Below, one piece after another: positions 1 through 64,000 of a stretch of 64,000 nt of DNA (position 1 is its first letter; each line of letters opens with the position of its first letter). Made by a program: the position numbers and the translations under genes. The DNA is taken from assembly GCA_951812525.1 (NCBI GenBank), contig OX638316.1, forward strand, positions 2,970,506 through 3,034,505, written 5' to 3'. The stretch comes from an uncultured Poribacteria bacterium. GTDB taxonomy: Bacteria; Poribacteria; WGA-4E; WGA-3G. The notes beneath the pieces are model-generated. The model was not told where the DNA came from, searched no databases, and was given only the letters and a program-made list of their open reading frames with translations.

Positions 1-855
1 AATACGCGGGAGACGACACTGACAACTTTCCAAACCTGTCAACTGTTTGGATTCTCGGTGAAAGCGTTCAATCTTCCAGCGCACGTCGCACACTTGTCGT
101 ACGACGGACACATCAGATTGACTCAAGTCGTTGGTCGCAACATAATCTGTGCGTTGAGAAGATGCCACCCGGAAAACTTTCACCTTATGATTTCTCGGAA
201 ACCTATGAAGTTTCACGCGTTTGCCTGATTTTTCTTCTGCCTCTGTCCACCGTAAAGAATCAATGCGTTGATACGGTTTCTGGGCATCAGAATCATCAAC
301 AAGGCGATTACATTTCAACGCCACATAATACGTCTTATCAAGATTTTCAATATAAAGCAGAAGCGACTTACTCGCATACCAAGCATCCATGAACACGGTT
401 GAAAAAACGACAGCACGAGAGTAGACTAAGACCGAGAGTATATCTCGAAGATGATCCAACTTTGATTTACCGTCGCCATCTTTATCGTAGATACGGTAAT
501 CCATCAACCAATATCGGTCTAACTTCGCATTGACATAGACGCAGGTAACAATAGCAATACCGTTGATGATACCGCCAGCATTGCCCGAGTATTGTCGCTG
601 AGCGAGTGCGATCTTCTTGGCAGAGCGTTTATCAATGACGGTATCATCAATGATAAGGTATCCATCGGGGTCCAGCACCACGTCATTTTTGAAGTCTTCC
701 CAAAGCATGCGGGGTGTCAGACGGTCTCCTGCGAGATAACGGTTGATCTGATCATGGCTGAAACTTTCAGAATGTTCTGCGAAATGAGTCAGTGTATAGT
801 TGATAGGCGTGCTGAGTAGATATTGGCAATAATCCAGACGTGTCGGTCTAACCAT
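1..855 (-). CDS. IS701/IS4-like DDE transposase, 3'-truncated by window edge
   Basis: An open frame of 285 codons runs from an ATG at 855 off the left edge. An in-frame TAG lies shortly upstream, so this is the likely start. The product reads like a DDE transposase of the kind common in cyanobacteria and Poribacteria: an 'IIDDTVIDK' Asp motif near residue 77, 'FMDAWYAS' in the middle, and 'RWKIERFHRESKQLTGLE' near the visible end, which is the conserved W-x-I-E-x-F-H-R-E block around the catalytic Glu. The frame is uninterrupted in the visible part, so the element may be intact. A small hairpin at 871-895 lies just upstream of the start. Its other end and terminal repeats are outside the window. 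Family assignment (IS701 versus IS4) is from memory of the motif. Confidence 0.8.
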   Translation of the reverse strand, partial: MVRPTRLDYCQYLLSTPINYTLTHFAEHSESFSHDQINRYLAGDRLTPRMLWEDFKNDVVLDPDGYLIIDDTVIDKRSAKKIALAQRQYSGNAGGIINGIAIVTCVYVNAKLDRYWLMDYRIYDKDGDGKSKLDHLRDILSVLVYSRAVVFSTVFMDAWYASKSLLLYIENLDKTYYVALKCNRLVDDSDAQKPYQRIDSLRWTEAEEKSGKRVKLHRFPRNHKVKVFRVASSQRTDYVATNDLSQSDVSVVRQVCDVRWKIERFHRESKQLTGLESCQCRLPRI

Positions 856-975
856 CTCTAATGTGCCTTCCCAAACACCATATTAGTGTTTTTGGAAGTA
901 AAGGTCAAACATTATTGCGTAAGTCCTATAAGTAATAAACAACAGCGAGACACAAAGCCTCACCACTGTATTAAA

Positions 976-3558
976 TCACGCCTTCCGAAAAACGAATTCC
1001 CCTTCGTCAAAATCAACAGCAATCGCATCCCCATCTTGGAAAGTGCCTTCCAAGATCTGGATAGCCAGCAGGTTGAGAATATCCCGCTGGATTGTCCGAC
1101 GGAGCGGACGTGCGCCGTAGACGGTGTCAAATCCATGTTGCACCAACGCCTCGTTTGCAGATTCAGAGAGCGTCAAAGTCATCTCCTTCTCCGCAAAACG
1201 GTGACTCAACTGCGCAAGTTCCAACGTGACAATCCGTTTTAGTTCCTCAATGCCGAGGCGATCGAAGATAATTAGATCGTCAATACGGTTCAGGAATTCC
1301 GGCGGGAAATGCACCTGTACTGCTTCCATCACCTTACGCCGAATTTCTTTCGTATCCAAAAGAGCATCGCTGATCCACTGACTGCCGATATTGGAAGTCA
1401 TGATGACAACAGTGTTCTTGAAATCGACGGTGCGTCCCTGTCCATCCGTCATTCTACCGTCGTCAAGCATCTGGAGCAAAACGTTGAACACCTCTGGATG
1501 CGCCTTCTCAACCTCGTCAAGCAGGATGACACAGTATGGGTGCCGTCGCACTGCTTCCGTCAGCTGCCCGCCTTCGTCGTAACCGACGTACCCTGGCGGT
1601 GCACCGATTAATCGAGAGACGGTGTGTTTTTCCATGTACTCGCTCATGTCGATACGCGCCATCGCATTTGCGTCATCGAAGAGGAACTCGGCAAGCGATT
1701 TAGCGAGGTGCGTTTTACCGACACCCGTTGGACCCATAAAGAGAAAAGACCCAAGAGGTCGATCAGGATCGCCGAGACCAACACGGGCGCGTCGAATTGC
1801 ATTGGAGACAGCACTAACCGCCTCATCCTGCCCGATGACCTGTTCACACAGACGCTCTTCCATGTGAATGAGTTTTTGTGTCTCGCCCTCCATCAGTCGA
1901 TAAACAGGGATACCCGTCCATTTCGCCACAATTTCGGCGATGTCCTCTGCACCGACCTGCTCTTTTAACATCTGTGTGCCTTGCGCATCTGTTTCCAGTG
2001 CTTCTCGGACGCTTTTGAGTTGTGATTCTAGTTCCGGTATTTTACCGTATTCGAGTTCTGAGGTTCTACCGAGATTGCCTGCGCGTTTGGCTTGCTCCGA
2101 TTCAATACGAAGTGCCTCAATCTGTTCCATTAACGCACCGATCTGCGTCAAACTCGCTTTTTCATTCTGCCATGTTGCTTTGAGTGCGTTTGCCCTCTCT
2201 TTAAGTTCGGCAAGTTCAGAGACCAGTTTTTCAAGGCGTTGCTGCGACGCGCTGTCCTGTTCTTTCTCCAGTGCCTGCTGTTCTATCTGGAGTTGGATGA
2301 TGCGGCGTTCGACCTCGTCAATTTCCTCTGGTACGCTGTCAATCTCAATCCGCAGCCGTGATGCAGCTTCGTCCACCAAATCCACGGCTTTGTCCGGTAG
2401 AAAGCGTTCAGAGATATAACGCTTTGAGAGGGTGGCAGCGGCGACAATGGCGTTATCTTGAATTTGTACGCCGTGATGCGTTTCATAGCGTTCCTTTAGA
2501 CCACGCAGAATAGCAATCGTGTCTTCAACGGACGGTTCTTCAACCTGCACAGGCTGGAATCGGCGTTCCAAAGCCGCATCCTTCTCAATGTGTTTACGAT
2601 ACTCATCAAGTGTGGTTGCACCGATACATCGGAGTTCACCGCGTGCCAGTGCCGGTTTGAGCATGTTCGACGCGTCAACAGCACCTTCTGCAGCACCCGC
2701 CCCGACAATGGTATGAAGTTCGTCTATAAAGAGGATGACCTGTCCTTCGGCTTGCTCTATATCGGCGAGGACGGCTTTCAGTCTGTCCTCAAATTCGCCA
2801 CGGTATTTGCTACCAGCGATGAGAGCTCCTAAATCGAGTGCGATGAGGCGTTTATCCCGCAGGCTTTCTGGGACATCTCCATCGGCAATACGCTGTGCCA
2901 ACCCTTCCACAATCGCTGTTTTCCCGACACCGGGCTCGCCAATGAGCACCGGATTATTTTTGCGTCTACGGGAGAGCACTTGCATCACGCGGCGGATTTC
3001 GTCATCGCGTCCGATAACCGGATCGAGTTTACCTGAGATTGCTTCTTGGGTGAGTTCCCTGCCAAACCGAGTCAGTGCCTGATACTTATCCTCTGGGTTC
3101 TGATCGGTTATCCGTTGGTTGCCACGGATGTCAACAAGTGCCTTGAGGATTTTGTCTTTTGTTACACCGGCTTCCCCCAGGATTTTGCCGATTTCGCTCT
3201 GCTTTGCTTCGGCAGATGCTATCAGGAGATGTTCTGTGCTGACGTATTCGTCTTTAAGTGCCGTCGCTTCTTTGAACGCCGTATCCAAAACGGATTGTAG
3301 TGCTGGAGCCATGCGCATTTCAACAGCCGACCCTTGCACTTGTGGTGTTTTTTCAACAGCGGCTTCTACTGCTGCGGTGATTCCCGGAATATCGACACCT
3401 AACTTCTGAAAAATCGGTGTCACAATTCCATCGGTCTGTTTCATGAGTGCCAACATCAGATGTTCGACGCTAAGTTCCGGGCTTTGAGCATCCGAGGCTA
3501 AACTCTGCGCTGTTTGTAATGCTTCTTGTGCTTTGATTGTAAATCTATCAAATCTCAT
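976..3558 (-). CDS. clpB: ATP-dependent disaggregase ClpB
   Basis: An 860-residue Hsp100 chaperone, the usual length for ClpB (about 857). It works with DnaK to extract and refold aggregated proteins in the cytoplasm. Visible domains are a Clp N-terminal repeat domain (about 1-150), a first AAA+ module with Walker A 'GEPGVGKT' near residue 205 and Walker B 'VILFIDELH', a long Glu/Lys-rich coiled-coil middle domain (about 410-520), a second AAA+ module with '[16 protein letters not shown]' near 605, and a ClpB D2-small domain. The coiled-coil middle domain separates it from ClpA and ClpC. The start is ATG with GGAGG a few bases upstream. It stands alone between the transposase and an ADP-ribosylglycohydrolase. 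No CIRCE element was recognised upstream. Confidence 0.97.
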
Positions 3559-3866
3559 AATGCGCCTCCATTGCTGTATCTATTTTATTTTAGTGGTATT
3601 CAAATCAGTTTCTGCATGGATATAGCAAAATCTATGCCATTTCTCTCTGAACGTTGAGATTTGATAGCATTGCGGATAAGGGTGGGCTTCAGAACATACG
3701 AGAAGCCAGTGTACAGGATTGCCCAAGGCAAGTCCCAATTAGGAGATTGCTGCTATAAGAGCATCACAATTGACTGACGTTCCTATCAATCCTGTGACAC
3801 TTTGGCATCCGATGTGCTAATTTGGCAGGGAAAACAGGTTAAATTAGGACAATTTGTTATGCGTGG
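3559..3866. other. Intergenic region upstream of clpB
   Basis: About 308 bases between the start of clpB and the end of the ADP-ribosylglycohydrolase gene. It should hold the clpB promoter on the minus strand. I see no convincing -35/-10 pair, heat-shock sigma site, CIRCE repeat or small ORF. Confidence 0.4.
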
Positions 3867-4652
3867 TTAATTGCCAGCCGTGTCGTACATCTCCTGCATC
3901 AGTTCTATGATATCGGGTGCTTTGGAGAGGAAGCGGTTTTCTGCTTCTTCTTTAATGTCTTCGGGAATCCCGTGTAATGCTTCGGCGATTCCCCCTGCGA
4001 TTGAACCAAGAGTATCGGAATCACCGCCTAAGGAGATGGCATTGCGTACAGCGTCTTCGTAATTTTCTGATTCTAAGGCACTGGTCACAGCTGGTGGGAC
4101 TGTGCCTTGACATGTCATATCGAAGGCATAATTCGTCCGGATGTCATCAACTGTACGTGTCAGGTCATAGCCGTATTGGGCACTGATAACCTCACGGATA
4201 CCTGCAGGACTTTCACCGCGATAGGCAAGCCAGATGGCGTGGGTTGTTGCCTGTGCACCTTTTACGCCTTCGGGGTGATCGTGACTGATAACGGTTACTT
4301 TCTCAGCAGCGAGAAGTGCTGCATTGAGATCGCCTCGGTTCAGAAACGCCGCTGGTGAGACGCGCATTGCTGCGCCGTTACGAAAAGTGCAATTGGGTGC
4401 ATCCTCTGGAGAAGCGATCCACTGTTTAAATATCTGACTAAAGCCACATTTTGGATACCGTTGTCCCCAGTCACGCATCGTTTCTGCCGGTGGGAGGTTA
4501 TGCAAAAGGGCATCAGCAACGGCTGCCGTGCAAACCGAATCGTCTGTAAAACGGCAGTCCTCACTGAAAAAAGGAAAGTCTTTGGTTTTGATTCGGCGAT
4601 CCTTGGGTTCGTAGATTGAACCGGCAATATCTCCGATAATTGCGCCTAACAT
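3867..4652 (-). CDS. ADP-ribosylglycohydrolase family protein
   Basis: A 261-residue protein of the ADP-ribosylglycohydrolase (DraG/ARH) family, which removes ADP-ribose from proteins or small molecules using two Mg ions. The N-terminus 'MLGAIIGDIAGSIYE' is the family opening. 'FTDDSVCTAAVADALL' (near 35-50) supplies the first metal-binding Thr-Asp-Asp, and 'GGDSDTLGSIAGGIAEALHG' near 205-225 supplies the second Asp pair. The length is normal. The ATG follows AAGGA with about 9 bases of spacing. No ADP-ribosyltransferase is next to it, so the substrate is unknown. Confidence 0.9.
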   Translation of the reverse strand: MLGAIIGDIAGSIYEPKDRRIKTKDFPFFSEDCRFTDDSVCTAAVADALLHNLPPAETMRDWGQRYPKCGFSQIFKQWIASPEDAPNCTFRNGAAMRVSPAAFLNRGDLNAALLAAEKVTVISHDHPEGVKGAQATTHAIWLAYRGESPAGIREVISAQYGYDLTRTVDDIRTNYAFDMTCQGTVPPAVTSALESENYEDAVRNAISLGGDSDTLGSIAGGIAEALHGIPEDIKEEAENRFLSKAPDIIELMQEMYDTAGN

Positions 4653-4664
4653 ATTTTGCGTCCT

Positions 4665-4710
4665 TAAAAATAAAAAATGTAGGGCTAAAGCACAAAGACT
4701 CCGCCCTACA
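4665..4710 (-). terminator. Rho-independent terminator after LamG gene
   Basis: On the minus strand an 8-bp stem TGTAGGGC/GCCCTACA (4703-4710 with 4678-4685) is followed directly by TTTTTTATTTTT. It lies 26 bases beyond the stop of the LamG gene at 4736. The stem resembles the 'TGTAGG...' palindromes scattered elsewhere in the window. Confidence 0.75.
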
Positions 4711-4735
4711 AGATAGACATAAATGAAAATAAGTG

Positions 4736-5572
4736 CTATCGCAGTGTGCGTTGTGCCTTAATATTCGCCCACGTCGTGGTGAACTTGTCCTGTGGTTCAA
4801 CGCTTACGACTGGTTCAGCGTACTCAGCGAAATCAGCTTTATCGAAAGCGGAATTGTAGACAATGAGTTCGTCTATCGCTCCGGCGAAGTAGTGCACATC
4901 GGTGCCTGAAATCACTTCATCGTGAAAAACGGTGTCGGCATTGACATAAGCGATACCGAGAGCAGCACCATGGCCGAAAAGGGCACCGCCATCTTCGCTA
5001 GCAACCATTTCACCATTAACCCACATCTCGAATTTGTCGGATTCAACAGCGTTCGTCGTGTCGCGTAAAACCAAAGCCACGTGATACCACACCCCTGAAT
5101 CTACTGCGACAGCGGGCCACGCACCATCCCAGTTGTATTCTGCTCTGTTCCACGCTCCTACATAGACTTCACCGTCGAACACATAGAGGTTAAAGCCGCG
5201 CGTCGCGCCACCTTCCTCATAAATCAATTGCTTGTGATCAGCGATATCCACATCGTCACAGTTAAAGTAACAGGCGATCGTCCGATCAGAATAGAAATCG
5301 GGTGCTACAATGGTATTAATACCCAAGTCATTAGGAAGTTGGACGCCATCATCTATACCGTCAAAACGTAATGCATTGCCAACAACACCGTCAACGATCT
5401 CAGGGTCTCCGACAATTGTTCCATCCAAACCTTTTCCAGACGTGTCAGCAACATCCAGGTCTTCAAGACTCCAAACACCTTCAACAGTTGCGTCGTCTTT
5501 CGCAGCGTAAGTGGCTGCGGCGATAAACATGAGTAAAACACTAAATATGAAAATAAAACGATATTTCATCAT
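4736..5572 (-). CDS. Secreted LamG (concanavalin A-like) domain protein 1
   Basis: A 278-residue protein with a signal peptide (residues 1-23, ending ...AAATYAAKD) and one LamG/laminin-G-like jelly-roll domain. Typical strands are 'GVWSLEDLDVADTSGKGLDG', 'ALRFDGIDDGVQLP', 'DRTIACYFNCDD', 'WYHVALVLRD', 'KFEMWVNGEM' and 'FAGAIDELIVYNSAF'. Such domains usually bind carbohydrate or other ligands outside the cell. The last 30 residues hold a tail ('VEPQDKFTTTWANIKAQR') shared with two other LamG proteins here. It is a tandem paralogue of the gene at 5628-6461, 55 bases away in the same orientation. RBS AAAGGAG precedes ATGATG. The ligand is unknown. Confidence 0.88.
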   Translation of the reverse strand: MMKYRFIFIFSVLLMFIAAATYAAKDDATVEGVWSLEDLDVADTSGKGLDGTIVGDPEIVDGVVGNALRFDGIDDGVQLPNDLGINTIVAPDFYSDRTIACYFNCDDVDIADHKQLIYEEGGATRGFNLYVFDGEVYVGAWNRAEYNWDGAWPAVAVDSGVWYHVALVLRDTTNAVESDKFEMWVNGEMVASEDGGALFGHGAALGIAYVNADTVFHDEVISGTDVHYFAGAIDELIVYNSAFDKADFAEYAEPVVSVEPQDKFTTTWANIKAQRTLR

Positions 5573-5627
5573 TGCGATTATCTCCTTTATAGGTAACTGT
5601 TGTTGAACTTCAATCTGAAGTTTGAGG

Positions 5628-6461
5628 TTATTTTTCGCTGCGTTGGGCTTTCAGGTGTGCCCAAGTTGTTGTGAACTTGCCCTGTGCTTCAACGCTCAGG
5701 GGTGCTGAGAGTTCAGCAAAATCCGCCTCGTCAAAAGCAGAACCGTAGACAAGAACTTCGTCGATTAAACCACCGAACCAGTCAAGGTCGCTTCCACCGC
5801 CACCACCGTCATGGTAAACAGTGTTCTGGTTGAGATGACCGATACCGATATCGTCGCCGTGTGCATGCAATTGACCGCCTTTTTCTTGAGCGATGCGTTT
5901 GCCATCGAGCCACATCTCAAACTTTTTACTTTCTACCTTAGCCGCACCATCGCGAATCACTATACCGACGTGGTACCAACGTTTTGACTTTACCTCCGCA
6001 AAGGGCCATGCACCATTCCAGTTATACTCAGCGCGATTCCAACCGGCACCGTAAAGTTTCCCATCGTGGACATAGATGACTAAGCCTCGCGTTGCACCGC
6101 CTTCTTCATAAATCACCTGTTTCCGATCATCAATTTTTACATCATCGCAGTTAAATAGCGCAGCGACTGTCCGGTTGGTGTAAGGTCCACCGGTATTAAT
6201 ATCTATGGAATCTGGAAGTTTAATACCGTCTTTTGTGCCATTAAACTGCAACGCTTTTCCAGCAATACCATCAACAACCTTCGGTTTTCCTGTGAAGTTA
6301 CCATTGACACCTTTATTTGAAGCATCTTTGGCATCTCCATTATTAAAATCCCAAATTGCAGCGACTGTTCCTTCGTCGCGCTGTGCGTGCACTGGCACGA
6401 TAGGTAATAACACGCATAACAGTAAAGCGATACATACTGTAAAAACAAATACACGAATCAT
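5628..6461 (-). CDS. Secreted LamG domain protein 2
   Basis: A 277-residue paralogue of the downstream gene, with the same architecture: signal peptide (cleavage near 'VPVHAQRDE', about residue 27), a LamG-like domain over residues 30-245 ('AIWDFNNGDAKDASNKGVNG', 'ALQFNGTKDGIKLP', 'WYHVGIVIRDG', 'KFEMWLDGKRIA', 'GLIDEVLVYGSAFDEADFAEL'), and the C-terminal tail 'LSVEAQGKFTTTWAHLKAQR'. A Gly/Asp patch 'HDGGGGGSDLDW' sits near residue 215. A strong AGGAGG site precedes the ATG. It is first of the LamG pair and likely cotranscribed with it. The extracellular role is not known. Confidence 0.88.
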   Translation of the reverse strand: MIRVFVFTVCIALLLCVLLPIVPVHAQRDEGTVAAIWDFNNGDAKDASNKGVNGNFTGKPKVVDGIAGKALQFNGTKDGIKLPDSIDINTGGPYTNRTVAALFNCDDVKIDDRKQVIYEEGGATRGLVIYVHDGKLYGAGWNRAEYNWNGAWPFAEVKSKRWYHVGIVIRDGAAKVESKKFEMWLDGKRIAQEKGGQLHAHGDDIGIGHLNQNTVYHDGGGGGSDLDWFGGLIDEVLVYGSAFDEADFAELSAPLSVEAQGKFTTTWAHLKAQRSEK

Positions 6462-7018
6462 TTTTCCCTCCTATGAAATTCCTCCTTTAATTGGATAGGG
6501 AGGTTAGCGTTTTTTGAGACATTCATGGATGCCTCAAACTTCTGGTTTACTATATTATTATAATTATTATTTTAATATCAGAATTTTGTCAAATTAAAAT
6601 TAGAGTTAAAAGAGAAATGTTGACGTTAACTCATACTTTAAGGTATTCTTTATGCAAAATACTTATGTGAGTTTTATTTTTTATCCAACTCGTTGACTTA
6701 TGTTTATCGTGAGTTATCAAAATATATAGGTATCTCAGTAAGCTACGAGATTTGAAGTGACGCTTGGTCACTAATAAACTTGATTGAGATGAAACTAAAA
6801 TGAATTATAGATTTCTTGGAGCAAATTGGTATTTTTATTTGCTTAATGATTCAAATTTATGAGATAATTGACTGTATAAAGCCATTACTAATATTTATCG
6901 TTATTACAAATGTGATTGACTTCACATAGTTTTTACGGATTTCATCGATGCTTATACTTTGGAAATGACTTAACTAACTACAGCAGTAGAAAAGGAGAGA
7001 AACCTAAATTTTGCCGAT
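6462..7018. other. AT-rich divergent intergenic region
   Basis: About 557 bases between the divergent LamG and LRR genes. It is clearly more AT-rich than the flanks, with a run of TTATTATAATTATTATTTT-like sequence near 6550-6580. It should hold both promoters. A weak candidate on the plus strand is TTGACT at 6868 with TATTTA at 6892 (18-base spacer). No ORF or RNA gene was recognised. Confidence 0.45.
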
Positions 7019-9196
7019 ATGCGGAGAGCCAAATTTGGTTTGCTTTGTACTATGCAATTTATAAAAACAAGACGGATATTAACTTGTACGCTAATACTCA
7101 GCACAGCACTGTTCTTAATGTTTCCTCTAACAACATTAGCCCAAACCGTGAGGATTCCAGACACGAACCTTCGCGCTGCGATTGCAGAAGCACTTGATAA
7201 GGCACCCAGTGACCTAATTACGGCAGGTGAGATGGCGGCGTTGAGGGAGATTAATGCAGAGGAGAGGGGTATTCGTGATTTGACAGGGCTTGAGGCTGCA
7301 ACGAATCTGGAGCATGTAAGACTACACCACAATCTGATATCCGATCTCTCGCCACTCGCCGGGTTGCCCAGATTGCATACTATACGAATAGGAGATAACA
7401 CGATATCCGACCTCTCGCCTCTTGTAAAATCTACGACTTTAGAGGGATTGGATATTTGGGAGAATTTGATCTCCGATTTGTCCCCGCTGGCAGATTTAAT
7501 CAACTTACGATGGATAAATTTCAGTGATAACGCAGTATCCGACTTATCACCATTGGCAGGCTTGATAAGGCTCGATTGGATAGGGATGAGCCGAAACCCA
7601 ATTGGAGACCTAGCACCACTTACAGGACTGGTTAGTCTGAGAAGTTTTTCCTCTTGGGGCACGCCTATATTAAATCTTTCTGCCTTGGCAAAGTTACCAA
7701 AACTGAGAGAGATAGATATTTGTGGTGGAGAAATCTCGGATCTCTCACCATTGTCGGGATTTACAAATCTGAGAGAACTCTATCTCGCCGGCAATGAGAT
7801 CTCGGATCTTTCTCCATTGGCAAGTTTAACAGGATTAACACGTCTGGGTCTTGAAAATAACCGAGTATCGAATGTCTCTCCGCTTACATCTTTACCCAAC
7901 TTGACATGGATTAACCTTGAGGACAATAATGTATTGGACTTTTCACCCTTAGACGCGCTTCCTGGGAATGTCACTATCGTTGGTCAGAATAATCCAGGAT
8001 TTAGGCGCAGTGCTCCAAAAATAGATGGACCTTGGCTGTGGGTTATAGTCCCGACAGGCGGTGTGTCCGGCACAAGGGCAGCGGCGTCTCGAACAGATTT
8101 CCTGAGACGGATGAGTGGTGGTGCTGTAACGGAGTTAGGAATTGCGAGACAAGGCGCGACCGAGGGAGATGCCGTTGGAGATAAGGTCTGGACATTAGGT
8201 AAAATCTCTAGGAGTGGTGGCAATAACATAAATGGGGTTGTAAATACGATCGGGTTAGGCACGGGCAATATAGATTATCATGTGGCTTACGGTTCGGTGA
8301 ATTTGGATTCCCCGCGCCAACAGAGTACAAGAATGTTCGTTGGGAGCAGTGACGCGGTTAAGGTCTGGCTTAACGGTGTTTTGGTTCATACTAATGTCAC
8401 AGACCGAGATGCTGACGATTACGAAGAGAATTTCTCTGTTACGCTAAGGAGGGGGACAAACATCCTATTAGTTGCTGTTTACGAAGGCGAGGGTTGGTGG
8501 AGCGGCTTTTTCGGGTTTGATAGTGGGACAGAATACACAGTCTGGACACAAAGTCCTCAAAGTGTAATAAGAGTCCCGCGTCTTGCAGATGTAAATGAAG
8601 ATGGAAGTGTGAGCATTCTGGATCTGATTCTCGTAGCACGCGATTTTGAAAGAAACAAACCTAGTAATCCGCGAGCGGACGTAAATGGGGACGGAAGGAT
8701 TAACATCTTAGATCTTAACCTTGTAGTGCGAAGTATGGACGCTACAATAGCTGCCGCGCCTTCTGCTCTCATCTCAGACAATCAAATATCTCCATTGGCA
8801 CTACAGGCATGGATAGCACAGGCGCGCGCTGAAAACGATGGTTCGCTTGTTTTTGAGCAGGGCATTGCGAACCTTCAACGCCTATTAATGTCGTTGATTC
8901 CCAAGGAAACAGTGCTGCTCGCAAACTACCCGAACCCATTCAACCCAGAAACATGGATACCGTATCAGCTCGCAACAGCTGCCGATATCCAGATTCGTAT
9001 CTATGCTGCAAGTGGTGTATTGGTTCGGACACTGGATTTAGGGCATCAGTCTGCTGGTATCTATCAACAACGGAGTCACGCAGCGTATTGGGATGGAAAA
9101 AATAAAGTCGGTGAATCTGTGGCGAGTGGCGTCTATTTTTATACGCTTACTGCTGGCGATTTCACTGCTACTCGCAAGATGATTATAAGAAAGTAG
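7019..9196 (+). CDS. Secreted internalin-like LRR protein with dockerin repeats and T9SS-type C-terminal domain
   Basis: A 725-residue exported protein. After a signal peptide (hydrophobic stretch ending '...LTTLAQ', about residue 42) comes an LRR N-cap ('IPDTNLRAAIAEALDKAP') and about 10 internalin-style 22-residue repeats ('ISDLSPLAGL..L..I'), residues 60-325. A beta-sandwich follows, resembling PA14/CBM folds ('SSDAVKVWLNGVLVHTN'), about 340-515. Next are two dockerin-type Ca-binding repeats ('DVNEDGSVSILDLILVA', 'DVNGDGRINILDLNLVV', about 521-574). A C-terminal FlgD/T9SS-like Ig domain starts 'NYPNPFNPETWIPYQL' near 640. It is a partial paralogue of the next gene. The start is uncertain: ATG 7019 and ATG 7052 both keep the signal peptide, and neither has a well-spaced SD. 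Confidence 0.88.
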   Translation: MRRAKFGLLCTMQFIKTRRILTCTLILSTALFLMFPLTTLAQTVRIPDTNLRAAIAEALDKAPSDLITAGEMAALREINAEERGIRDLTGLEAATNLEHVRLHHNLISDLSPLAGLPRLHTIRIGDNTISDLSPLVKSTTLEGLDIWENLISDLSPLADLINLRWINFSDNAVSDLSPLAGLIRLDWIGMSRNPIGDLAPLTGLVSLRSFSSWGTPILNLSALAKLPKLREIDICGGEISDLSPLSGFTNLRELYLAGNEISDLSPLASLTGLTRLGLENNRVSNVSPLTSLPNLTWINLEDNNVLDFSPLDALPGNVTIVGQNNPGFRRSAPKIDGPWLWVIVPTGGVSGTRAAASRTDFLRRMSGGAVTELGIARQGATEGDAVGDKVWTLGKISRSGGNNINGVVNTIGLGTGNIDYHVAYGSVNLDSPRQQSTRMFVGSSDAVKVWLNGVLVHTNVTDRDADDYEENFSVTLRRGTNILLVAVYEGEGWWSGFFGFDSGTEYTVWTQSPQSVIRVPRLADVNEDGSVSILDLILVARDFERNKPSNPRADVNGDGRINILDLNLVVRSMDATIAAAPSALISDNQISPLALQAWIAQARAENDGSLVFEQGIANLQRLLMSLIPKETVLLANYPNPFNPETWIPYQLATAADIQIRIYAASGVLVRTLDLGHQSAGIYQQRSHAAYWDGKNKVGESVASGVYFYTLTAGDFTATRKMIIRK

Positions 9197-9274
9197 TAGC
9201 GATCTTTAATCAAGGCTGTTAACGACAACATAAAATGAATGAGGATATGGCACTGACTTTACAGTCAAAGGAAA

Positions 9275-12200
9275 TTGATAATGAAAACTAACAAATACTT
9301 TGCTTTAATTGTTTTGGCACTCGTGGGCTTAGGATTTGGAATAGCAGATGCACAAGTAGAGATCGCACAACAGGCGTATGGTATCTTTCAACAAAGCTGT
9401 CTTAACTGTCACGGACCACACGGTTCTTTTACAGAGCAGCTCATTATTGAGTCCGCACCCGATTTGATTGCTACTGGGGTCGTTGTGCCAGGAAATCCTG
9501 ATGCTTCTGAGTTCTATAAGCGACTCCTGGGACCGACCGCAAGTGGCGCACAGATGCCGTACCTTCAACCGGCGTTGTCCCCACAAGCGATTGCCACAAT
9601 TCGGCAATGGATTCAGGTAGGCGCACCTGATTGGGAGGTCCAGCACGATGTCAACTTCATTACACCTGATAAGATGCTCACTGCCATGCAGGATCATCTC
9701 AAGTCGCTAGATCCGTTTGACCGTCCCTCCGCACGTTATTTATCAATGACACACCTCTATAACGCTGGTGCCGGTCCAGAAGCACTCAGTGCCTATAGGA
9801 TTGCGCTCTCGAAACTCGTGAATAGTCTCTCTTGGGGGTTTGAGATTAGAAATCCTGAACCCATCGACGCGGAAGAGACCATCTTCTACATTGATCTGCG
9901 CGATTATGAATGGGATATCCGAGGCGACGCATGGACGCAGATTGAGGACGCATATCCGTACGCTATTGCGTTTGATCCCGTAAAACAATTCAGTCTGCTT
10001 GCCAAACTAACCTACCTGCGTGGAGAGATGGATTGTAGAGTGCCTTTTGTCCACATCGACTGGTTCCTTGCGACTGCGTCGTTACCACCGCTGTATCACG
10101 CTATTCTGGATTTACCAACAACGGATAGTGCGTTGGAGAGAGAACTGGGTATAGATGTTGCGAGAAATCTCCGAAGTGCACCCGGTGTGCGCGTTTGGCG
10201 TGCAGGACTCAACGATTCGGGTGTGTCGAATAATAACCGTGTTGTTGAACGGCACACATCAACTTATGGTGCGTATTGGAAGAGTTATGATTTTGCTGGC
10301 AGTATAGGGACACAGAATATCTTCACACATCCTCTATCTTTCACCCCTGACGGCGGTGAAGTTATCTTCAATCTGCCAAACGGTTTGCAGGCGTATTATA
10401 TCTCGGATGCACGCGGTAATCGAATAGATGTTGCGCCGACGGACATCGTTTCCAATCCTGCTGCGAGCGATCCGGCTGTTCGTAATGGACTGTCGTGTAT
10501 CGGTTGCCACACGGAAGGGATGAAGGATTTTGAAGATGGCGTTCGTTCTGTGATAGAACAGACGACGAACCCGTCTTACGACAAGGATCAAGCGTTGCGT
10601 CTGTATGTAGAAGAAGGTGTGATGAAATCCCTCCGAGATCAGGATACAGAGCGGTACAAGGCGGCATTGGAAGCGACAGGCGGCGTGTTTGGCGGTATTG
10701 AGCCGGTGCATCGCTTCTACGAGGAGTTTCATGAACCTGTTGATGCGGCGTATGCTGCTGCGTCGGTGGGTTTAGGCACTGAGGCGTTCCTTAAAGCGAT
10801 TCGTGAGATACCGAGTTTACAAAACTTGGGTTTGGCAGGACTGCTGAGTGGCGGTAATGTCCAACGGGATGCGTGGACATCTAACTTTAGTGAGATGGTT
10901 GCTTGCTTGCACCGTAATGATTGCTTGGTATCAACACCTACACCCACGCCGACACCGGTCGCGAGACCAACACCTACACCCAGTCCTAGTGCGCTGATTC
11001 CCGACGCAAACCTGTACACCGTGATTGCAGAGATACTCGGTAAGGCACCCGGGGACTCGATTAGAGAAGCCGATTTAGCGAGACTGACGCGTATTGATGC
11101 CGATGAAAAGGGTATAAGCGATTTGAGGGGTCTTGAACATGCAACGAGACTGGAGCGGATAGAATTCCGCCACAATGCGATATCCGATTTATCGCCACTG
11201 AAGGATTTAACACGACTGAATAACATCAAATTGCGCGGGAACAGAATAACCGACGTATCTCCACTTGCCGAGTTAACCAACGTAGACTGGCTGGGGCTTG
11301 AGGAGAACGCAATCACCGATTTATCCCCGCTGCGGAATTTGATAAAACTCAACGGAATAGGGATTAGCGGTAATCCTGTATCCGACGTGTCACCGCTCGC
11401 AAGTTTGGTTAGCTTAGAAGGGGTAGCTGCATGGAGCACACCTATTTCGGATTTCTCTCCCTTGTCAAGGTTACCCAGACTACGGTGGATAGAATTTGGC
11501 AATGATAGGTCTGTAACAAAAATTCCTTCTTTAAAGGGATTAAGAACACTGAGACGACTGGAAATCCGCGGCACCGGCATTTCAGACCTCTCCTCATTAG
11601 CGGAATTCACACAACTAGAGTGGTTAGAATTAGTTGATAACTTGATATCAGATGTGTCCCCGTTAGTGAAACTGAAAAATTTGGAAACGCTGAATCTTGA
11701 TGCCAACCTCATATCCGACCCATCACCGCTCGCGCAACTAACAGACTTGGAAGTGCTGTATCTTGAAAACAACGTTATATCGGATGTGTCGTCTCTCGCT
11801 AGGTTCAGAAACTTGGATCGGCTTGACCTCCGCAACAACGCCGTAACCGACTTTTCGCCTTTAGATGCATTACCCCAGGAGACTTTTGTTCGGATGGACG
11901 GCAATCCAGGTTTCCCGACAGGTGGCCCGAAGATAACGGGACCTTGGTTGTGGGCAATAGTTCCAGGGACACGTCTTGAGGACGACGTAGATTTTCTGGC
12001 ACTGGCGACCAACGACGCAGCAACGGAATTAAAGGTATCTACCAACGGGGCGACGGAAGGAAAGGCTGTTGGAAGAAGTACCTGGACGCTTCATCGGCTT
12101 TCTTCCAGCGGTGGTGATAACATAAACCGGATGACAGCTGCCCTCGGCTGGGGATCACGTGAAGAGATATATGACCATATCGTCTACGGTTCAGTCGTCT

Positions 12201-13504
12201 TGGACTCACCAGAAGAACAGCAGACAACAATGTTCGTCGGTAGCGATGATGCAGTCAAAGTTTGGCTCAACGGTGAAGAGGTTCACAGGGCATTCGTTGC
12301 CCGTGGTGCTGACGATTACCAAGACTTCTTTTCTGTCACTCTGAAACAGGGGAGAAATGTCCTGTTAGTCGCACTTGATAACCACGGTCATGGTGGGTTC
12401 AGCGGTTTCTTTGGGTTTGCGCGGGACGCTAGGTATGAAGTGTTCCAACCCGGTATCAATTTTTCCTTTTCTATGGATGTGCCGGAAGTTGAAGTTGGTA
12501 ATACCTTCACTGTACATCTGAGGACGGAAAACATTGACGATTTGGCAGGTTTGCAAACTGATATTGTGTTCAATCCCTCAGTCTTAACAGCACTCAGCGT
12601 GACCGAAGGTGATTTCTTGAGTCAAGATGGTGGTCGCACCTTCTTTGAGAAAGGCACGATTAATAACACCGCCGGTAAGATTACCGGTGTAAGAATAGTG
12701 CAGCTCACCAAAGGCGATATGGATAGACACGGGACGCTGCTTTCGGTAAGATTCAGAGCTGTTAGGAATGGGGAAAGCCAATTAACAGTGGATAACTTCC
12801 AAGCCGGTTCTCGCAGGGGTGATAAGATTAATGCTTCTCCTTCGGAGACAACTATTGTTGTTGGCGGCGACGCCAGTGCTGTATCGGCATCGGACGTGAA
12901 CGGAGATGGCGTTACAAATATTCTGGATATGGTTTTTGTTGCTCAGTATTTCGGAAGACCGGCGTCTCGGAACTTGCGGGCTGACGTAAATGGTGATGGC
13001 ACTATCAATATCTTAGACCTAATTGTTGTAGCACAGGATTTGGGTGCGTCAAGCGCGGCAGCACCCGCCAATGTTGCTGTAGACGGCTTGAAATTGGATC
13101 CTGCAACAATTCAGGCGTGGATAGCACGGGCGCAGGCTGAAGACGACGGCTCCATCGCCTTCCGTCAAGGCATCGCAAACCTTGAGCGACTTTTAGCATC
13201 TATTGTTCCCGAGGAGACCATTCTATTTCACAACTATCCCAATCCGTTCAACCCGGAGACGTGGATACCGTATCAACTCGCTGAATCAGCCGAGGTCACG
13301 GTTCATATCTACGCTGCGAGTGGTGTATTGGTTCGGACACTGGCGTTGGGACATCAGACTGCTGGTATTTATCAGAGTCGGAGTCGCGCTGTGTATTGGG
13401 ATGGTAAAAATGAGGTAGGCGAGTCGGTCGCGAGTGGTATCTATTTCTATGCGTTTACTGCTGGCGATTTCGCTGCTACCCGCAAGATGTTGATACGGAA
13501 GTAG
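9275..13504 (+). CDS. Giant secreted mosaic: haem motifs, LRR, cohesin-like, dockerin and T9SS-type C-terminal domain
   Basis: A 1409-residue exported protein. The signal peptide ends near 'GIADAQ' (residue 27). A planctomycete-like cytochrome c domain carries C42-x-x-C45-H46 ('CLNCHGPHG'), and a second CxxCH motif lies at 408-412 ('CIGCHTEG'). A Thr/Pro linker (553-571) leads to an internalin-like LRR block (573-880). Then come a PA14-like beta-sandwich (about 880-1050), a cohesin-like domain ('FTVHLRTENIDDLAGLQTDI', about 1060-1190), two dockerin repeats ('DVNGDGVTNILDMVFVA', 'DVNGDGTINILDLIVVA', about 1205-1258) and the 'NYPNPFNPETWIPYQL' C-terminal domain. The LRR to C-terminus matches the upstream gene in order; haem and cohesin parts are extra. 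The start could also be ATG 9281. Electron transfer or sensing at the cell surface is possible but not shown. Confidence 0.88.
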   Translation: MIMKTNKYFALIVLALVGLGFGIADAQVEIAQQAYGIFQQSCLNCHGPHGSFTEQLIIESAPDLIATGVVVPGNPDASEFYKRLLGPTASGAQMPYLQPALSPQAIATIRQWIQVGAPDWEVQHDVNFITPDKMLTAMQDHLKSLDPFDRPSARYLSMTHLYNAGAGPEALSAYRIALSKLVNSLSWGFEIRNPEPIDAEETIFYIDLRDYEWDIRGDAWTQIEDAYPYAIAFDPVKQFSLLAKLTYLRGEMDCRVPFVHIDWFLATASLPPLYHAILDLPTTDSALERELGIDVARNLRSAPGVRVWRAGLNDSGVSNNNRVVERHTSTYGAYWKSYDFAGSIGTQNIFTHPLSFTPDGGEVIFNLPNGLQAYYISDARGNRIDVAPTDIVSNPAASDPAVRNGLSCIGCHTEGMKDFEDGVRSVIEQTTNPSYDKDQALRLYVEEGVMKSLRDQDTERYKAALEATGGVFGGIEPVHRFYEEFHEPVDAAYAAASVGLGTEAFLKAIREIPSLQNLGLAGLLSGGNVQRDAWTSNFSEMVACLHRNDCLVSTPTPTPTPVARPTPTPSPSALIPDANLYTVIAEILGKAPGDSIREADLARLTRIDADEKGISDLRGLEHATRLERIEFRHNAISDLSPLKDLTRLNNIKLRGNRITDVSPLAELTNVDWLGLEENAITDLSPLRNLIKLNGIGISGNPVSDVSPLASLVSLEGVAAWSTPISDFSPLSRLPRLRWIEFGNDRSVTKIPSLKGLRTLRRLEIRGTGISDLSSLAEFTQLEWLELVDNLISDVSPLVKLKNLETLNLDANLISDPSPLAQLTDLEVLYLENNVISDVSSLARFRNLDRLDLRNNAVTDFSPLDALPQETFVRMDGNPGFPTGGPKITGPWLWAIVPGTRLEDDVDFLALATNDAATELKVSTNGATEGKAVGRSTWTLHRLSSSGGDNINRMTAALGWGSREEIYDHIVYGSVVLDSPEEQQTTMFVGSDDAVKVWLNGEEVHRAFVARGADDYQDFFSVTLKQGRNVLLVALDNHGHGGFSGFFGFARDARYEVFQPGINFSFSMDVPEVEVGNTFTVHLRTENIDDLAGLQTDIVFNPSVLTALSVTEGDFLSQDGGRTFFEKGTINNTAGKITGVRIVQLTKGDMDRHGTLLSVRFRAVRNGESQLTVDNFQAGSRRGDKINASPSETTIVVGGDASAVSASDVNGDGVTNILDMVFVAQYFGRPASRNLRADVNGDGTINILDLIVVAQDLGASSAAAPANVAVDGLKLDPATIQAWIARAQAEDDGSIAFRQGIANLERLLASIVPEETILFHNYPNPFNPETWIPYQLAESAEVTVHIYAASGVLVRTLALGHQTAGIYQSRSRAVYWDGKNEVGESVASGIYFYAFTAGDFAATRKMLIRK

Positions 13505-13514
13505 ATGTAACAAA

Positions 13515-13545
13515 AGATAGGCGCGCTTAAAAAGCGCGCCTATCT
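13515..13545. terminator. Strong bidirectional terminator between convergent genes
   Basis: A perfect inverted repeat, AGATAGGCGCGCTT - loop - AAGCGCGCCTATCT, just after the stop at 13504 and before the convergent gene ending at 13571. It is followed by AATTT on the plus strand and TTTTGTTAC on the minus strand, so it can serve both directions. Confidence 0.85.
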
Positions 13546-13570
13546 AATTTGGGGCGTTGTATTCCGTTCT

Positions 13571-13936
13571 TTACGTGTCACTATAGTAGCCGAGGAAAGC
13601 GAGGTCACGTAAACCGCGGAAAAGCTGGCGGCGGATTCCGATACGGCTCCGCGCCCAACCCTCTATGTAGTTTACGGCATCACTCGGGTCGAGGTGTGTG
13701 AAGAGACGCAATTTTCCAATGAAAAGAGGAGGACTCCATTGGAATAGGTGGATTCCCAAACGGATCCGGGTCCGCAAAGGTTTGGGTAGCTGCTGGACGA
13801 ACGCGTCTATCGTGATAACCGATACATCTAGTTCTGCGTCATTTGAGATTCCGACCATATACGCACACAAGGATTCGAGAATATCGTGTTCGGCTTGCGT
13901 GAAAAAGTAAGTAGCCTGTGGCGTTTTTCTAAACAT
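13571..13936 (-). CDS. Small protein, possibly gluconate 2-dehydrogenase subunit 3-like
   Basis: A 121-residue protein that starts inside the upstream sugar-isomerase gene (8-base overlap), which argues for cotranslation. Visible features are 'YFFTQAEHDILESLCAYMVG' at the N-terminus and 'FRGLRDLAFLGYYSDT' at the very end. Both are reminiscent of the small subunit of membrane-bound GMC-type dehydrogenases (gluconate 2-dehydrogenase subunit 3) or the N-terminal region fused to some GMC oxidases. No GMC flavoprotein lies next to it here, so the match is only a suggestion. No signal peptide is obvious. It ends close to the bidirectional terminator. Confidence 0.7.
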   Translation of the reverse strand: MFRKTPQATYFFTQAEHDILESLCAYMVGISNDAELDVSVITIDAFVQQLPKPLRTRIRLGIHLFQWSPPLFIGKLRLFTHLDPSDAVNYIEGWARSRIGIRRQLFRGLRDLAFLGYYSDT

Positions 13937-14852
13937 CGGCTTTCTCGCTTGATGCCGATAAGGATGCGCACAATTCTCGTGCCTCTACCACGAGCTCTGC
14001 TTCACAATGACGGATTTCCAGAACCTTCAGGACATCCGCAGGTAGCTGCGCGAAGATGTCGTCCCATTCGAGGTCGCCGGTCCCTGGCGGGTGATACGCC
14101 TCAAGTCCTCGCAGATCGTGCAGATTCACACCGGCGAGGTGTTCCGAATATTGTGCAAGCCATTTATCTGACCAGCATACGCCAAGTTTCTCCTGCCGTG
14201 CCGCATGCCCAATGTCGTGCCAGTACCGCATTGGGCTTCCGTAAAATTCTTCAAAAAGTAGCTCAATTTCGTCAAAATTCGGGATTTGGTAGTAATGCGG
14301 ACGATTTTCGATGGCGATACAGAGTTCCATACGCAACGCACGTTCGTTGAGTTCGTCAAGGCTCCGTAGGACCGCATCCCGGTGTTTCTCTTCTTTACGC
14401 TTTCGCCATTCCGTGGCTTCTGTCACTTTCTGGTGAAAAGCTTCAAACTCACGCTCACCGTAATTGTAAAGATCAACCATCAGGTATGACCGATCGTAAG
14501 TATCGACTTCACCGAGGTGTAGAACCACGATTGGCGTTTCCAATTCAGCAGCAAGCTCCATCGTTTGGATGGTGCGTCGGACTGCTTCCTTGCGTTCGTC
14601 AGCATTGAGACTGGAAAGTAGAATTTTGTCCTGCTCTGCCGCTGCCTGTGAGGTTCCCGGGAGGATGGGGCAAAAGTTGTGGATGGAGCAAGGCGGATTT
14701 ACATGGAGATACGGTTTGAGTTGTTCGACCTGATCCAGTGTGAGATGTCTGCTCAGTTCGAGTTTCTCAAAACCGAGGTCTTTGAGTTCATCGAACAGTG
14801 CAGCACCGTCTGGCTGTTTCAAGGCGTTCCACATTGTTGAAATTGCTAACAT
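13929..14852 (-). CDS. Sugar phosphate isomerase/epimerase-like TIM-barrel protein
   Basis: A 307-residue protein of the xylose isomerase-like / AP endonuclease 2 TIM-barrel superfamily. The pattern 'LSRHLTLDQVEQLKPYL' near the start, 'VVLHLGEV' (about residue 115), 'CIAIENRPHYYQIPN' (about 180) and 'MRYWHDIGHAARQE' (about 215) give the His, Glu and Asp metal ligands typical of the family. 'GVNLHDLRG' and 'HPPGTGDLEWDDIF' complete the barrel. Members act on sugars, inositols or sugar phosphates; the substrate cannot be told. It lies 98 bases after purN and overlaps the next gene by 8 bases. The start lacks a clear SD. Confidence 0.82.
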   Translation of the reverse strand: MLAISTMWNALKQPDGAALFDELKDLGFEKLELSRHLTLDQVEQLKPYLHVNPPCSIHNFCPILPGTSQAAAEQDKILLSSLNADERKEAVRRTIQTMELAAELETPIVVLHLGEVDTYDRSYLMVDLYNYGEREFEAFHQKVTEATEWRKRKEEKHRDAVLRSLDELNERALRMELCIAIENRPHYYQIPNFDEIELLFEEFYGSPMRYWHDIGHAARQEKLGVCWSDKWLAQYSEHLAGVNLHDLRGLEAYHPPGTGDLEWDDIFAQLPADVLKVLEIRHCEAELVVEARELCASLSASSEKADV

Positions 14853-14950
14853 TTTATTGGCGTAAAAGTATATCTAACTGCCATCTACTGAATGCCGATT
14901 ACTGAGAACCGACGGCTATTAAGAAGTGTGAAGCACACAATGTATGCCTG

Positions 14951-15553
14951 CTACTGTACTATTATCTTCCGTCCTTTGACTTTTAGTTTTCCTTGTGCAT
15001 ACCACTTAATCACTTCGGGGTAGAGTTTGTGTTCTTCGACTTGGATGCGGTTGTGTAAACTCTCTTCATCGTCCGTATCCAAAACAGGGACAGCTGCTTG
15101 TGCAATGATCGGACCAGAGTCAACACCTTCGTCAACAAAATGAACGGTAACGCCTGCGATTTTTACACCGTATGCTAATGTATCGGCGACAGGATGCGCG
15201 CCTGGAAATGCCGGTAAGAGCGTGGGATGGACGTTAATAATCCGATTCTGGTATTTTCGGACGAAGGGAGGTTGGAACAGTTTCATGAAGCCTGCGAGAA
15301 CAATCAGTTCCGCCGCATAATGTTCGATAACACTTGAAATTTCTGTGTCAAAATCGACGCGATTCTCAAAATCTTGGGTTCTAACAACCTGCGTCGGTAT
15401 ACCGGCGCGTTCAGCACGTGTGAGTGCGTACGCTTTCTGTCGGTCGCTAATCACAACTGCAATGTCAATACCACTTGTGCCATCTTGATGTAGTTGCTCA
15501 ATCAAGGTTTGAAGATTCGTTCCGCTCCCTGAAACGAGGACTGCGATTTTCAA
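14951..15553 (-). CDS. purN: Phosphoribosylglycinamide formyltransferase PurN
   Basis: A 200-residue GAR transformylase that adds the formyl group of 10-formyl-tetrahydrofolate to GAR in purine synthesis. The N-terminal 'IAVLVSGSGTNLQTLIEQL' binds phosphate. 'NVHPTLLPAFPGAHPVADTLAYG' contains the catalytic His and nearby residues, and 'GVTVHFVDEGVDSGPIIAQ' contains the catalytic Asp. I place the start at TTG 15553, since AAAGGA lies 6 bases upstream, the product then begins 'LKIAVLVSGSG' like other PurN proteins, and the frame no longer overlaps the previous gene (stop at 15564). A longer in-frame version to 15619 would add an unrelated leader. It is an unusual passenger behind a sigma / anti-sigma / VWA group. 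Confidence 0.93.
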   Translation of the reverse strand: MKIAVLVSGSGTNLQTLIEQLHQDGTSGIDIAVVISDRQKAYALTRAERAGIPTQVVRTQDFENRVDFDTEISSVIEHYAAELIVLAGFMKLFQPPFVRKYQNRIINVHPTLLPAFPGAHPVADTLAYGVKIAGVTVHFVDEGVDSGPIIAQAAVPVLDTDDEESLHNRIQVEEHKLYPEVIKWYAQGKLKVKGRKIIVQ

Positions 15554-15563
15554 TTCAGATCCT

Positions 15564-17342
15564 TTACCAATACAAATTTTTTGTTGTGTGTCCTTCTGGG
15601 ATAGGCACCCAGATGCCACCTGTTTTGTTCGCTACTTGCTGCTGGAAATCGTCGTAAGTGCCAACGACACTGACCAGAATATGCTTCTGCTGTAACATTT
15701 GGATGATTGCGAGTGGCGAGTATTCACCGGCTGCGGGTTCATCTGTAATCAGGATAAAATAGGGCTGTGCATTCGGACGGAGTTTCAACCGCCGTAACCC
15801 CTCTGCGACAGCATCTAATAACATTTCATCTTCTTGGCACGGCAGTTCAACGATTTTCCGAATCTGTTTCAGCGTCTGTGGCGGATTAAAAACGTTTACT
15901 ATGTTCACAGATGCACGCGACCGGAAGCGCACCACACCTATCTGATAGTCTATGAGGGCATTATCCCAATCACGGACGATGAGGTTGAGCTGCTGCAGGA
16001 AATGTGGCAGTTTTTGGTCCATGCTTTTGCTGCTATCAACAAACAGAACAACGTCAACTGGGGTCTTACCGCTCAGTTGGAGTGCCGCATCGCCGACTTT
16101 TGTAACATCTGCCCATTGCGCTTGACGTAGCGACGCTGCTTTGCTGCGCGGTGTCTTTTGCACGATGCGTCGCTGTGCCATCTGTCTCTGCGGTTGTTGC
16201 TGTTCTTCGGGAATAATATGCCACTTGCCACCCGTCGCAATGGCGAGTTTCTGGTGTTCATCAAGCGGAAGTCCAAGGACGTTCGCATAGACACCGAACT
16301 CACGGCAATACGCGATTACGTCTTCCACCTCTAACCCGTCCCGACTTGTGAAAGGTTCATCGGTAACAAGAATAAAGTGCCTTTTAGATGTGGCGCGGAA
16401 TCGGAGTTCTTTAACAGTCTGTACAATAGCGTCTAGGGCATTTTCATCCTGATGGACGGTTATTTCTTGAAGGGTGCGTTTGTATTCTGTGAAGCTCTTT
16501 GTTAGCTGGACAACTCTGATTCTGTTTCGGTTTTTCTGCGCCCAGAATTCTGTTACACCGAGGGCATAGTCTATTTTCGAGGCTTTGTATACGTCTACCA
16601 TCTCCTTGAGGTGTTCGACGACGGCTTTGATATTGTCGCGCATACTACCGCTGGCATCTATAACGAAAACGACATCGATGGGACCACCGTCGCTTGTTTC
16701 AACAATCTCCTGTGCCAGTTTTTGCATCAATCTTGGAAACGAAACGTTCGGCAGTTCCTTCCGTTTTTCGCGAATCTCTGCCAATTGTGCAGGCGTAAAA
16801 CTTACCTCTTCTTCGATCATTTTGATGGGTGCTATCTCTGATGTGCGTTGCATTCTCGGCGGGCCTGGACGTTTCGCACCGACTGTTGTGTTTCCGGCCG
16901 GACTTGCGGTTTCCGTTTTCGACAAACTTCCTTTAATGTCTTGAAGCGTGCGGACCGTGGTGCTAACATCGCCTAAGTTCTTTTTCGACAGGTCAAGCGA
17001 TTCTGAAGGTTCGTCTGTTTCTAGTTCGGGTTGCAAACTACGACCTAAAGCAGGACGCGGTGTTTCAGTCGTTACTGAGACTGGTGCTGCCAGAGATGGC
17101 AGGGACTCACCAGTACCGACCTGCGGTACCAATTCACGTGTAGGCGCGCGAAAGCGAGGGGTAGCCTTTTTCAGCGATGGTTTCGGTTTGACACTGTTTT
17201 CCGCTGAGATCAGATCCACCGCGAAGTTTGCCTTCTCCGACGCTATGGGCTGGTTCTGCACCGCGATGTAGAACGCTGTGATAAAAAAGAAGAGATGGAA
17301 TATAAGCGAAAATAATAACGCTTTCCGAGTTACCGATTTCAT
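15564..17342 (-). CDS. Membrane-anchored protein with two von Willebrand factor A domains
   Basis: A 592-residue protein. One N-terminal transmembrane segment (about 8-28, 'ALLFSLIFHLFFFITAFYIAV') resembles the anchor of TonB-like proteins. A Pro/Ser/Thr-rich spacer follows to about 215. VWA domain 1 has 'VVFVIDASGSMRDNIK' and VWA domain 2 (from about 415) has 'VVLFVDSSKSMDQKL', both with the D-x-S-x-S part of a MIDAS metal site. The two domains align with each other, suggesting internal duplication. The spacer and domains would face the periplasm. It lies 47 bases after the anti-sigma factor gene. A link with envelope stress sensing is inferred from context only. Confidence 0.85.
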   Translation of the reverse strand: MKSVTRKALLFSLIFHLFFFITAFYIAVQNQPIASEKANFAVDLISAENSVKPKPSLKKATPRFRAPTRELVPQVGTGESLPSLAAPVSVTTETPRPALGRSLQPELETDEPSESLDLSKKNLGDVSTTVRTLQDIKGSLSKTETASPAGNTTVGAKRPGPPRMQRTSEIAPIKMIEEEVSFTPAQLAEIREKRKELPNVSFPRLMQKLAQEIVETSDGGPIDVVFVIDASGSMRDNIKAVVEHLKEMVDVYKASKIDYALGVTEFWAQKNRNRIRVVQLTKSFTEYKRTLQEITVHQDENALDAIVQTVKELRFRATSKRHFILVTDEPFTSRDGLEVEDVIAYCREFGVYANVLGLPLDEHQKLAIATGGKWHIIPEEQQQPQRQMAQRRIVQKTPRSKAASLRQAQWADVTKVGDAALQLSGKTPVDVVLFVDSSKSMDQKLPHFLQQLNLIVRDWDNALIDYQIGVVRFRSRASVNIVNVFNPPQTLKQIRKIVELPCQEDEMLLDAVAEGLRRLKLRPNAQPYFILITDEPAAGEYSPLAIIQMLQQKHILVSVVGTYDDFQQQVANKTGGIWVPIPEGHTTKNLYW

Positions 17343-17389
17343 GTTTTGGGTCGCCAGTGGGTAATGGACAAAGTTTGTCTATCACCCGG

Positions 17390-17992
17390 TTACTTCCGGT
17401 GAAGAGCGGTCGTAAGTAAACGCTTAGGCGGTTCAGGACGAATGACCTCGAATGATATTAACTTTTCGCCGTGCAGGTCATTTGACTGCTTCCATGCGTG
17501 CGCCGACTGTCCGAATCTGTCACTATCGGGTGAGTAGAGCGTGACACCAACCATCGTGAAGACGCAGAAGGTCAAGGCGAATATGTAGATTGGGCTCCGC
17601 GTCTGAATGTTGTGGCGAAGTTTGTAAGCCAATATTGAGGTGTGGCGCATCCATCGAAGAGGGGGCTCAATATATCGCGCGACACGCGACCAGAACGACT
17701 CTTGCTGTCGCTGGTGTTGCGTCATCTCTGACGCACGTACCATAACGCTTGCTAAAAAGTCAGCAGAGGTCTCTACTTCTCCGCCTTGGCGTAGGAATTT
17801 GTCAGTTGTTTGCAACCGTTGTACGTACTCGGCACAGGTCTGGCATTTTTTCAGGTGCTGTTGGATGAGATAGCGTTTCCATGTCGGCAATTCTTTATCT
17901 ATGTAGGCTGACAACTCATCTGCACTCGCAATTTGTGCTTCGCATTCTGTGTTGTATAAATTTGGGAATTCGGTGTGTTTATATTTTCGCAT
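17390..17992 (-). CDS. Zinc-finger anti-sigma factor (membrane-bound)
   Basis: A 200-residue protein whose N-terminal cytoplasmic part has the anti-sigma zinc-binding motif H-x3-C-x2-C ('IQQHLKKCQTCAEYVQRL', about residues 44-61), preceded by 'LSAYIDKELPTWKRY'. One transmembrane helix is visible near 137-156 ('YIFALTFCVFTMVGVTLYS') with a short periplasmic tail. Its start overlaps the end of the ECF sigma gene by 14 bases, the usual arrangement for a sigma / anti-sigma pair. SD GGGAGG precedes the ATG. It probably holds the partner sigma at the membrane until a signal releases it. Confidence 0.9.
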   Translation of the reverse strand: MRKYKHTEFPNLYNTECEAQIASADELSAYIDKELPTWKRYLIQQHLKKCQTCAEYVQRLQTTDKFLRQGGEVETSADFLASVMVRASEMTQHQRQQESFWSRVARYIEPPLRWMRHTSILAYKLRHNIQTRSPIYIFALTFCVFTMVGVTLYSPDSDRFGQSAHAWKQSNDLHGEKLISFEVIRPEPPKRLLTTALHRK

Positions 17993-18581
17993 TGATATTT
18001 TCCTCCCCTATTCCCGCTTTGATGAGCAGCTTTTTCATTTTTTGTCGAGCGCGGTGAATCAGTGCTTTCACGGCACCTACCGAGCATCCGAGAATTTCTG
18101 AGACCTCTTCATAGCGCAAGTCTTGGTAGGTGACGAGTGTTAGTGCCACCCGTTGATTTTCTGGTAATTGCGCGAGTGCTTTGCGAATAATTTGCCGCTG
18201 TTCTTTTTTCTCTAACAGCACATCGGGCATGTGGCGTGTATCTCGCATTATGTCTGTATGGTAGACGTCTTCGCCTTCCTCAACGAGATCTTCAAGGTAG
18301 TACGTATTCCGTCGCGATCTGTTTCGGACCTCGTTTCGACACAAATTAGTGGCGATAGTGTAAAGCCAGCTTTTGAACGACGCTGTCGGTTCATAACGAC
18401 TTGCGCTTTTGAAGACCCGTAGAAATGTTTCCTGAGAGAGATCTTCGGCGCGGTGATAGTCGTTGACAGCGCGGTGAATGTAGTTAATCAACGGGTTTTG
18501 ATAGCGTCGTACCAGCAACTCGAATGCACTCATATCACCTTTACGGCATTTCATCATTAAGTCTTCATCTGAAACAAACAT
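17979..18581 (-). CDS. ECF RNA polymerase sigma factor (RpoE-like)
   Basis: A 200-residue sigma-70 family ECF factor. Region 2 'AFELLVRRYQNPLINYIHRAVNDYHRAEDLSQETFLRVFKS' has the core-binding and -10 recognition parts. Region 4 'LPENQRVALTLVTYQDLRYEEVSEILGCSVGAVKALIHRARQKMKK' is the -35 helix-turn-helix. I chose ATG 18581 ('MFVSDEDLMMKC'), with GGAG 7 bases upstream, over an in-frame GTG at 18608. The overlapping anti-sigma gene strongly supports the assignment. The region between sigma 2 and 4 is a normal linker. Confidence 0.93.
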   Translation of the reverse strand: MFVSDEDLMMKCRKGDMSAFELLVRRYQNPLINYIHRAVNDYHRAEDLSQETFLRVFKSASRYEPTASFKSWLYTIATNLCRNEVRNRSRRNTYYLEDLVEEGEDVYHTDIMRDTRHMPDVLLEKKEQRQIIRKALAQLPENQRVALTLVTYQDLRYEEVSEILGCSVGAVKALIHRARQKMKKLLIKAGIGEENINAKI

Positions 18582-18646
18582 GATGTTCTCCGTGATGGCT
18601 GCTGACACCGTGAAATACCTCGTAGTTTTCTTGCTTGACGGTCGTT

Positions 18647-19198
18647 TTATGAAGGAACGTTTGCAGTAAGTTTCAATTTAAGTCGCATCGCTGTTTTGTA
18701 GGCACTGACTGCCTCACGTCGCTTGCCCTGGAATGTATAGACTTTCCCAAGTTCGGAGTGCAATTCAGCGTGATTTGGGATAAAGTGGATAGCACGTGTG
18801 TAAACGTCAATTGCCTCATCGTAGCGTTTGAGCAGACGATAAGTTGCAGCGAGATTGAGGTGTGCCGTCGCTTCGCTCGGTTCGCATGCCACCGCCATTT
18901 TATATGCGTCTATTGCTTTTTCGTAGTCCCCAATCATAAAATGCGCCAAACCGAGATGGAAATGTGCCTCTGCCGATTCACGATTATGTTGAATTACCAC
19001 CTGGAATTCTTCAATCGCTTTTCCATAGTCCCGAGTTTTTAAGGCATCCGCACCCTGTTTCAGGTGCTTCGTGACGGTTTGGTGTGTGTGAATATCGACG
19101 CGTCCACGCTGGATGAGTTCCTTTTGTAAACCACTGGAAGACACCTCGGCATCATCGGGTGTTAAGGCGTGTCCTGTCTCGGTTTTGCTGTCTTTCAT
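18647..19198 (-). CDS. TPR-repeat protein
   Basis: A 183-residue protein with about three to four tetratricopeptide repeats over residues 50-180 (for example 'AEAHFHLGLAHFMIGDYEKAIDAYKMAV', 'ATAHLNLAATYRLLKRYDEAIDVYTRAI', 'AELHSELGKVYTFQGKRREAVSAYKTAM'). No signal peptide is visible, so it is likely cytoplasmic and a scaffold for protein contacts. It lies 65 bases before the ECF sigma gene in the same direction and may open that operon. The partner is unknown. Confidence 0.82.
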   Translation of the reverse strand: MKDSKTETGHALTPDDAEVSSSGLQKELIQRGRVDIHTHQTVTKHLKQGADALKTRDYGKAIEEFQVVIQHNRESAEAHFHLGLAHFMIGDYEKAIDAYKMAVACEPSEATAHLNLAATYRLLKRYDEAIDVYTRAIHFIPNHAELHSELGKVYTFQGKRREAVSAYKTAMRLKLKLTANVPS

Positions 19199-19240
19199 AA
19201 ATCTTTACCAGTAATAACAAGTCCGACTCGTTGTGTTAAG

Positions 19241-20140
19241 TCACTGCGCGATGCGGAATCCGATCACGAACTCTGCATATCCATTGCTGAAAAAGTCATA
19301 ACTGGTGCAGGTGCTGTAGTCGTGGTTGTAGTACCATCCACCACCACAGGCTACCCGAAAATTCCCTTCATCGTCGTACGGGGTAGCTGTCCACTCCCAG
19401 ACGTTGCCAATCATATCGTAGCAGCTGAAAGGACTAACACCATCTCTGAATGCAACGACCGGTGTTGTCGTTCCCGCACCGAGTTCAGCGGTATTACACC
19501 GTGGCTTGTCAATTTCATACCCCCACGGAAAAAGTCTATCATCGGCACCGCGTGCGGCGTATTGCCATTCCTCGAACGTCGGCAATCTACCACCCGCATA
19601 ACGAGCGTACGCCTCTGCATCTTCACACGTAACCCATACGACGGGATGATCGCCTCTGTTTGTTGCGTAATTACCGTCTGTCCAATCCTGTGGCGGCGCG
19701 TGTCCGGTATCCTGAACGAACCGTTGGTATTGTGCGTTGGTTACAGGGTAGACCCCTATCCTAAATTCATCTACCTCCAGCGGTGCGCGCGCCTCGCCAA
19801 TACATGCTATTCCCGCAGGAATATAAACGGTTGTATCTAACGCCTGTAGTGCAGCATCACGAACACTCTCATCCTCGTGTGAGAGGGCGTAACCGAGCGG
19901 CGAGATGACTTCGCCCACCGGTGGTGTTTCAAGCTGCGGCATCGCCTCCCAACCGAGATCTGTACTGAGTAGCAGTCGGGCTGCCTCGAACAACGATTCC
20001 TCGAAATGCCAGGTCCAGTAATCTTTGCATAGTTTTCGGAAGGCATCTGGCGTCCCACTTTCTACGAGTGCGGTTCGAGATTCTTTCGGCTTTGTGATAT
20101 TCAGGATATTTTTCGATGTAACGCCGTTTGTGCTCTCCAT
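19241..20140 (-). CDS. Formylglycine-generating enzyme (SUMF1)-like protein
   Basis: A 299-residue protein of the FGE-sulfatase / C-type-lectin-like fold family. An N-terminal helical part (about 1-105) is followed by the FGE domain: 'VYIPAGIACIGE', 'FRIGVYPVTNAQYQRFV', 'HPVVWVTCEDAEAYARYAGGRLPTFEEWQYAARG', 'FPWGYE', 'CYDMIGNVWEWT' and 'GGGWYYNHDYSTCTSYDFF'. True FGE has paired active-site cysteines in the last block. Only one Cys is seen there, so it is more likely a non-sulfatase member (for example EgtB-, PvdO- or ligand-binding-like). It sits 42 bases before the TPR gene. Confidence 0.85.
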   Translation of the reverse strand: MESTNGVTSKNILNITKPKESRTALVESGTPDAFRKLCKDYWTWHFEESLFEAARLLLSTDLGWEAMPQLETPPVGEVISPLGYALSHEDESVRDAALQALDTTVYIPAGIACIGEARAPLEVDEFRIGVYPVTNAQYQRFVQDTGHAPPQDWTDGNYATNRGDHPVVWVTCEDAEAYARYAGGRLPTFEEWQYAARGADDRLFPWGYEIDKPRCNTAELGAGTTTPVVAFRDGVSPFSCYDMIGNVWEWTATPYDDEGNFRVACGGGWYYNHDYSTCTSYDFFSNGYAEFVIGFRIAQ

Positions 20141-20260
20141 GTTTACTATGATAGCATGAAGAAACGGTTTTGTGCAAGGTGTTTTTAGTGTGTATACAGA
20201 TGCTATTTTATTAGCATGCTGCTCTTACAGGCTACTGAGACATGGATCGATGTTTCTCCA

Positions 20261-20440
20261 TCACTTCTCCAAACACTCATCATTCTTCCGCGGATCAAGT
20301 TCATTGTAAACGTCCATCTCTGGATCATCCCAGCCTGCCCGAAGCCCGAATTCAACAAGCAAAGCACTCTGCTCCTTTTCAGTTAAAGGGCTATCATCGT
20401 AGAAAACCGCCTGTCGGAGCTCTTTGGGAATTGCGATCAT
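20261..20440 (-). CDS. 59-residue acidic protein, ATGA-coupled to HAD gene
   Basis: A short gene whose ATG (20440) overlaps the TGA of the HAD gene as ATGA and has GGAGGAG about 8 bases upstream, so translation is very likely coupled. It encodes 'MIAIPKELRQAVFYDDSPLT...' and ends '...EMDVYNELDPRKNDECLEK'. The 'W-D-D-P-E-M-D-V-Y-N-E-L' stretch resembles the C-terminal tail of several small antitoxins, where such a tail fills a partner's active site. No toxin gene was recognised beside it. Function unknown. Confidence 0.7.
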   Translation of the reverse strand: MIAIPKELRQAVFYDDSPLTEKEQSALLVEFGLRAGWDDPEMDVYNELDPRKNDECLEK

Positions 20441-21141
20441 AATTTTGTCTCCTCCAATCCCACAATTGCAGGGATTTCAGTCAATGATGCTACCTCGTAG
20501 TCGGGTTGCGTTTCCGTGTCGTTTGGTACCCCCTCACGGTTGAGCCAGACGCAAGGCACACCAGCATGCCGCGCACCTACCACATCATTTTTAAGGGAGT
20601 CTCCTACATGGAGCATCTCCGATAACTCACAGCCTGCGCGTTCCGCCGTTACCTGAAAAATTCTTGGATCGGGTTTTACAACCTGAACATCTTGAGCAAA
20701 AATTACGAAAGCAAAACGTCCGTCGAGTCCACAGCGTTCGGGATAGGTGTTCCCGTTCGAGAGCAATCCGAGTTTGAAATGTGGTGCCAGAATATCAAAA
20801 GTTGGAACGACATCGGGGTACAACTCTATATCTTCAAACCGGTGCTTACGATATATCTCATTCAAATGGGCAGCCAAGTCTTTATCGGGGCAACCTACGT
20901 ATTCAAGCGTCCGCTCGAATGCGCCTCGTCTGATTTCTTCTAAATTCCAGACTTCACCTTTTACCGCTTCGGCAAATTGATCGCGGATAGCAATCATTTC
21001 GTCAATTGTCAGGTTTAGAACGCGCGCTGTTGGACGCTGTCTTTGTAGTTCCATCAACGTATGTTTGAGTGAATGGCGCATCACCTTCAGAAAATCCCAT
21101 AAGGTCATGTCGCCGTCAAAAGAGATTGCCGAAATTTGCAA
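20437..21141 (-). CDS. HAD-superfamily hydrolase (phosphatase-like)
   Basis: A 234-residue haloacid dehalogenase-like hydrolase. Motif I 'SFDGDMTLWDF' (Asp 9 and Asp 11) is the nucleophile and acid/base pair. 'LGLLSNGNTYPE' is motif II, the Lys in 'QVVKPDPRIF' is motif III, and 'LHVGDSLKNDVVGARHAG' is motif IV. A helical cap lies between motifs I and II (about 20-100). These are usually phosphatases of small metabolites. The start is TTG at 21141, with GGAGGG 6 bases upstream, and no ATG lies before motif I. Its end overlaps the 59-aa gene. Confidence 0.9.
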   Translation of the reverse strand: MQISAISFDGDMTLWDFLKVMRHSLKHTLMELQRQRPTARVLNLTIDEMIAIRDQFAEAVKGEVWNLEEIRRGAFERTLEYVGCPDKDLAAHLNEIYRKHRFEDIELYPDVVPTFDILAPHFKLGLLSNGNTYPERCGLDGRFAFVIFAQDVQVVKPDPRIFQVTAERAGCELSEMLHVGDSLKNDVVGARHAGVPCVWLNREGVPNDTETQPDYEVASLTEIPAIVGLEETKL

Positions 21142-21159
21142 GAGTCCCTCCGTTAGAAA

Positions 21160-21546
21160 TTAAGATGTCGGAACACCGATTGAGGCGTGGATCTGTGTGA
21201 ACTGCCATGAGTCGTCGTTCTTTTCCAAAACTCCGGTCATCCGCATCACGAATTCCTCTGGCGTGCCTTGCCATTTGAGATGCCAAACTTGGCGCGTGTA
21301 GAACCACGCAACGTCGTCTCGTTCTTGGACGTCAAGGTTAATAAACGTGATGCTGAAATCCTCAGTGCTTGCGACGTGGTTTTGGTAGTACGCAGCAATT
21401 TCTGCACTGCCTTCAACGACTTCATCGGCATCGGTGCCGATCTTCACGTAGTAGGTGGCAGGCAGCATCATTGCAATGAGGGTTTCAGCATCTCTGGCAA
21501 TAAGTGCGTCAAAATACGCTTTTACTGTATCATGCGCATTCCGCAT
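21160..21546 (-). CDS. NTF2-like (SnoaL/DUF4440-type) protein
   Basis: A 128-residue protein of the NTF2-like fold: 'TVKAYFDALIARDAETLIAMM' is the characteristic opening helix pair, followed by 'EIAAYYQNHVASTEDFSITFIN' and mixed strands ('DVAWFYTRQVWHLKWQG', 'FVMRMTGVLEKNDDSWQFTQIH'). Members are ketosteroid isomerase-like enzymes, polyketide cyclases or plain binding proteins. I place the start at ATG 21546 (AGGA 9 bases upstream), which overlaps the preceding gene by 17 bases. The substrate is unknown. Confidence 0.82.
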   Translation of the reverse strand: MRNAHDTVKAYFDALIARDAETLIAMMLPATYYVKIGTDADEVVEGSAEIAAYYQNHVASTEDFSITFINLDVQERDDVAWFYTRQVWHLKWQGTPEEFVMRMTGVLEKNDDSWQFTQIHASIGVPTS

Positions 21547-22120
21547 CGTGAATTCCTGTGAGCGCGTTCCACAAGGCGACACTCATCTGTTCACACGCTT
21601 CGACAACGGTGGTATGGGACTCCGATGGCAATTCGGCGATGCGCTCAAGTAGTATTTCCGCTTCGTGTTCGTTGTGCGAATGTGTTTCGAAGTAGGGTTC
21701 TACGGTTTTTGGGAGTTGGTAGAATGTCTTTAGACCTTCCAATTTCGATTGTGCTGTTGCGGGTTGCTGTGCCTCAAAAGCATAGAGTGCACCGAGTGCT
21801 GTCGCAGGTTCCGAGAAGAGTTCATTTGCGGTTTTGAAGAGTGCTTTTACCTGTGGAATCTGTGCTTCAGAAACAGTGGTATCGAGACCCATGGCGAAGT
21901 CTGCCCATAAGTCGATGTGTTCAGTCTCTTCCGCTGCGATTTCGACATCATCGATTGTCTCCCATCCCTGCGGTATAGTAGAGATGAAAGCACCGTATTC
22001 ACGGGCATAAGAACGGAGTGTGTCGAGCGACAATTCGCCAGCACTCCACGCTTGATAGAAAGGGTGATCGAGTAAGTTGTGATCTGCAATTTTACTGTCT
22101 AATGCTTGTTTGAAATCCAT
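21530..22120 (-). CDS. CADD/TenA-like haem-oxygenase-fold protein, possible diiron oxidase
   Basis: A 196-residue all-helical protein. The opening 'LLDHPFYQAWSAGELSLDTLRSYAREYGAFI' is typical of the PqqC/TenA/CADD group. Carboxylate and His residues sit where a diiron site would form: 'IAAEETEHIDLWADF' (about residues 67-81) and 'YFETHSHNEHEAEILLERI' (about 142-160). The chlamydial member CADD is a self-sacrificing enzyme for p-aminobenzoate formation; whether this one shares that role is inference. It is first in a packed group with the NTF2-like, HAD and 59-aa genes. RBS GGAG lies about 11 bases before the ATG. Confidence 0.78.
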   Translation of the reverse strand: MDFKQALDSKIADHNLLDHPFYQAWSAGELSLDTLRSYAREYGAFISTIPQGWETIDDVEIAAEETEHIDLWADFAMGLDTTVSEAQIPQVKALFKTANELFSEPATALGALYAFEAQQPATAQSKLEGLKTFYQLPKTVEPYFETHSHNEHEAEILLERIAELPSESHTTVVEACEQMSVALWNALTGIHDAECA

Positions 22121-22393
22121 TAAATTAGTTACTCCATTTCATTTTTATGAATAAAGTGCAACGACACGATTTACCTTTCGGACAGGCTAATGTGGTCAGA
22201 GAAATTGTACTTGAGTCGCACGATTTCGTTTGCAAGCTTGCACCGAAAAGAGCTGTCTGTGACATGTTTTTAATATAGCATACGGTATGTATCAGTGTCA
22301 AGGAGGGTATAAATTTTTTAGTGTCATTTATAGTGAATTATAAAAATACATAGACATCATTCTTTCCATGACGGAGGACCTACACCCACACCT

Positions 22394-22417
22394 GTAGGAG
22401 GGGTTTGTAACCCCGAC
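22394..22417. repeat. Palindrome family C (GTAGG...CGAC), copy 1
   Basis: GTAGGAGGGGTTTGTAACCCCGAC, a GGGG/CCCC hairpin framed by GTAGGA and GAC. The same frame recurs at 39804, 39839 and 49466, and a relative lies at 43283. Confidence 0.7.
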
Positions 22418-22634
22418 ACGCTACGATGTCTAGGTAATTCTTAAATCTACCATAGTTTCCGATTTTTTGTTAATTCACGGAGGTTTCACGGAGCATTTCC
22501 TGAGTGTAGGTATCATAAGGGTTCTTGAGATTGAATTTATCCGTTCTCCGTGAAAAAAACAAGATTCTCGCGCGGGTGTCAACTTTTTTTCGATGTGGAC
22601 GTATGTATAATAATGTAAGTTCGACAAGTGTTGT

Positions 22635-22657
22635 ACCACAAACTGTTAGTTTGTGGT
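22635..22657. repeat. Palindrome family A, copy 1
   Basis: ACCACAAACTG-TTAG-TTTGTGGT, an inverted repeat with 8 paired bases. Near-identical copies are at 36926 and 46356, with diverged ones at 32348 and 49667. Confidence 0.75.
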
Positions 22658-22706
22658 GTGCGAGCTGACAGGTATATGTGTTTTGGGATTCGCTGTAAAA
22701 ATCAGT

Positions 22707-22734
22707 TTGAATTAAACGGGAAATCTGATATAAT
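22707..22734 (+). promoter_or_regulatory. Sigma-70-type promoter of the PhyH gene at 22777
   Basis: TTGAAT (22707-22712), a 16-base spacer and a perfect TATAAT (22729-22734). Transcription would start near 22741, leaving a leader of about 36 bases that holds AAGGGG before the ATG. Confidence 0.65.
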
Positions 22735-22776
22735 ACTTGAGGCAATCGGAAGTACTTTTTGCTGAAGGGGACTGTT

Positions 22777-23520
22777 ATGACTGATGAACAAAAATTTATC
22801 TTTGATCTCAAGGGATACCTGTTAATTCCCGAAGTTTTGAGTCCCTCTGAGATTACGTCACTGAAGGCACAAATTGAAATGATCCGCACGAATCCTGAAT
22901 CTTTACCGCCACATGAACGACGGTTTCCCGGTGGAACTGCCTCATTTTTAATTGATCATCCTGTCGTGATTGACGTTCTCCGTGAGATATTGGGTGAGAT
23001 TCGGATGGAATCGAGTTGGTTCACTTATCGCACCGCAGGACAAGGTGGTCCGCCGCCTCATGGTGGGGTCCGAAACGTGAATCCTAATTTCAACTACCAG
23101 TGCCACGATGGGAAGATATACTCGGCGTTGACAAGAGTTGTGTTTGAACTGAATGAAGTTAAAGCCGGTGAAGGTGGGACGCTGTTCTTACCCGGAAGCC
23201 ATAAGGCGAATTTCCGAATCCCTGAAGTGCATAGGCAGACAGATTCTCCGCTCTTTGAGACCTACAGCTGTCCGCCAGGGTCTGTCATTATTTTCACGGA
23301 AAATCTCTGTCATTCTGGCGTTGCGTGGACAAATCCGAATCGACCGCGAATTGCAATCTTTAATTGTTATAATTTCGTTGGATGCCAGTTTCACAGACCG
23401 TCAGTGCCGTTAGATGTTATTGAGGGGTTGCCTCCTGAAAAACAGGCGTACTTCCGCGATGTCTGGGTATGGCATCAGGGTGGTTCTGATAACGGGAAGA
23501 ATCTACGTTACGATGCGTAG
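22777..23520 (+). CDS. PhyH-family protein with HGG instead of HxD
   Basis: A 247-residue member of the phytanoyl-CoA dioxygenase (non-haem Fe(II)/2-oxoglutarate) family. The N-terminal 'FDLKGYLLIPEVLSPSEI' and 'GEGGTLFLPGSHKANF' (about 131-146) are standard. The distal His is H179 ('NLCHSGVAW') and the 2-oxoglutarate Arg is likely R191. The proximal motif reads H95-G96-G97 ('GPPPHGGVRN'), so the usual carboxylate ligand is missing, as in iron halogenases. The start is ATG 22777, behind AAGGGG; an in-frame TTG at 22759 is less likely. The substrate is unknown. Confidence 0.88.
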   Translation: MTDEQKFIFDLKGYLLIPEVLSPSEITSLKAQIEMIRTNPESLPPHERRFPGGTASFLIDHPVVIDVLREILGEIRMESSWFTYRTAGQGGPPPHGGVRNVNPNFNYQCHDGKIYSALTRVVFELNEVKAGEGGTLFLPGSHKANFRIPEVHRQTDSPLFETYSCPPGSVIIFTENLCHSGVAWTNPNRPRIAIFNCYNFVGCQFHRPSVPLDVIEGLPPEKQAYFRDVWVWHQGGSDNGKNLRYDA

Positions 23521-23641
23521 TTTGTCCGCCTGTGGAGGCGTTTGCATAATGTAAAATCTTGAGGCAATGGTGCCGCGCGCACCAGTATGGATATCATGCA
23601 TGGACCCTAAAACAAGGATGCCATCTGCATCGGTGATCTGT

Positions 23642-23932
23642 ATGGCACGGACGGACGCATTGCAAAGTGTCTCAAGGTGGCGCTGGACAGCATTCGGTGT
23701 GATTCTTAGCATTGTGCCGACAGTCAATATTGTCTTGCTGGTTATAAGTGCTGTCATTGTGAGTGTTTTAACGCCCAACATAGATTTGTCATCCTCGAAG
23801 CGACTGGCGTACTATTTCCAAAATCCGGCGCGCTATACAGCGGAATACCGGAACACAACCAGAAGGCTGCGCTGTATATGGACGCTCTATGGATGGCTCG
23901 CCGGTGTTATGATTTTAAATTTCTTTTTTTAG
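23642..23932 (+). CDS. Small two-helix membrane protein
   Basis: A 96-residue protein starting 'MARTDALQSVSRWRWTAF'. Two hydrophobic helices are visible: residues about 16-38 ('FGVILSIVPTVNIVLLVISAVIV') and the C-terminal 'LYGWLAGVMILNFFF'. A basic Tyr/Arg-rich loop lies between ('YFQNPARYTAEYRNTTRRLR'). It ends 19 bases before the DUF202 gene, with its own RBS in between, so the two probably form an operon. The start could be earlier (in-frame ATG at 23567 or 23615). An opposite-strand frame (23503-23781) also looks partly protein-like. Family unknown. Confidence 0.55.
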   Translation: MARTDALQSVSRWRWTAFGVILSIVPTVNIVLLVISAVIVSVLTPNIDLSSSKRLAYYFQNPARYTAEYRNTTRRLRCIWTLYGWLAGVMILNFFF

Positions 23933-23951
23933 GGGAGAAGGACAGGCACGA

Positions 23952-24278
23952 ATGATAGATAAGTCAAGACCTTACACAGGTTTAGAAGACCAGCTTATCT
24001 TACGAGATCATCTCGCGGCCGACCGGACTATCCTTGCCAACGAGCGGACTTTTCTCGCGTATATCCGTACGGCACTAACGCTGTTCGTTGCAGGTTTATC
24101 CTTCGTACATCTCAAAGTATTCGATTCACACGTCGTTGAAGGCATTGGTGCCGTTTTCATTTTACTCGGTATCATCACCTTCTTCGTTGGGCTTGTGAGA
24201 TATAAGCGGATGCAAGAACTGATTCGTAAGATTAAACAGGAAGAACTGGAAGAATTAGGAGAAAAAAACACACCATGA
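23952..24278 (+). CDS. DUF202 (YidH-type) membrane protein
   Basis: A 108-residue integral membrane protein of the DUF202 family. The signature 'LAADRTILANERTFLAYIRTALTLFVAGLSFV' spans residues about 21-52. A second helix 'GIGAVFILLGIITFFVGLVRY' (about 63-83) and a charged Lys/Glu C-terminal tail follow. RBS AGGGGAGAAGG lies upstream. It overlaps the next gene by 4 bases (ATGA). Function of the family is not established. Confidence 0.9.
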   Translation: MIDKSRPYTGLEDQLILRDHLAADRTILANERTFLAYIRTALTLFVAGLSFVHLKVFDSHVVEGIGAVFILLGIITFFVGLVRYKRMQELIRKIKQEELEELGEKNTP

Positions 24279-25300
24279 AAATAAGAGAAGTTGTTGTAAC
24301 TGGTCAGAACCAAGTGGAGCTGCAAACTGCCGAAATAGATACTCCAGTGCTCGCTTCCAATGAGCTGCTGATAGACACGGAATACACCTTTATCAGTAGC
24401 GGAACAGAACTCGCAAATTATACCGGAAGGGAACCGAAGGTTTTTCAGAAGGGGGCGTGGTGTGAATATCCGTGGCGTTCCGGTTATGCGAATGTCGGTA
24501 TCGTCCGTGAAGTCGGGGCAGATGTTACCCGTGCAGCACCCGGTGATCGGGTCTTCACATACGGATCGCATGCCTCGACGATTCGGTATTCACAAGACCG
24601 CCTGGTTGCCCCTGTCAGAGAAGCCGTGGATCCGGCTGTTGTTGCTGCATCACGGATGGCTGGCGTTGCAATGACCGCTATTGTTGTTGGTGAGATTGGC
24701 ACGAACCCGTGGGTGGTTGTTTTTGGATTAGGTCTCGTCGGGAATTTGGCGTCACAGATGTTTCAGATTCATGGGTGCCGCGTTATCGGTGTAGATCCGG
24801 TGGCAGAAAGACGGTCGCTCGCGCAGCGGTGTGGGATCGCGCGCACTGTCGGCGGCGATGCTGACGAAGCGCAAGCGCAGATTCAGGAAATTACGAATGG
24901 CGATCTCGGCAATATTACCGTTGATGCCGTTGGGCATAGCGGTGTCGTTATGCAGGCACTGCGTGCTACGGCGAGTCACGGACAAATCATTATCCTCGGC
25001 ACACCGCGCGTCTCAGTTCCTGGTGATCTAACGGATCTGCTCTCCGAGACGCATCTGCGATGGATTACCATTCGTGGAGCGTTGGAATGGTGCGTTCCGA
25101 TGTATCCCGACATCGGCAATCGGACTTCGCAATGGAGTAAACAGCAGACTATTTTTGACTGGATGGCGCGTGGGCAGCTACATGTTGAACCCTTAATTTC
25201 TCATCGGCTCAAACCCGAGCTGATTAAACAGGCTTACGATGGTCTCCTCAATGAACCGAATGTGTATACAGGGGTTGTTTTAGATTGGACCTCGGATTAG
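24275..25300 (+). CDS. Medium-chain dehydrogenase/reductase (zinc ADH-like)
   Basis: A 341-residue MDR-superfamily oxidoreductase. The GroES-like N-terminal part includes 'YTFISSGTELANYTGREP' and 'RSGYANVGIVREVGADVTRAAPGDRVF'. The Rossmann domain carries 'VVVFGLGLVGNLASQMFQIHGCRVIGVDP' (about 148-176), with the NAD(P)-binding G-x-G-x-x-G. The catalytic-zinc Cys and the structural-zinc four-Cys lobe are not seen, as in BchC-like and other zinc-poor members. RBS AGGAG lies inside the end of the DUF202 gene; translation is probably coupled. The substrate cannot be told. Confidence 0.87.
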   Translation: MKIREVVVTGQNQVELQTAEIDTPVLASNELLIDTEYTFISSGTELANYTGREPKVFQKGAWCEYPWRSGYANVGIVREVGADVTRAAPGDRVFTYGSHASTIRYSQDRLVAPVREAVDPAVVAASRMAGVAMTAIVVGEIGTNPWVVVFGLGLVGNLASQMFQIHGCRVIGVDPVAERRSLAQRCGIARTVGGDADEAQAQIQEITNGDLGNITVDAVGHSGVVMQALRATASHGQIIILGTPRVSVPGDLTDLLSETHLRWITIRGALEWCVPMYPDIGNRTSQWSKQQTIFDWMARGQLHVEPLISHRLKPELIKQAYDGLLNEPNVYTGVVLDWTSD

Positions 25301-25323
25301 ATTGGTGATTAGGAGAGGTTATT

Positions 25324-26214
25324 ATGGAAAAAACAGCATTGTTTCAGAACTACATCCAATCTGAATTGCCGCCGGGACTCAAGTCAAGGCTGGACAGAAA
25401 GCAGGTGACGGATCTCGCGTTTTCACCAGATGGCACGCGACTCGCCGCAGGCGGTGATGGACGGATCTGGATATACGATGTAGCCAGTGGCGCGCAATTT
25501 GCGATGCTCTCTGGTTATACAGAAAAGATTCGGGCATTGGCATTCGCGCCAGATAACTCGCTACTTGCGAGCGGGAGCGAAGACAATACGCTCCGATTGT
25601 GGGATACAGCCACAGCGCGCGAGGTGCTAACACTGGCGGGCGATTCCAATTTGGTGCAAGCGTTGGCATCTTCCTCGCCTGATGGTATTCCGCTTCCGAG
25701 TTGGGATCCGCGCACGGAAAGGTTGCTCGCATCCTCGAATGAAAATCCGGGACGCGTTAGAAGTTTGGCTTTTTCCCCGGATGGCGCAACGCTTGCCAGT
25801 GGGAGTGCTGACGGGCGCGTTCGATTGTGGGCAGTTGAATCCGGTGGGATTTTGACATCTTTCTCAGTACATGATGGTCTCGTTTTGGCGCTGGCATTTT
25901 CCGCCAATGGCGAGGCACTGGCGACCGGTGGTTCGGATACACTCGTTCGACTGTGGGATTTGGACAGCCAACGCCTACTCGCTAATTTAAGAGCACATAC
26001 CGACTCCATCAATGCGTTGGCATTTTCCAATGACGGTGAGCTCCTCGCAAGTGGTGGGAGAGATCGCTACCTGCAATTATGGCGTGTGGCTACCAAAGAT
26101 CTAATATCATCGTTTCCTGTCCAAGAGGGAGTCATCCGAGAGTTAATATTTTCAACAGATGATGAAAAACTTATATGTGCGACGCGGGAAGGTTTCCTAC
26201 TTATCAGGGAATGA
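25324..26214 (+). CDS. WD40-repeat beta-propeller protein
   Basis: A 296-residue protein made of WD40 blades: 'VTDLAFSPDGTRLAAGG', 'IRALAFAPDNSLLASGS...LRLWD', 'VRSLAFSPDGATLASGS...VRLWA', 'VLALAFSANGEALATGG...VRLWD', 'INALAFSNDGELLASGG...LQLW' and 'IRELIFSTDDEKLICAT'. That is six clear blades, plus a degenerate stretch around residues 115-140 ('SSPDGIPLPSWDPRTERLL') where a seventh would fit. No signal peptide is visible. It starts 23 bases after the MDR gene with AGGAGAGG upstream. It probably serves as a protein-binding platform. Confidence 0.88.
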   Translation: MEKTALFQNYIQSELPPGLKSRLDRKQVTDLAFSPDGTRLAAGGDGRIWIYDVASGAQFAMLSGYTEKIRALAFAPDNSLLASGSEDNTLRLWDTATAREVLTLAGDSNLVQALASSSPDGIPLPSWDPRTERLLASSNENPGRVRSLAFSPDGATLASGSADGRVRLWAVESGGILTSFSVHDGLVLALAFSANGEALATGGSDTLVRLWDLDSQRLLANLRAHTDSINALAFSNDGELLASGGRDRYLQLWRVATKDLISSFPVQEGVIRELIFSTDDEKLICATREGFLLIRE

Positions 26215-26570
26215 CGCACAGTTAACATACTTTCCAAGCCAAAGCATGGGGATTCTTGAAAGACTCCCCACTGCTTGGCAGATTGTCCTAACCTTAGAAC
26301 ACTTTCCAAATATACGCTTTGTGTATAAACACTCCCAGTGTCTACATAATCGATAGTATATCGCCCACGTAACTCAACACCCACCGAACGCCTTCAAATA
26401 ATTCAGGTTTTTTTCACAAGATGTAATGTTTTACTTAAAAATTGTGTCTTAATATAGTAAGAACATAATTGTGTAAACTGTATTACATTGCACAAATTCG
26501 AGATTCAGCACCTATATGATATTTTAGTAGATGCCGACACTGCCCAATCTGTTCATGAGGAGAGAACTAC
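26215..26570. other. Intergenic region before the sigma-LRR fusion
   Basis: About 356 bases. It starts with a long imperfect hairpin (26238-26279) and then becomes AT-rich (26400-26520), probably holding the promoter of the gene at 26571. I could not fix a clear -35/-10 pair and see no ORF. Confidence 0.45.
26238..26279. terminator. Long imperfect hairpin after WD40 gene, possible terminator
   Basis: GCCAAAGCATGGGGA - loop - TCCCCACTGCTTGGC, about 14 paired bases, 23 bases after the WD40 stop. No U-run follows it on the plus strand, so it may stabilise the mRNA end or be a mobile palindrome instead. Confidence 0.45.
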
Positions 26571-28730
26571 GTGGAAAGAGAAGACGATGTTCAGTTGATT
26601 CACAGCGTTTTGTCAGGCGACGACGCAGCATTCAACACTTTAGTTGAAAAATACCAAAAAGGCGTTCATGCCCTTGCGTGGCGGAAAGTCGGTGATTTTC
26701 ACTATGCAGAGGAAATTACACAAGATACCTTCCTCCGCGCATATCAAAACCTTTCAACACTCAGAAATCCCCATCAGTTTCCTGGGTGGTTGTACGTCAT
26801 TGCGAATCGGCTTTGTCTGAATTGGATACGCAAACAAAAACCTGCGATGCAATTGCAATCATTGGAGGGCACACCTATGGAAGAGGTGGATAAATCTGCT
26901 TATACACGTTACGTATTGGAACGGCGCGAGACAGAAGCAACCGAACATCGTTATGAAATCGCCAAGAAACTTTTGGAAAGATTGCCTGAGAGTGAGCGGA
27001 CAGTAATGACGCTCCATTATCTCGGTGAAATGACAACAAAGGAGATTGGCAAATTCTTGGGAGTGTCAGTGGGCACGATAAGGACTCGGCTCCATCGCGC
27101 ACGAAAACGGTTACAAGAAGATCAGGAACTCTTGATTCAAGAAGTTCTCGGTGGTGTGCAGATACCAGCGAACATAAGTCAGAACATTATGCGGCAAATT
27201 GCTGATATGAAACCGGCACCCACTCAGGCTGCGAAACCGCTGCTCCCTTGGGCAGCTTTCGGTGCCGTTGCCGTCCTAATTCTATTGCTAATCGGTGTGA
27301 ACAATCAACATCTTATCCGCTTCCAGAGACCCTATAGTTTCGAGGCAACCTCCGAACCCACGATTGAAATTGTTGAAGAGCTTACCGTCTTGGAAAGTAA
27401 CACGAAACCAGCATTGCGGAATCAAGTTGGACGTGCTATCGCTACAGCCGGTAAAGTTACCAGTAACGGCTTACAGTTTTCCGAGAGCGTCTCAACATCC
27501 AAGGCACCGATGCATCCATCGGACACTGCAGCGTGGATGCCTGACCCGGCATTGCGTGCCGCTGTGCGAGAGGTGCTTGGGATACCTACAGATGTCCTAT
27601 TGACGAAGGATAATCTACACCGGCTGAAGCGTCTTATACTCAGTGGAAAAGGTATTGCTGATATAAAGGGATTGGAATTTGCCCAAAATTTAGTACATTT
27701 ACATTTAGGTGATGAAGGTAATTATGTTATGGACTTAAGTCCTCTCGCCACACTGACTTCCCTGATGTATCTCAATGTAGGTGCTAATCAAGTAGTAGAT
27801 CTGCGACCTCTCACGAACCTAACGAATCTAACCGGGTTAAGTCTCTGGAATAATCAAGTAACCGACATATCTCCGCTGCGTTCACTGACTTCACTTGTCT
27901 ACCTGAATTTGGCTAATAATCGTGTAAGCGATCTCAGTTCACTTACGAATCTGATAAACTTAGAAACGTTAGACCTTTTTGACAACGAGATTCTTAGCGT
28001 TGTTCCACTCACAGATATGAAAAATCTAAAGCACCTGATCCTTACAGAGAATCATATTGAAGACTTTAGTCCACTGGCGGGGCTTGCGAGTTTACGGGAA
28101 TTGCGGATCAAGCGGAATCCAATAATAGACTTGCACCCACTCTCCGAACTGGATCTCACAGACCTGAAATACGATCCTGTCCTGGATCCAGCAAGCCGAG
28201 CCTTTCCTTCGGAGTCATGGATACCCGATGCTGGGTTGCGAGCGGCGGTTCGCGGTGAACTCGGACTCCTACCCGATGTTCCGTTGACGAGAGAATATAT
28301 GCAACAACTTTATTATCTCTATGCGCATGACCTGGGCATTTCTGACATCACGGGGTTAGCGTTCGCAACAAATCTTAGAGAATTGCACCTGAGTAAAAAT
28401 CCGATAACAGATCTGCGACCACTTTCCAACCTAACGAACCTTGAAAGCTTACATCTCTGGGCACTTTCTCCAAATACACCGACACTTGACCTACGACCGT
28501 TGGCAACTCTCATCAACTTAACGAAACTCTCTCTGGCGAATAGTAGGATTTCGGATGTAAGTCCGCTATCGGGGTTAAAGCAACTTCGTAGCTTGCACCT
28601 TTCACATAACCACATTTCAGACCTCCGTCCACTTGCTGGATTGGCGCAACTCCGGACATTGTTAATCCAGGGGAATACGATAACAGATTTCACACCCCTT
28701 GCTGGATTGTCCCTTATACACCTGAAATAG
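26571..28730 (+). CDS. ECF sigma factor fused to a transmembrane helix and extracytoplasmic LRR domain
   Basis: A 719-residue protein in one uninterrupted frame. Residues 10-90 are sigma region 2 ('FHYAEEITQDTFLRAYQNL', 'FPGWLYVIANRLCLNWIRK'). Residues 132-182 are region 4 with its helix-turn-helix ('LPESERTVMTLHYLGEMTTKEIGKFLGVSVGTIRTRLHRARKRL'). A single membrane helix spans 226-244 ('PWAAFGAVAVLILLLIGVN'). After a spacer come two LRR blocks, 320-545 and 546-719, each opened by the N-cap 'PD.(A/G)LRAAVRE.LG'. By topology, sigma would be inside and the LRR outside. The start is GTG 26571 with GAGGAG upstream. No anti-sigma gene is adjacent, so the membrane part may control the sigma part directly. 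Confidence 0.92.
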   Translation: MEREDDVQLIHSVLSGDDAAFNTLVEKYQKGVHALAWRKVGDFHYAEEITQDTFLRAYQNLSTLRNPHQFPGWLYVIANRLCLNWIRKQKPAMQLQSLEGTPMEEVDKSAYTRYVLERRETEATEHRYEIAKKLLERLPESERTVMTLHYLGEMTTKEIGKFLGVSVGTIRTRLHRARKRLQEDQELLIQEVLGGVQIPANISQNIMRQIADMKPAPTQAAKPLLPWAAFGAVAVLILLLIGVNNQHLIRFQRPYSFEATSEPTIEIVEELTVLESNTKPALRNQVGRAIATAGKVTSNGLQFSESVSTSKAPMHPSDTAAWMPDPALRAAVREVLGIPTDVLLTKDNLHRLKRLILSGKGIADIKGLEFAQNLVHLHLGDEGNYVMDLSPLATLTSLMYLNVGANQVVDLRPLTNLTNLTGLSLWNNQVTDISPLRSLTSLVYLNLANNRVSDLSSLTNLINLETLDLFDNEILSVVPLTDMKNLKHLILTENHIEDFSPLAGLASLRELRIKRNPIIDLHPLSELDLTDLKYDPVLDPASRAFPSESWIPDAGLRAAVRGELGLLPDVPLTREYMQQLYYLYAHDLGISDITGLAFATNLRELHLSKNPITDLRPLSNLTNLESLHLWALSPNTPTLDLRPLATLINLTKLSLANSRISDVSPLSGLKQLRSLHLSHNHISDLRPLAGLAQLRTLLIQGNTITDFTPLAGLSLIHLK

Positions 28731-28833
28731 AGTGAGTGCTGCAAGGTGGCATTGCTGGGACCGACAGTCCTTGATTCTATTTAGGACACCGACTTCTATT
28801 CCGTTATTTGTAGACAATAAAGGAGAAAGCCTC

Positions 28834-29340
28834 ATGTTTCGTGTATCCGCCTTTTTCATCGCAACCCTACTACTTTTCAGCGCGATACCTGCTAGTCTCG
28901 CACAACAGAACCTTATGCAAGCACAAGCAGAAGCCGATGCGCTAAGGGATGTAAATCGCGATATGAAAGAAAGTTTGTGGTTTGCGTTGGGACTGGTGGG
29001 TAGCAGTGTGGGAACTGTCACTGGCTGTGTCAGCGGGATTTTAGGAGGATTCCTCATGGATTTCGATAGCCTCTATTTTGGAGCCGACCCAGTGACGGTT
29101 TGCGGCCTCACAGGGACTATCGTTTTCGGTGTCTTGGCGGTGCCGATCAGTGTTCACATGTATCCGCATAGTCCAAGTCCGCCATCGGAACGATTCCTCG
29201 GTAAAACCCCCGAATATGTCGCAGCCTATACCCAAGCCTATAGATCGAAAGCAATATCGCTTCGGAAAAAGTTGGTAACCGCAGGATCCATCACCTCTAA
29301 CTTAGGCATTTTGACCCTACTGATGAATTCGGGTTTATGA
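28834..29340 (+). CDS. Secreted/membrane protein, paralogue a
   Basis: A 168-residue protein. ATG 28834 has AAAGGAG upstream and begins a signal peptide ('MFRVSAFFIATLLLFSAIPASLAQQ'). A Gly-rich hydrophobic segment ('LGLVGSSVGTVTGCVSGILGGFLM') and a second one ('VCGLTGTIVFGVLAVPISVHMY') look like membrane helices. They are followed by 'PPSERFLGKTPEYVAAYTQAYRSKAISLRKKLVTAGSITSN', which is closely matched by the next gene. It is the first gene after the sigma-LRR fusion (103-base gap). The family is not recognised; the 'GK(S/T)PEY..(I/A)YTQAY' block is its signature. Confidence 0.78.
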   Translation: MFRVSAFFIATLLLFSAIPASLAQQNLMQAQAEADALRDVNRDMKESLWFALGLVGSSVGTVTGCVSGILGGFLMDFDSLYFGADPVTVCGLTGTIVFGVLAVPISVHMYPHSPSPPSERFLGKTPEYVAAYTQAYRSKAISLRKKLVTAGSITSNLGILTLLMNSGL

Positions 29341-29368
29341 GTTCGCAACACCTCCAAGGAGAGACTGT

Positions 29369-29881
29369 ATGTTCCGTGTATCCGCCTTTTTCATGGCAAT
29401 CCTATTACTTTTCAGTATGATGCCTGTCAGTCTCGCACAAGAAAACTCCGTGCAAGTACAAGCAGAAGCCGATGCAAGTTCTGATATGTCAGATAGCTCA
29501 AAAGTTGAGTGGTTTATATCAGGTGGATTAGGAAGTACTGTTGGTTGCTTCCTCGGCTGTGCTGGAGGATGTTTCTTAGGGGGCTTGGTACGTCATGGTG
29601 ACGCGCAGGAAAATTACGCCCTCGCAGGTGCTATCCTTCTCGGTGTTTGTGCAGTGCCAACCGCTGTTTTTGTATACCCACACAACGTAACGCCGCCACC
29701 GGAACGGCTCCTTGGCAAATCCCCTGAATATATTGAAATCTATACCCAGGCTTATAAATCAAGAACAACATTACTGCGTAAGATATTCGTAACTGCCGGA
29801 TCTATCACCAGCAATTTAGTCCTTATGACTATGATAACGTGGATCGGGCTTAGGGCTTTGAGTGAACCAGACATTCCATAG
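29369..29881 (+). CDS. Secreted/membrane protein, paralogue b
   Basis: A 170-residue paralogue of the preceding gene, 28 bases downstream, with almost the same signal peptide ('MFRVSAFFMAILLLFSMMPVSLAQ'). Two Gly/Cys-rich hydrophobic segments ('GGLGSTVGCFLGCAGGCFLGGL', 'YALAGAILLGVCAVPTAVFVY') precede the shared block 'PPPERLLGKSPEYIEIYTQAYKSRT'. RBS AAGGAGAG precedes the ATG. Tandem duplication is likely. Function unknown; probably an inner-membrane or periplasmic protein. Confidence 0.78.
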   Translation: MFRVSAFFMAILLLFSMMPVSLAQENSVQVQAEADASSDMSDSSKVEWFISGGLGSTVGCFLGCAGGCFLGGLVRHGDAQENYALAGAILLGVCAVPTAVFVYPHNVTPPPERLLGKSPEYIEIYTQAYKSRTTLLRKIFVTAGSITSNLVLMTMITWIGLRALSEPDIP

Positions 29882-29912
29882 TGTCCTTTTTGGATATCTG
29901 GAGGCAGACGAA

Positions 29913-30500
29913 ATGAAAAATAGAATCGGTATTGCCATTATTGCACTTCTTAGTATTCTCGCCAGTTGCTTCTTTATCGTTGGATGCACGCCTTTCCCTG
30001 GGTATATCACCATCGACTCACGGTCGGAATTGATGCAGCCGACGTTCTATGTGTGTGATGATCCATATTTTCGAAAACGATTGAGGATTGGGCATATTAA
30101 AGTTGAGAAACAGCTACGTTCCTCTGAAGAGACAAAGCGATGGGAGTTGGACGCGCCTCTGAACGATGGTCAAACGGTTTGGGAACTGGAATTAGGATAC
30201 TCTGATACTTTTATTTTTGCACTCTTGCAGTTGCTGTGGAGACCAACCGCATCTTCTCTGACTTATGGAGAAGTACCATGGGGCTATCAGGAGAAAGTGA
30301 AACCCTTACCTCTTGAACCGGAAGAACTTTATATTCTCTCGATGAACACAGCGTATGGGTTTAGAGATACAGCACCTCTGAGATTTATTATTCGTTTGAA
30401 CGATACAGGTGTCCCGGACCGGCTGGAATATAGCGTGGGAACCCCCTCTCGGTGGAACGATATCTTCTTTCAGACAGAATCTAATTTAAAGCTTTATTAA
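29913..30500 (+). CDS. Putative lipoprotein
   Basis: A 195-residue protein. ATG 29913 with GGAGG upstream starts a lipoprotein signal peptide whose lipobox is 'FIVGC-T' (Cys 26 or nearby). The mature part is strand-rich ('FYVCDDPYFRKRLRIGHIKVEK', 'WELELGYSDTFIFALLQLLW', 'EELYILSMNTAYGF') with no known domain. It begins 31 bases after the preceding stop and may be cotranscribed with the two secreted paralogues. Confidence 0.72.
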   Translation: MKNRIGIAIIALLSILASCFFIVGCTPFPGYITIDSRSELMQPTFYVCDDPYFRKRLRIGHIKVEKQLRSSEETKRWELDAPLNDGQTVWELELGYSDTFIFALLQLLWRPTASSLTYGEVPWGYQEKVKPLPLEPEELYILSMNTAYGFRDTAPLRFIIRLNDTGVPDRLEYSVGTPSRWNDIFFQTESNLKLY

Positions 30501-30601
30501 AGTGCTTTCGCCGAAATGAACGAAATTTTTCGCCCAAGTTGCGAATGGACAATAAGCAACTTTTTTATTTCTTACATTCGCGGAAAAGGAGTGAAACAGG
30601 C

Positions 30602-31621
30602 ATGTTGAATGGAAAAGTACTTTGCATAAGCATTATTGGCGTTCTCGCGGTGGGTCTGTCGGGATGTGGATGTTTCGGTGGATGTCTGTCAGGGTGCGGA
30701 TGTCTGCGAGGTGGTGGCTGTGTTTTTCCATCTACGTCCAATACGCTGGATAATCTGCACGTGGCGTTGTACAGCGAAGCGGAAGCCCTATTTTATGAGG
30801 ATGAATACAGAGCGGCGGTTGAGAAGTATGAGCAAGCATTTAAAATTCGCCCTCGCCGGACAAAGGTTATTGATGTCAACTACATTCCGCGGTTTAAATA
30901 CCGTATCGCTTTATGCTATGCGAAACTAGCGGAAACCGAAGATGATGTTTCTCTTTATCTCAAAGCAGAGGCGGCAGTCAGGGAAAGCTACCAAACCGCA
31001 ATCCTCCAAGACGATCAGATGCATATCCTTTATCTTTGGGGCTACATCCTTTTCAAGCAAACACGCTATGAGGAATCCCGTACCAAATACGAAAAGGCAA
31101 TTGAGATCTCTGTGCAGCAGAGAGAGCTGAGTTACTTTACGGCTGAATTGTATCGGCTTGGTAAAGTGTATTTGGCAGTAGGTGATGAAGCTGTCGCACG
31201 ACGAGTATTTGCGCAGCTTGAAGCGCGAATTGATGATATTGGAAGTGATCTCTTATATGCGCTTGGGGAAACGTATCTGGAACTCAATGATGAAACCACC
31301 GCACGACGAGTATTTGCGCAGCTTGAAGCACGAATAATTAATTATGTTAGTTATGATATCGTGTGCCGACTTGGGAAAACGTATAGGGAGATGGGTGATG
31401 AAGCTGCCGCACAACGGGTATTTGCACAGCTTGAGCGGAAAATTGATGATGCCTTACAGAGCGGATTCCCTTATATTGCGGATGAGTTGTACCGGCTTGG
31501 GCAAGCGTATATGGAGCACGGTGATGCAGCCAATGCACGCCGCACATTTGAGCAGTTTCTGGAGCACTACCCCGACTCGTCTTACAAAACTGAGGTGGAA
31601 CGCTTGCTTGAAAAACAGTAA
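30602..31621 (+). CDS. TPR lipoprotein with Cys/Gly-rich N-terminus
   Basis: A 339-residue protein. ATG 30602, behind AAGGAG, starts a lipoprotein signal ('VLAVGLSGC'), followed by an unusual Cys/Gly-rich stretch ('GCFGGCLSGCGCLRGGGC'). Residues about 50 to the end carry TPR-type repeats ('ALYSEAEALFYEDEYRAAVEKYEQAF', 'HILYLWGYILFKQTRYEESRTKYEKAI'). Three near-copies of 'LGKVYLAVGDEAVARRVFAQLEARIDD' follow (nt 31159-31450), the repeated nt blocks pointing to recent internal duplication. An in-frame TTG at 30539 would add a leader that hides the signal peptide. It is probably an outer-membrane assembly or cell-surface scaffold. Confidence 0.82.
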   Translation: MLNGKVLCISIIGVLAVGLSGCGCFGGCLSGCGCLRGGGCVFPSTSNTLDNLHVALYSEAEALFYEDEYRAAVEKYEQAFKIRPRRTKVIDVNYIPRFKYRIALCYAKLAETEDDVSLYLKAEAAVRESYQTAILQDDQMHILYLWGYILFKQTRYEESRTKYEKAIEISVQQRELSYFTAELYRLGKVYLAVGDEAVARRVFAQLEARIDDIGSDLLYALGETYLELNDETTARRVFAQLEARIINYVSYDIVCRLGKTYREMGDEAAAQRVFAQLERKIDDALQSGFPYIADELYRLGQAYMEHGDAANARRTFEQFLEHYPDSSYKTEVERLLEKQ

Positions 31622-31664
31622 GTATAACCACAGAAACCAGCACGGAGAAGGAACGGAGACATAA

Positions 31665-32272
31665 ATGGAATTCCTTATTTCTTATATTCTTCTTGTTCTT
31701 TCTGTGGTAGTTTGGTTTCTCTTCATTTTTTTTATTGCCACTGTTTTGTATCTATGGATTTCGTTTTTTTTCGGGCTTTTCCCGTCAACGAAGTGCCCCA
31801 ACTGTGCAAAAACGACAAGAACAAAGGCTACCAGATGTCCACGCTGTGGGAGTTCTCTGAAAGAGGAACCGCCTCAAGACGAATCAGAAGGTATGAATGC
31901 CGAACTTTACGCTCGCATCAAAATTTCATAGCAAGATGGTGGCGTGAACCCAAGGAAAAACTCAATCCAGAAACGCAATTGTCGAATGACTTAGGTATAT
32001 ACGGTGGCGATGGTGTTGAATTGATTGCGGCATTTTGTGAAGAATTCGACATTCAAAATACGAGTAAGATTGATCTCACCGAACATTTCGCTCCAGAAGG
32101 ATGTGACCTATTGGGGCTGTTTTTTTTTTCGTTTGGAATATATGTTTTTTTATATTATTTATTCTTTGACAGAGAAAAACTCAGAGAAGAACCAGAAGGT
32201 ATTACGCCGCTTACCTTGCGAGATTTAGTAAAATCGGCTGAAGCGAAAAGGTGGATACCACCAGAGGCATAG
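31665..32272 (+). pseudogene. Frameshifted membrane zinc-ribbon / DUF1493 protein
   Basis: Two frames that together make one sensible protein. Frame 1 (31665-31931) encodes a long N-terminal hydrophobic region, a zinc ribbon 'KCPNCAKTTRTKATRCPRCGS', and then 'MNAELYARIK'. It stops at TAG 31929. Frame 2 continues without a start codon as 'NFIARWWREPKEKLNPETQLSNDLG.YGGDGVELIAAF', the opening of an acyl-carrier-like DUF1493 domain, followed by a membrane helix (near 32120-32165). The join lies in the run ATCAAAATTTC at 31917-31927; one extra A would restore a single frame. This is either a real single-base loss or a homopolymer sequencing error. Confidence 0.75.
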
Positions 32273-32347
32273 TTTTGAGAAGTAGCGTCAAAACTTGCAA
32301 ACTACAATTAAGTTACAACTATTTTAACGCAAGTTGCCACCTTTGTA

Positions 32348-32396
32348 ACACAATCTGTTAGATTATGTCTGGGATGGTGCAAACTAACAGTTTACG
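32348..32396. repeat. Palindrome family A, diverged copies
   Basis: 'ACACAATCTGTTAGATTATGT' followed 13 bases later by 'GCAAACTAACAGTTTACGC', both with the CTGTTAG/CTAACAG core of family A in opposite orientation. They lie in the 233-base gap before the Gly-rich paralogues. Confidence 0.55.
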
Positions 32397-32505
32397 CTAT
32401 GAAACCTCTGTGGATAGTCAACTCCGTTCAATGAAAAACGGTGTCTGTATGCCCAAAATCTTGTAAGTAGCAACTTGGGTTATATTATAAAAAGGAGCAT
32501 CTATA

Positions 32506-32985
32506 ATGTTTAGTTTACGCGACAAGTTGAAATATATGGCTTTAGGATCTTTGATAGCCCTTGGCGGGTTAGTATTTGGTAATATGAACAATGATACTGA
32601 TGCACAATCTGAATCTAAAACGATTGATGAACTGACCGTCCAGCAGCTAACTGTGCTTAAGGACATAACCGTGATAGCGGACGATGGAGAGCATAAAGTT
32701 GTTATATTTTCGAATGAAAATGGTGGAAAGGTAATGTGTTTAGGTCCCGGAGGAAAAGATGCTATTGCTGGTGCTGTCCTTGAGATTGGTGAGTCCGGTG
32801 GAGTTGTAGGCGTTCGGGGTGGAAAGGGCGGTAGTGCGGGTCTCTCGGTTGGTGAGGAGGGTGGAAGGGTAACCATTGTTTCTGCGTCTGGGACAGGTGC
32901 TGCTGCCATGAATATAGTTGAAGGGGACGGTGTTGTCTACACAAGAGATAGGTTCGGTGAGTTCCGTTCATGGGGACAGCAGTAG
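32506..32985 (+). CDS. Membrane-anchored Gly-rich repeat protein 1
   Basis: A 159-residue protein, first of three tandem paralogues. An N-terminal basic stretch and helix ('LRDKLKYMALGSLIALGGLVFGNM') anchors it. The rest reads as short strands with Gly turns: 'ELTVQQLTVLKDITVIADDGEHKVVIFSNENGGKVMCLG', 'GGVVGVRGGKGGSAGLSVGEEGGRVTIVS', ending 'TRDRFGEFRSWGQQ'. This pattern suggests a beta-roll or beta-helix outside the membrane. RBS AAAGGAG with 'CATCTATA' before ATG is repeated almost exactly in front of the second copy. Function unknown. Confidence 0.78.
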   Translation: MFSLRDKLKYMALGSLIALGGLVFGNMNNDTDAQSESKTIDELTVQQLTVLKDITVIADDGEHKVVIFSNENGGKVMCLGPGGKDAIAGAVLEIGESGGVVGVRGGKGGSAGLSVGEEGGRVTIVSASGTGAAAMNIVEGDGVVYTRDRFGEFRSWGQQ

Positions 32986-33044
32986 TAGGGCGCGAACACG
33001 ATGATTTGGGAAATACACTGGAAAATCTTAAAGGAGCATCTATA

Positions 33045-33518
33045 ATGTTTAGATTACGCGAAAAATTGAAATATATAGTTTTCATGGGTTTGCTGATCTT
33101 AGCTGGGTTTATATTTGGTAATATGAACAATGATACTAATGCACAATCTGAATCTGATACAGTTGGCAAGTTGACCGTCCGGAAGTTAACTGTGCTTGAA
33201 GATATAAAAGTGATAGCCGACGATGGAGAGCCTAGAGTTGTTATCTCTTGGATTGAAAATGGTGGGAAGGTAACATGTTTGGGTCCGGAAGGGACACGTG
33301 CTGCGGATCTTGTGGTTGGCGAAATGGGTGGAGTGATAGCAGTTTTCGGTAGAAACGGGGGTGGTGCGGGTCTCTCGGTTGATGAAACGGGTGGAGCCGT
33401 AGCGATTTTCCCTGTGGATGGGGAGAATGGCGGTGCTGCCTTAAGTATATCAGATGAAGGGGAAGGTCTTATCATCACAAGGGATAGATTCGGTGAATTC
33501 CGTTCATGGGGACAGTAG
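33045..33518 (+). CDS. Membrane-anchored Gly-rich repeat protein 2
   Basis: A 157-residue paralogue of the preceding protein, with the same anchor ('LREKLKYIVFMGLLILAGFIFGNM'), the same 'KLTVRKLTVLEDIKVIADDGEPRVVIS' block and the same ending 'RDRFGEFRSWGQ'. The start is ATG 33045, behind AAAGGAG and a leader conserved with copy 1; an upstream in-frame ATG at 32970 would overlap copy 1. It contains several 'GG.V.VF...' Gly-turn units. Confidence 0.78.
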   Translation: MFRLREKLKYIVFMGLLILAGFIFGNMNNDTNAQSESDTVGKLTVRKLTVLEDIKVIADDGEPRVVISWIENGGKVTCLGPEGTRAADLVVGEMGGVIAVFGRNGGGAGLSVDETGGAVAIFPVDGENGGAALSISDEGEGLIITRDRFGEFRSWGQ

Positions 33519-33536
33519 TTAAAAGGAGAATTGGCA

Positions 33537-34019
33537 ATGTATAGATTAAGTGAAAAGTTGAAATATATGTTTTTAGGTGGATTCCTGACCGTTGCTGGTT
33601 TTATGTTTGACAACATGAACAGTGATATTGAAGCACAATTTGGCTCTGAGAGGATTGATGAATTGACCGTCCAGGAACTAACTGTGCTTGAAGACATAAC
33701 CGTGGTAGCGGACGATGGGGAACCTAGAGTTGTTATTTTTTGGAATGACAGGGGTGGACAGGTAACGTGTTTAGGTCCGGGAGAGGACGGTGATTCTGCT
33801 CAGGCGTCCCTTTTGGTTGGTATGTTCGGTGGCATTGCCGGAATTACCTCTGGACAGGGGATTGCTGGTGCGAGTCTCACGATTGGGAGGGAGGGTGGCG
33901 GCGTAACCATTTTTCCTGTGCCTGGGAAGGAAGGCGGTGCTTCCTTAGCTATAATTGATGGGGACGGTGTTGTCTTCAGAACAGATAGATTTGGTGAGCT
34001 TCATTCGTTGGAACAGTAG
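33537..34019 (+). CDS. Membrane-anchored Gly-rich repeat protein 3
   Basis: A 160-residue third paralogue, 18 bases after copy 2, with RBS AAAAGGAG. It has the anchor 'LSEKLKYMFLGGFLTVAGFMFDNM', the block 'ELTVQELTVLEDITVVADDGEPRVVIF', Gly-turn units in the middle, and the ending 'DRFGELHSLEQ'. Its divergence from copies 1 and 2 is greatest in the middle, while the anchor and 'ADDGE.(R/K)VVI' block are kept. Probably made from one mRNA with copies 1 and 2. Confidence 0.78.
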   Translation: MYRLSEKLKYMFLGGFLTVAGFMFDNMNSDIEAQFGSERIDELTVQELTVLEDITVVADDGEPRVVIFWNDRGGQVTCLGPGEDGDSAQASLLVGMFGGIAGITSGQGIAGASLTIGREGGGVTIFPVPGKEGGASLAIIDGDGVVFRTDRFGELHSLEQ

Positions 34020-34921
34020 TTAATTGGATCTTGACCCAGTGATTTCGATTTTATAGTAAAATCCGAAAATATGTGAACATAGGGTTTGAAAACATCCTTC
34101 ACCACTCCGTTTTGATGCTTTGAATCTCAACCGTTACCGCGGCACTCCAAGAAGTTAAAAGTATACAGACTTACCATCAAAAAAAGTTTGACATTTTTTT
34201 ATTTCCAATACACTTAATAGCAGTGAAATCCAAACGCGACGCACACGTCCGATGTAGAAGGCACGCAAATCGCCCAAGAACGTAGGTAGCGTCTAACTGC
34301 AGAGCGGTTTTCGTAAAAAAATCGCGTTTGGATCAGGGTTTATCGGGATTCATCGCATTTTCGGGGCAAATTTTCAGTAAAAAAAAGCTCTACGCAGTTC
34401 GCGTTTGGATTTGGGTGTACGGAGCTCCGTCCCGACTGGGTGCAAAATAGGGTCTCTTTGCATACACCTTCCCGCTCGAAGGGAATGATTAGCAATCGGC
34501 GCGCTCCCGAAGTTCGCTTTCAGCAGTCAGTAGCGGGTGTTCTTTGTCCAAAACGTCTTTCTGACGGCAGATAGCTGACAACCAATACGCAACAAAAAAA
34601 GCGGAACAGGTATCTTTCAACCCATCCCGCTCTTTTCTTTTTTCTCATCTCAACCAACGATACCCCCCGCGAAGACGATAATCACGCCAGCCTTGTCTAT
34701 TTTCTATCCATGTAGTATGATAATAGTAGAGAATCAAATCAAATTCAGAAAAGGTTCACTATGAAGTTCTGTAGTCTAATTCTCTTGTGTCTGTTGCTAT
34801 GAATAGCCGTGACCAATGCGCCGTTGTCGTGAGAACGCATTGACATACACCGAACCGGCCACTTAAGAGACCACAATTCGTCTAAACACACTTTTTTTGA
34901 TTTCAACGGGAGATTTTTAAA
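34020..34921. other. 900-base accessory gap with repeats and a signal-peptide remnant
   Basis: No intact gene was recognised. It holds three copies of the 12-mer TCGCGTTTGGAT (34228-34239 inverted; 34322-34333; 34399-34410), a CTGA-rich stretch (34520-34590), a weak bidirectional hairpin between A- and T-runs (34594-34642), and at 34761-34802 'ATGAAGTTCTGT...', a signal-peptide-like start (MKFCSLILLCLLL) that stops at once. This fits a decayed accessory segment. Confidence 0.5.
34594..34642. terminator. Weak bidirectional hairpin with A- and T-runs
   Basis: AAAAAAA-GCGG..AGGT - loop - ACC..CCGC-TCTTTTCTTTTTT. The stem is interrupted (GCGG/CCGC plus GGT/ACC), so function as a terminator is uncertain. 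Confidence 0.35.
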
Positions 34922-35716
34922 ATGAAAGTTAAATTGTTATTTCTCATAGCGGTTATCTGTCTCTGTGTCTCGGGGTGCGCGCAGCAGAACAGTCGAGAGT
35001 CCAACATTCCTGCATGGGATGACCGCACACCTCTCGATGAGAGTTCTTCAGCAACACCTTCATTCTCTGATAAACTCTCGAACATTATCTCTGGCGGCAA
35101 TAGCGAATACCACTTTCGCAAAGTGAGATGGGGTTTCACTCGTGAGCGTGTTATGCTTTCGGAAGCAGGGAATACAATCACTGAAAACAGAGGCAACGCC
35201 CTTGTTTATAAATGTAAACTTAACGGTGTGTATTGCAAACTCATCTATACGTTCAAGGACAACAGGTTGCGAACAGCCGGCTATGTGACCCAAACACCTG
35301 TTCCCAATGCCGATAATCTCATCAAAAGTGCTGTTGACAAACATGGCATGCCCGACACCCATACCAGCGACCCGAATAATGGTGAAGAAATGGTGTGGAA
35401 AACCTCCGACACTGTGATATATGCCAACCTATATGCGTCGGTTACGAAACGTACAATGACAAAATATGACTATTCTTCTGGCGGATTGCTCAAGAATTTA
35501 ATTCAGGAGGGTCTCGAAGAGCGAAATCCGGGGGAGATACGATATTGGGATGGTGTCTACTCACACGTCGATATGGCTTTTTTTCGGGAACTGCACGAGG
35601 AGAGTTTTCCGTTAGAAACGTTGTCATTCTATGAAAAATTGCTTGCAGGTATTGTTAAAAGGCGTAAGCGGACGAATATCCCTGGACTGGGGACGATTCC
35701 GGGGAGTCTACCATAG
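34922..35716 (+). CDS. Putative lipoprotein
   Basis: A 264-residue protein with a lipoprotein signal peptide: 'MKVKLLFLIAVICLCVSGC' puts the lipid-bearing Cys at 19. The body ('YHFRKVRWGFTRERVMLSEAG', 'VYKCKLNGVYCKLIYTFKDNRLRTAGY', 'DKHGMPDT') resembles proteins that compare a predicted and an observed quantity in the 'YHFR..RWG..R..V..SE' style seen in many hypothetical lipoproteins, but I cannot name the domain. RBS is poor (GGGAGA at about 12 bases). Function unknown. Confidence 0.75.
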   Translation: MKVKLLFLIAVICLCVSGCAQQNSRESNIPAWDDRTPLDESSSATPSFSDKLSNIISGGNSEYHFRKVRWGFTRERVMLSEAGNTITENRGNALVYKCKLNGVYCKLIYTFKDNRLRTAGYVTQTPVPNADNLIKSAVDKHGMPDTHTSDPNNGEEMVWKTSDTVIYANLYASVTKRTMTKYDYSSGGLLKNLIQEGLEERNPGEIRYWDGVYSHVDMAFFRELHEESFPLETLSFYEKLLAGIVKRRKRTNIPGLGTIPGSLP

Positions 35717-35948
35717 TTGAAGGTAACGCAAACATGATCGGATAACCTACGTTTTAGTCGACGGTGGGTCTGTCTGAATGACATCTGCACAAGACGTAAT
35801 ACCCAAATAGGGCGGTTGAGTAAGTACTTCGTATCACAACCTGTGAGTTGTGCGCATCTCTGTCCGAGGAATTTTTCACATTGTGCTATAAACGCACAAT
35901 ATGTCTTAGCTTTACTTTATGAAAAGTCGTTATTTATCCAATCTATTC

Positions 35949-36830
35949 TCACTCCGAAATCCGTTCACAACTTACGCCCACAGATAATTCGTGTGTGCCG
36001 CTACCGAAAACGACGCCTTTGAGCGGCGTTACATCTGCGTAGTCTCTCCCCCAAGCGATAGTGATATGTTGATCGGTGGGTATTTGGTTGTTGGTCGGGT
36101 CGAAATCTATCCAGCCGAGTTGTGGAAGATAAACAGAAAACCATGCATGGGATGCATCGGCACCTTCTAACGGTTGTTGATCAGCGGGTGGGTCTGTCTC
36201 AATATAGCCGCTAACGTAACGGGCAGCGAGTCCCAAAGCGCGTAGGCAGCCGATACCGAGGTGTGCGAAATCTTGGCAGACACCGCGACGGTATTTTATT
36301 ACGTCTGCGAGCGGTGTAGCGATTGTTGTGAAGTCTGGATCGTAGATAAAGTCGGCGTAGAGGCGAGTGGTCAAATCTTCGACTGCTTCCAGTAACGGCC
36401 GTCCGTTAGTAAAGGACTTTGCAGCATAAGTGCCGAGTTCAGGCATCGCTGGGATCATAGGGGAATTGAGAATATACTGCCGCATCTCTAGGATGTCTGG
36501 ATCCGAATCTGTGTGTAACTGCCGATGTGCCTCTTCCCAAGCCAGATGCTCAGCGAAGTCTCGTTGTCTTTCTCTGCCGTTGACATCGACATGGCTTGTA
36601 ACTGTAACACTGAGTTGGTTGTGAGGTTGTTGGATTGTGAAGTAGTAAACGGTGTTACCAAAAAAGTCCTGACGTTCTCGACACTCTTTCGGTTCAGGTT
36701 CGACGACGAACTGGCTGTCGCTGCACGCTTGGTAGGCGAAATTTCGCGGGGTCAACCGTGCTTCATTATAACAGAGGTTGACCGGGTGCGTGTAACTGTA
36801 TTCGGTTTTGTGAGTAATCTTATAATTCAT
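35949..36830 (-). CDS. Transglutaminase-like cysteine protease
   Basis: A 293-residue protein with a bacterial transglutaminase N-terminal beta domain ('YKITHKTEYSYTHPVNLCYNEARLTPR') and a transglutaminase core. The catalytic Cys is in 'YRRGVCQDFAHLGIGCLRALGLAARYVSGY' (about 175-205), the His in 'DASHAWFSVYLP' and the Asp in 'GWIDFDPTNN'. No signal peptide. Family members are peptidases or amidases more often than cross-linkers. It is last in a minus-strand cluster with ATP-grasp and Alpha-E genes, where such a protease is a usual partner. A family A palindrome lies about 96 bases upstream. Confidence 0.92.
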   Translation of the reverse strand: MNYKITHKTEYSYTHPVNLCYNEARLTPRNFAYQACSDSQFVVEPEPKECRERQDFFGNTVYYFTIQQPHNQLSVTVTSHVDVNGRERQRDFAEHLAWEEAHRQLHTDSDPDILEMRQYILNSPMIPAMPELGTYAAKSFTNGRPLLEAVEDLTTRLYADFIYDPDFTTIATPLADVIKYRRGVCQDFAHLGIGCLRALGLAARYVSGYIETDPPADQQPLEGADASHAWFSVYLPQLGWIDFDPTNNQIPTDQHITIAWGRDYADVTPLKGVVFGSGTHELSVGVSCERISE

Positions 36831-36925
36831 GGTTGTGCAAGACGGACCTGTATTAACGTGAGTCTGACCTTAGGATAAAAGCAACTCTTAGAAAGACTAT
36901 CTTACAGAGAAGGCATCTCTGTTGT

Positions 36926-36948
36926 ACCACAAACTGTTAGTTTGTGGT
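36926..36948. repeat. Palindrome family A, copy 2
   Basis: ACCACAAACTGTTAGTTTGTGGT, identical to the copy at 22635, in the gap between the transglutaminase gene and the fused ATP-grasp gene. Confidence 0.75.
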
Positions 36949-37044
36949 ATTTCGTGTAACCCTTCAGGGTTGAATACACATGACGTTTGTCGGGACGCTA
37001 CTCTTACCGACTGCTGGCTGCCAACAACTCATAACTCACAACCA

Positions 37045-39750
37045 TTAAAGACTGGTCGTCGTTAGCTGCTGCGGTCTTTGGACATGACTGAAATAGGTCT
37101 GCGTCAGTACGTCAGAAATGTCAACCAATATTTGTGCGAGGCGAACCAAGAGTTTTTCTAAGCCTCTCCGTTGTGTTGTGTGCTCGGTGCTCTCGGCGAG
37201 GTCAATAGTATTAGAAAGTTGGAGCTGGGTTAAAGCCTCCAAAATTAGCTGTTCTTCTTCACTAAGCCGATAGCCGAGCCTTTCTCTGGGTAACGCGCGA
37301 ATCTGTTCTTCAAGTCGTTTGAGTTGATAGAGGAGCGAGCGCGGATTGCCTTCGTCAAGAAGTAGCAGCTCAAGTACTGTCGGAAAGTGAAGTGCTGAGC
37401 GGTACCGGCCCCGATAGGTAATGAGGCATTCAGAGGCGGTGAGTACGGATTCAAGCAGCAAATCCTCGATCCAATCGTCTTTCACAGCGACAAGGCTTGA
37501 ACGACACAGCACGATGAGAAGGAGTGCACGCTCAATACGCCGCCCTATATCCAAACTAATCCAACCGATGGTCTGGGTCATGCTTTCGGCATTCAGACCG
37601 CTTAGTGCTGCGAGAAAAATCATAAGTTGGTCAAGTGAAGCCAATTCCGTCTCTTGTAGCACGAAATCTGTCAATATCTGTACACCTGCGTCTTGATCTT
37701 CAGGAACACTCTTTTCGAGCGTTGTACATAGGTTTTCAATGCTGTTCATAACGCGCCAGGTGTCAGTAGACCAACGGTCCCGGACTGAATACGCCGCACT
37801 TACGAGTGCCTGAAGCGTTGACACTAAACTCGCACTATTTTCTGTATCGAGCATAATCGAAAGAAGTTCGTTCTCCAACGATTGCTCGCTTTTGTTGGCA
37901 AAACCCGGATGCGAGGAGGTCAATCCTGTCAGAGAGCGGAGCATACTCCGAAGATAAGTGAGTTCGGATACCTCTCTGGCATCTTCGCCGAGGGTCTCGG
38001 TGAAAAGTCTCGCGGGAGACACACGTCCTAAGCGCGAAGTTTCTAAACCCATCTTCCCCATTTTGGCTTTATCGAGCATAATTCGGAGCAGCCGTGCTTG
38101 TCCTTCAGCGCGTTCGGCATAGCGTCCGACCCAGAATAGGTTTTCTGCCGCTCGGCTGGAAAGCCCTTCGGATGCCTTTGCGATCTGTATCCGTTCTGTA
38201 CGCTGTTGCCATAAACTAATATGCGGTTCCGGTTCGGGTGCGAGAACCCAGGTATCTTTACTAATGCCCCCATCTTGGATTGAGATTGTCAGTTCACCTT
38301 TTTCACCTGCGCATCGGGTGAGTCCACCCGGCATCACGGCGTATCCTTCTTTTTCTCTAAATAAGAAGCTACGTAGGATTGCGCGCCGCGGCTCGAGTTT
38401 ACCTTCGATGAGTGAGGGTGTTGTGGAAAGGTGGACATGCTCTTGCCCAATGTAGAGATGTGGATCGGCGTTAATTTGCGCCCGAAGTGTGTCGAGTTGG
38501 GCGTTGCTCAGTTCGGTTCCAAATACGGGTCGTCCACCGAGTTGGCGATGGATGGGTTTGATGACTAATTCCCGAAGGTTGGCGAGTACATAGTCTCGTT
38601 GTTTGGGGTGTCCGCACCACCACGTCGCGACAGAAGGGAGACGCAGGTCTTCCCCTATTAGCTGTTTTGAGATGTTGGGTAGGAACGGCATCAAGCCCGG
38701 ATTTTCCAAAACGCTACTCCCCGGAGGGTTTATCACAATTACATTGCCTTGCCGAATCGCTTCCAACAATCCAGCAACGCCGAGGCGTGAATCTTGTCGG
38801 AGTTCCAAAGGGTCGCAGAAGGTGTCATCGACGCGACGCAGAATAATATCGACAGGTCGTAAGCCATCAAGCGATTTCAACCAGACGCGTCCGTCCCACA
38901 CGGTCAAGTCGTCGCCTTGCACCAAAGTGTAACCGAGGTAGCTTGCGAGATAGGCGTGTTCAAAATAGGTTTCGTTAAGCGGACCGGGTGTAAGCACAAC
39001 AACGTGTGGGTTGTCTGTTTGGTGTCGTGCGATGCGGGTGGCACTTTCCAACTGGTATTGCATATCCAGCACGCTGTTCTGTAGTGCGCGGAAGAAAAAG
39101 GAGAGTCGATGCACGCCGACTTCGCCAAAGAGATTCGGTAGAGAGCGGGCAAGTGCCGTGCGATTTTCGAGGGCATATCCAGCACCAGATGGGGCTTGTG
39201 TTCGATCAGCGAGGACCCATATTCTACCGTCCGAGCCTCTCGCCAAGTCGGCGGCGTAGTTCAAGAGATACGGGAATCCGGGTGGTGTAAGCCCGACACA
39301 GGCGTGTAGGAAACCGGCGTGCGCATAAACCACTTCTGGTGGTATCAATCCATCTTTAATGAGCCTTCGTTCTCCATAGAGATCCGTCAAGATGAGATTT
39401 AGGAGTTCCGCACGCTGCGTCAATCCAGCAGAGATGGTGTCCCAATCCGTATTCGAGATAATCAATGGGACCGGATCCAGTTCCCACGGGCGGTGTCCCT
39501 GCTGTTCGCCGTGTACGACGTAGGTGACCCCGTTCTCACGCAGCAGGCGCTGAACCTCTGCGTGCCGAGATTCCATCTCTGGAAGTCCGAGCGTATCAAG
39601 TGCCTGTATGAAATTATGCCAGTGTAGGTTGATTTGCCTATCCCTATTCAACATCTCATCGATCTGTTTACCGTGCGGGACGTTAGCAAATTTGGGAAGC
39701 TCATAACTATCCCCAATCACCTTGGAATTTGTTATATCTGCGCGTTGCAT
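37045..39750 (-). CDS. Circularly permuted ATP-grasp protein fused to an Alpha-E domain
   Basis: A 901-residue fusion. Residues about 20-510 form a circularly permuted ATP-grasp domain (DUF404/DUF407): 'LLNLILTDLYGERRLIKDGLIPPEVV', 'RIWVLADRTQAPSGAGYALENRTALARSLPNLF', 'VVVLTPGPLNETYFEHAYLASYLGYTLVQGDDL', 'LVIKPIHRQLGGRPVFG'. Residues about 530-880 form an Alpha-E domain (DUF403): 'SRAAENLFWVGRYAERAEGQARLLRIML'. The gene therefore joins what the cluster also has as two separate genes (44291-45733 and 43301-44281). Such ATP-grasp enzymes are thought to form peptide bonds. No clear SD is seen before the ATG. Confidence 0.92.
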   Translation of the reverse strand: MQRADITNSKVIGDSYELPKFANVPHGKQIDEMLNRDRQINLHWHNFIQALDTLGLPEMESRHAEVQRLLRENGVTYVVHGEQQGHRPWELDPVPLIISNTDWDTISAGLTQRAELLNLILTDLYGERRLIKDGLIPPEVVYAHAGFLHACVGLTPPGFPYLLNYAADLARGSDGRIWVLADRTQAPSGAGYALENRTALARSLPNLFGEVGVHRLSFFFRALQNSVLDMQYQLESATRIARHQTDNPHVVVLTPGPLNETYFEHAYLASYLGYTLVQGDDLTVWDGRVWLKSLDGLRPVDIILRRVDDTFCDPLELRQDSRLGVAGLLEAIRQGNVIVINPPGSSVLENPGLMPFLPNISKQLIGEDLRLPSVATWWCGHPKQRDYVLANLRELVIKPIHRQLGGRPVFGTELSNAQLDTLRAQINADPHLYIGQEHVHLSTTPSLIEGKLEPRRAILRSFLFREKEGYAVMPGGLTRCAGEKGELTISIQDGGISKDTWVLAPEPEPHISLWQQRTERIQIAKASEGLSSRAAENLFWVGRYAERAEGQARLLRIMLDKAKMGKMGLETSRLGRVSPARLFTETLGEDAREVSELTYLRSMLRSLTGLTSSHPGFANKSEQSLENELLSIMLDTENSASLVSTLQALVSAAYSVRDRWSTDTWRVMNSIENLCTTLEKSVPEDQDAGVQILTDFVLQETELASLDQLMIFLAALSGLNAESMTQTIGWISLDIGRRIERALLLIVLCRSSLVAVKDDWIEDLLLESVLTASECLITYRGRYRSALHFPTVLELLLLDEGNPRSLLYQLKRLEEQIRALPRERLGYRLSEEEQLILEALTQLQLSNTIDLAESTEHTTQRRGLEKLLVRLAQILVDISDVLTQTYFSHVQRPQQLTTTSL

Positions 39751-39803
39751 TTTTTTTGTTGATTTATATTACATGTTCTGTAGGTCAGACTTATTTAGCC
39801 CCC

Positions 39804-39829
39804 TGTAGGAGGGATCTCCCGATCCCGAC
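39804..39829. repeat. Palindrome family C, copy 2
   Basis: 'GTAGGAGGGATCTCCCGATCCCGAC' with GGGATC / GATCCC pairing. It is followed 13 bases later by a sister copy, both between the fused ATP-grasp gene and the DUF2126 gene. Confidence 0.7.
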
Positions 39830-39838
39830 CCTTTTCGT

Positions 39839-39863
39839 GTAGAAGGGATCTCCCGATCCCGAC
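39839..39863. repeat. Palindrome family C, copy 3
   Basis: 'GTAGAAGGGATCTCCCGATCCCGAC', nearly identical to the copy starting at 39804 and in the same orientation. Confidence 0.7.
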
Positions 39864-39913
39864 TTTCTCAAGGACTGACTACTGAAAGTCGACAGCTGAC
39901 AGCCAACAACCAT

Positions 39914-42900
39914 TCAATCTGAAGAACTCCTACGGAGATCCAATGTATACGGATATTCTGCATTGGTCTCCTCTGGCGGGACAGCCATAGGACCCGAAGG
40001 ATGTCCTTCAGCCAGAAACTGTCCAGTCGCTGGTCCAGGCGGTCGAGGTTGAACAACACCGGGTGTATATCCATCTGCTCCGAAGCGACTTGTACGGCGT
40101 GTCTCTGCTTCGTAAGCGTTGACCGGGAAAGTCTCGTAATGCCTTCCACCGGGATGGGAGACATGATAGGTACATCCACCGATTGCGCGCCCGTTCCATG
40201 TATCGATGATGTCAAATACGAGCGGTGAGTGTATGCCGATGGTCGGGTGTAGTGCTGATGGCGGTTGCCATGCGCGATAACGTACCCCGCCGACGTATTC
40301 TCCGTGTGTGCCTGTGTTGTGGAGAATTAAGCGTCGTCCGTTACATGTGACAATGTATCGAGAATCCGTCAGTCCAGACACCTTCACCTGCAATCGTTCA
40401 ATAGAAGAGTCGACAAAACGCGATGTCCCTGACCGACTCACCTCCTCACCCAACACGTGCCACGGCTCGATTGCCGTCCTTAATTCCAGTTCAATATCTT
40501 GTATATTAACTGTTCCCAATTTCGGGAAACGGAATTCAAAGAACGGGTCAAACCACGCCATTTCAAACGGATAGCCGGCTTCTTGAAGTTCGCTAACGAC
40601 TTCCTGTATGTCAGCGCGGACGTAGTGATGAAGCATGAATCGGTCGTGTAATTCTGTTCCCCAACGTACGAGTCTTCCTTTGTACGGTGTGCTCCAGAAT
40701 CTGGCGATGAGCGTCCGAATCAGGAGCATCTGGACGATACTCATCTGGGAATGTGGTGGCATCTCAAAAGCCCGCATCTCCAGCAACCCGAGCCGTCCGC
40801 TTGCCGAATCCGGAGAATAGAGTTTATCAATACAGAACTCGGAACGATGTGTGTTGCCTGTCAGGTCTACCATCAGGTGCCGCAACAACCGATCAATTAG
40901 CCAAGGTGGGGTATTTTCCGCTTGGTTTTCCGATTCTTTGGTTATCTGCTCAAAGGCAACTTCGAGTTCATAAAGCTGCTCATCGCGGCCCTCATCTACA
41001 CGCGGTGCCTGACTCGTCGGACCGATAAAAGCACTGGAAAAGAGGTAGGACAGACCGGGATGGTGCTGCCAATACGTGACCAGACTGCGCAACAGATGAG
41101 GCTGTCGCAACAGTGGACTGTCAGCGGGTGTCTGACCGCCGACGATAATGTGGTTGCCACCACCGGTGCCGGTGTGTTTGCCGTCTAACATAAATTTTTC
41201 AGCACTAAGTCTTGCTGATCGTGCTTCTGCGTAAAGCGTGGTGGTATTATGGACGAGTTCATCCCAATTTTCCGCTGGATGGATGTTTACCTCAATGACA
41301 CCCGGATCCGGGGTTACATTCAGTGATTGGATTCGCCAATCGTGCGGTACCTCATACCCTTCGATAATCACGGGCATGTCTAAGGCTTCCGCCGTCGCTT
41401 CCGTTGCCGAGAGGAGACTCAGATAGTGTTCTAAATGTGTCAAAGGCGGCATAAAAACGTGCAATCGTCCATCACGAGGTTCAATGCACAGTGCCGTGTG
41501 AAAAATCTTCTCTTCTTCTCCGTTTTCTGTGGTAGCTGTGTTTTGTGAATTGGTCTGTTCTAATGCGTCTAAACTCTCCTCACGTGCTTCAAGAGGATCG
41601 CGTTCGTAAGCATCCTCTCGCGCTTCGTCCGGCACCCACTGTATAGACTCTAACGGTAGACGGAGTCCTATAGGTGAATCTCCGGGGATTAAGAACATGT
41701 GTCCACCTCTGAAATCCCACGCACAACTCTCCCATGCCTCGTTTACGCGACTCCAGCGCAACGGTAGGGCGTATCCGAGCGGTTCGCCGAGGGCTTCTAT
41801 TTGTAGCAGCTGGGCGAGTCGATGACGTTCGGATGCCTCTTTGAAGTCGAAGTCGAGAGGGTCAACGTTGGTAGGGAGTCTACCTTCCGTCCAGAGAAAA
41901 TAGAGTGTATCTTCGTAAGTCGGGATTATCCAATCTGGTGTAATTTTCAATAGTTCCGTGAGGTGGTGTGTAAATCGTTCAGCATCTTGAGCGTCGAAGC
42001 CGTAGTCTTTGTTGGGTTCGGCGAGGAGTTTGTCGTTCTGCCAAATAGTGACACCATCTTTTCGCCAAAAACATCCGAACTTCCAACGCGGTATCGGTTC
42101 ACCCGGATACCATTTTCCTTGTCCGTGATAGAGCGCACCGCCGGGTCCGAAACTATCACGCAGCCGTCTCAGCAGGTTTGCGCCTAACGCTCTCTTTTTT
42201 GAGCTGTCTGCTTCTGTGTCCCATTCTGCACCGTCTGGGTCGTCAATGGATACGAAAGTCGGTTCGCCTCCCATTGTCAGCCGAATATCGTTTTGGATTA
42301 TATCTGCGTCCACTTGTTGACCCAGTGCGTTAATAGCTGCCCACTGTGTTTCTGTGTAAGGTTTTGTTACACGCGGGTCTTCGTGGATGCGCTGAACGGT
42401 GTTGCTGTAGGTAAATTCTGTCTCACACGGATCTGTATAACCCGTAACTGGTGCGGCGCTCACTGGATCTGGCACGCATGCCAACGGGATGTGTCCCTCA
42501 CCAGCGAATAAGCCGGATGTCGGATCTAAACCTACCCATCCTGCACCGGGTGCATATACCTCGCACCAGGCGTGTAAGTCGGTAAAGTCTTGCGATGGTC
42601 CGACGGGTCCTTCTATGGGTTTCTGATCGGCGACGAGTTGTACGAGGTAGCCAGAGACGAAGCGGGAGGCTAAGCCGAGATGCCGCATAATCTGAACGAG
42701 CAACCACCCTGTGTCTCGGCACGAACCGATCTGCTTTTCTAAAGTCTCTTCACAGGATTGCACACCCGGTTCCATCCGAATTGTGTATTTTATTTTTTCC
42801 CAGAGCGATCGGTTGAGATCAACAAGGAAATTGTTGAGTTCTTTCTTCGTCCGCGGAATACCTGACAGGAACTCTCTAAGGAGTGGACCGCTTTCTTTGA

Positions 42901-43258
42901 CTTCGAGAAAAGGTGTGAGTTCTTCTTTAAGCTGCGCGTCATAGTGGAATGGGTAGTGTTCGGCACTCGGTTCGAGAAAGAAATCGAACGGATTAATAAC
43001 AGTCATATCCGCTACAAGATCGACTTCGATAGATAAGGCGTGTGTCGGTTCGAGAAAGACGACGCGGGCTTGGTAATTGCCGAAGGGGTCTTGCTGCCAA
43101 TTGATGAAGTGATTCTTGGGTTCAATCTTGAGTGAGTATGCTTCGATGGGTGTTCGGCAGTGCACCGCCGGTCTCAGTCGAAAAACGTGTGGCGACAAGT
43201 TGACGAGACGGTCGTAATGGTAAAGTGATTTGTGGTTGATGGCTACACGAATTGACAT
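39914..43258 (-). CDS. Large transglutaminase - DUF2126 protein
   Basis: An 1114-residue protein. Residues about 1-300 form a transglutaminase module: N-terminal beta domain ('YHYDRLVNLSPHVFRLRPA'), catalytic Cys in 'KQIGSCRDTGWLLVQIMRHLGLASRFVSGY', His in 'DLHAWCEVYAPGAGW', Asp in 'VGLDPTSG'. The rest is the DUF2126 (putative amidoligase / GCS-like) part, with 'HTGTGGGNHIIVGGQTPADSPLLRQP' and 'SFIGPTSQAPR'-type segments. I set the start at ATG 43258 (GGGAGCG upstream), because the longer frame to 43300 would run into the intergenic hairpin. It is central in the ATP-grasp / Alpha-E cluster. Confidence 0.92.
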   Translation of the reverse strand: MSIRVAINHKSLYHYDRLVNLSPHVFRLRPAVHCRTPIEAYSLKIEPKNHFINWQQDPFGNYQARVVFLEPTHALSIEVDLVADMTVINPFDFFLEPSAEHYPFHYDAQLKEELTPFLEVKESGPLLREFLSGIPRTKKELNNFLVDLNRSLWEKIKYTIRMEPGVQSCEETLEKQIGSCRDTGWLLVQIMRHLGLASRFVSGYLVQLVADQKPIEGPVGPSQDFTDLHAWCEVYAPGAGWVGLDPTSGLFAGEGHIPLACVPDPVSAAPVTGYTDPCETEFTYSNTVQRIHEDPRVTKPYTETQWAAINALGQQVDADIIQNDIRLTMGGEPTFVSIDDPDGAEWDTEADSSKKRALGANLLRRLRDSFGPGGALYHGQGKWYPGEPIPRWKFGCFWRKDGVTIWQNDKLLAEPNKDYGFDAQDAERFTHHLTELLKITPDWIIPTYEDTLYFLWTEGRLPTNVDPLDFDFKEASERHRLAQLLQIEALGEPLGYALPLRWSRVNEAWESCAWDFRGGHMFLIPGDSPIGLRLPLESIQWVPDEAREDAYERDPLEAREESLDALEQTNSQNTATTENGEEEKIFHTALCIEPRDGRLHVFMPPLTHLEHYLSLLSATEATAEALDMPVIIEGYEVPHDWRIQSLNVTPDPGVIEVNIHPAENWDELVHNTTTLYAEARSARLSAEKFMLDGKHTGTGGGNHIIVGGQTPADSPLLRQPHLLRSLVTYWQHHPGLSYLFSSAFIGPTSQAPRVDEGRDEQLYELEVAFEQITKESENQAENTPPWLIDRLLRHLMVDLTGNTHRSEFCIDKLYSPDSASGRLGLLEMRAFEMPPHSQMSIVQMLLIRTLIARFWSTPYKGRLVRWGTELHDRFMLHHYVRADIQEVVSELQEAGYPFEMAWFDPFFEFRFPKLGTVNIQDIELELRTAIEPWHVLGEEVSRSGTSRFVDSSIERLQVKVSGLTDSRYIVTCNGRRLILHNTGTHGEYVGGVRYRAWQPPSALHPTIGIHSPLVFDIIDTWNGRAIGGCTYHVSHPGGRHYETFPVNAYEAETRRTSRFGADGYTPGVVQPRPPGPATGQFLAEGHPSGPMAVPPEETNAEYPYTLDLRRSSSD

Positions 43259-43282
43259 GTTTGTCACGCTCCCTTTAGACCT

Positions 43283-43300
43283 GTGCGGTTGTGACCGCAC
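43283..43300. repeat. Hairpin between Alpha-E and DUF2126 genes
   Basis: GTGCGGTT-GT-GACCGCAC, perfect 7-base stem inside the 42-base gap of the operon. Its flanks (TGTAGG...GGTC on the minus strand) resemble family C palindromes. It could tune expression between the two genes. Confidence 0.6.
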
Positions 43301-44281
43301 CTACAGTAGCGGCTCTTCCTCGGTAAATTCTCCGTTGACGGGTCGCAGAGCGAAGAACGTTTTGTGGATGTCATCACCGACTGAGTTGAGTTTGGTTTGG
43401 AATGCGTCAAGAAATTCGTGCAAACCGCTTGAAAGCACCTGTTTGACTTGGGCGTAGGCGAATTCGGCGCGCAGCTGCCCTAGACGCTGTTCTGCTGAAT
43501 TAGAGAAGGTTTCCAGAGGCGTGCCGGAGATTGCATGCAATGATTCTTCAGCTTTGGTGAGACAGTAGAGCACAGAACGCGGAAATTCACGATCTAACAG
43601 TAGAAAAGCCACAACATCGTCTGGCGCGATGAGTCCATAAGTACGGCGATACATCTCAAAACCGCTGGCAGAATGGAGGAGCGCACCCCACTGAATATCG
43701 TCAAAAGGGGTATTTACATCCCAGATAGACGGAAGTAGGATAAAGTATTTAACATCAACGATTCTCGATGTTTTATCGGCACGTTCGATAAGCCGGCCCA
43801 ACTGACTAAAATGCCATCCTTCACTGTGAGACATGATGTTATCTGTTAGTCCCATGAAGAGGTGTGATGCGAGTTTGATTTCCCTAAAGAACTCATGCGG
43901 TTCTGTCATTGCCCATTGTTCGGAGGTGTTGGTGACTAACAAGTAAGCATCGTTTAACTGCTCCCACATCTCTGATGAAATGTTTTCGCGTATTGACCGG
44001 GCATTTTCACGACCAGCCCGTAGGCAAGAGACAATCGAATTTGGATTTTCAGTGTCAAATGCCAGAAACCGTATCACCGCTTCTCGGGATGTCTCACCGT
44101 AACGTTCGGCAAACACTTCGTCATCGCCTGTCGTGGCAACAAGCGGTTCCCACTGCGCTTGTATACCGACCGGCATGTCAAGGATAAGATGCAAATTGAC
44201 ATCGACGAAACGAGAAACATTTTCGGCGCGTTCGATGTATCGGCTCATCCAGTAGATTGATTCTGCAACGCGACTTAACAT
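43301..44281 (-). CDS. Alpha-E domain protein (DUF403)
   Basis: A 326-residue all-helical protein of the Alpha-E family. The opening 'MLSRVAESIYWMSRYIERAENVSRFVDVNLHLILD' is the family signature, and 'AREN ARSIRENISSEMWEQLND' near residue 105 is the second conserved block. The family is found with permuted ATP-grasp proteins and is thought to assist them or process their products. RBS AGGAGGT. It lies 9 bases after the stand-alone ATP-grasp gene, so the two are surely one operon. Confidence 0.94.
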   Translation of the reverse strand: MLSRVAESIYWMSRYIERAENVSRFVDVNLHLILDMPVGIQAQWEPLVATTGDDEVFAERYGETSREAVIRFLAFDTENPNSIVSCLRAGRENARSIRENISSEMWEQLNDAYLLVTNTSEQWAMTEPHEFFREIKLASHLFMGLTDNIMSHSEGWHFSQLGRLIERADKTSRIVDVKYFILLPSIWDVNTPFDDIQWGALLHSASGFEMYRRTYGLIAPDDVVAFLLLDREFPRSVLYCLTKAEESLHAISGTPLETFSNSAEQRLGQLRAEFAYAQVKQVLSSGLHEFLDAFQTKLNSVGDDIHKTFFALRPVNGEFTEEEPLL

Positions 44282-44290
44282 AACTACCTC

Positions 44291-45733
44291 CTATACCGAA
44301 TCTGACAAGACCCAGGTATCCTTGCTGCCGCCGCCTTGGGACGAGTTGACAACAAGTGAGCCTTTTCTTAGTGCCACCCGTGTTAATCCACCCGGAAGAA
44401 CGTAAATATCTTCGCCATACAGGATAAACGGACGCAGATCGACGTGTCGTCCTTCAAAATGATCATCAATCAGCACAGGCACTCGTGAAAGCGCGAGCGT
44501 CGGTTGCGCGATGTAGTTGCGCGGGTTATCTTTAATGCGACTGGCAAACTCCTGACGTTCTGCTTGTGTTGAATGTGGGCCGATCAGCATCCCGTAGCCA
44601 CCAGACTGGTTCGCTTCTTTCACAACGAGTTCGTCGAGATGCTCCAGCACGTATTTTCGATCCGTATCCTCCCAGCACATGAAGGTCGGGACATTTGGGA
44701 CAATAATATCTTCGCCGAGATAATACTTGATAATCTCTGGCACAAACGAGCATACAACTTTGTCGTCAGCGACACAAGTGCCGGGGGCATTGACCAGCGC
44801 GATGCGCCCAGCTTTGTAAACGTCCATTAAACCCGGAACGCCAAGCATGGAATCGGGTTGAAACACTTTCGGGTCAAGGTAATCGTCGTTAATTCGGCGG
44901 TAGAGGACATCAATCCGCTCGAAGCCTTTCGTCGTTCGGGCGTGAACAAACCCGTCCATCACGACAAGATCACGTCCCTCAACTAATTCGACCCCCATCT
45001 GTTGCGTGAGAAAGGAGTGCTCAAAGTACGCAGAATTATAGATACCCGGTGTGAGAACTGCAACTTCGGGTGAGGACACTCTGTCCGTAACAAGGTAACG
45101 GAGCATATTCAACAAGTGGCTTGGATAATCTTCCACCGGCTGAATTTGTGACATCCCGAAAAGCTGCGGAAAGGTGCGTTTCATTAACTGCCGGTTTTCC
45201 ACAACGTAGGAGACCCCTGATGGGCAACCGAGGTTATCTTCCAATACATAGACTTGTCCGTCACTATCGCGCACTAAGTCTGTGCCGGTAATGTGGCACC
45301 AGATACCGCGCGGTGGGTCCAAGCCGATGCACGGTTTAAGGTAGCGTTCTGATGAAAGCACGACATCTGCCGGAACGATGCCGTCTTTGAGAATTTTCTG
45401 ATCGTGGTAAACGTCGTCGATGAATAAATTTAGTGCATGAATTCGCTGTTTGAGTCCACGCTCTATCCAATTCCATTCTTTGGCATTGATGATTCGGGGG
45501 ATGAGGTCAAAAGGAAAAATCTTTTCGATACCTTGTTCGTCGGCGTAGACATTGAAAGTGATACCCATTCGGAGCAAGGCGTGTTCAGCAGCAATTTGCC
45601 GGCGCGTGAGTTCCCCTTCAGGAAAACTCTCAATTCGCTCCACCAACATCTGAACGGCGGGACGAGGGCTCCCATCTGACTCAAACATCTCATCATAAAA
45701 TCCGTCAGTATTGTATCCATCAAATCCCATCAT
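44291..45733 (-). CDS. Circularly permuted ATP-grasp protein (DUF404/DUF407)
   Basis: A 480-residue stand-alone permuted ATP-grasp enzyme. Recognisable parts are 'ALNLFIDDVYHDQKILKDGIVPADVV', 'VYVLEDNLGCPSGVSYVVENRQLMKRTFPQLF', 'AVLTPGIYNSAYFEHSFLTQQMGVELVEGRDLVV', 'LVVKEANQSGGYGMLIGP' and 'YVLPGGLTRVALRKGSLVVNSSQGGGSKDTWVL'. These would bind ATP and ligate an amino group to a carboxylate; substrates are unknown. It is first of the minus-strand cluster, with GAGGAGG upstream of ATGATG. It matches the N-terminal half of the fused gene at 37045. Confidence 0.94.
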   Translation of the reverse strand: MMGFDGYNTDGFYDEMFESDGSPRPAVQMLVERIESFPEGELTRRQIAAEHALLRMGITFNVYADEQGIEKIFPFDLIPRIINAKEWNWIERGLKQRIHALNLFIDDVYHDQKILKDGIVPADVVLSSERYLKPCIGLDPPRGIWCHITGTDLVRDSDGQVYVLEDNLGCPSGVSYVVENRQLMKRTFPQLFGMSQIQPVEDYPSHLLNMLRYLVTDRVSSPEVAVLTPGIYNSAYFEHSFLTQQMGVELVEGRDLVVMDGFVHARTTKGFERIDVLYRRINDDYLDPKVFQPDSMLGVPGLMDVYKAGRIALVNAPGTCVADDKVVCSFVPEIIKYYLGEDIIVPNVPTFMCWEDTDRKYVLEHLDELVVKEANQSGGYGMLIGPHSTQAERQEFASRIKDNPRNYIAQPTLALSRVPVLIDDHFEGRHVDLRPFILYGEDIYVLPGGLTRVALRKGSLVVNSSQGGGSKDTWVLSDSV

Positions 45734-46092
45734 TGCAATGAGCCTCCTCTACCTTGACGCTATCGAGAATTCGGTAATCCCGCAGCAAGAATATAAAAAT
45801 ACTGAAGGGCAGCGATTTAGGAACCAGTGCCCTATACAAGGCATGATGCAATACTTATGCCAATGTTTATTTGCACAAAAGATTGATGACCTGTTTCAGT
45901 TGAATGCATAAGCCGACCCACTTGGACGTTGTACGGGATGAAAATACAGATAAAACTGCTGCGGGTCGCTTGCTAATTTTTTAGGCAAAGTAGTTGGTTG
46001 CTGTCCAATTATGATGCACCACTTAGGTTCAAGAATTATATCATAAACGTGAACTTTGGCGTTTAGTGTACAAGAATTTCTAAAATATAGAA
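45734..46092. other. Intergenic region upstream of the ATP-grasp cluster
   Basis: About 360 bases that should hold the promoter for the minus-strand ATP-grasp operon. I see no clear promoter, RNA gene or supported ORF. Confidence 0.35.
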
Positions 46093-46240
46093 TTAGCGTC
46101 TCGTGATTTCATCAATGACCAAGTTGCCTATGACAATCGCAGAGTCGCCCACCTCGATTACATCTATAGCAGAGCGTTCTGGGGTAAAGTATCTTGAGAC
46201 CGATCATCACAACAACTATCGTAATCATTACTTCAAACAT
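46093..46240 (-). pseudogene. Small membrane protein gene with a one-base frameshift
   Basis: An ATG at 46240 with GAGG 8 bases upstream starts a membrane helix (MFEVMITIVVVMIGLK). In a second frame, starting just after, the reading 'YFTPERSAIDVIEVGDSAI' and onward is sensible up to TAA at 46093-46095. Dropping one base near 46190 (CTCAAGATAC) would join them into about 48 residues. The total length, 148, is one over a multiple of three. It is either a decayed gene or a sequencing indel. The surrounding 45734-46442 region has no other gene. Confidence 0.45.
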
Positions 46241-46355
46241 GTTATTTACCTCTTATTATTTTATCACACTTTGGCATATTTGTCCAAACTTTAAGTTTGT
46301 TTTTTGTTATTAGTGGTTAGCATATTGTAACGTGCGTTCGATAAGGAGGGCTTGT

Positions 46356-46400
46356 ACCGCAAACTGTTAGTTTGCGATGGATGGCACAAACTAACAGTTA
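46356..46400. repeat. Palindrome family A, copy 3 plus half copy
   Basis: 'ACCGCAAACTGTTAGTTTGCGAT' followed by 'GGCACAAACTAACAGTTA', an inverted half copy. The change of CA to GC in one arm is matched by GC in the other, so pairing is preserved. Confidence 0.7.
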
Positions 46401-46442
46401 ATTTAAGAAAAAACTGAATTCTCTGGATTCTTGGGTGTGTTT

Positions 46443-47582
46443 TCAGCGTCCGTTTTGCATGGTGATAGCGTTTATGTTTTCCCTAACGCTCTCTTTGAAG
46501 AGACCAAGCTTCTCAAAAACACTTTTATCACCATGTTCAAAGTGAATCTCAAGATAGAGTCGCCACATCCGTAATATCATATCGCGATTGACACTGGATG
46601 CCTCGAACGGGATATTCTTGGATGAGTGGTCGGATGCCATTCGCTCAGCATTAACCTCTTGGAGCACGCTGATAAGTTCCCGCTCGAATGTGCGTGGGTA
46701 TCCGGTATTGTTCAGCACGATCTCATCGAGTTTAGTGTCGAAATCGGCGTGTGCAATAAAACTTTCTGACACACTATAGCGTGCACTATCAAACTGGTTC
46801 TGCATCTCATCATGCAGCCAAGAAGCCATATCGGTTGCCACCTTCGTTGATTTCTGTTCCGTTGATGGCAAAACGCAACGAAATCCGAGCGTTGCTATAC
46901 CATCATCTACAGGGTGTTGGCTTCTCCTTGAGATCCGAATATCTTCGGTGCTATCAAACCAAGAACCGCCACGGATTCTATGATACCTGCCGTGGATGTC
47001 GTTAACATCTAACCGATCTCGGCACCATTCTTCGACGTTTCCTGCCATGTCGTAGAGTCCATATTCGTTAGGCAGATAGCTTCCCACCTCTTATGTAGGA
47101 GGATGTTTAAAGTCTGTTATATCCGTGTAACGATCATAATTGGCTCTGTTATTAGGTCTCGCATCGCCCCACGGATATATCTTCCCCGTTAGTCCACCAC
47201 GCGATGCTTTTTCCCATTGTGTCTGTGTTGGCAACTCTTTACCTACCCACTCAGCGTAGGCTTTCGCAGCGAACCAACTGACTTTTACTACTGGATGATT
47301 TGCTTGCCTTTTCGGGTATATATTACCGTTCCAGAGAGATAAATAGTCATCGCCTACAACTGAGGTTAGTGCTTTGTCTTTTTGCCACTGTGGATTGGCA
47401 TCAATGAATTGTTGATAGTCTGCATTGGTGACTTCATATATGTCCATGTAGAACGGATCCGTGCCATCGGCGGCTGGAACGAGTGCCATACCTTCTGGCG
47501 GACCCGTTCTTCCATACCTCACCATGAAAACAAATAAAATACAGAGGAGGGATACATAAAGGATTGTGCTAAGGATTTTCAT
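46443..47582 (-). pseudogene. FGE/SUMF1-like membrane protein split by an in-frame TAA
   Basis: One frame of 380 codons interrupted by a single TAA at 47091-47093. The 5' part (47582-47094) has an N-terminal membrane helix and an FGE domain start ('MALVPAADGTDPFYMDIYEVTNADYQQFI', 'VVKVSWFAAKAYAEWVGKELPTQTQWEKASRGG', 'IYPWGDARPNNRANY'). Right after the stop the frame goes on 'EVGSYLPNEYGLYDMAGNVEEWC' and '(R)IRGGSWFDSTEDIRISRRS', which is what should follow in this family. A GTG shortly after the stop could restart translation. The final block lacks the FGE active-site Cys. It is either a pseudogene, a sequencing error or a readthrough. Confidence 0.8.
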
Positions 47583-48160
47583 TTTTTTCTCTCCGTGGTT
47601 TAGCGCAGTGTCCTGCCGTATTTTCAGCAGAAGAATCGATCGCGCTAACCGCTGTCTTCCCTTTTATTAATTTTTTTCGGATAAGACAGTAAGCGTAAGT
47701 CATAATATATTTTTTGTTTACTTTCGTATATTAACGCGAATTCGGCTGAGGACTTTGATGTGTAAGCATGAATTATTTAGAAATTGTCTTTTCCTGCCCG
47801 CAATGAACCCCGCGTTTCAGTTGAGCAAGTTTCGTGCCAATACCTATGATGGTTGTATCAAAACCTGTAGAATCCCAAGTAGATTTTGGTGTAGAATGCC
47901 TGGAACGCAAGCGGACACTGGGTTTGTCAAAGGGAGGAGGGGTGTTTACTTTTTTCTAAAAAAATGGCGGTAGAGCGGGGAGCACCTATTTGCAAGCCTT
48001 TTTTATTACGAATCAGCACGAATTGTATGTCGCAGCACAAAAGTTGCTGTCCGTGACGATTTCAGTATTGATGTTTTTGTGGAACGAGAAGAGAGGATAG
48101 AGTAGGCGAGGTTTCTCAACCTCGCCTGTTTAAAGTGTATCAGCGATTGTAAAATCGGTG
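47583..48160. other. Intergenic region with one family B palindrome
   Basis: About 578 bases without a gene I can support. The only clear feature is GGCGAGGTTTCTCAACCTCGCC at 48105-48126, just beyond the stop of the PhyH gene. Confidence 0.4.
48105..48126. repeat. Palindrome family B, copy 1
   Basis: GGCGAGGTT-TCTC-AACCTCGCC, 9-base stem. Other copies: 49437, 49714, 52627, 61725, 62962. Lies 35 bases after the PhyH stop and could act as an mRNA 3' end. Confidence 0.75.
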
Positions 48161-49339
48161 TTAAACAACGGTTTGGAAGGCTTCCCACGCGTCGCCTGCT
48201 GCCGCTGCTTGACGTTCCAACTCGGTACGCCACCCGGCGACTTTTCCCGATTTGATTTGTCTAATGTCATAACCAGCGTATCGGTCCTCGAGCGTATCTC
48301 CGAGTTTTTGGGACTTTGCCCACCGATCCCACGCTGTCTGCATCCACGCCTGTGGCAAAGCCTCTCGGACGGCAGGATCAAGTTGCCATGCGTTTCGTGC
48401 GTCTGCAACTGATGGTTCATCGGTGGATTCACCCGACCATTTCGACCAGCCGATCGACAATGTATTGCGCTCGCGTTCCGGCACGGTATGTCCAGTGTGG
48501 ATGTTGTTGCCATTGCGGATGAGTGCCTCGCCTGCCTTGAGTCGAATAGCGACCTGACCCGGCAACGGATCGGTCCCGTTCCAACTCGGTGTGTATGGGA
48601 CCCCCTGGTCTTTCATGGATTGTGGGAGTAGCACATCGTGTTCATACGGCGTGCGCCATCGGTGGTGGCTACCCGGGATGACCTCATGGCATTCGTCGTC
48701 AACGAGTGCTAAAAACATGCTCACACTGTTCCGTTCGGTAATTCGCTTCTCATTGCTTTCTTGGATTTCTTTCCAGCGAATCCGCTCAACCTCTTCGGAG
48801 TAGTCTTCAGGGGTTTCGCCGCGGATTTCTCGTTGTGAGAAATAACCTGCTCCATCGCCCCACCACGTTACGTCTCGGTGCCAACTGGGTCCGTTCTCCT
48901 GTTTGCGTGGATTTGCCCAGAGCAGCATGCCACTGAATGTCATGTCCTCAGGCTGGAGTCCGTGACACCATGAACTGACGAAATCGAGAAAATTCGTGGA
49001 ACCGTGGAATTCGGCGAAACAGGATTCATTGAAAGCAGGATGGATGAGTCCTCGGATTGCCCACGGTTCGTCGTGTGCCGCGCGGTGGACGTACCCCTTT
49101 GAGCAATCAATTTTATCGTAGACGTGTTCAGGTGCGGTCGCATCGGTAACACGGCGACCCGCCTCTCGAAGAATAGGGATCCAAGGGTTATCGACAAAAT
49201 CGGTGATGATGAGAAAACCGTGCTCCTTTAGGAATGCCAATCTTTCAGGTGTGGCACCCGGAGCCGAAAGTTCGGGTAGAGAATCAGCAAAGGCTGGGGC
49301 GCGATAGGTCTCCTTCACTGGTGCTTCATTCGTACTCAT
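48161..49339 (-). CDS. PhyH-family dioxygenase (large form)
   Basis: A 392-residue phytanoyl-CoA dioxygenase-like protein. The proximal iron motif is H-x-D in 'GPSWHRDVTWWGDG' (about 175-190), followed by a family-specific 'GYFSQREIRGETPEDYSEE' insert. 'HEVIPGSHHRWRTPYE' and 'NGNNIHTGHTVPERERNTLSIGW' carry the conserved Gly-Ser-His and the distal His and Arg. Its iron site looks complete, so it is likely an active oxygenase. RBS AGGGAGGAAG before ATG. Divergent from the tandem PhyH genes at 49887. Substrate unknown. Confidence 0.9.
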   Translation of the reverse strand: MSTNEAPVKETYRAPAFADSLPELSAPGATPERLAFLKEHGFLIITDFVDNPWIPILREAGRRVTDATAPEHVYDKIDCSKGYVHRAAHDEPWAIRGLIHPAFNESCFAEFHGSTNFLDFVSSWCHGLQPEDMTFSGMLLWANPRKQENGPSWHRDVTWWGDGAGYFSQREIRGETPEDYSEEVERIRWKEIQESNEKRITERNSVSMFLALVDDECHEVIPGSHHRWRTPYEHDVLLPQSMKDQGVPYTPSWNGTDPLPGQVAIRLKAGEALIRNGNNIHTGHTVPERERNTLSIGWSKWSGESTDEPSVADARNAWQLDPAVREALPQAWMQTAWDRWAKSQKLGDTLEDRYAGYDIRQIKSGKVAGWRTELERQAAAAGDAWEAFQTVV

Positions 49340-49436
49340 AGTTCTTCCTCCCTGTCGGACGGTGAATATGTTGAGCCAATGCGTTATTTTAGCACATTCT
49401 ATATATTTATCAAATTAACACGCTACTTTCTCGGTA

Positions 49437-49456
49437 GGCGAGGTTTCTAACCTCGC
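49437..49456. repeat. Palindrome family B, copy 2
   Basis: GGCGAGGTTTCTAACCTCGC, directly followed at 49466 by a family C element. Confidence 0.7.
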
Positions 49457-49465
49457 TATGCAGCT

Positions 49466-49490
49466 GTAGGAGCGATCTCCCGATCGCGAC
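49466..49490. repeat. Palindrome family C, copy 4
   Basis: GTAGGAGCGATCTCCCGATCGCGAC. Compared with the 39.8 kb copies, GGGATC is replaced by GCGATC in one arm and GATCCC by GATCGC in the other, so pairing is kept. Confidence 0.7.
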
Positions 49491-49666
49491 TCTTCTCCTA
49501 TGGCAGGGCATTCAATTTTACAACAATTTATATCCGGACGCCCGAACTTGTTCGGGACAATGCACGTAACCCGAATAAATTCGGGCGTCCATCAACAGGA
49601 ATCCTTTACATAAGTAAACTTATTTCTTAAACTATGGTAAAACCTACAAATAAATGGACATCTTTG

Positions 49667-49690
49667 TAGCATAAACTGTTAGTTTGTGGT
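49667..49690. repeat. Palindrome family A, diverged copy
   Basis: 'GTAGCATAAACTGTTAGTTTGTGGT', with a changed left arm (GCATAAACT) and an intact right arm. Confidence 0.6.
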
Positions 49691-49713
49691 GTTGGCGACG
49701 TAACACACCGGTA

Positions 49714-49735
49714 GGCGAAGTTTCCTAACTTCGCC
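49714..49735. repeat. Palindrome family B, copy 3
   Basis: GGCGAAGTTTCCTAACTTCGCC, with a compensated G-to-A / C-to-T pair relative to the other copies. Confidence 0.7.
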
Positions 49736-49800
49736 GGGCAGAATGTCTAATTAATTCTAATATCTACCATAAATGACCCTACTCCTATGGAAAAATGACT

Positions 49801-49828
49801 TTGACTTTTTCGCCCGATGTGTTATTAT
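49801..49828 (+). promoter_or_regulatory. Sigma-70-type promoter of the tandem PhyH genes
   Basis: TTGACT (49801-49806), a 16-base spacer and TATTAT (49823-49828). The start site near 49835 leaves a leader of about 50 bases with an AGGAG site before the ATG at 49887. Confidence 0.6.
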
Positions 49829-49886
49829 ATTTACAGCGGTTCAGCGGGTTTTCTCGCTCCCGCAAACTCACAAATAGGAGATAGCA

Positions 49887-50735
49887 ATGCCTACAGAATT
49901 GACACCACAGGACAGAAGTTTTGCGTTAAGTGCCGATGAGTTGAGGTTTTGGAACGAAAACGGTTATTTAATCCGTTTGAACGTGTTCACCCCCGAAGAG
50001 AACGATGCATTCCGTCAAGTCGCTGAAGACATTGTGGATCAGAAACGTCCGTTCCCACCAGAACACATTGATCGGAACGCGCTCGTCAAAGACGGAAAGG
50101 TTGAGGAGCAAGGTATCTATGCGATGCATAAAATCCATTTCCCTAGCTGCTACGATCCGGAATTCCTCGCACGTGTACGTGATTCTCGGCTAACCGACCC
50201 GCTCGTTGACATCCTCGGTCCAGACATCCTCGGTATCAACACACTGTTTATCTGGAAGGCACCGAAGATTGGTCTCGGTTTCCCGTGGCACCAAGACAAG
50301 TTCTACTTTCGTTCTCGGTTCAAAACCGAAACCACCGTTGGAACGTGGACAGCTATTGATCCAGCAGATACAGGGAATGGGTGTCTCTATGTTATTCCGG
50401 GCAGCCACAAATGGGATATTTTCCAGCACGACGACCTTGAAGGTTCACAACAGCAGGAATTCAAACTGGCACGCGGTGTGCGAGATGAAGACGGTGTCGC
50501 GATAGAGGCACCACCCGGTGCGGTGATCTGGTTTCACAGTCATCTTTTGCATAAGAGCACGGACAACCATAGCCTACGGTTTCGCCGGAGTTTCGTCTCT
50601 CATTACCTCAGTGCACAGGCGGAGTGGGCGAATGGCAGGAGAGGACAACCGGTCATGTGGGTTCGCGGCGAGACCTTCGACGGCAAGGTTAACGAAGTTG
50701 AACGCGATGTTATCCCCATTTCCACGTCCGATTGA
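49887..50735 (+). CDS. PhyH-family dioxygenase, tandem copy 1
   Basis: A 282-residue phytanoyl-CoA dioxygenase-like enzyme. 'ALSADELRFWNENGYLIRLNVFTPEENDAFRQV' is the N-terminal block. 'GLGFPWHQDKFYFRSRF' carries H-x-D, 'GNGCLYVIPGSHKWDIF' the conserved loop, and 'VIWFHSHLLHKSTDNHSLRFRRSF' the distal His and the 2-oxoglutarate Arg. The iron site is complete. RBS AGGAG before ATG. It is the paralogue of the next gene, 53 bases away; most of the central residues are identical. Substrate unknown. Confidence 0.92.
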   Translation: MPTELTPQDRSFALSADELRFWNENGYLIRLNVFTPEENDAFRQVAEDIVDQKRPFPPEHIDRNALVKDGKVEEQGIYAMHKIHFPSCYDPEFLARVRDSRLTDPLVDILGPDILGINTLFIWKAPKIGLGFPWHQDKFYFRSRFKTETTVGTWTAIDPADTGNGCLYVIPGSHKWDIFQHDDLEGSQQQEFKLARGVRDEDGVAIEAPPGAVIWFHSHLLHKSTDNHSLRFRRSFVSHYLSAQAEWANGRRGQPVMWVRGETFDGKVNEVERDVIPISTSD

Positions 50736-50788
50736 TGTTATTGTAAAATTAAATCTGAGGTATGCAACTTCAATAACAGGAGAGGGTA

Positions 50789-51652
50789 GTGAGCAAAGAA
50801 TCAATACCACGAGATCGACATTTTGCGCTAAGCACGGACGAGTTAGCACATTGGAACGAGAACGGTTACCTCGTCCGATTGAACGTATTCTCGGCTGAAG
50901 AGAATGGTGTGCTCCGTCAAGTCGCTGAAGACGTTGTGGATCAGAAACGTGCATATCCAGCCATGAACGTTGATCAGAACGCACTCGTCAGAGACGGAAA
51001 AATAGAAGAGCAAGGCATCTATGCGATGCACAAGATTCATCATCCGAGTTGTTACTGTCCAGAATTCCTTGCGCGTGTGCGCGACCCTCGTCTCACCGAC
51101 CCGCTCGTTGACATCCTCGGTCCAGACATCCTCGGCATCAATAATCTGTTTATCTGGAAGGCACCGAAGATCGGACTCGGTTTCCCGTGGCATCAAGACA
51201 AGTTCTACTTCCGCAATCGGTTTAATACAGAAACAACCGTCGGGACGTGGACGGCTATTGACCCAGCGGATAAAGAGAATGGTTGTCTCTACGTTGTTCC
51301 GGGTAGCCACAAATGGGATATTTTCCAACACGATGATCTCGAAGGTTCGCAACAACAGGAGTTCAAGTTGGCACGTGGTGTGCGAGACGAAGACGGTGTT
51401 GCGGTAGAGGTGCCGCCGGGTGCCGTGATCTGGTTCCACAGCCATCTCCTGCATAAGAGTATGGACAACCACAGTCTGCGCTTCCGTCGTAGTTATGTTA
51501 TCCACTACCTCAGTGCCACGGCAGAATGGTCACGTCCTGGCGCACGCAATAACAGGAAGCGACAACCCGTTATGTGGATTCGCGGTAAGACTTACCCCGA
51601 CAAGGTACACGAAGTCGAACGCGATGTCCTACCCATCTCCGAATCAGACTGA
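50789..51652 (+). CDS. PhyH-family dioxygenase, tandem copy 2
   Basis: A 287-residue close paralogue of the preceding gene, in the same direction. It keeps 'FPWHQDKFYFRNRF', 'GCLYVVPGSHKWDIF' and 'VIWFHSHLLHKSMDNHSLRFRRSY', so the iron site is complete. It differs by a short insert near the C-terminus ('SRPGARNNRKRQPVMWIRG'). The start is GTG 50789 behind ACAGGAGAGGG. The duplication looks fairly recent, since nt identity is high through the body. Confidence 0.92.
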   Translation: MSKESIPRDRHFALSTDELAHWNENGYLVRLNVFSAEENGVLRQVAEDVVDQKRAYPAMNVDQNALVRDGKIEEQGIYAMHKIHHPSCYCPEFLARVRDPRLTDPLVDILGPDILGINNLFIWKAPKIGLGFPWHQDKFYFRNRFNTETTVGTWTAIDPADKENGCLYVVPGSHKWDIFQHDDLEGSQQQEFKLARGVRDEDGVAVEVPPGAVIWFHSHLLHKSMDNHSLRFRRSYVIHYLSATAEWSRPGARNNRKRQPVMWIRGKTYPDKVHEVERDVLPISESD

Positions 51653-51683
51653 CTTTATTATGAAATCCAAAAAATGGTATTGT

Positions 51684-51702
51684 TAGCCCCAGCGGGGCGA
51701 CA
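51684..51702. repeat. Palindrome family D, copy 1
   Basis: 'TAGCCCCAGCGGGGCGACA', with CCCC-AGC-GGGG pairing. Other copies: 53645, 53697, 56759 and a weaker one at 56808. Confidence 0.65.
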
Positions 51703-51799
51703 GGTGTGTAGAATGCTTGGACATCCGTAATTTCCAATAGAAATCCTTCTTGAATGTATATAACTTTTTAGGACGCGACTTGAGTTATGAAAGGAGTGC

Positions 51800-52585
51800 A
51801 TGATGACTGTTCAGAAATTGCCTATAATAGTACTGATAATGCTAATTGGGCTGCTGTGCATCACCAGTGTATGTGTGGCGAATGTATTAGAAGACGCGCT
51901 CGTTGGTGTATGGCTTTTTGACGAAAATCAAGGTCTGAAAGCGGATGATGCTTCCGGTAACGGTCATGAGGGTGCTATTAAGGGGGCGAAATGGGTTCAA
52001 GGGAAAATAGGAACGGGACTTGAATTCGACGGGGATGGTAATATCGTAGAAATCCCACACGACAAAGTATTCGATCTCACCGAATACACAATATCGGCGT
52101 GGGTCAAAACGGAGCCAACCGGTCTCTGGCAAACGGTGATTGGGAAGGAACCTGTCGCTGGGAACCCTAGGAATTATGGTATATTCGCTGCGGGTAATAC
52201 AAATCTGCTGGGAGTGAACTACACCACAGGTGGGGCATGGAAGACCGCCTTTAGCAAGACAGTCGTTGCCGATGGCAAATGGCATCACGTTGCTGCGACC
52301 TTTGATGGCGAGTTCCTGCGGGCATATATGGACGGTGTGATGGAAGGCGAAACCAGAACCGAGATTCCGCCCGACCATAATACGGAGCCCGTGCGGATCG
52401 GACGCTGGGGCAATCCAAGGGGCGATTACTGGTCAGGTGTCCTTGACGAGGTCGCAATGTTCAATCAAGCACTCACTGAAGACGAGATCCAGGATATTAC
52501 GATGAATATGCGGGATGCGTTGGCGGTGGAGGCGTCGGGTAAGCTTGCGGTGACGTGGGGAACACTGAAGCGAAGCAGTCAATAA
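51800..52585 (+). CDS. Secreted LamG domain protein 3
   Basis: A 261-residue protein with a signal peptide ('PIIVLIMLIGLLCITSVCVANV', cleaved near residue 28) and one LamG-like domain ('GVWLFDENQGLKADDASGNGHEG', 'GLEFDGDGNIVEIPH', 'TISAWVKTEPTGLWQTVIGKE', 'WHHVAATFDGEFLRAYMDG', 'YWSGVLDEVAMFNQALTEDEI'). It ends with a shortened form of the LamG tail ('LAVEASGKLAVTWGTLK'). Compared with the pair at 4.7-6.5 kb it is diverged in the domain but keeps that tail. RBS AAAGGAG before ATGATG. Extracellular binding protein of unknown ligand. Confidence 0.88.
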   Translation: MMTVQKLPIIVLIMLIGLLCITSVCVANVLEDALVGVWLFDENQGLKADDASGNGHEGAIKGAKWVQGKIGTGLEFDGDGNIVEIPHDKVFDLTEYTISAWVKTEPTGLWQTVIGKEPVAGNPRNYGIFAAGNTNLLGVNYTTGGAWKTAFSKTVVADGKWHHVAATFDGEFLRAYMDGVMEGETRTEIPPDHNTEPVRIGRWGNPRGDYWSGVLDEVAMFNQALTEDEIQDITMNMRDALAVEASGKLAVTWGTLKRSSQ

Positions 52586-52626
52586 TCGAGCGATACTAAC
52601 CCAAAAATCCCTGTTCTCTCTCCGCT

Positions 52627-52648
52627 GGCGAGGTTTCCTAACCTTGCC
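52627..52648. repeat. Palindrome family B, copy 4
   Basis: GGCGAGGTTTCCTAACCTTGCC (one mismatch), 41 bases after the LamG stop. Its right end overlaps the end of the convergent DUF5615 gene. Confidence 0.65.
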
Positions 52649-53036
52649 TTATTAATATTCTTTTAGACTTGACTCTTCTACCTAAGTGGGATATAGACGA
52701 TTTGATTAAAGAATTCGTCTTCGTGCGATGAGCGGCGATGAGAATCAACTCCTCAAGAACCACGCGCATTGGCATGTTGAGGTCAATTGTAAAAATGCCC
52801 GGTACATGGTGTCCTTCTGCCAAATGATCAGCAAGATGTTGAGGCATACTTTTCCTGTTGTTTGTTATCAAACTAAAATTGTTCTGCTCACACCAGTGCA
52901 GGAGTTCAGGGTCAGATGTGCCTCTTGCAGGGGCACCTTCATCTCCAATCGCCAAGACTATGAGTGATGGTTCGTGATAGAGCAATTGCGTTTGGTAGAC
53001 TGGAGGAATATGTTCGTCTAAGAGATACAGACGCAT
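52638..53036 (-). CDS. DUF5615 PIN-like protein, probable toxin
   Basis: A 132-residue protein. 'MRLYLLDEHIPPVYQTQLL' gives the Asp-Glu of the PIN-like active site, 'PARGTSDPELLHWCEQNNFSLITNNRKSMP' gives the central Asp and the Thr-Asn-Asn segment, and 'VPGIFTIDL' follows. DUF5615 / Mut7-C-like proteins are predicted RNases and are commonly the toxin partner of DUF433 antitoxins. It follows a DUF433 gene by 17 bases. The C-terminal 25 residues, rich in basic residues, are extra. Its 3' end runs into a family B palindrome. Confidence 0.82.
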   Translation of the reverse strand: MRLYLLDEHIPPVYQTQLLYHEPSLIVLAIGDEGAPARGTSDPELLHWCEQNNFSLITNNRKSMPQHLADHLAEGHHVPGIFTIDLNMPMRVVLEELILIAAHRTKTNSLIKSSISHLGRRVKSKRILIRQG

Positions 53037-53053
53037 CTTTGTTCCTGTCTGTT

Positions 53054-53437
53054 TTAAGTCTCATCGGATGGTGTATTAGACGAACGTGCTGTCAGTGTAT
53101 CTATTTTCGTCGTTTGTGTTGTCTTTTCCCGTTCCTCTAAGAGTTTGCGGAGGCGAACAACACCGGGTGGCGGATTTTTTTCATATTCCTCCCGTGCTGT
53201 TTGGCAATATTCCAAATAATCTGTCAAATACGCGCCGATCTTTTCCTGATTTTGTAGGTAATACAGAATCGTCGCGTAAACCTGCTCCAATGTAAGCGTA
53301 TGGAAACGTTCAGCGATTGCCTCTGGCGTTTGTGAGCGGTGAATATACTCGTATAAGACACTCTCAATGCCAATGCGCGTGCCTTTTATACGAATATCGT
53401 CCGCAGCCAAGAAGTTGAAGTAAGTTTCAATTTGCAT
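53054..53437 (-). CDS. DUF433 protein, probable antitoxin
   Basis: A 127-residue protein with the DUF433 core: 'DIRIKGTRIGIESVLYEYIHRSQTPEAIAERFHTLTLEQVYATILYYLQNQ' (about residues 12-65). DUF433 has a winged-helix fold, binds DNA and pairs with DUF5615 proteins. A charged, Pro-containing tail (about 65-127) extends beyond the core and may cover the toxin. It is second in a three-gene minus operon (53620 to 52638). Confidence 0.85.
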   Translation of the reverse strand: MQIETYFNFLAADDIRIKGTRIGIESVLYEYIHRSQTPEAIAERFHTLTLEQVYATILYYLQNQEKIGAYLTDYLEYCQTAREEYEKNPPPGVVRLRKLLEEREKTTQTTKIDTLTARSSNTPSDET

Positions 53438-53461
53438 GTATGTGTCTCGGTTAGTGACAGT

Positions 53462-53620
53462 TTACTTGTCATTGGAACTGGTTGTGTTTGTCTGTGTTTT
53501 CAAAGTCGCTGCTTCTCGCTCAAGCCTCTCATGGATAACCTTATCTACTGCACGTTGAATCTGTCGTCGTGTGAACTTCCCTCTTTTGAGTGGATATTTG
53601 ACGGTTCTTTGCCTTGCCAT
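53462..53620 (-). CDS. 52-residue basic protein upstream of the DUF433/DUF5615 pair
   Basis: ATG 53620 with GGAG about 9 bases upstream. It encodes a very basic peptide, 'MARQRTVKYPLKRGKFTRRQ' then 'IQRAVDKVIHERLEREA', ending in a polar Thr/Asn/Ser tail. It lies 24 bases before the DUF433 gene in the same direction. A role as a DNA-binding partner or leader is possible but unproven; no family was recognised. Confidence 0.6.
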   Translation of the reverse strand: MARQRTVKYPLKRGKFTRRQIQRAVDKVIHERLEREAATLKTQTNTTSSNDK

Positions 53621-53644
53621 GTGAATTATCTCCATCCATATTCT

Positions 53645-53667
53645 TTAGCCCCAGCGGGGCGACATGT
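53645..53667. repeat. Palindrome family D, copy 2
   Basis: 'TTAGCCCCAGCGGGGCGACATGT', 52 bases before the identical copy 3; the two with their spacers form a short direct repeat. Confidence 0.7.
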
Positions 53668-53696
53668 CTATAGAAAAACGTTCCATCCATATTCCT

Positions 53697-53719
53697 TAGC
53701 CCCAGCGGGGCGGCATGTA
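53697..53719. repeat. Palindrome family D, copy 3
   Basis: 'TTAGCCCCAGCGGGGCGGCATGT'. Copies 2 and 3 share about 30 bases including the 'CCATCCATATTC(T/C)TTAGCC' lead, so they form a tandem direct repeat beside the end of the restriction-modification gene. Confidence 0.7.
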
Positions 53720-53762
53720 TATAGGGGCTCACGTTGAAATACGTTTCGAAACAATATATTCT

Positions 53763-56723
53763 TTATTCGTCAACATACCAACTCGGGAAAGGGATGCCCT
53801 TTAACTTAAGCCTAGCCAATTCTGCGTCAAGGTGGCACCTGGACTTCTTTCCGCCATGGATGCTTGGTTCAGCGCAGAGCATCTCACGCAAAGTTTGCAT
53901 GGACGCGAGGACATCTATATCCATGATACCAAGCACTTCCGTCAGAAGATCTGTATCTAGTTCGTGTCGAACAAGGTCACGGGCACATTCATTGACGGGC
54001 AGCATTCGCTTATATTTTAACCGCTCAAAGAGAACCTTGGCGTTTGCTAACTGTTTATCGGAGAGTCGACGAACATCCAACGTTGGCAGCGTTTCTAAAG
54101 TCTTCTGACGCAACCTACCACGTCCCATTTGCTGTCTACTACAGTGTGACCAATGACAAAACAATCCTAATGTTGAGTTGCACCAAAGTGTCCAAGCAAC
54201 TTCGTGAGCCAGGTCGTTGAGCAATACATTTATCATTGAAGTTATCCCGATGGAAGGGTTCTCAGTGAAGGAAGATATCACCGAGTTTGCACCGAAGGTT
54301 AAATTAAGGTGATAATGGGTTTTGCTGAAGCAGTCTAAGACGCGTTTAACCATGGCATTATCGTTTGAACGCGGTATGGCAGTGTAGTCTGGCACAGCAA
54401 CCATGGCTCGCTGTAGAGGCGCGTTAACTTTCCATAACGCGTAGTAGCCATCACTGTTTGGTTCACATCCTTCCACCATAGTAAATGGTCCATCTTTTTC
54501 TCTAGAAGCATCTGCTGAACCAACCTTCGCAATATCTTTTACTTGGCAAATATGAATAGGGACAACGCCTCTTGACATAGGAAGATGGAGTTTTCCATTT
54601 CTGAGTCTGTGTGCTGCCTGCAGTAATGCCATAGACCTCGCGCGTGTTGCTATCCAGGTGCTGTTACCATTTATTGGACAATCTAATATTTGTCCACTGT
54701 TTGTGTTTCCCACGTTGATAATATCGCCACCATTAGGAGTATCTTCGAGTTTCCGTGGGACATTACTTCGATTAATCCGGTTCGCGATTTCTATTGCTTC
54801 GAGGGCACTTTGAGGTCTCTGATTCAAGCAGACAAATTTGCCTCGCCCTGTATTGTCTCCTATACCCTTTGTTGCAACTACAATGCACTCTGCCATACTG
54901 GTATCTGCGGAGAATGCACTGTCTTGTCCTTTCGCTTGTGCCATAGTTATCACGATTAAATTGTGATATTCAGTTGTCCACATATCCCGAATTTTTTGTG
55001 TCGTAGGTGAGACTAATACTGTTAGGGGTAAAATGAAACCCATAGTGCCGCCACGCTTTAGTTTTTTGTCTGCAAGGTCTATAAAGTAGGAAGCAAAACC
55101 GCTTGCTCCGTCGGCTACTCTTGTGTCTTTAGTCTGCCGTGCTGCCTGCATAGCTCGCTGTTCTTCCTCGGGACGGTCGCTGCCTTGAAATGTAGACTTT
55201 GGTATACCGGTGTTACTGTCTGATCCAGGTCTTGTGAAAGGTGGATTCTGTATCACAATATCAAAACCTCTATGTTGGAACGCTTGTTGGAGTTTAACTG
55301 CCGTGTTCTCTTTACCTCCGATTTGTTCTACTTCAGGGTCTAGTAACGACACATCGTCGAGCAATTCCAAAGAACCTATCGCGTAACTTCCGTCATCCAT
55401 AAGTCCGTATGGTGCCGTAAGTATTCGGGTATCTCCGATTTTAGTATCGGCATATCTGCTTGCAAGAGCTGCTGCAGTTAAATGTGTAGCATTGGGCATA
55501 ACATCAGCGCCAGCGATATTTTCCTCAAGCATCTTTTGGTGAATGTGCCTTCCGTTTCCACCATGCTGTTCGTATAGAGATAAGATTCGTTGATATACAC
55601 CATTGAGCAGGGCACCTGTCCCACAGGCAAAGTCCGCTATTTTTGGAAGTTTGCCTTCAGGCAGTTCAGGCATCACGAGAGTTGACAACAACACCGCGCT
55701 CTCTGGCAGTGTGTAGTTTGCCTTAACGTATTTCCTGTCGGTAATTAGTTTTTGAAAGACTATGCCTGAGAGTTCGTGGATTTGCGCTATGCCGGTGTCG
55801 ACGAGGTCTTTGGCAGCTTCACAGAGGAGAGTTAAGATAGGTTTCACCAGTTTATCGTCAAAAGCGAGTGCCTCAACGAGGTCACGAGCATCTTCAAATA
55901 TGGGACGGTAGTTGACCTTGAGGATAGTGTTCCAGTCAGTGACGACGACGGCGTAGTCAATCATAGGTAGAAGTTGGCTAAGCGAGCGAACCGCCCCTAT
56001 ACCTGCTTTCCCAGCAAGTGAACTTTGGAAGACGAAAGCATCGGTGATAATCAATGCAGCCATGCGAAGGGTTTGTATATTGAGTTTTTCTTTTTCGTCA
56101 TCTTTGTCTTTTGGGAAAACTTCTTGGTGAAGGATTCCTTCAATTTTAGTGCCGATAGCACAGTGATCGACAATTGCATCTTCAAGTAGGTGAGCCGCGC
56201 TGTCAATACTCTGTTCCATTTCCTCTGCTGCTTGTTCAAGTTGGGAATTGGGTATTGCACCGACCTGTAACGCATTGGCAATGTCTTTCACTGTGCCAAT
56301 TGCCCATCCGTCTTTTGGGAAATGTCCAACGGTATCTCCAAGAGTACTGACAAGTTTGTACTGCAGGTCGTCAGCTGCGCGTAGTTGGGAATTGATGTCT
56401 CGTCCCCGCATTGTTTTAAAACGCTCAGGGTACAGGATTGCCATGACGTTATTGAGGGTTTTCTTGGAAGTATGGTATTCTGCTTCCAATTCATAAACGA
56501 GTCTTGTTTCGGCTTGTTTGATGAGATTTTTGGCGTTGGTGGTAGTCGCGAATTTGGCTTCTATACCGACGGGTTCTCTACCTCGTTCGATCACAAGAGC
56601 ATCAAGTTCACTGTTGCCTTTGAAAAAAGCGTTGACTTCTGTTTCAAGTTCCCATCCGTGGCGCATATTTCGTAGGATGTTCACCAATTCGTTTGTGATT
56701 GTTGTTTCACGTCGGTTCGGCAT
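53763..56723 (-). CDS. Single-chain restriction-modification enzyme (N6-adenine methylase with PD-(D/E)XK motif)
   Basis: A 986-residue protein. The N-terminal region has a nuclease pattern D41-x13-E55-x-K57 ('NSELDALV...PVGIEAK') preceded by acidic residues E27/E29. After a helical spacer comes the methylase: SAM motif I 'DFACGTG' at 364-369 and the catalytic 'NPPF' at 493-496, characteristic of N6-adenine or N4-cytosine methylases. The C-terminal part (about 700-986) would hold target recognition. No separate HsdR/HsdS gene is near, so it is probably Type IIG/IIL-like. I set the start at ATG 56723 (AGGA 7 bases upstream). It is flanked by family D palindromes. Confidence 0.82.
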   Translation of the reverse strand: MPNRRETTITNELVNILRNMRHGWELETEVNAFFKGNSELDALVIERGREPVGIEAKFATTTNAKNLIKQAETRLVYELEAEYHTSKKTLNNVMAILYPERFKTMRGRDINSQLRAADDLQYKLVSTLGDTVGHFPKDGWAIGTVKDIANALQVGAIPNSQLEQAAEEMEQSIDSAAHLLEDAIVDHCAIGTKIEGILHQEVFPKDKDDEKEKLNIQTLRMAALIITDAFVFQSSLAGKAGIGAVRSLSQLLPMIDYAVVVTDWNTILKVNYRPIFEDARDLVEALAFDDKLVKPILTLLCEAAKDLVDTGIAQIHELSGIVFQKLITDRKYVKANYTLPESAVLLSTLVMPELPEGKLPKIADFACGTGALLNGVYQRILSLYEQHGGNGRHIHQKMLEENIAGADVMPNATHLTAAALASRYADTKIGDTRILTAPYGLMDDGSYAIGSLELLDDVSLLDPEVEQIGGKENTAVKLQQAFQHRGFDIVIQNPPFTRPGSDSNTGIPKSTFQGSDRPEEEQRAMQAARQTKDTRVADGASGFASYFIDLADKKLKRGGTMGFILPLTVLVSPTTQKIRDMWTTEYHNLIVITMAQAKGQDSAFSADTSMAECIVVATKGIGDNTGRGKFVCLNQRPQSALEAIEIANRINRSNVPRKLEDTPNGGDIINVGNTNSGQILDCPINGNSTWIATRARSMALLQAAHRLRNGKLHLPMSRGVVPIHICQVKDIAKVGSADASREKDGPFTMVEGCEPNSDGYYALWKVNAPLQRAMVAVPDYTAIPRSNDNAMVKRVLDCFSKTHYHLNLTFGANSVISSFTENPSIGITSMINVLLNDLAHEVAWTLWCNSTLGLFCHWSHCSRQQMGRGRLRQKTLETLPTLDVRRLSDKQLANAKVLFERLKYKRMLPVNECARDLVRHELDTDLLTEVLGIMDIDVLASMQTLREMLCAEPSIHGGKKSRCHLDAELARLKLKGIPFPSWYVDE

Positions 56724-56758
56724 GATATTTCCTTTGTTTTTCAATAGAATCTATACAC

Positions 56759-56780
56759 ATGTCGCCCCGCTGGGGCTGAA
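56759..56780. repeat. Palindrome family D, copy 4 (inverted)
   Basis: 'ATGTCGCCCCGCTGGGGCTGAA', inverted relative to copies 2 and 3. With them it brackets the restriction-modification gene as an inverted pair. Confidence 0.7.
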
Positions 56781-56807
56781 GAATTGGCTGAGAAACGCTG
56801 CTATACA

Positions 56808-56830
56808 CATATCGTCCCTCTGGGACTCAA
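56808..56830. repeat. Palindrome family D, diverged copy
   Basis: 'CATATCGTCCCTCTGGGACTCAA', keeping the frame with a changed GTCCC/GGGAC stem. Confidence 0.5.
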
Positions 56831-56939
56831 ACCCTCAACGCACAAATCAACCTCAATCCGCGTAATCTGAGTAATCTGTGATTCAGACAATCAACAACGG
56901 CTCCACTCAATTAAATCCTTAACCTTCATCAAACCGCGC

Positions 56940-56975
56940 CAATTACCGCGCAAGCTGATCCGGCGGCTTTGGATG
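56940..56975 (-). pseudogene. Second copy of the PhyH 3' end
   Basis: 'AATTACCGCGCAAGCTGATCCGGCGGCTTTGG' closely matches the end of the PhyH gene at 57263-57290 ('AATTACCGCATAGGCTGATCCGGCGGCTGAGG'). Read on the minus strand it gives '...PKPPDQLAR' and a stop, against '...PQPPDQPMR' and a stop. It is a short duplicated remnant about 320 bases from the intact copy, with hicB between. Confidence 0.6.
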
Positions 56976-57000
56976 GCATATTGCTAGATTCGCGCCGAGA

Positions 57001-57225
57001 TTAATGCGGATGACACACCTGGCTCGTTTTGAACAGGTAAACTTGACGAGGCTGGGAAACAACATCTCCGTCTTCTCGTAGTCCTTCCATATGAAATTCG
57101 ATGGCTTCAGCAATCAGTTTCCTGACTTCCTCTATTGTCTCACCTACAGCAATGCATCGGGGAAGATCGGGAACATAAGCACTACAACTGTTTTCACCTT
57201 CTTCAAAAATAACGATATATTCCAT
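57001..57225 (-). CDS. HicB-family antitoxin-like protein (orphan)
   Basis: A 74-residue protein of the HicB-like partial RNase H fold: 'MEYIVIFEEGENSCSAYVPDLPRCIAVGETIEEVRKLIAEAIEFHMEGLREDG' is a full core. HicB antitoxins block HicA mRNA interferases, but no HicA gene (a dsRBD-like protein of about 60-80 residues) is seen on either side. No C-terminal DNA-binding domain is present beyond a short tail ending 'CHPH'. I prefer ATG 57225 (AAGGTGG upstream) over the in-frame GTG at 57237. It sits between the end of a PhyH gene and a copy of that end. Confidence 0.83.
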   Translation of the reverse strand: MEYIVIFEEGENSCSAYVPDLPRCIAVGETIEEVRKLIAEAIEFHMEGLREDGDVVSQPRQVYLFKTSQVCHPH

Positions 57226-57264
57226 GAGTTTATCCACCTTACTCTGTAATCCCAGATGTATGAA

Positions 57265-58017
57265 TTACCGCATAGGCTGATCCGGCGGCTGAGGCTGAGA
57301 ATCAAACCCATAAATCCGCCGCATCGTCGGCGTAGCACGCTCGACGACTTCCGGCTTGAGGTGATGCACGAAGTCAAACATCGGCTTGACAAAAGAACGA
57401 CAACAAAAACAGATCAACGCAATACGCTGCTTATCAGTTTTGTTAGCACCGGCGGAATGCCAAATCGCACCGTTGAACAGGAATACGGAGCCTTTTGGGG
57501 CAGACAATCTGACTTCATCGGGGTGATGTGTAGTGCCGGGAGGCGGTTTTTTCCGTTGGAGATGGATACCCGGTACATGGCGTGTGCCACCGTTTTCCGG
57601 TGTGAAATCGTCGAGCAACCAGAGACTGTTGGCGACCAACGGGAAACTGGGGAGCGGCTCCGGCATTCCGCCTAATACACTATCTACATGGTAACCGCCA
57701 TCCGACGCGCCCGGATCGATGATGTTAGAAGTGAGTGTGCTAAGAGTATAGTCGGGACCGAGCACGTGTTCAAAGAAGGGCATCACCTTTGGGTGGGCGA
57801 CCATTTTCTCGTATATCTCACCTTTGTTTACCAACCAACGGACGTGCTGTCCACGTCCGTCGGTGTGTTGGCGCGCCAACCCGTTCTGCTTCTCCTCTTC
57901 TGCCAATCGGAGTACATCGGCTCTGTAGACTTCGATCTCCGCGTCGGAGAGCACATCCGGGATGACGATGCATCCCTGCTCGTCCAACTGTTTCTTTTGC
58001 GCATCGGTAATACCCAT
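57265..58017 (-). CDS. PhyH-family dioxygenase
   Basis: A 250-residue phytanoyl-CoA dioxygenase-like protein. 'LDEQGCIVIPDVLSDAEIEVYRADV' opens it. 'SDGGYHVDSVLGGMPEPLP' has H-x-D, 'ENGGTRHVPGIHLQRKKPPPG' the loop and 'FLFNGAIWHSAGANKTDKQRIALI' the distal His and Arg. The iron site is complete. The C-terminus 'SQPQPPDQPMR' is the part duplicated at 56940. RBS GGAG before the ATG. It lies 133 bases after the DUF362 gene in the same direction. Substrate unknown. Confidence 0.9.
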   Translation of the reverse strand: MGITDAQKKQLDEQGCIVIPDVLSDAEIEVYRADVLRLAEEEKQNGLARQHTDGRGQHVRWLVNKGEIYEKMVAHPKVMPFFEHVLGPDYTLSTLTSNIIDPGASDGGYHVDSVLGGMPEPLPSFPLVANSLWLLDDFTPENGGTRHVPGIHLQRKKPPPGTTHHPDEVRLSAPKGSVFLFNGAIWHSAGANKTDKQRIALICFCCRSFVKPMFDFVHHLKPEVVERATPTMRRIYGFDSQPQPPDQPMR

Positions 58018-58150
58018 TTTGAACGCTCCTTCATAACTTTTCTGTTCAGAAGATTCCGCTCTGATTAGATAAAGAACCTTAAATCAGAAATCCCTTAAAA
58101 TCAGCGTCATCCGTGTCATCTGTGGTAATCCGCGATTCAGACAAAGAAGA

Positions 58151-59365
58151 TTATGCAGCGAAGGGCTTCAGGCAGTCCTCATAGACGTCGAAACGTTCAC
58201 CTTCGTGTTCTTCAGCATCGACGAGTTTCAGCCAGAGTGCACTGTCCTTCTTGTCACCGCTCAACTGCCGACGGCTGCCGAGATTCGACGGGTCGGGTCC
58301 AGCCCAGACGACTTCGCCGCCTTGCATGTAAATGAAGTTATCGCGATACCGGTCGATGAGTGACTTCTGGTTTTCGAGGTAAACTAATCCTTGCTCACAG
58401 GTTGTCCGTCGCCAGTTAGCGACTGTCTCTGCGGTATCCGTTTCGACGGAATCGAACTCCGCTAAAGGTGCCGTAACTTCGCTCTCCCAATCGATCTCAT
58501 CAAGGTTGACCGTGCCGTATCCACGCTGCGCAGCAATGAGGATATGGTTCCGATCGCGTTTGAATGGAGGCGTGGGCCAGTCGGACTGCGGATCGTGTCC
58601 CATCAGGTGCATACCGACAGTGTCCGTAGAGATTGGATGATCGCCAGCGATGAGCGCGTTACAGATTCTGCCTACGCCACCCCATTCACGTCCCCACTGT
58701 CCCGTCAACGCATCGATGATATTGAGGCACGGCTTCGTGATGAGTGCCAGATCAGGGAGTACGTAGGAGAGACGGATGAGATGGTGATAATAACTCCGTG
58801 TCCGACCCTCTGGCAGTAGCATCGGAGGTAACCCGAACAGGTTTTTCGTGCATAGGGTGATGCCCATGAAAGCGTGGTTTTTCATCTTCGCTACGGAGAC
58901 GACCGCGTCGGCATCGTCGAAACAGGAGCTCAGTGTGTAGCGGTCGAACATAGAACCGCCACCGGGAACATCGTAGTCCTTAAATGGAGGTAGGTTGGAA
59001 TCGACGAATTGCACGTCGAATTCTTTCAGATGGTGTTCGTAGTTGAAATTCGGAGGCATCCGATGCCCATGCGTGTATGGGTTCGTGTCTGTGGCGACAA
59101 GCTGTGCCGTGGTGTGCTCTTTAATCAGGCGTAGGACGGCACGGCAGGTAGCATCATCTACTAATTCTCGGCGGCGACCCTCGTAGTAGATAATCCGCTC
59201 AGGTGGCTTCATCATGTTAAATTTCATGACAACCTTCTTGGCATTTTCGATCGGTTTCCAAGCACGGGTGAGGGGGTCAGTGATGCGGCGTAGCGTCTGA
59301 TAGATTTCCTCTTCGGTTGCGCGATAATCGCAGTGTGCGGCTCTAACTTTGAACTGTTTTTCCAT
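58151..59365 (-). CDS. DUF362 domain protein
   Basis: A 404-residue protein of the DUF362 family. 'KKVVMKFNMMKPPER' (about 40-55), 'ADAVVSVAKMKNHAFMGITLCTKNLFGLPP' (about 165-195) and 'NIIDALTGQWGREWGG' (about 230-245) with 'LIAGDHPISTDTVGMHLMG' are the family blocks. No Cys-rich ferredoxin part is seen, unlike many relatives. I set the start at ATG 59365 (GGAG 6 bases upstream), just after a good promoter. Function of the family is not known. Confidence 0.87.
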   Translation of the reverse strand: MEKQFKVRAAHCDYRATEEEIYQTLRRITDPLTRAWKPIENAKKVVMKFNMMKPPERIIYYEGRRRELVDDATCRAVLRLIKEHTTAQLVATDTNPYTHGHRMPPNFNYEHHLKEFDVQFVDSNLPPFKDYDVPGGGSMFDRYTLSSCFDDADAVVSVAKMKNHAFMGITLCTKNLFGLPPMLLPEGRTRSYYHHLIRLSYVLPDLALITKPCLNIIDALTGQWGREWGGVGRICNALIAGDHPISTDTVGMHLMGHDPQSDWPTPPFKRDRNHILIAAQRGYGTVNLDEIDWESEVTAPLAEFDSVETDTAETVANWRRTTCEQGLVYLENQKSLIDRYRDNFIYMQGGEVVWAGPDPSNLGSRRQLSGDKKDSALWLKLVDAEEHEGERFDVYEDCLKPFAA

Positions 59366-59399
59366 TGTAGTCTCCAGTGCAGATGGGTGATTTTGCAAG

Positions 59400-59428
59400 A
59401 TAGTAACATCTTAGAAAAAAAATGTCAA
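59400..59428 (-). promoter_or_regulatory. Sigma-70-type promoter of the DUF362 gene
   Basis: On the minus strand TTGACA (59428-59423), a 17-base spacer with a T-run, and TACTAT (59405-59400). The leader to the ATG at 59365 is about 28 bases. This is the best consensus promoter in the window. Confidence 0.75.
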
Positions 59429-59541
59429 GTCTCTCAGTGGTGTAGCCAAGATCATTTGGTTTTTCAATAATTTATATACTAATTTCTGACAACTATGAAA
59501 TCATGTAGGTTGGGTTGAACGAATATGAAATCCAACTTTTG

Positions 59542-61587
59542 CTACAAACGATCGCGTAATAGCCGACGCATGACTTTGTTGGAAGCGGTTCGTGGGAGGG
59601 AATCTACGATGACGACATCGTGGATACGGAAGAGTGGGTTGAGGTGTTGGGAGAGTTCGGCTTGCAAGGCATCGTGAATCTCGTGTTTTGCTGGTTCGGA
59701 TTCGGATGCTGCCAGCACGGCGTAGATAATCAATTGGCTCGGACCACCGTCTTTCGGTGAGACAGAGACTGCTGCCGTCTCTTGGATCTCGCTGAGGACG
59801 TTAAGGACTTCCTCAATCTCCGCGGAACTCACTTTGATACCGCTCAGGTTCATTGTGTCGTCAACGCGGCCGAGGACCCGATATTTGACACCCTCCAGCC
59901 AAGGTTCGGTGTCAAAGCCATTGCCTAACTGTTCGATTGCATCCCCGTGTCGACGGAGGTTCGCTCCCGGTGTCCAGGCAAAGTAGACTTCGTTGTGGTC
60001 GGCGTTGAGGAGTGTTGTAGAGAGACCGAGAGACGGTGGGGAGATGAAGACTTCACCGTTTCGCGTCGGCTCTCCGTTATCGTCATAGAGTGAGAAGTCC
60101 AAACCGAGTGCGGGTGTTGTGAACGTCGAAGGTGCAGCGGGTTGGACACGCGTGCCGGTCACATAAGCACCGCCGATTTCGGTACCGCCGCAATACTCGA
60201 TCACCGGTTTGTAGCCCGCTAAGAACATAAGGTACAGCATCTCATCAGGATTGGAGCATTCACCGGTTGAACTGAACACTCGGATTGCGTGCCACTCGAG
60301 TCCTTGCATACAGTCCGTATTTTTCCATGCGCGAACGAGGGTTGGCACAACACCGAGCATGGTGACCTTGGCATTCTGAACAAAAACCCCAAACTCGCGT
60401 CCTGTCGGCACGCCGTCATACAGCGCAATAGTGGCTCTGTTGATGAGACTGGCATAGATGAGCCATGGACCCATCATCCAGCCGAGGTTGGTATACCACG
60501 CAAGCACGTCGCCTGGGTGGATGTCGTGGTGTAGATAGGCATCTGCAGCACATTTGATCGGAGTGGTATGCGTCCACGGAATCGCCTTCGGTTCACCGGT
60601 GGTTCCCGAGGAGAAGAGGATATTGGTGGGTGCATCTGGATCGCACGGGACAGCAGTGAACGTCTCTGTATCGCTCAAAAAATTGTCCCACGTTATATCG
60701 CCTTCGCGCTGGAGTTGAGCAACAGTATCGCTACCCTCACACGAAGAGACAATAGCTTTCGGAGCGTCTGCGGCGATCACTTTCTCATACAGTGGCAGAC
60801 GTTTACCCGTTCTGTTGATATAGTCCTGTGTGAAGATGGCTTTTGCTTTGCCAATACGCAGGCGGGTGGCTATCTCATCTGGCGCGAAACTATCGGCGAT
60901 TGCCACAACGGCACAACCTGCTTTGACAATTCCGAGATAGATGGCAACAGATTCAGCGTTCATCGGCATATCGATTGCTACAGCGTCCCCTTGTTTCAGA
61001 CCGAGGTCCACAAGTCCGTTTGCGACTCGGTTGGTAAGGCACGCCAATTCGCCATAGCTAAGCGTTACGAGGTTTTCGTCGTCTTCGCGTTGTGCAATAA
61101 TCGCAGTGGCATCATGAGGAGTGCTAAAGCAGCTGTCAACGATATTGAGTTTAGCGAGGTATGTTGCGGTGCCTGTTGCATCTTTTTGTGCTTTGGTATT
61201 TGTATCTACTGTTTTAATGCCCAATGTGTCAATCATCATCTGCCAAAACGTATCACGGTTGTCAACTGACCAAGCGTGGAATTCGGGATAGGTTTTGATG
61301 GCTAATTCCATCATTAAACGGGTGATATTTGCTACGGTGATGTCTTCGTCGGTAGGGAACCATGCAGGTGGTGGTCCGTACGTTGCGCGATCGAAATCGG
61401 CGTACACCGTCTCATAAAGCAATTGATGGAGCGCAAAGGGGTGTTGTGGTGTGAGGATGTAGCGCGATAATTCGTACCAACAGGCTGTCGGAGACTGTGT
61501 TGATAATAGCCTGTTAACGGTTTCTGCTATCTTTAATGCTTCTATTTTTTCCACGCCACAAGCGGTGATTTGTTCGACGGTTAGCAT
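59542..61587 (-). CDS. Acyl-CoA synthetase (AMP-forming), AAE17/18-like
   Basis: A 681-residue adenylate-forming enzyme activating a carboxylic acid to its CoA thioester. The N-terminal 130 residues ('WYELSRYILTPQHPFALHQLLYETVY', 'GPPPAWFP') are like those of plant peroxisomal acyl-activating enzymes 17/18 and acetoacetyl-CoA synthetase. The P-loop-like 'NILFSSGTTGEPKAIPWTHTT' and 'EYCGGTEIGGAYVTG' are the AMP-binding motifs. 'LPRTASNKVMRRLLRDRL' carries the catalytic Lys at the end. I chose ATG 61587 ('MLTVEQITACGVEKI') over an upstream in-frame TTG at 61620. Substrate uncertain. Confidence 0.88.
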   Translation of the reverse strand: MLTVEQITACGVEKIEALKIAETVNRLLSTQSPTACWYELSRYILTPQHPFALHQLLYETVYADFDRATYGPPPAWFPTDEDITVANITRLMMELAIKTYPEFHAWSVDNRDTFWQMMIDTLGIKTVDTNTKAQKDATGTATYLAKLNIVDSCFSTPHDATAIIAQREDDENLVTLSYGELACLTNRVANGLVDLGLKQGDAVAIDMPMNAESVAIYLGIVKAGCAVVAIADSFAPDEIATRLRIGKAKAIFTQDYINRTGKRLPLYEKVIAADAPKAIVSSCEGSDTVAQLQREGDITWDNFLSDTETFTAVPCDPDAPTNILFSSGTTGEPKAIPWTHTTPIKCAADAYLHHDIHPGDVLAWYTNLGWMMGPWLIYASLINRATIALYDGVPTGREFGVFVQNAKVTMLGVVPTLVRAWKNTDCMQGLEWHAIRVFSSTGECSNPDEMLYLMFLAGYKPVIEYCGGTEIGGAYVTGTRVQPAAPSTFTTPALGLDFSLYDDNGEPTRNGEVFISPPSLGLSTTLLNADHNEVYFAWTPGANLRRHGDAIEQLGNGFDTEPWLEGVKYRVLGRVDDTMNLSGIKVSSAEIEEVLNVLSEIQETAAVSVSPKDGGPSQLIIYAVLAASESEPAKHEIHDALQAELSQHLNPLFRIHDVVIVDSLPRTASNKVMRRLLRDRL

Positions 61588-61675
61588 GAAACGAACGTTT
61601 CCTTTAGATTCGGGCTGCAATGGAAGACATGTGTATTTCCTGTGCCATAAGTTTAGCGTAAGATTTAATAATTGA

Positions 61676-61705
61676 AGTATAGCACACTCTTGGGGAAAAT
61701 TGCAA
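61676..61705 (-). promoter_or_regulatory. Sigma-70-type promoter of the acyl-CoA synthetase gene
   Basis: On the minus strand TTGCAA (61705-61700), an 18-base spacer and TATACT (61681-61676). The leader would be about 80 bases. Confidence 0.5.
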
Positions 61706-61724
61706 CGGTTCTAAGATCAGAAAA

Positions 61725-61745
61725 GGCGAGGTTAGAAACCTCGCC
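61725..61745. repeat. Palindrome family B, copy 5
   Basis: GGCGAGGTTAGAAACCTCGCC, in the gap after the cysteine desulfurase stop and just upstream of the promoter at 61676. It may act as a transcription end for the desulfurase gene. Confidence 0.7.
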
Positions 61746-61788
61746 AGCGAAAAGTAAGAGCGTCGCATCTTAAGCACATCTAAGCACT

Positions 61789-62940
61789 TTACTTAGGTGC
61801 TAAAGCACGCAGCCGATTGACAACCTTTACAACTTCATCTGCCACAATATCAACCTCTTCAGCAGTGTTATAACGTCCCAAGCCGAAACGAACGGTAGTC
61901 AATGCCAGTTCATTCGGAACTCCCATCGCAACCAAAACATGTGATGCTGTCACCGACTCCGAATCACATGCCGACCCGGTTGAAACCGCAACGCTCTTCA
62001 ATCCCATTAGCAAAGCATGGCTTTGCACACCCGCAAAACAGAGGTTCAGATTGCCCGGCAGCCGATGTTCAGGGTGTCCATTGAGATGAATATCTTCTAA
62101 GCAGGCATTCAGCTTCTGATGGAGCGTGTCGCGCAAGGTTGACACACAACTTTTTCCTTGATCCATGTAGTTTTTTGCAAGTTCGCACGCTGCACCTAAA
62201 CCTACGATCCCTGCGACATTTAGCGTGCCGGGTCGGACCCCTGCTTCCTGTCCGCCGCCATAAAAAAGTGAGTGTGGTGGAGAGGTGTTTCGACGGATGT
62301 AAAGCGCACCAATTCCCTTCGGACCGTAAATTTTGTGCGCCGTCAGAGAGGCGAGATCCACACCCAACTGCTCCATATCCGATGGCAGCTGCCCGATTCC
62401 TTGCACCGCATCTGAATGAAAAAGCACACCATGTTTGGCAGCAACGGCAGCAATATCGGATATTGGATTTATCGTGCCGATCTCGTTATTTGCGTACATG
62501 AAACTCATCAGAACGGTTTTTGAGGTTATCGCCGCTTCCACGTCGTCAGGACTTACCATTCCGTATTTATCCACAGGCAGATATGTCGTCTCGAATCCTT
62601 CTGCTGCTAAGGCGTGGCATGTATCGAGGATTGCGTGGTGTTCTGCTGTGCTTGTAATGATGTGGTTTCCCTTCTCTCTACAGGCGTAGGCGATCCCTCG
62701 AATAGCAAGGTTGTCGGATTCGGTTGCACCACTCGTGAAGATAATCTCCTCTACTGAACTTCCGAGCAGTTCAGCAACTTGGTGGCGTGCCTTCTCTACC
62801 GCGTCGTTCGCTGTGGTGCCGAACGGATGTGTGCTGGAAGCGTTGCCGAAATGTGTTGTGAGGTAGGGCATCATGGCTTCCAACACTTCAGGTGCGATAG
62901 GCGTTGTCGCATGGTTGTCCATGTAGATGATATTGCTCAT
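61789..62940 (-). CDS. Cysteine desulfurase (NifS/IscS family)
   Basis: A 383-residue PLP enzyme that takes sulfur from cysteine for Fe-S clusters and thiolated tRNAs. 'MSNIIYMDNHATTPIAPEVLEAM' and 'FTSGATESDNLAIRG' are the family start. 'TAEHH' has the PLP-stacking His (H101), K203 in 'TAHKIYGPKG' binds PLP, and C325 in 'STGSACDS' is the persulfide Cys. The Cys lies in a mobile 'GSAC' loop of the IscS/NifS type, not the SufS type. No iscU, iscA or iscR gene is adjacent, and it is followed by a family B palindrome, so it may be a single-gene unit or a NifS-like helper. Confidence 0.94.
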   Translation of the reverse strand: MSNIIYMDNHATTPIAPEVLEAMMPYLTTHFGNASSTHPFGTTANDAVEKARHQVAELLGSSVEEIIFTSGATESDNLAIRGIAYACREKGNHIITSTAEHHAILDTCHALAAEGFETTYLPVDKYGMVSPDDVEAAITSKTVLMSFMYANNEIGTINPISDIAAVAAKHGVLFHSDAVQGIGQLPSDMEQLGVDLASLTAHKIYGPKGIGALYIRRNTSPPHSLFYGGGQEAGVRPGTLNVAGIVGLGAACELAKNYMDQGKSCVSTLRDTLHQKLNACLEDIHLNGHPEHRLPGNLNLCFAGVQSHALLMGLKSVAVSTGSACDSESVTASHVLVAMGVPNELALTTVRFGLGRYNTAEEVDIVADEVVKVVNRLRALAPK

Positions 62941-62961
62941 GAGGTTGTCTCTTTAAAAATG

Positions 62962-62982
62962 GGCGAGGTTAAATACCTCGCC
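62962..62982. repeat. Palindrome family B, copy 6
   Basis: GGCGAGGTTAAATACCTCGCC in the 72-base gap between the oxidoreductase and the desulfurase genes, both minus strand. Confidence 0.7.
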
Positions 62983-63012
62983 AGCAAAGGAAACAGTGGA
63001 TGACAATTACTT

Positions 63013-63999
63013 TTAAAGACGGTCGCGGAACATATCAATCATACCATCGGGTGGATCAAACGGCAATTCGACGATGGTATTCGTCAAACCGCTATAGTAA
63101 ATACCCAAAAGCAAATTGAACTCAGCGAGCGATTGCTTGAGATGCGTCGGATGTTCTTTGCTCTCGTCGTCGAGCCACTCGAAGACTGCATCGGTGAGTC
63201 CACCTTGCGCGATGACATCTTGTGCGCCGTAGTTCAGATCGCCACCTTCATAACCCGTTCCGGGTAGATTGCGTTCCCAACTCTCAAACCGCCAGTGAAC
63301 GAACCCTTGTTCACCGAACACGCAGACGCGTTTATGCCTGTTATTGGAGGTATCGGGTAGCACGCGTGGTGCCACCCCCGGACCGAATGCAAGTGAGACC
63401 TGTACGCCGTTTGCGTAAGTTGCGAGTGCCGTGGCGTTGGCGGGTGAAGGTTGCGCTGTGTCGAGTTGTTCTGATCCGGAGATTTGTCCTTGTACTTGCA
63501 CTGGACGGGAGTTATCAATGTAAGATGACACGAGTTGTAGGACATGTGGTGCCTGATCGACGGGCGGGTTGCGTGCACTCGCTTCTATAAATTTAATTGC
63601 CCCGATTTTTCCTTCGGCGACATCCCGCTTAAGTGCGAGATTTTGCGGGTGGAAATTGAGTTGTGTGTTGACGACGAATTTCGTTTTCGTGCGTTCAGCG
63701 AGTTCGGAAATCTGCCGCCAGTCTTCGCTTTCTACGGCGATCGGTTTCTCGACAATCGCAGCAGGCACACCGTGCTCAGAAGTTTGGTTCATCAATGGGT
63801 AGCGGATGCGCTCATTGCTGCCGCGTAGCACGGGTGCGGTGACGATGTGGAGCAGATCCGGCTTTTCCTTTGAGAGCATTTCGTCGAGATCGGTATAACG
63901 GGCATCAATCCCGAATTCATCGCCGAAATCGTTGAGCAAATCTTCCTGCATATCGCAAATAGCGGCGAGTTTCCCGCCTTTGACGTGTTCATAGGCGCG
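63013..63999 (-). CDS. Gfo/Idh/MocA-type oxidoreductase, 5'-truncated by window edge
   Basis: The frame is open to the right edge (328 codons visible). The visible part starts inside the Rossmann fold ('RAYEHVKGGKLAAICDMQEDLL', 'RYTDLDEMLSKEKPDLLHIVTAP'), with the characteristic 'AAIVEKPIAVESEDWRQI' (E-K-P motif) and 'FVVNTQLNFHPQN' after it. The C-terminal substrate domain follows. Such NAD(P)-dependent enzymes act on sugars, inositols or sugar-like molecules. The N-terminal G-x-G-x-x-G is outside the window. A good match to the many such genes in Poribacteria and Planctomycetes. Confidence 0.87.
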   Translation of the reverse strand, partial: RAYEHVKGGKLAAICDMQEDLLNDFGDEFGIDARYTDLDEMLSKEKPDLLHIVTAPVLRGSNERIRYPLMNQTSEHGVPAAIVEKPIAVESEDWRQISELAERTKTKFVVNTQLNFHPQNLALKRDVAEGKIGAIKFIEASARNPPVDQAPHVLQLVSSYIDNSRPVQVQGQISGSEQLDTAQPSPANATALATYANGVQVSLAFGPGVAPRVLPDTSNNRHKRVCVFGEQGFVHWRFESWERNLPGTGYEGGDLNYGAQDVIAQGGLTDAVFEWLDDESKEHPTHLKQSLAEFNLLLGIYYSGLTNTIVELPFDPPDGMIDMFRDRL

Positions 64000-64000
64000 T

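Follow-up and report, generated by a model that had tools for sequence, protein, structure and literature searches.

A HygX-like PhyH protein of Poribacteria with a probable relocated carboxylate at its iron site

The gene at positions 22777–23520 (plus strand) of the window, a 64,000-nucleotide stretch of the genome of an uncultured Poribacteria bacterium, encodes a 247-residue protein of the PhyH superfamily, which its open reading frame, Pfam assignment and HygX relatives lead us to predict to be a HygX-like Fe(II)/2-oxoglutarate oxygenase. The protein lacks the aspartate of the usual H-x-D motif; its iron is probably coordinated by H95, E175 and H179, with E175, located four residues before the distal histidine, as the putative carboxylate ligand.

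The coding sequence begins with an ATG at 22777, preceded by a stretch which appears purine-rich by eye, and its stop codon ends at 23520; the mechanically called ORF starts at a TTG at 22759. Residues 9–188 match Pfam PhyH (PF05721) with 40.5 bits against a curated cut-off of 22, which places the protein in the PhyH superfamily; none of the NCBIfam models scored above its cut-off against the 247-residue protein. A sequence-only reading of this DNA had described H95-G96-G97 in the place of H-x-D, with H179 and R191 retained, and had set this apart from the other PhyH proteins of the window. Both observations are borne out: the translation has H95, G96, G97, H110, D111, H179 and R191 at these positions, and the only other three PhyH proteins of the window among the genome's scored matches, those at 49887, 50789 and 57268, read H-Q-D, H-Q-D and H-V-D, respectively. 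The genome, a single contig of 5.06 Mb, contains 143 PhyH matches (150 of the 157 first-look candidates were scored), and high PhyH numbers in Poribacteria have already been published (accessible text of PMC3909097). One poribacterial PhyH protein acts on 2′-O-methylated nucleosides, according to the accessible part of PMC12709175.

Canonical PhyH oxygenases, including phytanoyl-CoA dioxygenase (2A1X), EctD and SnoK, have the same fold, distal histidine and arginine as the protein studied here; their proximal motif is, however, H-x-D, whereas ours reads HGG, and it does not therefore have the H-x-D/E expected of a canonical HxD...H enzyme. By single-sequence comparison the closest solved relative is HygX (8.8e-11), which is also the best PDB match to a profile of 45 rows (E 1e-23). 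An AlphaFold2 model of the 247-residue protein is confident (mean pLDDT 90.9, pTM 0.88) and of PhyH type, with H95 sitting in a less certain region (block means of 91 and 84). HygX came top among the matches listed in a Foldseek search with this model, and it was likewise top-ranked among the solved folds listed with VIA-align 2 (Z 22.2, rmsd 4.8 Å, 206 residues), although the Z margin over the runner-up, TlxI (Z 20.2, rmsd 3.4 Å), is modest and the rmsd of the HygX fit exceeds that of the next matches (3.1–3.9 Å).

HygX (PDB 4XC9, 4XCA, 4XCB, 4ZPI) shares with the poribacterial protein both the PhyH-type fold and the HGG proximal motif. Alignments place its motifs at H102-G103-G104, E202 and H206, such that H95-G-G and E175/H179 correspond to H102-G-G and E202/H206; both proteins have the glutamate at the distal histidine minus 4 position, within N-E-A-L-M-H, and a GSHK motif. 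The two are nonetheless only 20–23% identical, and a HygX-type enzyme would be expected in an orthosomycin or aminoglycoside cluster, whereas no sugar-antibiotic cluster is evident among the six neighbouring genes scanned here; because this setting is absent among the scanned neighbours, we do not assign the protein as HygX itself. A near-identical HygX (1e-167 against the HygX chains, with identical motifs) is encoded in a hygromycin B-like cluster on a linear plasmid of Streptomyces sp. SAT1 (825318–837926; L235), where it is surrounded by sugar and aminotransferase genes, with a predicted APH(7″) gene within the same 12.6-kb stretch; these surroundings are as expected for a hygromycin B cluster. 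The abstract of a 2015 PNAS paper on HygX reportedly speaks of variation in metal coordination in this enzyme. The literature searched, including the accessible text of a review (PMC8234114), does not name the HygX metal ligands.

Of the genus's 36 genomes, this one included, 30 carry a match of at least 88% identity over nearly the whole protein; another (G024) holds a 94% identical piece covering the C-terminal half only, and five genomes from other families have a match at 72–75% identity. The 39 loci obtained from the genome collection are all poribacterial. Residue counts were taken from an alignment of the query with 102 relatives (103 rows), using sets of at least 410 bits (48 rows), at least 150 bits (75 rows) and at least 60 bits (83 rows), each including the query; the 20 rows below 60 bits were excluded. 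H95, G96, G97, E175, H179 and R191 are each retained in 48 of the 48 rows of the closest set, so the HGG motif is no sequencing accident. Residue 97 is Gly in 74 of the 75 rows of the middle set and Val in the remaining one, and in the widest set H95 and H179 are each kept in 82 of 83 rows, E175 and R191 in all. E175 is the sole acid retained across the 83 rows, and the sole acidic invariant column of the 45-row alignment; at D60, E78 and E124, an acid is likewise present in every one of the 75 close rows. HGG is the normal motif of the PhyH branch to which this gene belongs.

In the mechanism we propose, Fe(II) would be held by the proximal histidine, H95 (H95-G96-G97, 23059–23067, with Gly replacing the usual Asp), by the distal histidine, H179 (23311–23313), and by E175 (23299–23301), the carboxylate having shifted from H-x-D to the distal histidine minus 4 position, whilst R191 (23347–23349; all on the plus strand) would anchor 2-oxoglutarate. 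This role is predicted from that of such an arginine in the PhyH family, where it anchors the 2-oxoglutarate carboxylate. O2 and 2-oxoglutarate would then generate an Fe(IV)=O species, which would abstract a hydrogen from a C–H bond of the substrate, presumably a polar (sugar-like) compound; the outcome would be hydroxylation or ring closure, not halogenation. In the structure model, E175 is located in the turn right after strand 169–174 and H179 within strand 178–181. The strands bearing the two histidines in the PhyH barrel are antiparallel and lie side by side, so the residue at the second histidine minus 4 would be expected near the residues following the first.

The sequence-only reading had considered that a different carboxylate, for example D111 (23107–23109, plus strand), might reach the iron. 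A different carboxylate probably does so, with E175 as the candidate. D111 is an unlikely ligand, since only 18 of the 48 orthologue rows, and 21 of the 75 rows of the family, have an acid at this position. E124 is also a less likely ligand than E175, as its conservation falls to 76 of 83 in the wider set and its counterpart in HygX is Tyr.

The PhyH domains of this genome were aligned using an iterated HMM (150 rows from 149 ORFs); removal of identical motif contexts left 147 rows, and dropping five without both histidines left 142. Among these, Glu or Asp occurs at the distal histidine minus 4 position in 21 of the 24 domains without H-x-D/E, versus 7 of the 118 with it. The proximal motifs of three domains (L105, L188 and L200) were corrected by hand, the table before correction being 21/25 and 7/117; L188, initially taken for an HKG domain without an acid, was an alignment artefact, the protein reading H-W-D. 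The Fisher value for this association (3e-16) overstates it, since nearly all of the non-HxD rows fall within one 26-row clade (support 96) and few events are represented; when the 142 domains were compared by independent pairs, significance was lost (3 pairs, median p 1). The three exceptions without an acid at minus 4 are L116 (HDG), L162 (HQH) and L119 (HGG), of which L116 has an Asp one residue further from the distal histidine; L109 has both H-A-D and Glu at minus 4. Ser, Asn or Gly occupied the position in 60 of the 117 HxD/E domains of the genome counted before one of the corrections. Eight non-poribacterial plasmid proteins were also compared: both of those without HxD (HygX and a Cupriavidus protein reading L-H-H-G-A) carry the glutamate, whilst the other six have HxD, and a Rhodococcus protein among them bears an Asp at minus 4, against the rule. 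L116 (G000:C1:3044862-3046331) is a double-domain ORF whose first PhyH domain lacks the iron-binding histidines, and in L106, a PhyH domain near G000:C1:426315, the glutamate is kept and the distal histidine is replaced by Gln.

Relatives of L119 give a finer view of the clade; the reading covered 32 of 34 full-length orthologues. F-T-E-x-L-x-H is present in eight HGG rows (L271–L278) and eight HA[AS] rows (L124, L282–L288) of one sub-branch, the distal histidine minus 4 position is not acidic in 36 HRD rows (L118, L279–L281 and 32 tandem partners), and an HGGH group has Pro there in 32 loci. A tree of 47 rows chosen by us, with the motif columns left out, requires three changes at the proximal site and two at the distal site. 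In it a starred branch (99/94) sets HygX and 40 clade rows apart from six HxD rows, although the branch of HygX is itself long and joins another long row. Both HRD groups form a single branch (92/97), and were therefore counted once; of the three independent pairs, two agree with the exchange, one shows no difference and none is opposed, which is not significant (p 0.5). A direction for the exchange can be proposed as the simplest reading of this tree. We consider it an even question whether the whole PhyH clade (21 domains here plus HygX) has moved its carboxylate from H-x-D to E-x-x-x-H, in a manner that appears reversible, given HRD proteins without the Glu, one protein with both acids and the HGGH group with neither.

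The members of the HGGH group (L241, at G000:C1:2118549-2119364, L242–L270, L289 and L290) read HGGH[K/E]G, with Pro at minus 4 and no acid in either place at 32 of 32 loci, and each adjoins an HRD paralogue. An acid is accordingly not strictly required in this clade. Of the domains read, those of this group are likelier than the 22777 gene product to have a vacant iron site; alternatively, they may be non-catalytic partners of the kind present in the TlxI/TlxJ heterodimer.

From the missing aspartate, the sequence-only reading had suggested altered iron-site chemistry, possibly that of a halogenase. The first part is supported, in that no close relative has the Asp whilst another acid, E175, is invariant; the second is unsupported. 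A non-haem iron halogenase, in which the glycine (G97) in place of Asp would give room for chloride or bromide to be transferred to the substrate, is highly unlikely here. H-x-G is a halogenase-type proximal motif, SyrB2 and CytC3, both PhyH-related halogenases, have no Asp at His+2, and the phylum lives in sponges, but the HGG motif by itself cannot decide the matter. SyrB2 and CytC3 match the profile weakly and partially (E 9e-4, or about 1e-3, with no stretch passing alone), whereas HygX, an oxygenase with the same motif, is far closer (1e-23). HGG is thus normal for an oxygenase from a known pathway, and the sequence-only reading itself had named a normal HGG in oxygenases of known function as one thing that would tell against its proposal. 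The invariant E175 would be available as a ligand, and neither a halogenase nor a carrier protein is encoded among the six neighbouring genes scanned. Replacement of the Asp in prolyl 4-hydroxylase by Ala or Gly, moreover, did not convert that enzyme to a halogenase, as described in the accessible part of PMC2767507. Kinship with HygX, the invariant glutamate and this failed conversion are our reasons for disfavouring the halogenase reading.

Loss of the aspartate does not in any case imply halogenation, since human AspH, likewise a 2-oxoglutarate oxygenase without the usual carboxylate, functions with two histidines and a water molecule (accessible text of PMC13168262). An arrangement of the AspH kind, with H95 and H179 alone on the iron, water at the carboxylate place and E175 in a second-shell or structural role, is a rather unlikely alternative; it would account for HGG without an Asp, and the HGGH group, conserved at all 32 loci read with neither acid, is in keeping with it. 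The presence of E175 in 83 of 83 rows, together with the absence of a glutamate there from the HRD branch, would however be unexpected for an unrelated structural residue. That the protein is a non-catalytic PhyH paralogue, serving as a partner or binding protein, is very improbable: the genome does hold degenerate PhyH domains without histidine ligands (the N-terminal domain of L116; L106 at offset 137), and the model closely resembles TlxI, which was solved as one subunit of a heterodimer, but none of the 48 orthologue rows has lost either histidine, E175 or R191. A HygX-type oxygenase with E175 on the iron is the reading we prefer.

The six neighbouring genes scanned encode a HAD hydrolase, a CADD-like protein, a zinc-type dehydrogenase, and WD40, FGE-like and TPR proteins. 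The CADD-like gene (21530–22120, minus strand; TIGR04305 116 bits against a cut-off of 200; Pfam Haem_oxygenas_2) and the HAD hydrolase gene lie upstream and are divergent, and the dehydrogenase gene lies downstream. The HAD superfamily takes its name from haloacid dehalogenases; the hydrolase here passes generic HAD models only, with 66.9 bits against a cut-off of 125.4 for dehalogenase type II. A small 108-residue ORF (23952–24278, plus strand), membrane-like by eye, has its last four bases in common with the beginning of the zinc dehydrogenase gene and possibly shares a transcript with it, so that the oxygenase gene may well be transcribed alone. Across the 39 poribacterial loci, some of which lack flanking sequence, 36 have the zinc dehydrogenase (at least 60% identity) near the oxygenase gene, 30 the CADD-like gene and 28 the HAD gene; the latter two are absent at L059–L061 and L068 despite at least 4 kb of upstream sequence. 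None of the three genes occurs within 5 kb of the 72–75% identical orthologues L229–L232 (the fifth, L233, has only 3.6 kb). A sulfatase and an ammonium transporter occur at both L230 and L231, which come from the same genus, and among the ten ORFs scanned no gene besides the oxygenase is common to L229–L232. The neighbouring genes do not name a substrate. Searches of positions 21500–25400 with Rfam, of a phage collection, and of plasmids with L114 gave no match, and a pattern search of viral contigs returned 30 stretches with the pattern, none of them a relative.

H-x-G in a PhyH protein is readable as a sign of a halogenase; here it is the motif of an oxygenase branch with an invariant glutamate elsewhere, and checking for E-x-x-x-H could avert false halogenase calls in PhyH-rich genomes. 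HygX is a component of hygromycin B biosynthesis, and the poribacterial protein most likely belongs to the same kind of oxygenase. If E175 does bind the iron, this branch would represent a natural facial triad rebuilt from another strand, apparent reversals included.
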